A program made the position numbers and the translations under genes. Below the pieces are notes generated by a model that saw only the letters and a program-made list of their open reading frames with translations, was not told where the DNA came from and did not search any database. Of a stretch of DNA of 35,749 nucleotides, positions 1 to 35,749 are shown piece after piece. The number at the start of each line of letters is the position of its first letter. Position 1 is the first letter of the stretch. Origin of the DNA: Bacillota bacterium (lineage in GTDB: Bacteria > Bacillota > Bacilli > Alicyclobacillales > SLC66); assembly GCA_026627345.1 (NCBI GenBank), contig JAPNUP010000081.1, positions 1 through 35,749 on the forward strand. Reading direction: 5' to 3'.

Positions 1-755
1 ACCATCAGATACCCGACTAATAAGATGATGCAGACGGTCAACGTCAGGCTGACTGGTCCGCGACCAAACCCAAGTCCACCATACGCTTTCTCGACACCAA
101 ACCAATCGGCGAAGGAGGCGCCGACCGGACGCGTCATAATGTAAGCAAACCAGAAGGCTGCGATGTCGTTCAGTCCAAACATCCGATACGCGATCAGAGG
201 CAGGAACATCAGCACCGCGAAGACAATTCCTGAGGTGGCGTAGCCAAGACTGAGTGTGGTGGCGGTCATATCGCCAATGGCCGTGCCGAAAGCGAAGGCT
301 GCTAGCACCGTGAGCCAGTAAAAGATTTCCCTTCTGCGCGTGTATATACTGTGTATGGAGAGGGTGCCTTCAGTTATCTTCCAAGCGATGAGAAGGGCAA
401 CCATGACAGCGAAGAAAAAGAGCGTAGAATCCAGATAGGGCACGCCGAGAACGATGTGCGTCGCATCCGCTGCCATGGTGCCAAATATACTGACCATGAC
501 GACGACGAGCCAGTATACCCACGTCACATACCGTTTGACGGAGAATTGGAGGAGCAAGGAGACTACCAAACCGATAAAGCCGAGTGCAACTGCCAGGTAG
601 TGATTCATATGTAAGACTAAAAAATCGGATGTCGCTTCCCCCATCGCCGTCGTCAACAGCTTGATGAGCCAAAAGTAAACCGTGATCTCGGGCACCTTGC
701 TCATCGCAGCTCGCGATGGCCGTGGGCGCGTCGTGCATACAGTATGATCTGACAT
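1..755 (-). CDS. COG4705-like multipass membrane protein, 3' end beyond window
   Basis: The reverse strand is open from an ATG at 755 to the window edge, giving 251 visible codons with no stop. A GGAGG ribosome binding site (766-770) lies 9 bases upstream. The product is very hydrophobic, with about seven or eight membrane segments. The near-N-terminal stretch SKVPEITVYFWLIKLL and the motif MGEATSD resemble the COG4705 family, described as membrane-anchored proteins of unknown biochemical function. I see four related motifs: GEATSDF, GTMAADAT, GTAIGDMT and GASFADW. Each follows an aromatic-Trp segment such as YFW, VYW, FYW or FWF, so the protein looks internally repeated. It lies just downstream of the skin-like recombinase on the same strand and so probably belongs to the element. 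Family assignment is from memory of motif similarity; function is unknown. Confidence 0.75.
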   Translation of the reverse strand, partial: MSDHTVCTTRPRPSRAAMSKVPEITVYFWLIKLLTTAMGEATSDFLVLHMNHYLAVALGFIGLVVSLLLQFSVKRYVTWVYWLVVVMVSIFGTMAADATHIVLGVPYLDSTLFFFAVMVALLIAWKITEGTLSIHSIYTRRREIFYWLTVLAAFAFGTAIGDMTATTLSLGYATSGIVFAVLMFLPLIAYRMFGLNDIAAFWFAYIMTRPVGASFADWFGVEKAYGGLGFGRGPVSLTLTVCIILLVGYLM

Positions 756-890
756 GGTGCGGGGCCTCCAGGTGCAATAGATGATAGCGCGCCTATGCGC
801 GGCAACATCTACTTTGCCTGAGATGCCGGGCCATTGCAACTGAGACTCATAGCGACTCCAGCCTAACCACTCAACGGCAACAAATGCTCA

Positions 891-2420
891 CTAGAATGTC
901 ACAATATCTATGGCCTCTGTATCCGCGTGCACGTGAATCTCGCGGATCACAGTGCGTAGCAGGGCTCGCTTCACAGCTGCCGTCGCCCCTGCCCCTGCCT
1001 CTGCACGCTCGACGTCTTGCAGATGCGCCCACAGGCACTGCAGCCTCTCGCGCGTGGAAGATGCGCTGCCGTAACTAGTAGTAGCCGTTTCGTCAGCGCG
1101 CGCAAGCGCCTGAAGCTGGGCCTCCAGACGTTTGCGCTTTTCGCTAATCGCCATGAGTTTATCGCGAACATCTTTCGGATCGATAGCAGAGTCGCCAAGC
1201 CAGTCGAGGAGTCGACTGCTCGTCTCCGCAAGACGAGTCAACTGCACTTCCACTTGCCTTTGCATTTCTGTCGTTGCCGTCGGCATGCTGATATCCTCGT
1301 CTAAAGAGTCGAAGCGACCGAGATCCGGCTCCCCCACCCACTGAAGCACGGCCTTCCAGACTGCACATTCGAGATCGTCGGTAGCCAGATAGAGGCCGCA
1401 TCCCGGATGCTTGCTACCCACCGTTTTTTTCACATCTGTGTAGTATGTGCGTACGCGTCCCCAGTTTTTCCGCCGCACCCCCGTTAGAGTGTTGCCACAC
1501 GTCGCACAGCGGAGCAAGCCACTAAGCAGATAAGAGGTAGCTGGTTGACCGGCGTAACGTCGGCGCGCCTGTTCTAATAAAGCGGCGGCAAAGTCAAAGG
1601 TCGCCCGCTCGACAAGCGCTGGAATCGGGAGTCGAATCCACTCCTCTTGCGGCCGCTCTTTCTGACGGATGCGCTCTGATGCAGCGCGGTAACGGTTACC
1701 TAGCATCCCCTCGGTATTCCACCGATTTTGGTAAAACTCGCCGATATACGCGCGATTCATGAGCATTTGCCGCACCACCTGGCGGTGAAACACAGGTGCG
1801 CCGCGTTTGGTCGGCACCCCAAGGTCCGTCAGGTAACGAGCGATGCCATTGATTCCACGCACACGCCCTTGCGGATGGGTAAACAGGTCGAAGACCAATC
1901 GCACAATCGCAGCTTCTCGATCGTTGACGACAAAGCGATCGTTTGTCGGATCGAAATCGTATCCATAGATGCGAAAGTCCCGTAATACGCGCCCTTGTCG
2001 CGCCTTTTCTCGTCGTCCACGCGACATTCGCTCGTTGATTTTCGCTTTCTCAAATTGGCTGATCGCGCCGCGCATCTGATAAAACAGTTGACCCTCAGGC
2101 GTGCGCGCATACGCGCCACTCACAAACAACAGCTCCGCTTTGGCTTCGATCTCATCAGATAAGATGAGTTGATTCATCAGTTTGCGCGAAAGCCGATCAG
2201 GGTCTAAACAGATTACTTGATGAATGAGACCATTTCTCACGTCTGCACGCAGGCGATCTAATGCCGGCCGATCGAGAAACTCGCCGGAAATTCCTTCATC
2301 CACGTACTCCTTGACCTCTGTCGTCGCCGCTTTGCTCCGGCATTCCCGCACTTGATCCAGCAGACTGAACCCGTTTTTCGCCTGTTCCTCCGTCGACACT
2401 CGTGCATAGATCGCGATCAT
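891..2420 (-). CDS. spoIVCA: large serine recombinase, SpoIVCA-like (sigK element excisionase)
   Basis: This is a 509-residue large serine recombinase, close to the size of the B. subtilis skin recombinase SpoIVCA. The N-terminus has the catalytic serine in ARVSTEEQ (Ser9) and the resolvase-core stretch DPDRLSRK. A recombinase domain follows, then a zinc ribbon (LRCATCGNTLTG, then HPGCG) and a C-terminal coiled-coil-like region. I start it at ATG 2418-2420 because the catalytic motif begins there; the frame is open further upstream. An AGAGGTG element lies about 12 bases upstream. The gene is on the same strand as the truncated sigK and starts 143 bases after its stop. By analogy it would excise the intervening DNA in the mother cell to rebuild sigK. 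The assignment as SpoIVCA rests on position; the recombinase family itself is clear. Confidence 0.9.
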   Translation of the reverse strand: MIAIYARVSTEEQAKNGFSLLDQVRECRSKAATTEVKEYVDEGISGEFLDRPALDRLRADVRNGLIHQVICLDPDRLSRKLMNQLILSDEIEAKAELLFVSGAYARTPEGQLFYQMRGAISQFEKAKINERMSRGRREKARQGRVLRDFRIYGYDFDPTNDRFVVNDREAAIVRLVFDLFTHPQGRVRGINGIARYLTDLGVPTKRGAPVFHRQVVRQMLMNRAYIGEFYQNRWNTEGMLGNRYRAASERIRQKERPQEEWIRLPIPALVERATFDFAAALLEQARRRYAGQPATSYLLSGLLRCATCGNTLTGVRRKNWGRVRTYYTDVKKTVGSKHPGCGLYLATDDLECAVWKAVLQWVGEPDLGRFDSLDEDISMPTATTEMQRQVEVQLTRLAETSSRLLDWLGDSAIDPKDVRDKLMAISEKRKRLEAQLQALARADETATTSYGSASSTRERLQCLWAHLQDVERAEAGAGATAAVKRALLRTVIREIHVHADTEAIDIVTF

Positions 2421-2539
2421 GGGGCACTCGTTCACCTCTGCAATCACTCTCGAGTAAAGTCTTGAAAAATGCGCGACGGCAATCGGCTGCAAAGGGGCCT
2501 TCGATCACATGTATTGGCAACATCCACACCTCTAGGGTC

Positions 2540-2569
2540 ACCTTATGACACAAAAGCGTTGTCCTATAC
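2540..2569 (-). promoter_or_regulatory. possible sporulation (sigma-E-like) promoter of the recombinase
   Basis: On the minus strand a GTATAG element (2564-2569) is followed after 16 bases by CATAAGGT (2540-2547), which resembles the sigma-E/sigma-K -10 element (CATA...T). It sits about 120 bases upstream of the recombinase start. B. subtilis spoIVCA is made in the mother cell under sigma-E, so such a promoter would fit. The match is partial and this is a tentative call. Confidence 0.3.
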
Positions 2570-2950
2570 CGCCACTGGGACTCTTCGCCGCAGGCGCGTT
2601 GACAGTAGAATCTCATTTTCAATGCAGCGTGCAGCGTATGTGGCGAACTTCGTCCCCGCGTCGGCGCGAAAACTTTTCACCGCTTTAATCAGACCAATCG
2701 TGCCAAGAGAAATCAGGTCATCTTCTTCCACTCCTGAATCTCGAAATTTCTTCGATATAAAGGCAACGAGGCGCAGGTTATGTTCCACGAGTGTGTGAAA
2801 CGCATTTTCGTCCCCTTGCGCAATGAGTTTCAGGCAGTTGCGTTCGTCTGACTCGTTTAGCGGATGCGGGAATGCCTGGTTTTTGACATACGAAACCATG
2901 CAGACGGACTCGCGTACGGCCAGAGTGATCAGTGAAGCCAAAAGTGGCAC
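2564..2950 (-). CDS. sigK: pro-sigma-K, N-terminal half of a split gene (SpoIVCB part)
   Basis: This encodes the first 115 or so residues of the mother-cell sigma factor K. The 20-residue pro-sequence ends at MVS, just before YVKNQAFPHPL, exactly where B. subtilis pro-sigma-K is cleaved. Region 1.2/2 motifs follow (NLRLVAFISKKF, GTIGLIKAVKSF, ATYAARCIENEIL). Homology stops right after ENEIL. The frame then runs through about 13 unrelated residues to TAG, so regions 3 and 4 are missing. The start is GTG at 2950 with AGGAGGG 7 bases upstream. A serine recombinase follows directly, as in the B. subtilis skin arrangement. As encoded here the product cannot be a complete sigma factor; the 3' half should lie beyond position 1. 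The intact reading frame and pro-sequence argue against simple decay. Confidence 0.92.
   Translation of the reverse strand: MPLLASLITLAVRESVCMVSYVKNQAFPHPLNESDERNCLKLIAQGDENAFHTLVEHNLRLVAFISKKFRDSGVEEDDLISLGTIGLIKAVKSFRADAGTKFATYAARCIENEILLSTRLRRRVPVAV
2605..2625 (-). other. sigK/element junction, probable recombinase attachment site
   Basis: The break point between sigK-like and element sequence lies around the minus-strand AATGA (2613-2617) in the codons for IENEIL. In B. subtilis the skin element recombines at this same stretch of sigK, with AATGA as the shared core (from memory). The exact site can only be fixed by comparison with the other junction, which is outside the window. Confidence 0.6.
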
Positions 2951-2987
2951 TCTGCTTCCCTCCTGCGCATTTCAGCTCATTCAGGTC

Positions 2988-2995
2988 ATCGTATG
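2988..2995 (-). promoter_or_regulatory. possible -10 element of the sigK promoter
   Basis: CATACGAT on the minus strand, about 38 bases upstream of the sigK GTG, resembles the sigma-E -10 element CATACAnT. I could not find a convincing -35 at the right distance, so this is weak. Confidence 0.25.
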
Positions 2996-3061
2996 TATCG
3001 GGAGCATGAAGTGTTCACAAATATGTACGACCATATTTCCCTATTCGCGGTACTTTCCCTA

Positions 3062-3090
3062 TTGCGAGATGCTGTGCAAAGTGGTAGACT
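3062..3090 (+). promoter_or_regulatory. possible sigma-A promoter of abrB
   Basis: TTGCGA (3062-3067) and TAGACT (3085-3090) are separated by 17 bases, about 125 bases upstream of the abrB start. No match to a Spo0A box (TGNCGAA) was seen in the sigK-abrB intergenic region, although abrB is Spo0A-repressed in B. subtilis. Confidence 0.35.
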
Positions 3091-3216
3091 TTCTCTAGTA
3101 AATAAGTGGTTGAAACTTAATGGCATATCGGTGCCGATCGCACAATAACCGACAGGTTAGGGGATTGCACCCGATTCTACCGCAGTTTACAACTTATAAC
3201 AGGAGGGTGTTTACAA

Positions 3217-3462
3217 ATGATGAAGTCCACAGGTATTGTCCGTAAGGTCGATGAGTTGGGGCGCGTAGTGATTCCGATCGAGTTGCGCCGTACACTCGGT
3301 ATCGGCGAGAAAGATGCACTTGAGATCTATGTTGACGGAGACCGTATCGTACTGAAGAAGTATGAGCCAGCTTGCATATTCTGCGGCCAAGCCGACGAGA
3401 TCATCCACTTTAAGGGCAAGAACATCTGCCCAAGCTGCATCGGAGAAATGTCTGCTCGCTAA
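3217..3462 (+). CDS. abrB: AbrB-family transition-state regulator with C-terminal zinc knuckle
   Basis: This is an 81-residue transcription factor. Residues 1-50 are almost identical to B. subtilis AbrB (KSTGIVRKVDELGRVVIPIE), the swapped-hairpin DNA-binding domain that forms dimers. The C-terminus differs from the B. subtilis multimerisation domain: it carries two CxxC pairs, Cys53/Cys56 and Cys71/Cys74, which probably bind zinc. Similar short zinc-bearing AbrB proteins occur in clostridia (from memory). AGGAGGGTG at 3201-3209 precedes two adjacent ATG codons; either 3217 or 3220 could be used. The gene is monocistronic, divergent from sigK and convergent with rsmI. AbrB proteins hold stationary-phase and sporulation genes off during growth. 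The DNA-binding identity is firm; the zinc role is inferred. Confidence 0.95.
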   Translation: MMKSTGIVRKVDELGRVVIPIELRRTLGIGEKDALEIYVDGDRIVLKKYEPACIFCGQADEIIHFKGKNICPSCIGEMSAR

Positions 3463-3506
3463 GCGCAGACGGCGCTCTGGCGCCTCATGATTGTGCGCCT
3501 GCCATT

Positions 3507-3534
3507 GCCCGCGTGCCTGATCTGGCACGCGGGC
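3507..3534 (+). terminator. terminator between convergent abrB and rsmI
   Basis: A perfect 11-base stem (GCCCGCGTGCC with GGCACGCGGGC, loop TGATCT) lies 45 bases after abrB and is followed by the pyrimidine-rich ATATCTCTTT on the plus strand. There is no T-run on the minus strand, so it mainly serves abrB. Confidence 0.8.
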
Positions 3535-3542
3535 ATATCTCT

Positions 3543-4415
3543 TTAGCCATCACTTTCGCGCGCATGCACAAGCGCCTGGTAGACATCGCGCTTGGTTACC
3601 CCGCTGGCCTTGGCTACGAGACGCATAGCCTCTTTTTTATCTACGCCTTCTTGCATCATGCGGGTCACTCGCGCCACGAGATCAGCCTCATCAATCACCG
3701 TCGCACGTCTTTCGGCACCCAGTTCCACATGTGATTCTCTGGCGCCTTCCAGTAAGACAACCATCTCTCCGCGCACATCCGCTGGCGCAAGTAGGGTCGC
3801 CCACTCCGACAGCGGTCCACGGTACCATGATTCATGAAGCTTGGTGAGTTCCCGCGCGACGACCAGTTCGCGGTCATCTCCGAATATGGCATGCACGTCT
3901 GCGAGCATTGCCTGCAAGCGGTGCGGAGCCTCATAAAAGAGTAGCGTTTCCGGCCGCTCGCGCAGGGTTTCCAAATGCGCGCGCCGGTGCTTCTTGTCGC
4001 GCGGCAAGAAACCAAAAAAAGAAAAATGCGTCGTCGACAGTCCAGACGCCACAAGTGCCATGACAAAAGCAGAGGGCCCGGGCAATACGACGAAAGGCAA
4101 CCCCTGTTCGATGAGCGTGCGGATAATCCCGTGTCCGGGGTCAGAGATTCCTGGCATTCCAGCGTCCGTCACGAGTGCGCCAGACTGCTCTTGCCTGAGC
4201 ATCGCCACAATCCGCTGCCCAGCCGAGTCCGTGTTGTGCTCATGATACGAGAACAGGTGATCTGGACGGATCTCAAAGTGAGTCAGCAGTTTACGAGTGT
4301 GCCTTGTGTCTTCCGCGGCGATAAAGGAGACCGTCTGTAAAACGCGTAGAGCGCGAAGGGTGATATCATCCAAATGGCCAATAGGTGTAGGTACAATGTA
4401 TAAGGTTCCTGTCAT
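3543..4415 (-). CDS. rsmI: 16S rRNA (cytidine(1402)-2'-O)-methyltransferase RsmI
   Basis: This 290-residue tetrapyrrole-methylase-fold enzyme matches RsmI, which methylates the ribose of C1402 in 16S rRNA using SAM. Visible landmarks are the N-terminal LYIVPTPIGHLDDIT, the AEDTRHTRKLL stretch, the SAM-site loop VTDAGMPGISDPG and the LPGPSAF motif. A small C-terminal helical domain ends in the helix-turn-helix-like KKEAMRLVAKASGVTKRDVYQ. It starts 9 bases after the yabA stop, so the two are probably cotranscribed. The yabB and yazA genes usually found between them in Bacillus are missing. The ribosome binding site is weak (CAGAGACG), suggesting coupling to yabA translation. Confidence 0.96.
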   Translation of the reverse strand: MTGTLYIVPTPIGHLDDITLRALRVLQTVSFIAAEDTRHTRKLLTHFEIRPDHLFSYHEHNTDSAGQRIVAMLRQEQSGALVTDAGMPGISDPGHGIIRTLIEQGLPFVVLPGPSAFVMALVASGLSTTHFSFFGFLPRDKKHRRAHLETLRERPETLLFYEAPHRLQAMLADVHAIFGDDRELVVARELTKLHESWYRGPLSEWATLLAPADVRGEMVVLLEGARESHVELGAERRATVIDEADLVARVTRMMQEGVDKKEAMRLVAKASGVTKRDVYQALVHARESDG

Positions 4416-4424
4416 CGTCTCTGA

Positions 4425-4745
4425 TCAGCCCGAACGCTGGAGGCTTTGTAAGCAAAACAGACAATCGCCTTTGCGCAAGCCACCGTAATTCACATTGCAA
4501 ATATGGTATCCATCTTCATACAATTTCCCCAAGACACGAGCTGCCTCTCCACTCGTCACAGTACCTTTCTCCATGGCATGCGTCTTTGTGCCATCGGAAA
4601 GATGCGCATTTTCAAGACTGAGTTTGCGGTTTTCCTCGGTCAATTCCTCCACCCACACGCGTAGCCGGTCGAGTTCCTCAGCAAATGCGGCCAGCTGCCC
4701 TTCGAGTAGCTGAACTTGCTCTAAGATCTTCAATGGACTTGCCAC
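4425..4745 (-). CDS. yabA: replication initiation control protein YabA
   Basis: This 106-residue protein has the YabA layout. Residues 5-48 form an N-terminal leucine-rich coiled coil (tetramerisation). After a linker comes a C-terminal zinc domain with His81, Cys83, Cys95 and Cys98 (HICN and GDCLFCLQ). YabA binds DnaA and the DnaN clamp and restrains re-initiation at oriC. The start is GTG at 4745 with AGGAGGGG about 6 bases upstream. It follows holB by only 12 bases, leaving no room for ricT/yaaT, which separates the two in B. subtilis. Confidence 0.95.
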   Translation of the reverse strand: MASPLKILEQVQLLEGQLAAFAEELDRLRVWVEELTEENRKLSLENAHLSDGTKTHAMEKGTVTSGEAARVLGKLYEDGYHICNVNYGGLRKGDCLFCLQSLQRSG

Positions 4746-4757
4746 AAGGAACCCCTC

Positions 4758-5666
4758 CTACCCTACCGGACTCAGTGAGCGAATCAGCAATGCTTCAAAC
4801 GCAGTGACAGGACTGACGTGACTTTGTAGTCGGCGGCGCTGATCCGCGAGTGCCAGTACGCACTGCGCGAGCCACCCTGCATCCGCCCGCGCATCGAGCG
4901 CATGAAGCCCCGGCGCCAGTTCACGCAAGCGGCTCTGATCTGCACTGGCACGCACAGCGACGATTTCTCGAAAAAGTGTCATCCACGCATCCACAAAGTA
5001 TAGAGCCTCATCGCCCGTAAGCTTGATGCGACCTAGTTCAGTGCTCACAGATTGCCAAGCAGTGCGGTCGCGCGCAGCCCACGCTACCGTCAATTCTACC
5101 ATCAGCTTTTGGGCCTGAGCAAACCGCTCGTCACCAAGCTGTGTACGAAGCGTCTCCCACCGCGCCTCAAGACCCTCTTGTTCACTGCGTAAGCGAACCA
5201 CTTGGCAGCGTGAACGAAGTGTCGAGAGGATCGCACTTTGGGCACGGGTTAGCAGTAAAAAGAGCCGTGCTTCTCCGGGTTCCTCGACCCATTTGAGGAT
5301 GGCGTTGCCGGCCTCGGGCGTCAGTCTTCCGGCATCGCTAAGGACGATAATGTGCATGCCTTCGCGTCCTGTCTGATGCCGATCGAGGCGAAGTGCCGCG
5401 CGCATCTGCGCGATCTTGAGCGATGCGCCGTCCGGCTCCACCCAGATGAGCCCTGGGTGATTGCCTGAGCGCACTTGTACGCAGGCGTCACACACCCCAC
5501 AGGGCGTTCCATCCACTGCGCGCGCAGTGCATAGGAGCGACTGACAAAGGTTCTGCGCGACCGCTTCCGACCGTTCGCGCACGGGATGTTCCAGGATGTA
5601 TGCATGCCCGAGTCGCTGGCGGTCGGCCCGAGTAGCAAACCACGCAAGTACTGCCTGCTCGTCCAC
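4758..5666 (-). CDS. holB: DNA polymerase III subunit delta'
   Basis: This 302-residue clamp-loader subunit works with DnaX and delta (HolA) to load the DnaN clamp. The N-terminal AAA+ domain has RLGHAYILEHP in place of a functional P-loop, as expected for delta'. A zinc module follows (Cys56, Cys59 and Cys62 in PCGVCDAC, with Cys46 nearby). The sensor stretch contains AGNAILKWVEEPGE and LRSRCQVVRL. The start is GTG 5666 with AGAGGGGG about 7 bases upstream. It sits in the standard tmk-yaaQ-yaaR-holB order. The length is slightly below that of the B. subtilis protein. Confidence 0.93.
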   Translation of the reverse strand: MDEQAVLAWFATRADRQRLGHAYILEHPVRERSEAVAQNLCQSLLCTARAVDGTPCGVCDACVQVRSGNHPGLIWVEPDGASLKIAQMRAALRLDRHQTGREGMHIIVLSDAGRLTPEAGNAILKWVEEPGEARLFLLLTRAQSAILSTLRSRCQVVRLRSEQEGLEARWETLRTQLGDERFAQAQKLMVELTVAWAARDRTAWQSVSTELGRIKLTGDEALYFVDAWMTLFREIVAVRASADQSRLRELAPGLHALDARADAGWLAQCVLALADQRRRLQSHVSPVTAFEALLIRSLSPVG

Positions 5667-5693
5667 ACTGCGCCCCCTCTTGCTCCATCACTT

Positions 5694-6140
5694 TTACAGT
5701 CGCAGACTGATCAACAGTCCTTTGATCTCTCCGATTAGATGCAAGAGATCGAGCGGTTCCTTTTGCTTGCCGATCATAGCTTCAGTAAGGGCCAGCAGAT
5801 GCTTGTCAATCTCGTCCACGGTGAGAAACTGTTTACGTCTACCCGTACGATCCACAGCCACTGCGCCAGTGGTCTGAAGGGCTTGCTTAACGACCCGATC
5901 CATCAACTTTTTCACAGACTGTTTGTAGCGAAGTGCAGCCTCCAGCGAGCCTTCAGTGACGAGCTGTTCACCTGTCGCCGTGACCTCGTCGAAGAGCTGG
6001 TCAAGCTCTTCTTCTTCACGTCTAGACACAGCGGAGTCAAGCAAAGTAGCGAATCCTTGCGCGCTGCCAGCCCGCTGTCCGCCCCCAGTCTGAACCGTAG
6101 ATGGGACGCTGGATCCCCGAGCTTGCTGATCAATCTTCAT
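5694..6140 (-). CDS. yaaR: YaaR family protein (DUF327)
   Basis: This 148-residue protein has the DUF327 pattern: a low-complexity N-terminus (about 1-30), then a mostly helical domain with ALRYKQSVKKLMDRVV and RRKQFLTVDEIDKHLL and a C-terminal IGEIKGLLISLRL. The molecular function of the family is not established. GGAGGGG ends about 7 bases before the ATG. It lies between the c-di-AMP receptor gene and holB, an order conserved in many Firmicutes. I recognise it by context and by the tail motifs. Confidence 0.9.
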   Translation of the reverse strand: MKIDQQARGSSVPSTVQTGGGQRAGSAQGFATLLDSAVSRREEEELDQLFDEVTATGEQLVTEGSLEAALRYKQSVKKLMDRVVKQALQTTGAVAVDRTGRRKQFLTVDEIDKHLLALTEAMIGKQKEPLDLLHLIGEIKGLLISLRL

Positions 6141-6175
6141 CGGATCCCCTCCGCAAGCGCTCGTTCCGACAAGGC

Positions 6176-6505
6176 CTAAAACTGTTCAAACCGGTCCACC
6201 TTCACGACAAATACAGTGGCGCCGCCTACCTGCACAGACACCGGGTAGGACACGTAGGACTCTACCTGATTGCCAAGCGGCGATAGCGGGGTCACCAGCT
6301 GCTCACGTGCGCGGCAACTCTGCTTGATAATCGTCAATACATCGTCGACTTTGTCCTCATCCACGCCAATCATAAAGGTCGTGTTGCCAGAACGCAAAAA
6401 TCCGCCTGTCGATGCGAGCTTGGTAGCGCGAATACCACCTTTGACCAGACGCTCTGACAACCGCGCCACATCTTTATCCTGGACGACTGCATAGATCAGT
6501 TTCAT
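6176..6505 (-). CDS. darA: cyclic di-AMP receptor DarA (YaaQ/PstA family)
   Basis: This 109-residue PII-like protein belongs to the YaaQ/PstA/DarA family, homotrimers that bind c-di-AMP between subunits. The start MKLIYAVVQDKD and the internal TKLASTGGFLRSGNTTFMIG are family hallmarks, including the loop that contacts the nucleotide. AAAGGAGGGG lies 6 bases before the ATG. No output partner is known for most members and none is suggested by the neighbours. Length matches the family. Confidence 0.95.
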   Translation of the reverse strand: MKLIYAVVQDKDVARLSERLVKGGIRATKLASTGGFLRSGNTTFMIGVDEDKVDDVLTIIKQSCRAREQLVTPLSPLGNQVESYVSYPVSVQVGGATVFVVKVDRFEQF

Positions 6506-6551
6506 ATGAATCCCCTCCTTTTGAAGTGAGATGCAGTCAAACGAATCTTTG

Positions 6552-7199
6552 CTAGACCAGACTGTCTTTCAGGTTGTGCCATATACGAGTCGCCAGCTCA
6601 TCGGCAGACAGTAATCCATCGAGCCATACCACACGCTCTGGATCTTCCTCGTAGATGGCCCGCAAACCCGCCCGCACGCGCTCGAAAAAGGCACTGCCAC
6701 GCCGTTCGATCCGATCTTGGCCGCCATAGGCTGACCGCCCGCTTCGCGCCAAGCGAGCCTGCGCTTCCTTCACCGGCACATCGATGACGAAGGTACGATG
6801 CGGCCGCGTCTGGCCAACAGCATGAGCATTGACAGCGCGCACTAGTGCAGGGGACATACCGGCATCACTGAGGCCATACCCTTGGTAGGCAATGCTCGCT
6901 TCGACAAAACGATCGCACACGACCACCTGGCCTGCCCTCAGCGCAGGCTCAATGACTGTCTGTACGTGCTCTGCCCGACCTGCGGCATAAAGGTATACCT
7001 CTGTCAAAGGCGTCATCTCAGAGTGCGGATCGAGTAACAATTCGCGAATCGCATCTCCGATCGCACTGCCGCCGGGCTCGCGGGTCCGTAAAAAGGGGAT
7101 CCCTTCTCGTCCCAGTCGCGCGCACAAGCGCTCTACCTGGGTCGTCTTACCCGATCCGTCCATGCCTTCAATCGTAATGAAAAGCCCTGAGCCTTGCAA
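6552..7199 (-). CDS. tmk: thymidylate kinase
   Basis: This 215-residue dTMP kinase makes dTDP for DNA synthesis. It has a P-loop (EGMDGSGKTTQ), the DR motif CDRFVEASIAYQG and an arginine-rich LID region (RIERRGSAFFERV). The only in-frame start ahead of the P-loop is TTG at 7199, preceded by a GGGTAGGGGG stretch about 11 bases away, so the start is probable rather than certain. It follows the decarboxylase gene by 21 bases in the same operon. Confidence 0.95.
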   Translation of the reverse strand: MQGSGLFITIEGMDGSGKTTQVERLCARLGREGIPFLRTREPGGSAIGDAIRELLLDPHSEMTPLTEVYLYAAGRAEHVQTVIEPALRAGQVVVCDRFVEASIAYQGYGLSDAGMSPALVRAVNAHAVGQTRPHRTFVIDVPVKEAQARLARSGRSAYGGQDRIERRGSAFFERVRAGLRAIYEEDPERVVWLDGLLSADELATRIWHNLKDSLV

Positions 7200-7220
7200 T
7201 CCGTTGCCGCCCCCTACCCG

Positions 7221-8708
7221 TCACCCTACGCAATCGATATGAAGCCCGTCCCCAGTCAATCCATCGACCCGGATCTGAGCCTGTAAAGCTGCCTCGATAC
7301 AGTCGCATAGTGGCTGTGTCATGCGTTCCCCTGGTAGCAGCAGCGGTACCCCTGGTGGATAGACCGTCACTGCGTCGACAACGCGTCGACCGACAGCTTC
7401 CCGCAGCGATACGGTAACGGATGGCGCTTCATGAAGCTTGGTGCGCAGTGGCAACTCGACGAGATCCGCTATCGCATGTGCGCCCCAGGAAGCCGCGTCC
7501 AAGGACAGCGCGTGCGCGTCGCCCTGTCCTTTACACTGCAAGTGATCGCCCACATCACGCAAGGCCGAGACGACTGCGGCCACGTCCTGCGCGCTGTTCG
7601 CATAAGACCAAGCGCAAAGCACATGAACCTCGTCTGCCCACTCAGTAAAAATCCCGTGTCGAATCCGAAGCTGATCTGCCAGTTCGATCCCTGAGCACCC
7701 CAAGGCAGGCGCATAGAGCAACCACTTGAACGGATCGACAGGTACGCCTTCTGTCGCCTCCCACAAGAGTCCCGGATGCTCCCGTCTCAAGTTGTCCGCT
7801 GCTGTCGCCAGCCGTTCCATCGCCTCGCCAAGCCGCTCTTCCCCTGTATGCGCGAGTTCAGCCCTGACTGTATCGATGGAAGCTAACAACACATAGGAAG
7901 GCGAACTGGTCTGCACCATCCGCAAGGCCCGCTGCAAACGCGCCGTATCGACGCGCGGCCCACTGTAATGCAAAAGCCCGGTCTGTGTCATGGCGCCTGT
8001 CATCTTGTGCAGACTTTGCACGACAAGATCGGCCCCCGCGCTGACGGCAGACTCGGGAAGCGCGGGATGAAACGGCAGATGAGCGCCATGCGCCTCATCG
8101 ACGATCATCATCATGCCCGCACTATGCGCCAAGAGCGTCAACTCGCGCAGCGAAGAGACCACGCCTGTATAGGTGGGACTGGTCACAATCACAGCCTTGG
8201 CGTCTGGCCACTTGGCGATCGCCTCGCGTAGCAAGGCAGGGGTGATCGGACCCCATACAGCGCCCCCGATTCCCGTAGAGAGCAGTGGCGGCGTCATCAC
8301 AGCAGCACGCGCGCCAGCCAGCTCCAAGGCATGCCAGATCGACTGGTGCGAGTTGCGTGCCACGATGACGCGTTCGCGCCGGCCAATCGCTGCCAGCACG
8401 GCCGCCAGATTGCCCGCCGTACTTCCTCCCACCAAAAAGGAGGTGCCATCGCTACCATAAGCGCGCGCCGCCAGCCCTTGCGCATGCGCGATCGGCCCGA
8501 TCGGCTGGTACAGGTCATCGAGTCCTGCAACTTCAGTCTGATCCAGTCGTGCCACGTCACCCGCCCATGTGTGAAAGGCAGTAGGCAACCCGAAGCCACT
8601 TTTGTGCCCAGGAACGTGGAGGGACACCCGCTCATCTTGGCTATGCCGCTCCAACGCCTCTAAAATCGGCAACTCTACAGGACGATTCTCTCGCTTGTTC
8701 ATGCTCAT
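7221..8708 (-). CDS. PLP-dependent Orn/Lys/Arg decarboxylase family protein (YaaO-like)
   Basis: This 495-residue fold-type I PLP enzyme belongs to the Orn/Lys/Arg decarboxylase major-domain family and lies where B. subtilis has yaaO. The cofactor lysine is Lys235 in SLHKMTGAMTQ. Asp204 and His207 lie in VDEAHGAHL, and GGSTAGN (94-100) is part of the phosphate site. The N-terminus HVPGHKSGFG is typical of this short branch, which lacks the wing domain of the inducible E. coli enzymes. The substrate cannot be read from sequence; arginine or lysine is likely, yielding agmatine or cadaverine. The start ATG 8708 has AAAAGGCG upstream; ATG 8702 is an alternative. Confidence 0.9.
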   Translation of the reverse strand: MSMNKRENRPVELPILEALERHSQDERVSLHVPGHKSGFGLPTAFHTWAGDVARLDQTEVAGLDDLYQPIGPIAHAQGLAARAYGSDGTSFLVGGSTAGNLAAVLAAIGRRERVIVARNSHQSIWHALELAGARAAVMTPPLLSTGIGGAVWGPITPALLREAIAKWPDAKAVIVTSPTYTGVVSSLRELTLLAHSAGMMMIVDEAHGAHLPFHPALPESAVSAGADLVVQSLHKMTGAMTQTGLLHYSGPRVDTARLQRALRMVQTSSPSYVLLASIDTVRAELAHTGEERLGEAMERLATAADNLRREHPGLLWEATEGVPVDPFKWLLYAPALGCSGIELADQLRIRHGIFTEWADEVHVLCAWSYANSAQDVAAVVSALRDVGDHLQCKGQGDAHALSLDAASWGAHAIADLVELPLRTKLHEAPSVTVSLREAVGRRVVDAVTVYPPGVPLLLPGERMTQPLCDCIEAALQAQIRVDGLTGDGLHIDCVG

Positions 8709-8742
8709 CTATTCGCCTTTTCACAGCTCAATTCCTGCTCAC

Positions 8743-8979
8743 CTACGAATAAGTCGGTCCGCTCAAATCAGGCTCCCGATTGGCCAAGTCGCGCCACAAA
8801 GCCCGCATCCGCTCGACGAAATAGTCGTAGAGATCGTCATCCACACCTGTATTGACAATCTCTCGTTCACACTCCAGGCAGATAAACTGCGAGAGAATGT
8901 GGATACCTTCCTTACCAGCCTGTTCGCAAATCATGCATACTTGAACCGGCGCCTCTTGCTCTTGTGGATCTTCCAGCAT
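8743..8979 (-). CDS. csfB: anti-sigma-G factor Gin (CsfB)
   Basis: This small zinc protein of 78 residues matches CsfB/Gin. Two CxxC pairs (Cys15/Cys18 and Cys34/Cys37 in VCMICEQ and FICLECERE) sit around GIHILSQF, very like the B. subtilis protein, and the C-terminus ends PTYS (B. subtilis PLYS). Gin binds sigma-G, and reportedly sigma-E, to prevent premature activity during sporulation. I prefer ATG 8979, which has AGGGTGAT upstream; the frame also allows TTG at 9003. It precedes the decarboxylase gene, as in B. subtilis. Confidence 0.92.
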   Translation of the reverse strand: MLEDPQEQEAPVQVCMICEQAGKEGIHILSQFICLECEREIVNTGVDDDLYDYFVERMRALWRDLANREPDLSGPTYS

Positions 8980-9076
8980 CGCAATCACCCTGTCTGTGGC
9001 CAAAGTTCCTTGCAGCGATCAAATCTCTGTCTCTACTATCCTTGACCAATTGGTGACGTATCATACTCGTCTGATG

Positions 9077-9108
9077 AATTTGCCTCGCCACTTTCCCCAG
9101 ACTATGCA
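9077..9108 (-). promoter_or_regulatory. possible sigma-F-type promoter of csfB
   Basis: TGCATA (9103-9108) matches the sigma-F -35 pattern, and 16 bases on lies GAGGCAAATT (9077-9086), a partial -10 match. csfB is forespore-expressed under sigma-F in B. subtilis. Tentative. Confidence 0.3.
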
Positions 9109-9172
9109 CGGCCGGTCAGTTGGTGAAAGCATGTGCTATACTACGTTTGGCAAGGACGAGGAGGGAAAGCCG

Positions 9173-10828
9173 GTGACCAGTCAAACAGAGGACACGCGTC
9201 AGCAAGCGTCGCGCGGCGCCTCGTCGATGGTCAGCGCTGTCTTTTTGGCCAAGGTGCTAGGGATATTCATGATTGTCCCCATGCAGAACCTGCTCGGAGA
9301 CTACGCCCTCGGACTCTATCAGCTTGTCTATCCTCTATATACCATCATGTTAACTTTGTCTACAGCCGGATTCCCTATCGCGTTATCTAAAACCATCAGT
9401 CAGCTCAACACTCAGGGGAAAGTTCGCGAAGCCAGTCAGACCTATGCGATCGTCGGCCGTACCCTTTTGCTATTCGGTTTGGTGGCCGCGGTCTTGATGT
9501 GGTTTGGCGGTCCGTATTTGCTCAGTTGGTCGGTCGCGAGTCCACAGATCCTGCACGACGCCATCCCGGCCATTCACGCTTTGGCTCCGGCCCTTTTACT
9601 GCTCCCCCTGATGAGCGCCCAACGCGGATATCTACAAGGAAATCTGCGCCTTGAACCGTCTGGCGCCTCACAGGTCGTCGAGCAGTTTGTTCGCGTTGGC
9701 GTCGTGCTCATCGGACTTGTGATCGCTGTTCACTTCGGCGCATCTGACTCCTTCACAGCCGCCATCGCTACTTTTGGAGGCACTGCAGGAGCGGTTGGAG
9801 GGTTCATACTCTTGCTCGCAGCCGTCAAAAAAACGCGCCGCATGAATTTGCGTCGCGTTCGCTATTCTACCGTCACCCAGCTACATACTGGCCCTGTACT
9901 CAAGCAGCTTTTCATCTACTCGCTACCCATTGCGCTGGGCACACTCATTCTCCCCATCTCGCAAAATATCGACAATGCGACAGTTGTGCGAGAACTGATC
10001 CACGGCGGCATGAGTGATGTCGCCGCGACCGAACAGTATGGGGTATACGCCGGCGTGGCGCTGCGCCTCATGCAGTTGCCGCTTTCCTTTGCCACAGCCA
10101 TCGGCGCGTCCATCATGCCAGCGATCACAGAAGCCTTGTCACGCGGTTTGCATCTAGAGAGCCGGATCCGCTTTATCTCCGCGCTGCGCATGACTGCATT
10201 TGTCACACTGCCCGCTGCCGTGACACTAGGCGTCATGGCAGGCCCGATCAACACGGCGCTGTTTCCAAGCGCCGCAGGCACGGGCGTGATTGCCATTGCC
10301 GCTGTCATCAGCCTGTTTAGTGCACTCGAGCTCGTCACGACGTTTATCTTGCAAGGATACGATCGCTTCTATCAGCCCGTGGTTCACATGGCTATCGGCG
10401 CTGTGATCAAGTTTGCCGGTAATGTGTTTCTCATTCCGATCCTCGGGATCAAAGGTGCGGCTTTAGCCAGCGTCATCGGGTACGCTGTATCTTCTTGGCT
10501 CAACGTGAACACCTTGCGTCAAGCCTCCGGGCATCCTCTATCGATTCCTATGCTGACGTGGCGATCCGGTATGGCCGCAGTCCTCACGGGTCTATGGATG
10601 TTTGCCCTCACGCGTTTGTACCAACCGGTAGCGCTTGTACTACACGCCAGTGATTCGCGCCTGCTGGCCACTGCCTTCGTTCTGCTCGGCTTGTTGATCG
10701 GCGCCCCCATCTACCTGATCGCCGCGCTCTGGTTGCGAGCGATCCAACCGCATGAACTCAGTCGCCTGCCCGTCGCTGGCCGCCTACTCAACCGTTTCCT
10801 GACCAGAACATCCGCGAATGTCAGATAA
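9173..10828 (+). CDS. spoVB: SpoVB-like polysaccharide/lipid II flippase (MVF family)
   Basis: This 551-residue multipass membrane protein of the MviN/MATE-like flippase superfamily resembles SpoVB and other Firmicute polysaccharide-export proteins. It has about 14 hydrophobic segments, and the N-terminal GASSMVSAVFLAKVLGIF and NLLGDYALGLYQLVYPLY are typical. Such proteins move lipid-linked wall precursors; SpoVB is needed for spore cortex. The frame is open from ATG 8996, but GAGGAGGGA ending 7 bases before GTG 9173 marks that codon as the likely start. It is the only plus-strand gene between csfB and bofA. Its last 8 bases overlap the end of bofA. Family is confident; SpoVB versus a paralogue is less so. 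Confidence 0.8.
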   Translation: MTSQTEDTRQQASRGASSMVSAVFLAKVLGIFMIVPMQNLLGDYALGLYQLVYPLYTIMLTLSTAGFPIALSKTISQLNTQGKVREASQTYAIVGRTLLLFGLVAAVLMWFGGPYLLSWSVASPQILHDAIPAIHALAPALLLLPLMSAQRGYLQGNLRLEPSGASQVVEQFVRVGVVLIGLVIAVHFGASDSFTAAIATFGGTAGAVGGFILLLAAVKKTRRMNLRRVRYSTVTQLHTGPVLKQLFIYSLPIALGTLILPISQNIDNATVVRELIHGGMSDVAATEQYGVYAGVALRLMQLPLSFATAIGASIMPAITEALSRGLHLESRIRFISALRMTAFVTLPAAVTLGVMAGPINTALFPSAAGTGVIAIAAVISLFSALELVTTFILQGYDRFYQPVVHMAIGAVIKFAGNVFLIPILGIKGAALASVIGYAVSSWLNVNTLRQASGHPLSIPMLTWRSGMAAVLTGLWMFALTRLYQPVALVLHASDSRLLATAFVLLGLLIGAPIYLIAALWLRAIQPHELSRLPVAGRLLNRFLTRTSANVR

Positions 10829-11090
10829 TCCACTTATCAATGACAGCCATCGCAGCCACCCCAGGAACTCCAAGAACGCTTGCCACACCCGCGGTGTATC
10901 CGTTCAACGGTACGTGAATGCCAAACGATTTCCCCACATAATCAAGCGCCAGTAGCGCTGCGCATCCGACGAACAGATTGCGCAGTAGGGCAGACAGAAA
11001 TCCGAGTGGACTGCGCGCGATCATCCGTAGCACCCAGATGACTGCAGACAGACCGATGATGATAGCAGCCACTGCGTACCAGCTAGGCAT
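10821..11090 (-). CDS. bofA: pro-sigma-K processing inhibitor BofA
   Basis: This 89-residue membrane protein has two or three hydrophobic segments and the BofA C-terminal signature (PLNGYTAGVASVLGVPGVAAM). BofA holds the SpoIVFB protease inactive in the outer forespore membrane with SpoIVFA, delaying cleavage of pro-sigma-K. AAAGGAGGAG precedes the ATG at ideal distance. The substrate of this checkpoint, pro-sigma-K with an intact pro-sequence, is encoded at 2564-2950. It follows yaaL by 23 bases. Confidence 0.95.
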   Translation of the reverse strand: MPSWYAVAAIIIGLSAVIWVLRMIARSPLGFLSALLRNLFVGCAALLALDYVGKSFGIHVPLNGYTAGVASVLGVPGVAAMAVIDKWII

Positions 11091-11113
11091 TGCGACTCCT
11101 CCTTTGGTCCCTT

Positions 11114-11464
11114 CTACTGGTCGACTGCACGATGTGAACTGCCCCCAGGGTCAACCGCCGTAGTGACTGCCACGGCATCTTTACCAGCCCAGTCCTGAAC
11201 AGAACGCGTGTGTGACGGCAAGGCGCTGATCTGTCCATGCAAATTGACATACAGATGTTGGCGTCGCGCAATGCGCATTAGACCTTCGTAACGCCTTTCT
11301 GCCGCGATCAGCAGATAGATGGCGTCATCGATGACATCGGGTTCCGTGGCATGGTTAAAGTGTTCCATGGCAATCGCCCACTCACGATGCGCCTGCGCGA
11401 TATCCATCAGTAACTGCTCGTTGCTCGCACTCTTTTGCTGCGTCTGTGCTTTCGCTTGTCCCAC
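11114..11464 (-). CDS. yaaL: YaaL family protein (DUF2508)
   Basis: This small mostly helical protein carries the DUF2508 pattern: AHREWAIAMEHFNHATEPD, then VIDDAIYLLIAAERRYEGL. The function is not known. I place the start at GTG 11464, 7 bases after GGAGG; an adjacent GTG (11467) and an upstream ATG (11512) are also in frame. The C-terminal tail of about 40 residues (from SALPSH) is longer than in B. subtilis YaaL and looks low-complexity. The recR-yaaL-bofA order is conserved in Bacilli. Confidence 0.88.
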   Translation of the reverse strand: MGQAKAQTQQKSASNEQLLMDIAQAHREWAIAMEHFNHATEPDVIDDAIYLLIAAERRYEGLMRIARRQHLYVNLHGQISALPSHTRSVQDWAGKDAVAVTTAVDPGGSSHRAVDQ

Positions 11465-11630
11465 CACGCTACCTCCGATTCTCTCCCAAACGGCAAGATC
11501 ATCGTGTATCAAAACTACGACGCCCTGTCGTTCGATGATGGATCATGGTAGTAGAGTATAGTGGCGCATGGGACAAAGTATGACTACAAGGAGGAGATTA
11601 AGCATGTAGGAAGGAGGGGACACCAATAAA

Positions 11631-11654
11631 CCGTCCAATCAGGCGAATGGACGG
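11631..11654 (-). terminator. intrinsic terminator overlapping the recR stop
   Basis: CCGTCCA and TGGACGG form a 7-base stem around a 10-base loop that contains the recR TGA (11639-11641). On the minus strand it is followed by TTTATT. The transcript would end just after recR, separating it from yaaL. Confidence 0.6.
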
Positions 11655-12244
11655 CGAAACTCCAAAGCACGGGATAAGGTTCTTTCATCAGCGTATTCCA
11701 AATCGCCGCCCATCGGGAGCCCGTGCGCAATACGCGTAATATCGAGGTGGTCAAACTCACGGACGAGCCTAGCGACGTACAGAGCAGTCGCCTCACCCTC
11801 GACTGTCGCGCTCGTCGCGAGGATCAGCTCGTGGACGCGCTCATCTCGCAGACGGTGTAGCAGCTCGCGCAAATGAAGCTGATCCGGTCCTACGCCCTCC
11901 ATCGGCGAGATCGCGCCGCCGAGGACGTGATACAGTCCGCGGTACGTGTTCATGCGCTCAAGGGCAAGCACATCGCGCGTATCTTGCACCACGCAGATCA
12001 TACTGTGATCACGCGTTCCGTCGCCGCACACCTCGCAAGGAGAGCGATCAGAAATCACGCAGCAAGTGTCACAGTGCACGAGGTCTCTCTTAATTTGAAT
12101 AAGCGCCTGAGTCAGCTCGCGAATCTGTTCTTCCGGCGCGGAAATCATATGAAAAGCAAGGCGCTGTGCAGACTTCGGCCCAATACCTGGAAGACGACCG
12201 AATTGCTCGATCAAGCGAGCGATCGGCTCGGCAAAACCATCCAT
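11639..12244 (-). CDS. recR: recombination mediator RecR
   Basis: This 201-residue RecR works with RecF and RecO to load RecA on gapped DNA. It has the N-terminal helix-hairpin-helix (LPGIGPKSAQRLAFHM), a zinc finger with Cys58, Cys61, Cys70 and Cys73, a Toprim segment (ICVVQDTRDVLALE) and a C-terminal Walker B-like region (ARLVREFDHLDITRIAHGLP). The ATG overlaps the yaaK stop by one base (TAATG), so translation is coupled. Confidence 0.97.
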   Translation of the reverse strand: MDGFAEPIARLIEQFGRLPGIGPKSAQRLAFHMISAPEEQIRELTQALIQIKRDLVHCDTCCVISDRSPCEVCGDGTRDHSMICVVQDTRDVLALERMNTYRGLYHVLGGAISPMEGVGPDQLHLRELLHRLRDERVHELILATSATVEGEATALYVARLVREFDHLDITRIAHGLPMGGDLEYADERTLSRALEFRRPFA

Positions 12245-12555
12245 TAAAACAGCCCCGGAATGTTGAGACCACGCGTGTATTTGCCCATCTCCGATTCTAC
12301 GAGCGCTTCTGCCTTGCTATCTGCGTCTTGAAGAGCGGTCAGAATCAAATCTTCGAGCATCTCGACATCCTCTTTGTCGACCACTTCCGCGCTAATCTTC
12401 ACACTCGTCACCTTACGATGTCCACTCATCTCGATCGTCACAGCGCCGCCGCCAGCCGTTCCAGTCACGCTGCGTTGGCCCAGCTCCTCTTGCGCCTTGG
12501 CCATGTCTTCCTGCATTTTCTTCGCTTGTTTCATCAACTGGTTCATATTCTTCAT
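12244..12555 (-). CDS. yaaK: nucleoid-associated protein YbaB/EbfC family
   Basis: This 103-residue DNA-binding protein starts [20 protein letters not shown] and has the family core [24 protein letters not shown]. YbaB/EbfC proteins form dimers that bind DNA and lie between dnaX and recR in most bacteria, as here. GAGGAG lies 12 bases before the ATG, just after the dnaX stop. Confidence 0.96.
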
Positions 12556-12571
12556 AATCCGGATTCGCTCC

Positions 12572-14452
12572 TCAATCTTCCAGTATCGTCACGCGATCTT
12601 CGCCAAACCATTCTACCACTTTTTCGACCCACGGCTCGCGCTGCTCACCTGTCGCTGCCTGCTCTTCACCGGCGAGGACACTCGCTTGCACGGCGCTCCA
12701 CGCCTCTTCAGTCAATGCTTGCAACCGCATCGGCACGCCAAATCGAGTCTCCAAGACTTGCGCGACTAACTCCGCATGTGGAGATTTCATCACCGTCTCC
12801 GCATGCAGCGAGCCTTTAAACACCACCCACAGGCCGCCTTCGCATAAGGCCTCTGGTCGACCGGCCATCAGCCATGCGCGTGTCTGCACGCTGCGCTGCT
12901 TTACCTCTTCTAAGAGTTCGGCCCAGCGCGCAACCACACTTTGCAGCAGCTCTCGCTCATCGGCGTTCATCGGGCGCAGGCGCTGAACCGCACGCGCATT
13001 AGCCAAACCCGTGCTTGCTGCGGGCGCCTTGCGCGATGCAGTTGCAGCCTTCGGCGCGGCGGCGGTCGATGTCGTAGGGCGGCGGCTCACCTGCTCAGTC
13101 TGGCTACGCATCTCATCTTGTGTATCGACAGACGGCGATGCTACAGAAGGAGCCAAACGTTCCGTCTCTTGTTCCCACGGGACCGTCTGTCGCGACGATT
13201 CCTCGGACAAGGCCATAGCACCGACACCTGATCGGAGACTGGCACGAAGGTCAGCGAGTGCCTGCTCGAGGTGCTCCACGCGCCGTTTAAGAGCAGCTAC
13301 GGTGGCATCCTCAGTTCGCGGCGGATCTGGCGCCGGATGGGCTACGGCAGACCTAGACTGTATCACGGAAGTATCACAGCATACCGTCAACACCATATCG
13401 ACTACCAGCTGCGCCTGCGACTGATAGCGAAGTTCTCCCTGCAGACGAGCGAGGCGCTCGACAATGGCGAGCACATCCGCCACCGCCACATCCCTGATTA
13501 CAAGGGGGAAAGTGGGGTCGTACCGCTCGCGGTGCTCCGCACCGCCCGACTTGACACCATTTTTGTCCAGAATCGCGTCGCGTCCGTAAGCAATCAGTTC
13601 AGTCACGACTAAAACGGGATCCGCCCCTTGCTCCCAAATGGCAGACAACCGCGTCAGCAGATCTGCCGTATCGTGGCGAAACACAGCGGCGTACAACTGC
13701 CCGAGTCGCTCACTAGGCACGCCGCCCAGCACAGCGCTGACCGCCTCCACATCCACCTGCTCTTGCGCGAATGCGAGAGCTTGATCGAGCAGCGACAGCG
13801 CATCGCGCAGCCCGCCTTCAGATGCGCGTGCAATCTGCCAAAGCGCCGCTTCCTCCACCTTCGCGTCGATGCCCTTCGTTACCAAACGCAGTCGCTCAAC
13901 GACGCTTTCAGCAGGGGCGCGACCGAAGTCAAAACGCTGACAGCGTGACGCGATCGTCGCTGGCACTTTGTGCAGTTCGGTGGTGGCCAAGACGAAAAGA
14001 CAGTACTCCGGCGGCTCTTCGAGCGTCTTCAGCAGCGCGTTGAACGCTTCCGTCGTCAGCATGTGCACTTCATCGATGATATAGACCTTACGCTGGACTT
14101 CAGCAGGGGTATACTGTACTTGCTCGAGCAAGCTACGAATCTCATCCACTCCGCGATTCGATGCGGCGTCCATCTCGACCACATCGACAACGGCACCAGC
14201 TGTAATACCGATACACGTCGCGCACTCGTTGCACGGCTCATAGCCATCGATCGGCCGTTCGCAGTTTACCGCTTTGGCCAGCAGCTTCGCCATGGTCGTC
14301 TTGCCTGTGCCGCGCGGACCTGAAAACAGATAGGCATGCGCCAACCTTCCGTGCCGCAAAGCGTTCGCTAAAGTGGTGACTACATGACGCTGGCCGACGA
14401 CGTCTGCGAAAGTCTGAGGGCGCCATTCTCTATACAGCGCTTTATACGCCAT
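12572..14452 (-). CDS. dnaX: DNA polymerase III subunits gamma/tau
   Basis: This 626-residue clamp-loader ATPase has a P-loop GPRGTGKTT (45-53), a zinc module (Cys64, Cys74, Cys77, Cys80), Walker B DEVHML, and sensor 1 followed by the arginine finger [10 protein letters not shown]. The C-terminal third is a Ser/Thr/Ala-rich linker plus a divergent tau domain that would bind PolC. The frame is open from 14503, but [15 protein letters not shown] marks ATG 14452 as the real start, with ACAGGTG just upstream. It overlaps the kinase gene by 11 bases, which is unusual for dnaX. Confidence 0.96.
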
Positions 14453-15524
14453 GTGGCACCTGTTCCTTCGCTGGTGGCAACAAAACCGAGAACGTCGTGC
14501 CATAGCCTTTGGTGAGCACGCGAATCTCGCCGCCTAGCTCAGCGACAATGCGCTGACAAATCGGCAGTCCAAGCCCGATGCCAAACTCTTTAGTGGTATA
14601 AAAAGCATCAAAAATGCGATCGATCATGTAGTTGGGGATGCCCGGGCCGGTGTCGGACACATCAATGCGGACGCGGTCTTCCACCTCATCGAAGCGAGAC
14701 ACGATCGTCAGACTGCCGATACCCTCCATCGCTTCCAGAGCGTTTCGCACGAGGTTCGAGAGAACTTGCCGAAACATCCCCGAATCGATCAGGACAGGTG
14801 GCGTATCGCCGATGGTCGAGGTAAACGCGACACCGCGCAGCAACGCGTCCGCTTGCACCACACGCGCAAACGGCTCCAAGACCTCTTGCAGGTTGACCCG
14901 CGAAACGGTCATCACAGTGGGCTTTGAAAGTAAAAGGAGTTCGTTGACCAACATATTGACGTGATCGATCTCATCCATCATCAGCTTGGTAAATGATCGT
15001 TGGCGCTCTTGTTTATCACGTTCAAATTGATCGTGTAGCATCTGAGTAAATCCGCGAACAGAGGTCAACGGGTTGCGAATTTCGTGTGCGATACCGGCAG
15101 CGATCTTACCCGCTGTGGCGAGCTTGTCGTTGCGAACAATGTGAGATTCGAGGGTGACGAGATGATCCAGCCATTTGCAGATAAACAGCATGCCTGGGCC
15201 GGCTTCTCCATCAGTGACACGCTCCGCGTCGACGAGCACGTGAGCAAGCTCTCCAGCTCGTTCTATATAGATCAGCCGCGCGACGATGTCTTGCCGCTCG
15301 CTAACCGCTTGCTGTACAAGTGCCAGAAAGGACGGCGTCTGTGCGAAAGCCGTTTCGACCCGCTCTCCAACCATCGACTGCGCGAAAGCAAAATACCGAG
15401 CCAATAAAGGCCCATACTCCAATAGCACGCCATCCGCCGACACGAAAGCATAGGCAGTAGCATGCAAGACCTTCTGTGCAATCCAAGAGGGGGAACGTTC
15501 GTGGACATTGAAATCTGCGGACAT
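14442..15524 (-). CDS. soluble sporulation-type sensor histidine kinase
   Basis: This 360-residue histidine kinase has no membrane segment. Residues 8-130 form a PAS-like sensor region. The HisKA domain has His147 in AAGIAHEIRNPLTSVRGF, the sequence style of Bacillus phosphorelay kinases KinA-E. The HATPase domain has the N box NLVRNALEAM, G1 DTGPGIP and G2 GIGLGLPICQRIV. No response regulator is encoded nearby, so it is an orphan, consistent with feeding Spo0F/Spo0A, though this is inference. ATG 15524 follows GGGGGTG by about 6 bases; the open frame upstream overlaps the SRP RNA and is not real. It ends inside dnaX. Confidence 0.9.
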   Translation of the reverse strand: MSADFNVHERSPSWIAQKVLHATAYAFVSADGVLLEYGPLLARYFAFAQSMVGERVETAFAQTPSFLALVQQAVSERQDIVARLIYIERAGELAHVLVDAERVTDGEAGPGMLFICKWLDHLVTLESHIVRNDKLATAGKIAAGIAHEIRNPLTSVRGFTQMLHDQFERDKQERQRSFTKLMMDEIDHVNMLVNELLLLSKPTVMTVSRVNLQEVLEPFARVVQADALLRGVAFTSTIGDTPPVLIDSGMFRQVLSNLVRNALEAMEGIGSLTIVSRFDEVEDRVRIDVSDTGPGIPNYMIDRIFDAFYTTKEFGIGLGLPICQRIVAELGGEIRVLTKGYGTTFSVLLPPAKEQVPHGV

Positions 15525-15565
15525 GTGTTCACCCCCAGCCTTCGGTCCTCGGCTTCTCGCAGGAT

Positions 15566-15729
15566 ATGTCCTACCAACCTCAGGGCGACTCTCAGCATCA
15601 CCTGACCAGGCGCAACCACGGCACCCGCCTGACATCTCTTAGTGCTGCTTCCGTCAGGACCTGACACCCTTCGTGAGCAGGCGTCGCGCGGGTCCCGGTC
15701 AGATGACGCTGAGACTCGTCCCAAGACAT
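15566..15729 (-). ncRNA. ffs: signal recognition particle RNA
   Basis: The minus strand holds the conserved SRP domain IV: GTCAGGTCC, a TGAC tetraloop, then GGAAGCAGCAC, the Ffh-binding hairpin. A long helix encloses it: CTCAGCGTCATCTGACC pairs with GGTCAGGTGATGCTGAG, extended outward by GGGACGA with TCGCCC and ATGTCTT with AGGACAT. I set the ends at that outer pairing, about 164 bases, so the ends are approximate. There is no obvious 5' Alu domain, since the tRNA CCA ends only 5 bases upstream. It lies between tadA and dnaX, as scr does in B. subtilis. Confidence 0.88.
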
Positions 15730-15734
15730 AAAAA

Positions 15735-15824
15735 TGGCGGAGAGAGTGGGATTCGAACCCACGAGCCCCGTTAAGGACTACTCGCTTTCGAGGCGAGCTC
15801 CTTCGACCACTCGGACATCTCTCC
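15735..15824 (-). tRNA. trnS-Ser: tRNA-Ser(CGA)
   Basis: This 90-base class II tRNA has an acceptor GGAGAGA pairing with TCTCTCC, discriminator G and an encoded CCA. The anticodon loop CTCGAAA gives anticodon CGA, which reads UCG serine codons. A long variable arm and the T-loop GTTCGAATC are present. It lies 22 bases after the tadA stop and 5 bases before the SRP RNA helix. Confidence 0.97.
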
Positions 15825-15846
15825 GCAGTTTCTTCAGATCGCGTCA

Positions 15847-16335
15847 TCAACGCTTGTCGCGTCGCCGCTTGCTAAAGAAGTCTGCCAACATCATAGCACA
15901 TCGGTCGTCCAAAATGCCAGCGCAAACGCGTGGATAATGATTGAAGCCTTGGATATCGTACAAAGAAAGTGTCGATACGAGCGCGCCACCTTTCGGACTT
16001 AGCGTTCCGAACACCACCTCTTCGACCCGTGCCAGCAAGATGGCGCCTGCACACATCACACACGGCTCGACTGTCACATACAACCGACATCCAGTCAGAC
16101 GCCAGTCTCCGTAAACAAGGGCCGCTTCTCTTAGCGCAAGCACCTCTGCATGTGCAGTGGGATCCTTTAAGGTCTCGCGTTGATTGTACCCGCGACCGAT
16201 AATCTCGCCATCCGCCCGCACCACCACCGCACCGATCGGCACTTCCCCGATCGCAGCTGCCTTTTTGGCCTCAAGCAGCGCCTCTTCCATATAGACGCTG
16301 TGCCTGACTGCACCGTCTTGCACACCTTCGCTCAT
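15847..16335 (-). CDS. tadA: tRNA-specific adenosine deaminase TadA
   Basis: This 162-residue zinc deaminase converts A34 of tRNA-Arg(ACG) to inosine. The active site has His62-Ala-Glu64 and the PCVMC motif (Cys92, Cys95), and the N-terminus has EVPIGAVVV. The tail RRRDKR is basic. GGTGCGGAG is immediately upstream of the ATG. The tadA-tRNA-Ser-SRP-dnaX order is that of Bacilli near the origin, with the kinase added. Confidence 0.96.
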   Translation of the reverse strand: MSEGVQDGAVRHSVYMEEALLEAKKAAAIGEVPIGAVVVRADGEIIGRGYNQRETLKDPTAHAEVLALREAALVYGDWRLTGCRLYVTVEPCVMCAGAILLARVEEVVFGTLSPKGGALVSTLSLYDIQGFNHYPRVCAGILDDRCAMMLADFFSKRRRDKR

Positions 16336-16435
16336 CTCCGCACCTACCTCTGGCCCCTTGAACTGCGTCTTACGTTATCACACTTCTTTGGGCGTTTGCA
16401 TAGCGTACAGACGATGAAGGAAAGGGGTCGACAGT

Positions 16436-18286
16436 ATGTGTGGGATAGCAGGATGGATCGACTGGCGGGAGGACTTGCGACATCGGGAAGAGGCCGTGCG
16501 CCAAATGGGGGCCACGCTAATCTGTCGCGGTCCCGATGCAGAGGGAATCTGGCTGTCTGAGCACGCAGCCTTCGCCCATCGGCGCCTGATTGTCATCGAT
16601 CCCGAAGGCGGGGCACAACCGATGATACGCGGCGAGCGAGACCGTGCTTTTATCATCGTTTACAATGGCGAAATGTACAATATGGATGAAGTTCGCAGTG
16701 AACTGACAGCACGTGGACACGCAATGACTTCGCGATCTGACACCGAGTTGCTGTTGCGGGCATACATGGAGTGGGGGCCGGACTGCGTCGACCATTTCAA
16801 TGGGATTTTCGCATTCGGGATCTGGAGCGAGCGGGATCAAAGCCTGTTTCTCGCGCGTGACAGACTAGGGGTCAAACCACTCTTTTTCGCGCCTCAACCA
16901 GACCGCTTGGTATTTGGTTCAGAGCTAAAAGCGATCCTCGCCAATCCATACGTTCCAGCCGAAGTGGCTCTCGAAGGTTTAGCAGAACTGTTCTTTATCG
17001 GCCCTGCAAGAACGCCTGGACACGCGGTGTTTCGCGGGATTCGCGAGTTGCGACCAGGCCACTGGCTATTATGTACCCGAGATGGCGTGCAAGAGAAGTG
17101 TTACTGGAAACTCGAAAGCCATGAGCATGAAGACGATTTGGCTGTAACCACTGATCGCGTGCAAGAACTCCTATATGATGCCGTGTCACGTCAGTTGGTT
17201 TCGGATGTGCCAATTGCGACGCTGCTCTCCGGCGGGTTGGATTCAAGCGCAGTGAGCGCGTTCGCCTCCAAAGCGCTTCGCGAAGCTGGCAGAGGTCCCC
17301 TACACACGTATTCCGTCGATTTTGTTGACGCTGACGCCTACTTTGAAGCCAATTCATTTCAAACGAGCCGCGATGCGCCTTGGGTCACGCGCGTATCCGA
17401 GTACCTAGGCAGCGTACATCACAACATCGTGTTCGACAATCCAGAAATGATCCAGCATTTGCTACGGCCTTTGGCAGCACGCGACCTGCCCGGTATGGCT
17501 GACATCGACGTCTCTTTGTTCCTGTTTTGCCAGGAGATTAAAAAAGGCGCTACAGTAGCCCTATCAGGGGAAGCGGCCGACGAGGTCTTCGGCGGGTATC
17601 CGTGGTTTCACCGAGAAGATGCCCTGACCGCGAACACCTTCCCTTGGTCCTTGCAACTGCATCGGCGCATGCCGATCGTCAACAAGGAACTGCGCGCGGC
17701 GATCAACCCCGAGCAGTACGTGATGCGTCGCTACGAGGAGGCGTTGCAAGAGGTGCCGCGCCTGACTTCTGAATCAGCGCAGGACGCGCGCATTCGCGAG
17801 ATCTCATATCTCAGCATCACACGCTTTCTTGCGACGTTGCTGGAGCGTAAAGACCGGATGAGCATGGCGGCAGGGCTCGAAGTACGGGTGCCTTTTTGCG
17901 ATCACCGATTGGTGGAGTATGTTTGGAATGTGCCGTGGTCGATCCGCAACGCAGGGGGCACAGCCAAGGCAATCCTGCGCAAGGCGGTCGTCGACGTGCT
18001 GCCAGACGACGTCGTATGGCGCAAGAAAACGCCGTACCCCTCAACGCATAACCCCGCCTATTTGCAGGCTGTGCGTGGCTTGATGAATGAGATTCTGGCA
18101 GACCCGAGCTCACCGATTCTGCCGTTACTCGATATTCCCGGTGTTCGCGCAGCCATCGATGACAGTTTCCAAAAGTCCGAGCACAAACCCTGGTTTGGAC
18201 AGATCATGGGCGTGCCGCAAATGTTCGACTACCTGATTCAAATCAACGCATGGTTACGCGATCACGGCGTCACGATCGTTGGCTAA
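16436..18286 (+). CDS. asnB: asparagine synthetase (glutamine-hydrolysing)
   Basis: This 616-residue class II glutamine amidotransferase and synthetase makes asparagine from aspartate, glutamine and ATP. Cys2 (MCGIAGW) is the glutaminase nucleophile. CRGPDAEG and the YNGEMYN segment shape the glutamine site, and the ATP pyrophosphatase loop is LLSGGLDSSAVS at about residue 264. AAAGGGG precedes the ATG. It is a single plus-strand gene divergent from tadA and closed by a strong terminator. Related AsnB-like proteins sometimes amidate wall peptides, but nothing here points that way. Confidence 0.95.
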   Translation: MCGIAGWIDWREDLRHREEAVRQMGATLICRGPDAEGIWLSEHAAFAHRRLIVIDPEGGAQPMIRGERDRAFIIVYNGEMYNMDEVRSELTARGHAMTSRSDTELLLRAYMEWGPDCVDHFNGIFAFGIWSERDQSLFLARDRLGVKPLFFAPQPDRLVFGSELKAILANPYVPAEVALEGLAELFFIGPARTPGHAVFRGIRELRPGHWLLCTRDGVQEKCYWKLESHEHEDDLAVTTDRVQELLYDAVSRQLVSDVPIATLLSGGLDSSAVSAFASKALREAGRGPLHTYSVDFVDADAYFEANSFQTSRDAPWVTRVSEYLGSVHHNIVFDNPEMIQHLLRPLAARDLPGMADIDVSLFLFCQEIKKGATVALSGEAADEVFGGYPWFHREDALTANTFPWSLQLHRRMPIVNKELRAAINPEQYVMRRYEEALQEVPRLTSESAQDARIREISYLSITRFLATLLERKDRMSMAAGLEVRVPFCDHRLVEYVWNVPWSIRNAGGTAKAILRKAVVDVLPDDVVWRKKTPYPSTHNPAYLQAVRGLMNEILADPSSPILPLLDIPGVRAAIDDSFQKSEHKPWFGQIMGVPQMFDYLIQINAWLRDHGVTIVG

Positions 18287-18287
18287 C

Positions 18288-18335
18288 AGAGACAAAGCGG
18301 CGCACCCGGGTATCTAGGTGCGCCGCTTTGTCTCT
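18288..18335 (+). terminator. strong bidirectional terminator between asnB and gmk
   Basis: A perfect 19-base stem, AGAGACAAAGCGGCGCACC with its complement, encloses a 10-base loop starting 1 base after the asnB stop. Its lower part is TTTGTCTCT on both strands. It separates the convergent asnB and gmk. Confidence 0.88.
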
Positions 18336-18375
18336 CGCTATAGATGTTATCGGCCAAGAAACGACGAAGGCGTTC

Positions 18376-19026
18376 TTAACGTGATACGTTCTCCGGTGCG
18401 CCGACGATGTCGCGGATGATACGCTGTAGCGCATACGTGCTCTCTTCAAGATCGTCATTAACCAACACGTGATTGTACTTATGCTGATGATCCATCTCTA
18501 GCGGCACGCGCTTGAGACGGTTCTCTACAGCCTGTACATCACCGTCGCGCTCCATCAGGCGATGAGACAGTTCATCCATAGAAGGGGGCGAAATAAAAAT
18601 CGTGCGGATGTCCTGCGGAAAAGCCTTCCGCGCATCTTCGCACCCAAGCACATCCATATCAGTAATAATGTCATAGCCGTTCTCAATGGCATATTCGATC
18701 GTCGGACGGTGCGTACCATAGTAGTTTTGCGAGTGTATCTTTTTCCACTCGAGAAAATGATCCCGCGCGATCAGGTCTTCAAATTCCTCTGTGGACAAAA
18801 ACACATAAGGGTTCATCTGGCTTTCGCCAGGTCGCATCGCGCGCGTCGTGGCAGAGGGGATGTAATACACACCCTTTACGCCCTCCAAGACGCGTGTCAA
18901 TAAGGTGTTTTTTCCCACACCTGATGGGCCCGAAAGGATAATGAAGTGTCCCTTTCGTTCATGCTTGTCCGCCGGGTCAAACGCTATAAACAACTCTGGT
19001 ACCATGACGCCCCCCACACCGCGCAT
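18376..19026 (-). CDS. gmk: guanylate kinase family protein (divergent)
   Basis: This 216-residue protein has the guanylate kinase layout. The P-loop is GPSGVGKNT, followed by SATTRAMRPGE (GMP-binding Ser/Arg), FLEWKKIHSQNYYGT (Glu and Tyr), a DMDVLG core and the LID with NRLKRV. It would phosphorylate GMP to GDP. Several positions differ from canonical Gmk: Asn in the P-loop, PYVF instead of DYFF, and a roughly 25-residue N-terminal extension. The canonical gene may be elsewhere and this a paralogue. ATG 19026 has AGGAG 8 bases upstream; ATG 19005 is an alternative. It lies 56 bases downstream of the anti-sigma gene on the same strand. Confidence 0.85.
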   Translation of the reverse strand: MRGVGGVMVPELFIAFDPADKHERKGHFIILSGPSGVGKNTLLTRVLEGVKGVYYIPSATTRAMRPGESQMNPYVFLSTEEFEDLIARDHFLEWKKIHSQNYYGTHRPTIEYAIENGYDIITDMDVLGCEDARKAFPQDIRTIFISPPSMDELSHRLMERDGDVQAVENRLKRVPLEMDHQHKYNHVLVNDDLEESTYALQRIIRDIVGAPENVSR

Positions 19027-19027
19027 C

Positions 19028-19043
19028 CGCGTACTCCTACGCG
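19028..19043 (-). promoter_or_regulatory. hairpin presenting the gmk ribosome binding site in its loop
   Basis: CGCGTA-GGAG-TACGCG is a 6-base inverted repeat with the Shine-Dalgarno GGAG as its loop, directly before the gmk ATG. On the plus strand the same hairpin is followed by CTTTTTC and so resembles a small terminator. Either role is a guess. Confidence 0.35.
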
Positions 19044-19082
19044 CTTTTTCACAATTATGAGCCGCGCAGGCTACGGTGTCAA

Positions 19083-19901
19083 TCAGACTGATTCATCCAT
19101 CTGCATGTGAACCACCATTTTGCCGAGCGGCTTTTTGTCGCCCCACTGCGGTTCACGTGTGACTCCGACTGCAACAAAACTCAAGGATTGCGGAACCATC
19201 GCCGTTACGGTCGCTTGACCGCCTGCTGCGGGGACAAATTCACCGAATCCGATGTGCTTACCACTTTGCGTGACCACCCACAACTCGTAGCACCCGTTGG
19301 CGGGGGCAGGAGGCATCTCCTTTAAAGCCAGCGTTAACTGCATCATATCCGCCTGGCGCTTCATCATGAGCACTCCATGCGTATGTGGAAACGTAGCAGA
19401 AGCTTCCATCTTAAGCGGCGTCCCTAATAACCGGTTAACGCCGGACGATCCGTGCACCACCAAGAAGATCCCTAGTATCACCGCAGCCCCCGCACCAATG
19501 ACCCCAAGCCAGCCATTTCGGGCGCGCCGAACTGTCGATTTGCGACTGACAAGCGGCTGATATGCAGGAGTGGGCAATGAATCGGAGACGGGTGTAGCCT
19601 CCGGCGCCCTAACTGCAAAGGCAGCTTGAAGTGTCGTCGCCTTTAGCGCTTCGAAGTTCGCTGGTGCCACGTGCTTTACCCCATCAGGCTCGCCTGTTTG
19701 TGCCGATTCATCGTTTTCTGGCCAAGGCGCCTCTGTCAAAAGCGTATGAGCCAACTGCAAATCCGTCCACTCTTGCTGACAGCGCAAACAACTTGTCAAG
19801 TGGACTGCGAACGACGACATCTGCTCCTCAGATAGTTCTCCGAGCAGATACTCCGTCAGCCTGTCACACTCCACCGGCGTCGTTTCATGCCTGTCTGTCA
19901 T
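19083..19901 (-). CDS. membrane anti-sigma factor, zinc-ZAS/RskA type
   Basis: This 272-residue anti-sigma factor has an N-terminal zinc anti-sigma domain, His34-x3-Cys38-x2-Cys41 with an upstream Cys12. A linker is followed by one membrane helix (about 130-150, GWLGVIGAGAAVILGIFLVV) and an extracellular RskA-like C-terminal domain (GCYELWVVTQSGKHIGFGEF). It should hold the adjacent ECF sigma at the membrane until a surface signal triggers release. It overlaps the sigma gene by 4 bases (ATGA), so the pair is translationally coupled. The signal is unknown. Confidence 0.92.
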   Translation of the reverse strand: MTDRHETTPVECDRLTEYLLGELSEEQMSSFAVHLTSCLRCQQEWTDLQLAHTLLTEAPWPENDESAQTGEPDGVKHVAPANFEALKATTLQAAFAVRAPEATPVSDSLPTPAYQPLVSRKSTVRRARNGWLGVIGAGAAVILGIFLVVHGSSGVNRLLGTPLKMEASATFPHTHGVLMMKRQADMMQLTLALKEMPPAPANGCYELWVVTQSGKHIGFGEFVPAAGGQATVTAMVPQSLSFVAVGVTREPQWGDKKPLGKMVVHMQMDESV

Positions 19902-20476
19902 CCGAGCACCTCCAGCTTCCAGTCTGTCATACGCGTGCGCAACCGTAAGAGTCCTGCGTGAAGCCGCGTCTTGACAGTGCCAAGCGGCAAATCAAGGACA
20001 GTCGCCACTTCGCTGAGTGTGTAGCCGTGAAAATAGGCGAGTTCCAGGACCAACCGTTCCTCAGGCCGCAGACTGGACATTGCCGTTCGAAGTTCGCCTC
20101 GCACCAGTCGCCCTTGTACCTCTTTTTCGACACCTTCTGACGCTGGCAAATCGAGCAATGTGATGTCGAGCGGCACACCTGATTTATGAGAACGCAGGTG
20201 CTTACGCAGATGATCAATTGCAATTCGGCGCGCCACGACACTAAGCCAGTGGTCAAAAGCACCAAGCGCGGGCTTATAGCCTTGCGTCGTCCAAACGCGT
20301 GTAAACACATCTTGCACGATCTCTTCCAGCAACTGACGGTCAGATGTCAGTCGTCTGCCGATCGCAAAGACTTTGCTTGCATACCGATCGTACAGCAAGG
20401 ACAGTGCTTGACCATCTCCGCGTAAAACGCCTTCATACAACTCTTCATCGGTCAAACCGCAGACCCCCGTACGCAT
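19898..20476 (-). CDS. ECF (group 4) RNA polymerase sigma factor
   Basis: This is a sigma-70 family ECF factor. Region 2 has LYDRYASKVFAIGRR, EEIVQDVFTRVW and the -10 recognition helix FDHWLSVVARRIAIDHLRK. Region 4 has LRPEERLVLELAYFHGYTLSEVATVLDLPLGTVKTRLHAG, with the -35 helix at GTVKTRLHAG. I start it at ATG 20476; a GTG at 20518 is also in frame, but neither has a strong ribosome binding site. Its own promoter carries an ECF-type AACC/CGTA pair, so it is probably autoregulated. Confidence 0.93.
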   Translation of the reverse strand: MRTGVCGLTDEELYEGVLRGDGQALSLLYDRYASKVFAIGRRLTSDRQLLEEIVQDVFTRVWTTQGYKPALGAFDHWLSVVARRIAIDHLRKHLRSHKSGVPLDITLLDLPASEGVEKEVQGRLVRGELRTAMSSLRPEERLVLELAYFHGYTLSEVATVLDLPLGTVKTRLHAGLLRLRTRMTDWKLEVLG

Positions 20477-20540
20477 TTCTGATGCAACATTCCGGCGTGA
20501 CCGCCCATGGTCTAGCACAGCAAGGGTATGTCTCTATACA

Positions 20541-20565
20541 TACGCAACAATCCAGCTACACGGTT
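20541..20565 (-). promoter_or_regulatory. ECF-type promoter of the sigma/anti-sigma operon
   Basis: AACC (20562-20565) is followed after 17 bases by CGTA (20541-20544) on the minus strand, the usual -35 and -10 of ECF-dependent promoters. Transcription would begin near 20533, just ahead of the sigma gene. This points to positive autoregulation. Confidence 0.65.
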
Positions 20566-20575
20566 TTGCAATATC

Positions 20576-20604
20576 ACTGGCGTAGGCGCAGCGCCTACGC
20601 CAGT
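20576..20604 (-). terminator. perfect hairpin at the end of the YhaO/YhaN operon
   Basis: ACTGGCGTAGGCGC and its exact complement (14 bases each) flank a single A. The hairpin contains the stop codon of the 40-residue gene and sits directly upstream of the ECF promoter. There is no T-run, so it may insulate the two operons or affect mRNA stability rather than act as a classical terminator. Confidence 0.5.
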
Positions 20605-20717
20605 TCACCTGCGACAGGACGTGCGGCAAAGGCTGCCGCCAGCAAGAAAAACACGACAAACATCGCGAGAAACCCGATCATCCAAGGTGTCAACCCATAG
20701 TCACTGATCCACTCCAT
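20595..20717 (-). CDS. 40-residue single-pass membrane protein
   Basis: A short open frame runs from ATG 20717 to TAG 20595 with TAGGAGGTG 6-7 bases upstream, a near-perfect ribosome binding site. The product starts MEWISDYGLTPWMIGFLAMF, continues as a strongly hydrophobic helix (about residues 12-31) and ends in a short polar tail (ARPVAGELA). It lies 27 bases downstream of the YhaN-like gene on the same strand, so it is probably cotranscribed. I do not recognise a family. The strong ribosome binding site and clean membrane-helix pattern make it a likely real gene. Confidence 0.7.
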   Translation of the reverse strand: MEWISDYGLTPWMIGFLAMFVVFFLLAAAFAARPVAGELA

Positions 20718-20744
20718 CGCCTGCACCTCCTAGACCGCTCACGC

Positions 20745-23700
20745 CTACTGTATGCGCACCCGCCCGCTTAGGGCCGGGCTCTCGCCTAACTCGTGAAGGC
20801 GCACAGCATCCGCACCTGCAAGGCGCAACATGAGCGCCGCGATGTGCTTATGATGCGTGAAGTAGATGACTTGCGTATGCGCAGATAACTCCCGCAGCAC
20901 TTCAAGGGTCGCTGCAGCCCGCTCATCATCAAAATGCACAAGGATGTCGTCCATGATCAGCGGCAACGGACCTTCCGCCGCCATGTAGTGCTCGACAAAA
21001 GAGAGGCGTAGCGCCAGATGCAATTGATCGCGCGTTCCATCGCTCAATTGACTAATCCGGCGGGAACTGCCGTCAGCCGCGAGCGCATAGAGATAAGGCG
21101 TTGTCTCCTCGTACTCCACGGTCAGTTCCCGATAACGGTGCAATGTCAGCCTGGCAAAGATTTCACTGGCTCGTCCGAGAATCAGGGACTCTGTCTGGCC
21201 GCGAAAAATCTCTATGCCCCGTTCAAGAAGCTTTCGTGCGAGCGCAGCTCGTACGTATTCTTGCCACAGTCGGTCGACTTGCGCCAGTCTATTTTCAGCC
21301 TCTTGCGCCATCTGCGCAGCGGTGGCTTGACTGCCGTCTTGCAACCGCAAGCGTTCTCTCTTTACGCCCAAGGTCTGCGCCAACGAGTCGATCTTCTCGT
21401 TCAACTCGCTTTTTTGTTGAAGCAGTCCCTGCGCGCGCTCTTCCAACCTATCAAATGCGTCTCCCTGCAGGACGGACGCCACTTCTTCCTCCAGTTCACT
21501 AGGCGCACGCTCGTCTCCAGCCAAAGTCAGCTGTTTTTTCACCTGAGCTTGCTCCTCTTGCAACTGTCTGCGCGCTAAAGCCCTGTCGATCAACTGTAAG
21601 AGGGCCTGTGAATCGGCGGCGCCAAGACTCATGCGATACGCTTCCCACTGCGCCATGTCGGCCTCCTGCGCAGTTCGCACACTAGCTAGCTCAGTTTGCG
21701 CGCGACTGATATCGCGCGCAGACTGTGCAAGCCAACGATCCTCTTGCAACGCGTCTTCCATACGCTGATGCAGATAGGTAATGAGTGACTCGACGGAAGG
21801 TTGCTCCAGATGAGAACCCGGAATGTCCGGCAACTCTCCCGCAATCGCCTGACTCCGCTGTTCAAATGCCTCGCGCGCTTGCACGTGACGAGCCAGATCG
21901 GACTTCGCCCGCTGGTAATCCTCTACGGCCTGAAAGAGATCGCGCACCCGGTCGAGATAGCGCGTGACCGCTGCAGGGTCCGGCGGCAACGTAGGAAAAG
22001 ATGCGATCAGCGTTTGCCATTTGCCCTGACACTCTGCCAATTGTGCCTGAACGCCACTGCGTTTTCGCTGACTAGAGAGCAGTGCTTCCTGACTCTCTTC
22101 TACACGTTTCGCGCTCTCGGCACGCTGCCTATGCGCATCATCCAAGTGACGCACGATCCGCTCGAGACGACCGACAAGCTCAGACCATTCCGTGAGCGGC
22201 AACTGATCACCACTGGCCTCGGCTTCGAAAACCGTATCCTGCAGCCCTGCATCCGCCAGCATGCGTGCGACACTTCGCACCCAGTCGATCTTGCGCTGCG
22301 ACAGTGCCAAATGCTCACGCTTCATCTCGGATACACGCGCGTGTGCTTGCACGAGCGGCGTCCAGACCTCTTGCAACCACGCTTTCATCTCAGTCGGCGA
22401 GAGCGCTGCTTGTCCTAAATCTACCCATTCACCTTGCCAAGCTGCCATACGGAGCGTCCATTGCCGGTCTGCCTCTTGCGACGCCTGCTTGAACCTTGCG
22501 ATATCCAGTTCTCGCTGTTCCTTTTGCGCTAACCACTGTGCTCGTTGGGCAGACCGATCCGCCTCGCGGCGCAAACGATCAGCGACTTCATCCGCACGTT
22601 TAACAGCGGCCTCGTAAGCGTCAGGCAACGAAGCCTCTTCACCGAATGCCACCGTCTCTTGCGTGACGCCTTCTAGCCACACGCGCTTCACCCACTGCCA
22701 ACCCGTTTGACGATGCGCACGCGCTTGCGTCAAATCCGCTTCGACCGGGACCTGCCCCATCAGCGACAGGGTCTCTAGCTGCTCGCCTAGGTGCGCCAGA
22801 TCTTTGTTCGCTTCAACCCATTGCTGTTCGAGCTGCCGGGCATCGCGTTCTCTATCCAACCATTCCCGTTCATAACGTTCGATTGTCGCCATGAGCGGGA
22901 TCGACATCGCAACAGCTTCGTCGACTGTTCGACGACAGACCGTTTGCCGACTCCACATCAAACGAATGTCTTCCAGTGAGGCTGACCATTGCTTTTGCCA
23001 TTGCAGCAGGTTGTCATCCACATCTCCCCACGACATCGCAAGCTTCAGTAATCCCTGCAGGGGGGTGCTGTCCGGAGCTGCAGCGCATTGTTGCCACACC
23101 CGTTCACGCTGCGCGACCTCCGCTACAGTCTTGTCATAGCCCTCTTCTGCGGCTTCCAGCTGTACATGCAGATTCTGCCACAGCTGCGCCACCGCTCTGA
23201 TCTGCTCGCGTTCAGCCAGCGGTGTGCGGAGTTTCTCGATCTCTTGCAGATCGATATTCGGCGCCACCTCACGCCAGATAGACAGTACCTGTGTACGCAG
23301 GTCTTGCACCTGTTGCTCTAATCTCGGCATGTCGCGAACCGTTTGCCGGTACGCGTCGAGAGTGGCAAACAAGTGCCTGAGCGGCACTTCCTGAACCAAA
23401 ATGGCGGGATCTTCCTTATGCGTCGCACGTTCGTTCACCATCGCCGCCAGTGCCTGCTCGCGCTGCGCAATGTCCTTTTGCGCTTCATGCAAAGCGTTAT
23501 AGAGCGTAGGAATATGCTGTTCCCATGCCTGTGCTAACACAGGCACATCATCGAACGTCTGCAATTGGCTATGCAGTGCTCGCCATGTCAGTAAGACCGG
23601 ATACACCCGCTGCACGCGCCGAACGCTGGTAAGCGTCTTTTCCAGTTCACCCTGCTCGCGGCGAAACTGTGCAACTTGCCTCTCCATGGCCTCGATATCC

Positions 23701-24338
23701 TCGCGCAAAGCCAGCCAGTCTTCCCCGCGCAGTCCACTATCTCGAACCTTTGCGACAGCCTCCTGATAGAGACGCCATTCGGTGTTCAAAAGCCGCGTGC
23801 TATTGGATCGAAACGTCAGATCAGCGAGCCTGTTCACGCGTTCACCCAGTCCTGCCAGCGCGCCTTGCAGAAGCTGTACGCCCCCTCCAGCTTCAAACAG
23901 CGAGATACCTGCGTGACCGTCCGATGCCAGTAGACTTTCTCCGCCTATACGGAGGCGCTCATGATCGAATCCAAATAAGAGTCGGTAACGTTCGCGCGTC
24001 ATCGTGCCCAAGTAGGGTTGCAACACCTCTTGCCCCAAGACCTGATCGCGCGCATCTGTGAGCACCAACTGCGTGCGCTGTTTGCGACGTACAATCGTAA
24101 ACTCGGGTTCTCCCTCTTGCGACAGTGTGCCTGAAAGGCGCGACCGGCTGTGATACAAGTCTTTTTGAGCCTCTTCTACTTTCCCACCAAAAAGTAGGTC
24201 GACCAGCACTTGTAACATCGTGCTCTTCCCCGCTTCATTGGCCCCATAAATCAGTTGTAAGCCTGACTTGCCTGAGAAGTCCAGCTCTTGTCTTTCGAAA
24301 TGCAACACAGACTGCACCGTCAACTCTCGAATCCTCAT
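20745..24338 (-). CDS. yhaN: YhaN-like SMC/Rad50-type ATPase (SbcC analogue)
   Basis: This 1197-residue protein of the Rad50/SbcC class has an N-terminal half-ATPase with P-loop YGANEAGKST (about 31-40). Long coiled-coil arms follow, rich in Gln, Arg and Glu (about 170-1020). The C-terminal half-ATPase has the signature LSDGTRDQLHLALRLSF and Walker B LPLIMDDILVHFDDERA. The stretch GANEAGKSTMLQVLVDLLFG is typical of YhaN rather than canonical SbcC. It would form a complex with the adjacent YhaO nuclease for processing DNA ends. It is clearly longer than B. subtilis YhaN (963 residues, from memory), with the extra length in the arms. The start overlaps the yhaO stop by 4 bases. Confidence 0.9.
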   Translation of the reverse strand: MRIRELTVQSVLHFERQELDFSGKSGLQLIYGANEAGKSTMLQVLVDLLFGGKVEEAQKDLYHSRSRLSGTLSQEGEPEFTIVRRKQRTQLVLTDARDQVLGQEVLQPYLGTMTRERYRLLFGFDHERLRIGGESLLASDGHAGISLFEAGGGVQLLQGALAGLGERVNRLADLTFRSNSTRLLNTEWRLYQEAVAKVRDSGLRGEDWLALREDIEAMERQVAQFRREQGELEKTLTSVRRVQRVYPVLLTWRALHSQLQTFDDVPVLAQAWEQHIPTLYNALHEAQKDIAQREQALAAMVNERATHKEDPAILVQEVPLRHLFATLDAYRQTVRDMPRLEQQVQDLRTQVLSIWREVAPNIDLQEIEKLRTPLAEREQIRAVAQLWQNLHVQLEAAEEGYDKTVAEVAQRERVWQQCAAAPDSTPLQGLLKLAMSWGDVDDNLLQWQKQWSASLEDIRLMWSRQTVCRRTVDEAVAMSIPLMATIERYEREWLDRERDARQLEQQWVEANKDLAHLGEQLETLSLMGQVPVEADLTQARAHRQTGWQWVKRVWLEGVTQETVAFGEEASLPDAYEAAVKRADEVADRLRREADRSAQRAQWLAQKEQRELDIARFKQASQEADRQWTLRMAAWQGEWVDLGQAALSPTEMKAWLQEVWTPLVQAHARVSEMKREHLALSQRKIDWVRSVARMLADAGLQDTVFEAEASGDQLPLTEWSELVGRLERIVRHLDDAHRQRAESAKRVEESQEALLSSQRKRSGVQAQLAECQGKWQTLIASFPTLPPDPAAVTRYLDRVRDLFQAVEDYQRAKSDLARHVQAREAFEQRSQAIAGELPDIPGSHLEQPSVESLITYLHQRMEDALQEDRWLAQSARDISRAQTELASVRTAQEADMAQWEAYRMSLGAADSQALLQLIDRALARRQLQEEQAQVKKQLTLAGDERAPSELEEEVASVLQGDAFDRLEERAQGLLQQKSELNEKIDSLAQTLGVKRERLRLQDGSQATAAQMAQEAENRLAQVDRLWQEYVRAALARKLLERGIEIFRGQTESLILGRASEIFARLTLHRYRELTVEYEETTPYLYALAADGSSRRISQLSDGTRDQLHLALRLSFVEHYMAAEGPLPLIMDDILVHFDDERAAATLEVLRELSAHTQVIYFTHHKHIAALMLRLAGADAVRLHELGESPALSGRVRIQ

Positions 24339-25594
24339 ATGCGCCGCCCCGCTTTTGTCAAAGCGGAGAGCAATATGGCCTCCGCGTCTCGTGCCACAGC
24401 ACGCACATCTTCACTAGACGAGATAGGCAGCGCGCCTGGTGACTGCATGTACGTGCGCAGATGTTTCTGTGCGCCCGCCAACTCCGTGGCGAACGATTGT
24501 AAAAAGGACTCGTCGTCGGTCAATTCCCGAAGCGCAAGCAACAAGCGCGACATAGCGTCCTCCGGGAGCTGGCTCTCTGTGTGCGATAATGGCGCAAAAG
24601 TGCTGATCTGCACCTTCTCAAGCCACATGCGATCGCCCGCGACCAGCAGCGTCAGTGCTCGAACCTCGCTGTCTAGCTGCTCAGGATCACCCATAAAAGT
24701 CTCATGCAAGATCGTCTCTCCAGTCAAAGTCACGCGCACCGCCAGGGGATACCCTGCATGTTCATCCGCGAGCATCCAAAGCTCCGCTTCTATGCGCGAG
24801 AGAGCGTCCTCGGTCGTCTCTACGCCCTCTACGTCAACGTCGCAAGGACACCAGCGCAAAACATCCAGCGCGCGATGTTCGAGTGAAACCTCTCGTCCGT
24901 CGACGGTAACTACGGTGCACCCTTTGCTTCCGGTCTCGCGAATATGTCGGCCTTGCAGGTTGCCAGGAAAGACGATCCACGGGCGCTCTGCCAAAATCTC
25001 ACGCTTATGAATGTGTCCAAGTGCCCAGTAATCGTAGCCTTTAGCGATCAGATTCGCGACGCTACAAGGCGCGTAGGCTTCATGACCTTCGCGACCTTCC
25101 GCGCAGGTGTGCAAAAGACCGATGTTAAAGTATCCTGGGACTGGTTGCGGATAACGCTGCGACAAATCTTCCGTCACTGCGCGCGACGCAAATCCCTGCC
25201 CGTGAATCGCGACTTTGCAGGCTTCGACATAGGCTGTTTCTGGACGGTCGACTGGGAACTCCACCACGTTGTCCGGCAACGAAAGCCGTCGCGTAATCTG
25301 ACTGGCTGCATCGTGATTCCCGCGAATCAGAAACACCGCAATGCCATGCTCACGCAGCCGCACCATCTGACTGTAAAAAAATAGTCCAGTGGAATAATCC
25401 TCCCAATCCCCGTCGTAGATATCCCCTGCGATCACGAGAAACGCGACTTTCTCTGTGATACACAGTCGCACGAGATTCTCCAGCGCCTTGCGCGTGGCTC
25501 CCCGGATGGCCTCTATCGGCGCACCATCTTTAGCGGCCAGACCACGTAAAGGGCTATCTAAGTGGAGATCTGCACAATGAACGAAACGAAACAC
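24335..25594 (-). CDS. yhaO: YhaO-like metallophosphoesterase DNA nuclease (SbcD analogue)
   Basis: This 419-residue calcineurin-like phosphoesterase has the Mre11/SbcD metal motifs in order: CADLHLDSPL (DxH), AGDIYDG (GDxxD), IRGNHDA (GNHD), GLLHTCAEG and ALGHIHKRE (GHxH). The C-terminal cap of about 170 residues is family-specific. It is probably a Mn-dependent exo/endonuclease acting with YhaN in DNA repair. The start is GTG 25594 with AGGAG 9 bases upstream. It is divergent from topB across a 144-base gap. Confidence 0.93.
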   Translation of the reverse strand: MFRFVHCADLHLDSPLRGLAAKDGAPIEAIRGATRKALENLVRLCITEKVAFLVIAGDIYDGDWEDYSTGLFFYSQMVRLREHGIAVFLIRGNHDAASQITRRLSLPDNVVEFPVDRPETAYVEACKVAIHGQGFASRAVTEDLSQRYPQPVPGYFNIGLLHTCAEGREGHEAYAPCSVANLIAKGYDYWALGHIHKREILAERPWIVFPGNLQGRHIRETGSKGCTVVTVDGREVSLEHRALDVLRWCPCDVDVEGVETTEDALSRIEAELWMLADEHAGYPLAVRVTLTGETILHETFMGDPEQLDSEVRALTLLVAGDRMWLEKVQISTFAPLSHTESQLPEDAMSRLLLALRELTDDESFLQSFATELAGAQKHLRTYMQSPGALPISSSEDVRAVARDAEAILLSALTKAGRRI

Positions 25595-25615
25595 GCCGCA
25601 TCACTCCTACCGCTC

Positions 25616-25644
25616 TTGAGGCTATATGCTCTGTATTCTAGATT
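25616..25644 (+). promoter_or_regulatory. probable sigma-A promoter of topB
   Basis: TTGAGG (25616-25621), a 17-base spacer, then TAGATT (25639-25644), about 95 bases upstream of topB. Confidence 0.5.
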
Positions 25645-25738
25645 GAACAGGCAGTTCCTGCTTCACGATAAAGGAGATCACCACTGTAGTGCAGAATCGT
25701 ATGTAGCATATGGACACAAAAGCAAGGGGAATTACAGC

Positions 25739-28003
25739 GTGAAACTGATTATTGCAGAAAAGCCGTCTGTGGCGCGCGATATTGCGGCGACGCTTGGCAA
25801 GGTGACACGAAAGGCCGGCTACCTCGAAGCCGGAGCCTATACCATCAGCTACGCAGTAGGTCATCTAGTTGGCCTTGCAGATGCAGACGTCTATGATGCG
25901 CGTTACAAGTCGTGGTGCCTAACCGACTTGCCGATTGTGCCTGAGCAGTTTGCACTCGTGGTATTGCCGCATGCCAAGGCTCAGTATCAGGTCTTGGCGC
26001 GCCTTTTGCGCCAAGCACAGGAAGTCATCGTTGCGACTGACGCCGGCCGTGAAGGGCAACTCATCTATGAACTGATCGCTCGCCAAGTCGGTTATACAGG
26101 GCCGACCCGAAGACTGTGGTTATCGTCGTTGACCGATCAGGCCATTCGCGAGGCATTTGCACGCCTGCGCGACAACCGTGAATACCGTCCACTATACGAT
26201 GCCGCCCTCTCGCGAGCGGAGGCAGACTGGGCTGTGGGGATCAATGCCACGCGCTGCATGACGGTGCAGGCAGGTACGCTGCTGCCAGTCGGTCGAGTGC
26301 AGACGCCAACTCTGGCTATGATTGTCGAACGCGATCTCACGATCGAGTCGTTTACGCCGGAGCCTTACTTTGAAGTGGTCGCAACCTTTTTAGCAAGCAC
26401 CGGCACGTACAAAGGCAAGTGGACGCGCGGCAAGCAGACCCGGTTAAATGAGCGAGACCAGGCACAGGCCATCGTCGAAAAGGTCCTTGGGCGGCCTGGC
26501 GCCATCTTGCGCGTAGAAAACAAAGAACGAAAGGAGATAGCGCCTCAGTTATTTGACCTTACCTCGTTGCAGCGCAGAGCCAATCAACTGTGGGGTATGA
26601 CCGCGGACCAGACGCTCAAAGCGGCGCAAACCTTGTATGAGCGACACAAACTCATCACCTATCCGCGGACAGACAGCCGCTATCTCACGCAAGATATCGC
26701 CCCCACTCTGCCTAGTCGTTTGCGCGCGGCCACCACAATCTTGCCGGATTTATCTGCACTCCTTTCATCCGTACGTGCCAAACCGGGGGCGCGGGTAGTG
26801 CAAGATGCCAAAGTGTCAGATCACCACGCCCTCCTCCCTACAGATAAGAAACCGAGTCCGAGCTTACTCGGGGATGAGCGTAAGATCTACGAACTGATCG
26901 CGCGGCAGACATTCGCGGCTCTCTTGCCAGATGCCTTGTGGTCTCACACGCGGGTCGAGACAGTCGTCGAAGACCTGACGTTCGTTACACAAGGCCGTAC
27001 ACTGCTGGCAGCGGGATGGAGAGCTGCGATGGGCGAAAATGAGCCATCGGAAAACCCCTCTTCCGAGGAAGAAACGGATGCGTCTGGAGTGCCACTGCTA
27101 GCGACAGGCGACCAGGTGGACACCACTGAGGCGCAAGTGTTGGACAAACAGACAAAACCGCCCGCTCACTTCACAGAGGCCTCGCTCCTCGCCGCGATGG
27201 AAGGGGCAGGGCGACAGATTGACAACCCTGAGCTCGCAGACGCGATGAAAGAGCGCGGTCTCGGTACACCCGCGACGCGCGCCGCGACGATCGAGAAATT
27301 GAAGCGCGACGGACTCATTGTCAGCGTCAAGAAGCAGGTGACCGCCACGCACAAGGGCCGCGCGCTGATTGCGGCCATTCCGGTTGCTGCGCTCAAATCA
27401 CCGGAGTTGACTGGGGAATGGGAACTGCACCTCAAGCAAATGGAAAAAGGCGAGTACGCACGGTCGGATTTTATGCAGGAAATCGCTGCCTTCACGCATT
27501 CCCTGATCGCAGATCTCCGTGGACAGGTGCCCGTGCTCGCGGCAGACACAAAGGCGAAGTCCAAGCGCAAGCCGTCTGCCGCGACTCGCACAAAATCGCC
27601 GCGCACGTCCTCGCGCAAACGCAGTACAGCCTCATCTGCCACGCAAACCGCCGCCTCGCTGCGCACAGAGCAGTCCGCGAGTGCGCCAAAGTCAGATGCA
27701 GGGCAGGACTCCTCGCTTGGCACCTGCCCTTTATGTGGCGCTCCGATCTCGCAAACGGCCAAAGCATACGGTTGTTCGGCCTGGCGTAGCGGATGTACGT
27801 TTACGATTTGGAAGGAAATCGCGGGCCACCACGTGCACGAACACGAGGTCCACGAGCTCCTGACAAAGGGGCAGACCACAAGCTTAGCGTTTGTTAGCAA
27901 AGCCGGAAAACCGTTTCAAGCTCAGTTGAAACTATCGAAGGACGGAAAAACAGAGTTCATCTTTACGCAAGAAAGAGCTGTCAAAACGCCTCAGGATATG
28001 TAG
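25739..28003 (+). CDS. topB: DNA topoisomerase III
   Basis: This 754-residue type IA topoisomerase decatenates and relaxes DNA through single-strand passage. The N-terminal Toprim domain has LIIAEKPSVARDIA and TDAGREGQLIYELI, and the catalytic tyrosine is Tyr308 in TYPRTDSRYL. TPATRAATIEKLKRDG is the conserved C-domain helix. A basic Ser/Lys/Arg linker (about 600-660) precedes one zinc-like motif CPLCGAPI. The open frame begins at 25562, but the protein starts at GTG 25739 (VKLIIAEKPS), with AAGGGG 9 bases upstream. It is a monofunctional gene close to the YhaNO pair, both being DNA-processing functions. Confidence 0.95.
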   Translation: MKLIIAEKPSVARDIAATLGKVTRKAGYLEAGAYTISYAVGHLVGLADADVYDARYKSWCLTDLPIVPEQFALVVLPHAKAQYQVLARLLRQAQEVIVATDAGREGQLIYELIARQVGYTGPTRRLWLSSLTDQAIREAFARLRDNREYRPLYDAALSRAEADWAVGINATRCMTVQAGTLLPVGRVQTPTLAMIVERDLTIESFTPEPYFEVVATFLASTGTYKGKWTRGKQTRLNERDQAQAIVEKVLGRPGAILRVENKERKEIAPQLFDLTSLQRRANQLWGMTADQTLKAAQTLYERHKLITYPRTDSRYLTQDIAPTLPSRLRAATTILPDLSALLSSVRAKPGARVVQDAKVSDHHALLPTDKKPSPSLLGDERKIYELIARQTFAALLPDALWSHTRVETVVEDLTFVTQGRTLLAAGWRAAMGENEPSENPSSEEETDASGVPLLATGDQVDTTEAQVLDKQTKPPAHFTEASLLAAMEGAGRQIDNPELADAMKERGLGTPATRAATIEKLKRDGLIVSVKKQVTATHKGRALIAAIPVAALKSPELTGEWELHLKQMEKGEYARSDFMQEIAAFTHSLIADLRGQVPVLAADTKAKSKRKPSAATRTKSPRTSSRKRSTASSATQTAASLRTEQSASAPKSDAGQDSSLGTCPLCGAPISQTAKAYGCSAWRSGCTFTIWKEIAGHHVHEHEVHELLTKGQTTSLAFVSKAGKPFQAQLKLSKDGKTEFIFTQERAVKTPQDM

Positions 28004-28019
28004 CTATTTGTCATCCGTC

Positions 28020-28058
28020 TTCGACAAAGGTTCCTATCCTTCGGCAAAGGATTCGACA
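28020..28058 (+). promoter_or_regulatory. three Spo0A-box-like sites upstream of the MerR-type gene
   Basis: TTCGACA (28020-28026), TTCGGCA (28040-28046) and TTCGACA (28052-28058) each read TGNCGAA on the other strand, the Spo0A box core. They occur as direct repeats TTCGNCAAAGG/TTCGACAGAG, spaced 20 and 12 bases. The last overlaps the promoter -35 region, as at Spo0A-activated promoters. Confidence 0.55.
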
Positions 28059-28080
28059 GAGAAAAGCGCGAATTTACTCT
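28046..28080 (+). promoter_or_regulatory. overlapping sigma-H-like and sigma-A-like promoter of the MerR-type gene
   Basis: The sigma-H model is AAAGGATTC (28046-28054), 12 bases, then CGCGAATTT with GAAT at 28070-28073. The sigma-A model is TTCGAC (28052-28057), 17 bases, then TACTCT (28075-28080). Both end just before a 16-base palindrome. The sigma-H match is good except at the first -10 position and the last base of the -35. Confidence 0.5.
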
Positions 28081-28096
28081 TGCAAATGCATTTGCA
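28081..28096 (+). promoter_or_regulatory. perfect 16-base palindrome before the MerR-type gene
   Basis: TGCAAATGCATTTGCA is a perfect palindrome at the expected transcription start, immediately ahead of the GGGGGG ribosome binding site. It could be an autoregulatory operator; inferred. Confidence 0.45.
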
Positions 28097-28110
28097 GGGG
28101 GGCATGATCC

Positions 28111-28602
28111 ATGACTTATACCGTAGCGCAAATGGCGACACTCATCGATGTCTCACAGAACACCATTCGCAACTGGGAACGCGATCTTACGCCTTATCTA
28201 CAAGCCACCCGAGACGAATCTGGCACGCGCCACTACGATGATCGTGCGGTGGTTCAGTTCAAACGCGTCAGTCGGTTACGCGACATCGGATTACCGGTGT
28301 CTACAATTCGCGATATCCTCGAGGTTATGGCAGACGAACAGGGGTTGCCAGAATCCTTGCAGGCAGCTGCGCAAGAGGTTGCCGCAGCAGGTTTTCAAGA
28401 GACGACGCTGGACACCGTGAATATACCTTTGCCCGAGCAGCCTCAGGTACCGGTGCAAGCGGCTCTGGATACGTTTCAAGAGGGACTCAAAGCGTTCATC
28501 GAGCAGAATTTACACTCTATCGACGTCGTACAACGCGAAATTCTCGCCGATCTACAGCAACTCACAGAAAAGACCCACAAGCGGCGATGGCTACGCCGCT
28601 GA
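28111..28602 (+). CDS. MerR-type DNA-binding protein, possibly RacA-like
   Basis: This 163-residue protein has an N-terminal winged helix of the MerR class (residues 2-70: YTVAQMATLIDVSQNTIRNW, then RHYDDRAVVQFKRVSRLRDIG). A Pro/Gln-rich linker follows, then a C-terminal helical, probably coiled-coil segment (about 115-150) ending in the basic KTHKRRWLRR. There is no cysteine or effector-binding domain of the metal-sensing members. This architecture recalls B. subtilis RacA, the sporulation chromosome-anchoring protein under Spo0A and sigma-H control, and the promoter here has signs of both. Sequence similarity to RacA is not obvious to me, so a plain regulator remains possible. Confidence 0.8.
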   Translation: MTYTVAQMATLIDVSQNTIRNWERDLTPYLQATRDESGTRHYDDRAVVQFKRVSRLRDIGLPVSTIRDILEVMADEQGLPESLQAAAQEVAAAGFQETTLDTVNIPLPEQPQVPVQAALDTFQEGLKAFIEQNLHSIDVVQREILADLQQLTEKTHKRRWLRR

Positions 28603-28617
28603 GGGTCTATGGCCCTC
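28580..28617 (+). terminator. tandem hairpins after the MerR-type gene
   Basis: AGCGGCG with CGCCGCT (overlapping the stop) and GAGGG with CCCTC form two adjacent hairpins between this gene and the convergent ABC operon. There is no clear T-run. Confidence 0.4.
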
Positions 28618-28635
28618 TCACTCATAGCGTCGTAT

Positions 28636-29805
28636 CTACGCGATTGCGGTAGACCTTGCCCGGCGTCGGACCAGCCGGCGAATGCCCATCCACAGAAGCC
28701 ACTCTACCGCCAAAAAGACGATGAAGCCGATGACAAAAACGGTCCACACCTTGGTAACGATTAATGAAGGATGCTGATGCAAGAGATAGTTGTTCATTAC
28801 AATGGCGTTTTCCGCCCTTCCCATTGCTACAAAGCCCACTATCCATGCCAGTGTGGCCCCGACAAGCAGAAGTAGAGCCAGCTTGAACCCGCGCATCGTG
28901 AACATTTTGCGCCAGGACTCGACAGATAGACGCCCGAAGAGCTCGAAGGCACCCCAGAACAGTGCGATCGCCAGCACCAGACAGACAGGGAACACGAGAC
29001 TGAATGACAAAGGAACCTCGTCTGGACTCAAGGATACCACTGAGTAATAGGCATGACCCATATACGTGTATGGATTGAGAATCGTCTGCAACTGTTGTAG
29101 CGCTTGGGGGAGAGCACTATTGTAAAAGGACATTTCCATCCCTTGACTGCTTGTATACACGTGTGGTGCGAGCTGAATAGTTGCTGCAATGGTACTGACG
29201 ATCAGATAGGGTAACCAGACCGCGACGATCGCATATCCAATCGCCAATGCGTAGGTGCCGACGCCGATCCCTACGATTAGCCCAACGCTAAAAGTCAGGC
29301 ACTCGAGCCCAGTCTGAACGAAATACCAGCGTGTCGCCCAACCCAGCGCCCAGATCGCGTGTGTGCCAGGCGCTCCAAGCGCTTCGACAGACAGCACGAT
29401 CGCACCGGGGAGATTGAGCAAAAGGATGGTAGCAATCCCTAATCCCCACTTGGTGGAGATCACGGAGCGCCTTGACACGGGACCCGCGAGCAGCGCTTCG
29501 AGGTTTTGTCCGCGCCGCTCGCTATCCATCATAAAGACACCCCAAAATAGCGTGGCGCCCACAGGGAGAAACGATAGCTGATTGCTCCCGTAAAAGAGGA
29601 GGACAGCGCGCGCCCATTCCCCCAACGCAGGAAGCGCCGGGTAGGGTTGCACAGACTCAAACTGACGCATCATGTTCAAAATTTCTCCTGCGATGGATCC
29701 AAGTATCGGCTGAAAGAACACCGCGAGTACGATGAACAGAAGCACGATGCGTTGCTGACGCCACTCCTTATACAAGAGCCCCCTAGTCCAGAATGATCTG
29801 TTCAC
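28636..29805 (-). CDS. ABC transporter permease (YtrC-like)
   Basis: This 389-residue integral membrane protein has about 10 hydrophobic segments, starting with RIVLLFIVLAVFFQPILGSI and including FLPVGATLFWGVFMMDSERRG, typical of ABC-2-type permeases paired with YtrB-like ATPases. GTG 29805 is chosen because AAGGAGGG lies 6 bases upstream; the open frame from 29886 lies within the ATPase gene and is not needed. It overlaps the ATPase gene by 23 bases. The transported substrate is unknown; B. subtilis ytr responds to wall-active compounds. Confidence 0.85.
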   Translation of the reverse strand: MNRSFWTRGLLYKEWRQQRIVLLFIVLAVFFQPILGSIAGEILNMMRQFESVQPYPALPALGEWARAVLLFYGSNQLSFLPVGATLFWGVFMMDSERRGQNLEALLAGPVSRRSVISTKWGLGIATILLLNLPGAIVLSVEALGAPGTHAIWALGWATRWYFVQTGLECLTFSVGLIVGIGVGTYALAIGYAIVAVWLPYLIVSTIAATIQLAPHVYTSSQGMEMSFYNSALPQALQQLQTILNPYTYMGHAYYSVVSLSPDEVPLSFSLVFPVCLVLAIALFWGAFELFGRLSVESWRKMFTMRGFKLALLLLVGATLAWIVGFVAMGRAENAIVMNNYLLHQHPSLIVTKVWTVFVIGFIVFLAVEWLLWMGIRRLVRRRARSTAIA

Positions 29806-30697
29806 GCGCGTAGCCCTCCTTATGCATGATGTGGATAAATAGTTCCTCGAAGTCCACATCCATCTCTTCGAGATAGACGGGATCATGGCGGCGACAGAGG
29901 GCGAGTATATGCTCCGGATCGTGTTCGACGATCACGCCGTAGACGCTACCTGACTGCTCAATGCGAAGAACACCCGGAGCCTGTCTAATCTCGTCCGGCA
30001 TTCCCTGTGGAAAGACGGTCTGGATGCGCCGGATCTCGCGCTTGGCGTCTTCTGTCGTCGACTGCAAGATGACCCGACCCTTGTGAAAGAAGGCGACGCG
30101 ATCCGCTATGCGCTCAAGCTCACTGAGGTGGTGCGTGGCAATGAGTGTAGTGACGCCGGCCGCTGCCTCTTGTACGATTAATTGCAGCACTTGGCGCTTA
30201 ACCACTGCATCCAAGCCGCTCGTCGGTTCATCCAAAATGAATAGCTCCGGACGCAACGATAGCGCCGTGACAAACGCCAGTTGCACCCGCATGCCCTTAG
30301 ACAGTGAACGGACGACCTGCGTCTTCGCGAGTTCAAAGGAGTCAAGCAAGTGTTGACAGCGAGCCGAATCCCAGTGTTTCCAAGTGCGGCGACCATACTC
30401 CACCATTTCGCCCACCGTAAATTGCCGAAAAAACCAGTCTTGATCCGTGACGTAGCCAAGGCGCTGCCGCCACTTCCCTGATGAATCACGAACATCGACG
30501 CCAAGCACCTGCGCTGATCCCGTCGTCGGTCTGGTGATCCCGAGTAGCATGTTCAGAAAAGTCGACTTACCCGCTCCATTCGTCCCGACGATGCCGCAAA
30601 TACTCCCTTCCGGTACAGTCATCGTGACATCCGCGACCGCTTGCATCCGCCCATATTGTTTACCGAGTCCGCGAGTCTCAATCGGTACTGCGCTCAC
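29783..30697 (-). CDS. ABC transporter ATP-binding protein (YtrB-like)
   Basis: This 304-residue ABC ATPase has Walker A GTNGAGKST (38-46), Q-loop VTDQDWF, the variant signature SLSKGMRVQ in place of LSGGQ, Walker B LFILDEPTSGLD and switch ATHHLSE. The SKGM signature is typical of the YtrB-like exporters. The start is GTG 30697 with AAAGGAGG 10 bases upstream. It lies 30 bases downstream of the GntR gene in a GntR-ATPase-permease operon. Confidence 0.92.
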   Translation of the reverse strand: MSAVPIETRGLGKQYGRMQAVADVTMTVPEGSICGIVGTNGAGKSTFLNMLLGITRPTTGSAQVLGVDVRDSSGKWRQRLGYVTDQDWFFRQFTVGEMVEYGRRTWKHWDSARCQHLLDSFELAKTQVVRSLSKGMRVQLAFVTALSLRPELFILDEPTSGLDAVVKRQVLQLIVQEAAAGVTTLIATHHLSELERIADRVAFFHKGRVILQSTTEDAKREIRRIQTVFPQGMPDEIRQAPGVLRIEQSGSVYGVIVEHDPEHILALCRRHDPVYLEEMDVDFEELFIHIMHKEGYAREQIILD

Positions 30698-30727
30698 TGT
30701 GTTCTGCCTCCTTTCATGTGTTCGAGC

Positions 30728-31123
30728 CTATTCATCTGTCGCGCTCCCCGACCAATGCAAGATGAGATCCTCTAGTTCCCGACTCACGTCCGCAAATGCA
30801 ACCCCTTTGTGGTGTGCCTCCACGAGAACCTTCGTGAGTAACTCACGTAAATCTGCCGCAGAGGCAGCCGGACTCGGTCCCTCTCTCTTTTCCGTTACGA
30901 ACGTCCCCTTACCTCGCACCACCTCGATCACACCTTCGCGCTCGAGTTCCTGATACGCTTTCGCGATCGTATTCGGATTGATGGTCATGTCCACCGCCAA
31001 TTCGCGAATGGACGGCAAGCGGCTGCCAGGTGCCAAAATATCTTTAGCGATGCGCTCCTTCACATCGGCAATAATCTGTTGATACATGGGCGTACTAGAC
31101 CTTGGATCAACCGTCAACCACAC
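30728..31123 (-). CDS. GntR-family repressor, YtrA subfamily
   Basis: This 131-residue short GntR regulator has a winged helix in residues 12-78 (PMYQQIIADVKERIA, LPSIRELAVDMTINPNTIAK and VRGKGTFV). Only a small helical C-terminal dimerisation region follows, as in the YtrA subfamily, which lacks a ligand domain. It starts at GTG 31123 after GGGAGGTG. It probably represses its own operon through the inverted repeat at 31150-31176. Confidence 0.93.
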   Translation of the reverse strand: MWLTVDPRSSTPMYQQIIADVKERIAKDILAPGSRLPSIRELAVDMTINPNTIAKAYQELEREGVIEVVRGKGTFVTEKREGPSPAASAADLRELLTKVLVEAHHKGVAFADVSRELEDLILHWSGSATDE

Positions 31124-31149
31124 TCGATCACCTCCCCTCGGCGTGCACT

Positions 31150-31176
31150 ATGTGTATTACTCTATATAGTACACAT
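31150..31176 (-). promoter_or_regulatory. probable YtrA-type operator
   Basis: ATGTGTA and TACACAT are exact inverted repeats separated by 13 bases. This matches the B. subtilis YtrA operator as I remember it (AGTGTA-13-TACACT). It overlaps and follows the -10 element, where a repressor would block transcription. Confidence 0.7.
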
Positions 31177-31202
31177 ATTACATGTGATCGGACAATTGTC
31201 AA
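31175..31202 (-). promoter_or_regulatory. sigma-A promoter of the GntR-ABC operon
   Basis: TTGACA (31197-31202), 16 bases, TAATAT (31175-31180) on the minus strand: a near-consensus promoter about 50 bases upstream of the GntR start. Confidence 0.75.
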
Positions 31203-31611
31203 GAGGCTCACTCAGGTGGGGGTGCTGGTCGATAACGCAGCAGTTCCTACTGTGCTCTTTTTGTTTGTCTCGAGTGGAGTCTTCGACGTTCTCGCCAGCG
31301 GATTTTTGAGGTTTGGGATGGAGCTTAGGCGCAGCGTGCAATACGTGGGGAGGCTATACACTGCGCACCGTGTTCGACCAAACACGGTGCGGCTTTTATT
31401 GTTCGGTGAACGGCTCGTAAATGTCATTTCGCATACTGACAGTCGTTGCATTTCTGCCTTGGTTTGAATTTTTGATCCAAAAACCAAGAGACTCGTAATA
31501 CGGTACACGGTTGGGATGAGCGCCCAATGTGATGAAGCGTGCGCCGGCCAATTCGAGGTGTCTACTCTATTGATAGAGTACCAGATCCGGGGTGAACAGC
31601 ATTTACGACTA
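31203..31611. other. gene-free stretch with a terminator-like hairpin and palindromes
   Basis: No convincing gene is seen in these 409 bases; open frames on both strands lack family features. It holds a plus-strand terminator-like hairpin (31364-31391), an 8-base inverted repeat CTTGGTTT/AAACCAAG with a 15-base loop (31458-31488), and the palindrome TACTCTAT-TG-ATAGAGTA (31563-31580). Confidence 0.5.
31364..31391 (+). terminator. terminator-like hairpin without an obvious upstream gene
   Basis: CGCACCGTGTT pairs with AACACGGTGCG (11 bases, loop CGACCA), then GCTTTTATT follows on the plus strand. No plus-strand gene is recognised upstream, so it may end an unrecognised RNA or be a remnant. 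Confidence 0.55.
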
Positions 31612-34065
31612 CTAGACTGCATTCTCTGATTTCTTTACCTGCCATTTACGCTCAAAATAGGCATGGAGCCTATAACTGCAAATCTGGATGGTCCATTCAT
31701 ACAGCAGTTGCTCCAGGTCTTCTTCCACATCCAGGTCGAACCAGAAGTATGTGCCATCGAAACACACAAGTCCTTGCGACGAATTGGACCATTTGGTCAT
31801 GGGCATTTTACGAATCAGTTGAGCTACCTCGTCTACATTGTATTCAGCCAAAGCAGCCGTTTTTCGATCGCTGAAATCGATTTTTCTTCGAAATTCCTTT
31901 TCCGTGAAATATTTGTGGAAAAATGGTGCGACTTCCTGATGCGTAATCGGCTTGTACCAATCTCCTTTACCTCTCTGGAGCATGGCTAACAACACGACCA
32001 TCTTGTAGCTCTTCGTCATACCGGTGGACTCAACTTCTCGGAACCATGGCTGATACCGTTCGCTGACGTCCAATTCATCTGCTTCTAGTTCGCCCAACGA
32101 TTCAAGAAACCTCACGTAGCTCCCAAATTCTTGTTTGATTTCGCGTCCATCTACTCGCCTTTGCAGATGCATTTCTAGGTAGAGTGGTCGCCTTCCTAAC
32201 TCTATTTTTAACGCTTGGTAAGCATCCTTAAGTCGTTCTTTTCTCGGTTGTTTCTTCCGCTGCATTGCTCGAATTAAGTCTACGACACGAAGATCTAAAT
32301 GGAACGTACAGGATGGGGTCTTTGATGGAAAAGTTATGATTTGTGATATCGAGTTTGCGGTGCCCACATCAACGGCATCTAACACAGCAAACTTTAGGTC
32401 AGCATTTCGATAGTTCCCAATGAGGTCAATGATGGCACAATGTGATTTGTCGGGATGAATTCTAAGTCCCCGCCCGATCTGTTGCGTAAAGACAGTCAAA
32501 GACTCAGTCGGGCGAACAAACAAGAGGGTATCTACAGACGGAATGTCCACGCCTTCATTGAACAAGTCGACCGTAAATATCAGTTCCTTCTCTCCGGAAG
32601 TTAGCTCCTCTATCGCCTTAGCCCTAGATTCTGGTGAGGATCCGCCATGAAGACACACACAGCGGACATCTCGGGACAAGAAATAATTCGATAGGAACAA
32701 TGCTTGCGCCACCGATGAGCAAAAAGCGATTCCCCGAGTCTGCTTATGCTTATTCCAAGCGTCCAACACAACTGATGCCATCGATTCTCTGGTTTGAGCC
32801 GTTCTTAACTCCTGTTCATCATACTTCGTTCCGAGCCAACGGATCTGGGAATAGTCCGTATCATCATATATACCGTAGTACTGGAAGGGCGAAAGCCAAC
32901 CGCGCTGGATGGCATCCAAGAATTCAATTTTGTAGGCGACGTTACCGTCACATAATCCGTATACCTCGTGTCCATCCGCTCGATCGGGAGTGGCCGTGAT
33001 CCCCAGCATGAACTGCGGCTTAAACCAATTCATCACCGATCTGTAGGTGCTCGCGGCCGCATGGTGAAATTCATCAACGATGATCAAGTCAAAATGTGTT
33101 GTCTGGAATTGTGACAGATGTCTCCTCTGCCCTAACGTAAAAATCGACGCAAAGACGATGTCTGCATGACCCACTTTTTCGCGTCCAGTGAACAATCCAG
33201 TAGATTTTTCTGGCAAGACAGCTCGGAATGCACTTTGCGCTTGTACAAGAATCTGCTCACGGTGGGCGACGAACAACACCCGCACAAACGACTTAGCAAA
33301 CATCGCTGCCAGGAATGTCTTTCCCAGTCCGGTGGCCATCACAACCAGCGCTTTGTCGTACCCATCTTCGCGTGTCATGTTCAATTGGTGCAGCGCCTCT
33401 AATTGGGCGGGCCGGGGCTTAAGCGGAACTAGGTAGGTCTCAGATTGTTCCTTAATTTGGTCAGTGTGTGCCTCTGTCACCTCAAGCATTGTGGCTAACG
33501 CCTCTGATTCCGACCACGTTTTCGCCAAATCTGGATGCTGACCATGAAATTCCTTATACGCCAGACGATACATTTGAATCGTAACTGGATTCACCGGCAG
33601 GGTCTGGTCAGCGTAAAACAGATGTAGAAACCTATCCGCAGTCTCGTCAAACAGAACCTCACGCTCAATTGAAGATACCGAAATATTCCACTCTACGCCA
33701 GTCGTTAAAGCAGATCGGGACATGTTCGACGATCCAACGATGGCCGCCCCATCCCCACCCTGCTTGCGAAACAGATACGCCTTCGGATGAAATGAAGTTC
33801 CATAACTGTTCCACATCCTGATTTCGATGCTAGAATGCGCAGCGTACAATGCTTCGAGCGCATTCGGCTGTGTCACATACAAATAATCACCGGTCAAAAT
33901 CTTGATCTCTGCGCCACGTGAGGCTGCACTATGAAGGTGTGGCGCCAATAGTTGAACGCCGGATTCCATGACGAATGAAACAAGTAGATAGATAGAATCC
34001 GCCTCGTAGGTGTGCCGAATCAATTCTTGCAGCAACTGTGATGAAACCAACCGAATTTTGGACAT
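31612..34065 (-). CDS. PLD-nuclease/superfamily 2 helicase fusion
   Basis: This 817-residue two-enzyme protein begins with a phospholipase D-like nuclease domain (1-160), with His93-x-Lys95 in SFHPKAYLF and GSSNMSRSAL at 111-120. A superfamily 2 helicase follows, with ATGLGKT (244-250), DEFHH at 331, GITATPDRADG, and motif VI QQIGRGLRIHPD. The C-terminal region of about 250 residues (including KSYKMVVLLAMLQRGKG) resembles that of DUF3427-type helicases. Only a partial HKD motif is visible (no Asp four residues after the Lys). Such fusions act in DNA repair or phage defence; which applies here is unknown. The start is ATG 34065 after GAGTGGGG. Base composition is more AT-rich than the core genes, suggesting acquisition. 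Confidence 0.85.
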   Translation of the reverse strand: MSKIRLVSSQLLQELIRHTYEADSIYLLVSFVMESGVQLLAPHLHSAASRGAEIKILTGDYLYVTQPNALEALYAAHSSIEIRMWNSYGTSFHPKAYLFRKQGGDGAAIVGSSNMSRSALTTGVEWNISVSSIEREVLFDETADRFLHLFYADQTLPVNPVTIQMYRLAYKEFHGQHPDLAKTWSESEALATMLEVTEAHTDQIKEQSETYLVPLKPRPAQLEALHQLNMTREDGYDKALVVMATGLGKTFLAAMFAKSFVRVLFVAHREQILVQAQSAFRAVLPEKSTGLFTGREKVGHADIVFASIFTLGQRRHLSQFQTTHFDLIIVDEFHHAAASTYRSVMNWFKPQFMLGITATPDRADGHEVYGLCDGNVAYKIEFLDAIQRGWLSPFQYYGIYDDTDYSQIRWLGTKYDEQELRTAQTRESMASVVLDAWNKHKQTRGIAFCSSVAQALFLSNYFLSRDVRCVCLHGGSSPESRAKAIEELTSGEKELIFTVDLFNEGVDIPSVDTLLFVRPTESLTVFTQQIGRGLRIHPDKSHCAIIDLIGNYRNADLKFAVLDAVDVGTANSISQIITFPSKTPSCTFHLDLRVVDLIRAMQRKKQPRKERLKDAYQALKIELGRRPLYLEMHLQRRVDGREIKQEFGSYVRFLESLGELEADELDVSERYQPWFREVESTGMTKSYKMVVLLAMLQRGKGDWYKPITHQEVAPFFHKYFTEKEFRRKIDFSDRKTAALAEYNVDEVAQLIRKMPMTKWSNSSQGLVCFDGTYFWFDLDVEEDLEQLLYEWTIQICSYRLHAYFERKWQVKKSENAV

Positions 34066-34210
34066 GCGTACCCCACTCTAACAATCGACCCATTTTCATT
34101 TATTGTATACTAAGTCCGGTGAAGTGGGTGGCTCAGTCATCCATAAGATTTGCGTTCATAGATTGTACGACATCATTGCAGTTAAGGGAAAATTTGGTGA
34201 AATGAGGTAG

Positions 34211-34840
34211 ATGCATGATATGGCATCCATAAAAAACGAATTGGTGATAGCCTACAATCGTCAAGCTGCTACACGCAATGCGGCGGCGCGTCAGGAATGG
34301 AAGATTCAAGTGCGAGATAGCTTCCTAGCTCAGGTTCAAAAGCAACCATTGCATTCGCTCTTAGATATCGGATCTGGCCCAGGCCATGACGGCAAGTTTT
34401 TTCAAGAGAATGGGCTTAAGGTGAGTTGCATTGACATTTCTCCCAAAATGGTAGAGCTTTGCATCGCAAAGGGACTTCAGGCAAAGGTGATGGATTTTTC
34501 TCAGATGTCTTTCCATGACAAATCCTTTGATGCAGTATGGGCACTGAATTGTCTGCTACACGTTCCGAAGGTCGAACTGCCCGGAGTACTTACTGAGATC
34601 AGTCGCGTATTAAAACCAGGCGGCCTTTTCTTCATAGGTGTTTACGGGCGATACAACTCCGAAGGGATTTGGAAAGATGACGATTACCAACCCAAAAGGT
34701 TCTTCTCTTTCTTCGATGAGGCGACGTTAAAAGCGATGCTTTCTCAGTTTTTCGAAGTGGTTTCCTTTCAAGTTTTCCCCCATACGGATGAGCTAGATTT
34801 TCACGCCATCGTAGTCACCAACTGCAAAGGCGTGCGTTAA
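34211..34840 (+). CDS. class I SAM-dependent methyltransferase
   Basis: This 209-residue methyltransferase of the small-molecule/UbiE-like type has motif I LLDIGSGPGHDG (50-61), an acidic residue ending strand 2 (VSCIDISPKM), DAVWALNCLLHVP and the post-motif RVLKPGGLFFIGVYG. The substrate is not evident. The start is ATG 34211 (or 34220), with GAGGT at 34204-34208 that fits neither ideally. It is divergent from the helicase. A possible -10 TATACT lies about 100 bases upstream. Confidence 0.88.
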   Translation: MHDMASIKNELVIAYNRQAATRNAAARQEWKIQVRDSFLAQVQKQPLHSLLDIGSGPGHDGKFFQENGLKVSCIDISPKMVELCIAKGLQAKVMDFSQMSFHDKSFDAVWALNCLLHVPKVELPGVLTEISRVLKPGGLFFIGVYGRYNSEGIWKDDDYQPKRFFSFFDEATLKAMLSQFFEVVSFQVFPHTDELDFHAIVVTNCKGVR

Positions 34841-34930
34841 GTCCGTACAATTGGCATACATTTATGCAGGCCATTCCCGAGGAGATTCATGATCAGGCTG
34901 ACGAGCACATTGAAAGAGCGGTGAACACCC

Positions 34931-35674
34931 ATGCGCTTCTTTGGAATAGATTTAGCTTTCAAAGATAACAACCGAAGTGGACTATTCGTCCTCGACGAAG
35001 AGGGCGCGGAGATTTCTCATACTTATGCAGCCAGTGATACGGAGATTGTAGAATATGTGCTTGGCCATTTGCATTCTGAAGGAAACGTCATTGCTATCGA
35101 CGGCCCACTGATCGTACCAAATCACTCGGGTCAACGGGCCTGTGAGACCAGTGTTGGGCGTACATACGGATCCCGAGGTGCGAGTTGCCATTCCGCCAAT
35201 ACTCAACTGCATTCTGGGCAACGCGGCCCGGCCCTTGTAAAGAAACTGCAGGCGCTAAGGTCGGAAATGCAGGTCGCAGTTGATGCGACAAATACGTCAG
35301 CGCTGAAATTCCCTATCATAGAAACGTACCCGCACCCTGGCCATATAGAACTGTTTGGGCTCGATGGGATCCTGCGGTATAAGCAAAAATCAGGGCGAAA
35401 CATGGCCACGTGCCGGATGGCAATGGCACAATACCAAGCCCATCTCGTTGGCCTTGGCACGATGAACCCTGCGTTGAAAACCGCAACCATCGGTTTGCTG
35501 GAAGTCGATATACAGGGACTTAGAGGGCGCTTATACAAACAACACGAGGATTTGCTTGACGCACTGTTTTGCGCCTACGTTGCGTTGTATCTTTGGACTC
35601 ACCGATTTAATTCCAGCAAGTACAAGGTTTTTGGCGATGTTGAAACAGGGTCAATAACTATCCCTATTCAGTGA
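34931..35674 (+). CDS. DUF429 family predicted RNase H-like nuclease
   Basis: This 247-residue DUF429 protein, a predicted RNase H-fold nuclease, has GIDLAFKDNNRSGLFVLDE at the N-terminus, AIDGPLIVPN, the GRTYGSRGASCHSAN segment, ETYPHPGHIELFG and the C-terminal HEDLLDALFCAYVALY. Asp6, the Asp of AIDGP and the C-terminal acidic cluster would be the metal ligands. The activity is predicted, not demonstrated to my knowledge. It follows the methyltransferase by 90 bases on the same strand. GAGCGGTG lies upstream of the ATG. Confidence 0.85.
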   Translation: MRFFGIDLAFKDNNRSGLFVLDEEGAEISHTYAASDTEIVEYVLGHLHSEGNVIAIDGPLIVPNHSGQRACETSVGRTYGSRGASCHSANTQLHSGQRGPALVKKLQALRSEMQVAVDATNTSALKFPIIETYPHPGHIELFGLDGILRYKQKSGRNMATCRMAMAQYQAHLVGLGTMNPALKTATIGLLEVDIQGLRGRLYKQHEDLLDALFCAYVALYLWTHRFNSSKYKVFGDVETGSITIPIQ

Positions 35675-35749
35675 AGGCCACTACAATTTTATCTCTCCGG
35701 AAAAGCAACAAACCCGAATGCCTCCCTTAAATCACAATAGTCTGCTTGA

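Follow-up and report, generated by a model that had tools for sequence, protein, structure and literature searches.

The window (i.e. the whole 35,749-nt stretch of DNA that was analysed) carries on its minus strand a yhaO-like gene for an SbcD/Mre11-like phosphoesterase (24335..25594) and, behind it, a yhaN-like ATPase gene (20745..24338). As the two products match the calcineurin-like phosphoesterase family and Pfam AAA_27 (E 4.7e-42), respectively, the original prediction was fair in naming them YhaO and YhaN. Downstream of yhaN on the same strand lies a small ORF (20595..20717), read from an ATG at 20717 to a TAG at 20597-20595, whose 40-residue product, MEWISDYGLTPWMIGFLAMFVVFFLLAAAFAARPVAGELA, is a predicted single-pass membrane micropeptide with the family motif [GMA]L[TS]PW[MI][IV]GF. 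Its stop codon falls within a perfect 14-bp inverted repeat (20576..20604, minus strand; arms 20576-20589 and 20591-20604, 100% complementary and 1 nt apart), as originally described. Further along the same strand are the genes for an ECF sigma factor (19898..20518, start codon uncertain; Pfam sigma-70 regions 2 and 4) and an anti-sigma factor (19083..19901; zf-HC2, RskA_C).

The small ORF has the signals of a translated gene. A strong Shine-Dalgarno site (TAGGAGGTG, 20724..20732, minus strand) ends 6 nt before the ATG, and this start is preferred over an alternative GTG at 20726, which would give a product of 43 residues, because the GTG falls within the ribosome binding site. When ORFs of 25-60 aa were required to show a 19-residue mean hydropathy of at least 2.3 together with a Shine-Dalgarno match of at least 5, the ORF was the only one in the window to qualify, and none did so in 30 Markov-1 random windows. 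AlphaFold2, given five homologues as input, predicts a single helix over residues 11-39, with a pLDDT of ~95 over residues 11-30, and with fewer than ~50 residues and one predicted membrane helix the product fits the general class of small single-pass membrane proteins. No Pfam or NCBIfam entry matched it over cut-off; the matches to Pfam MAP17 and PsbH fell below cut-off and were taken as chance.

Homologues were sought in 81 genomes and, with a profile, in the 59 genomes of the order. Clear homologues, all preceded by a plausible ribosome binding site, are present in one genome of the same genus (G001), one of the same family (G006) and two of the same order (G046 and G044), which together with the window's genome (G000) makes 5 carriers among 59; a weaker possible member was found in G056 (E 1.4e-4, profile search). 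Besides the start, residues L9, P11, W12, G15, F16, F20, F23 and F24 are invariant. A search of one genome per species (84,980 species) returned 3 loci, those of G006, G001 and G046, from two Bacillota MAGs and Alicyclobacillus pomorum DSM 14955, and viral contigs yielded no relative of the micropeptide. The family is sparse and restricted to the order of Alicyclobacillus. Synonymous differences outnumber non-synonymous ones in all ten pairs of members (pN/pS 0.23-0.59), which shows that selection acts on the encoded protein. Lysine or arginine is missing before the helix and occurs at least once after it in all 5 members, from which the positive-inside rule predicts an N-out/C-in topology, with the arginine-bearing C-terminus in the cytoplasm.

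These results leave little room for a fortuitous, untranslated ORF. The evidence for a gene comes from sequence, as an advocate of that reading could point out, but the frame has conserved homologues at four other loci, selection on it is purifying and its Shine-Dalgarno site is strong, and we give this reading a negligible likelihood. The ORF is, by its sequence, a genuine gene, as originally proposed on the strength of its ribosome binding site, its single membrane helix and the placement of its stop codon, all of which hold up; the chance control, the homologues and pN/pS agree, and the frame conservation and translation signal whose absence had been named as grounds for abandoning the gene are both present. 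Genes this short often escape annotation, and this one passes the tests of reality.

The surroundings of the gene change from genome to genome. In G001 it is followed, as in the window, by genes for the ECF sigma factor, the anti-sigma factor, a guanylate kinase-like protein and AsnB, while a divergent EAL/GGDEF gene stands in the place of yhaN. The homologue in G006 has ABC transporter genes on one side and a GGDEF-EAL gene on the other, beyond which come the kinase-like gene and asnB; that of G046 comes after a gene for a metallo-beta-lactamase-fold protein, and that of G044 is divergent from a ptsH-like gene (the ptsH name being read from sequence). A GGDEF/EAL gene thus adjoins the micropeptide gene in G006 and G001 (L038:7949-9682 and L039:7570-9228) and is absent beside the other carriers. 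The guanylate kinase-like/asnB block occurs in G000, G001 and G006; a conserved association with it was considered and rejected, as 13 further genomes from the same taxonomic family showed no member of the micropeptide family near it (in some of them the contig ends close to the block).

Only in the window's genome does yhaN lie directly upstream of the micropeptide gene, and this bears on the proposal that the micropeptide is a co-transcribed accessory of YhaO/YhaN, anchoring or regulating the nuclease at the membrane. The arrangement in the window favours it: the gene is on the same strand, 27 nt behind the yhaN stop codon, with a strong Shine-Dalgarno site and no match to a sigma-70-type promoter in between, so that read-through from yhaN is allowed and, the gap being this short, co-transcription with yhaON is possible in this genome. 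The relatives do not follow suit. None of the 4 homologues adjoins yhaN, and the 700 nt downstream of some 20 further yhaN copies from relatives (a list that includes one locus with an N-terminal fragment and the window itself) hold neither a family member nor a comparable membrane ORF, which is what the search for small membrane proteins suggested at the outset had been meant to find. By our reading of the search, a YhaN orthologue is present in 23 of the order's 59 genomes, yet none was found in two of the five micropeptide carriers, G046 and G006 (the latter genome 81% complete), and in G044 the two genes are ~3 Mb apart. Carriage of the micropeptide and of yhaN shows no association (3/5 carriers versus 20/54 other genomes, Fisher p 0.29). 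In the accessible parts of the literature naming both YhaN and YhaO, no small membrane protein is mentioned with them. With neither conserved adjacency to yhaON nor co-occurrence with it, the anchoring or regulatory role is unsupported and, in our judgement, very unlikely; in the window's genome the gene seems to have come to lie after yhaN by chance. Gene order in one genome can hint at a partnership that relatives fail to confirm.

The stretch upstream of the micropeptide gene admits two readings. Positions 20732..20786 (minus strand), which overlap the last yhaN codons, are conserved with G001 in an alignment of 55 columns whose score was reached by 0 of 500 shuffles, and they hold a -10-like element, CGCATACAGT, that adjoins the yhaN stop codon. 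In G001 the conserved stretch is flanked by the EAL gene and the micropeptide gene, at a site where yhaN is absent. It may be the micropeptide's own promoter, or it may be the decayed end of a lost or ancestral yhaN, a reading favoured by the weak resemblance of LYETGQVPA to LHELGESPA in one frame. Such a degenerate yhaN-like tail 5' of the G001 homologue is a further point for the YhaO/YhaN accessory, as the adjacency may then be ancestral in the genus. We favour a promoter of the micropeptide's own, probably overlapping the 3' end of yhaN.

On the other side of the gene, the inverted repeat is predicted to fold into a strong RNA hairpin (-48.5 kcal/mol, z -3.6) without a U tract. A hairpin follows the stop codon in 3 of the 4 loci that were folded (G000, G001 and G044, not G006). 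It is not a dispersed repeat, being single-copy in the genome, nor an intrinsic terminator, as it lacks the U tract and is absent from the terminator scan; for want of that tract it may act as a factor-dependent terminator or stabilise the 3' end, and it is the probable 3' end of the micropeptide unit or separator between it and the sigma gene. Between hairpin and sigma gene lies an ECF-type promoter-like site, AAAACCG-N16-CGTATG (20539..20567, minus strand), conserved in G001 (C159:10653-10681; shared pattern AAAACCG-N16-CGTA). The pattern has three further matches in the genome (C41, C142 and C162), and a reversed control gives matches too.

These features weigh on a second candidate partner, the sigma/anti-sigma pair, for which the micropeptide could be a regulatory peptide, with the membrane anti-sigma factor, for instance, as its target. 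The micropeptide gene is immediately upstream of the pair, on the same strand, in G000 and G001, the two genomes of the genus, and the intervening sequence is conserved between them, as such a function would have it. Against this, no sigma pair is found beside the homologues of G006, G046 and G044, and the hairpin and the ECF-type site, standing between the genes, suggest that micropeptide and sigma gene are separate transcription units. A role with the sigma pair is therefore, to our mind, unlikely.

Comparison with known tiny proteins yielded likeness of form. YjcZ and its relatives (tiny_TM_bacill, TIGR01732) are tiny one-helix proteins of spore formers, as is the micropeptide in size, helix and host; membership was rejected, since none of 41 genomes (the window's genome and 40 relatives) has a match over the curated cut-off, which 1 of 14 control genomes passes. 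MgrB, AcrZ and CydX are bacterial one-helix micropeptides, and they and YohP share with our product a length of fewer than 50 residues, one membrane helix and the lack of a catalytic domain, a likeness in size and helix, with no sequence relation apparent.

Closer at hand is a group of look-alikes, the GGYTRWAVVFLIIFVLFFLLVP group, which comprises tiny one-helix proteins that are spread across the order, many to a genome and often in tandem; examples from the window's own genome and its relatives are L002, L005, L006, L091 and L092. The group resembles the micropeptide in size, in its single helix and in its order, and shares with it G-[YL]-T-x-W before the helix and F-x-x-F-F-L within it. It differs in having R or Q at the position of the conserved P, in lacking a charged residue directly after the helix, in its mostly Gly/Tyr/Thr/Val-rich tails and in its many copies per genome. 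Comparison of the two profiles with hhalign gave a probability of 94.9 (E 4.7e-8, 48% identity over 29 columns), although the alignments are short, hydrophobic and shallow and the match may be partly compositional. The GLTPW family of the micropeptide looks like a divergent branch of this uncatalogued group. A member of the group had no Pfam or NCBIfam match over cut-off, and plasmids gave no match for the group; being order-wide and multi-copy without an entry in either database, it may merit a study of its own.

The many copies of these look-alikes would also fit a type I toxin-like hydrophobic peptide under antisense RNA control, a class that the micropeptide likewise suits in its size, its single helix, its strong ribosome binding site and the hairpin close by. 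The plus strand across the gene showed no sigma-70-type promoter match, however, the only Rfam matches in the window are a tRNA and the SRP RNA, and the C-termini of the GGYTRWAVVFLIIFVLFFLLVP group have few charges. We consider a toxin of this kind unlikely.

The same group provides a lead towards sporulation. A sigma-E-like -10 element lies upstream of 12 of 34 non-redundant members, compared to 8 of 74 other genes (p 0.003). The group's upstream regions are depleted in sigma-A-like -10 elements (p 0.005). The reversed sigma-E control motif was mildly enriched as well (p 0.018), and the GTCATA -35 motif was not enriched. CATANNNT, a motif spotted post hoc, occurs in 4 of the 5 upstream regions of the micropeptide family. 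As the control motif is enriched too, a sigma-E/K promoter is suggestive only, and a role of the micropeptide in sporulation under sigma-E is a tentative proposal. More doubtful is the wider idea that the micropeptide and its look-alikes form one undescribed, order-specific superfamily, which the mother cell would express during sporulation and which would shape the forespore membranes, with the GLTPW branch as a single-copy offshoot with a partner of its own.

Taken together, we consider it probable that the locus encodes a genuine, order-restricted single-pass micropeptide without a partner in YhaO/YhaN, probably with its own promoter and possibly linked to sporulation. Transcription would start from that promoter, overlapping the yhaN 3' end, and the unit would end at the strong hairpin; the product would then insert into the membrane as a single helix, N-out/C-in. 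YohP is a bacterial one-helix micropeptide studied in Escherichia coli (PMC7549839, PMC12719787), and by analogy with known micropeptides the helix likely either packs onto a larger protein in the membrane or changes the membrane around it. It may do so on sporulation membranes, under sigma-E.

In line with the sporulation reading, the window's genome has a gene for sigma-E and one for sigma-K, the latter split. The N-terminal half of the sigma-K gene lies in the window beside that of a large serine recombinase (891-2492 and 2564-2950, minus strand), and the C-terminal half is on another contig (G000:C86, about 52,650-53,080). The arrangement resembles the skin element of Bacillus subtilis, and a sigK-integrated prophage has been reported in Alicyclobacillus acidoterrestris (PMC13141910).
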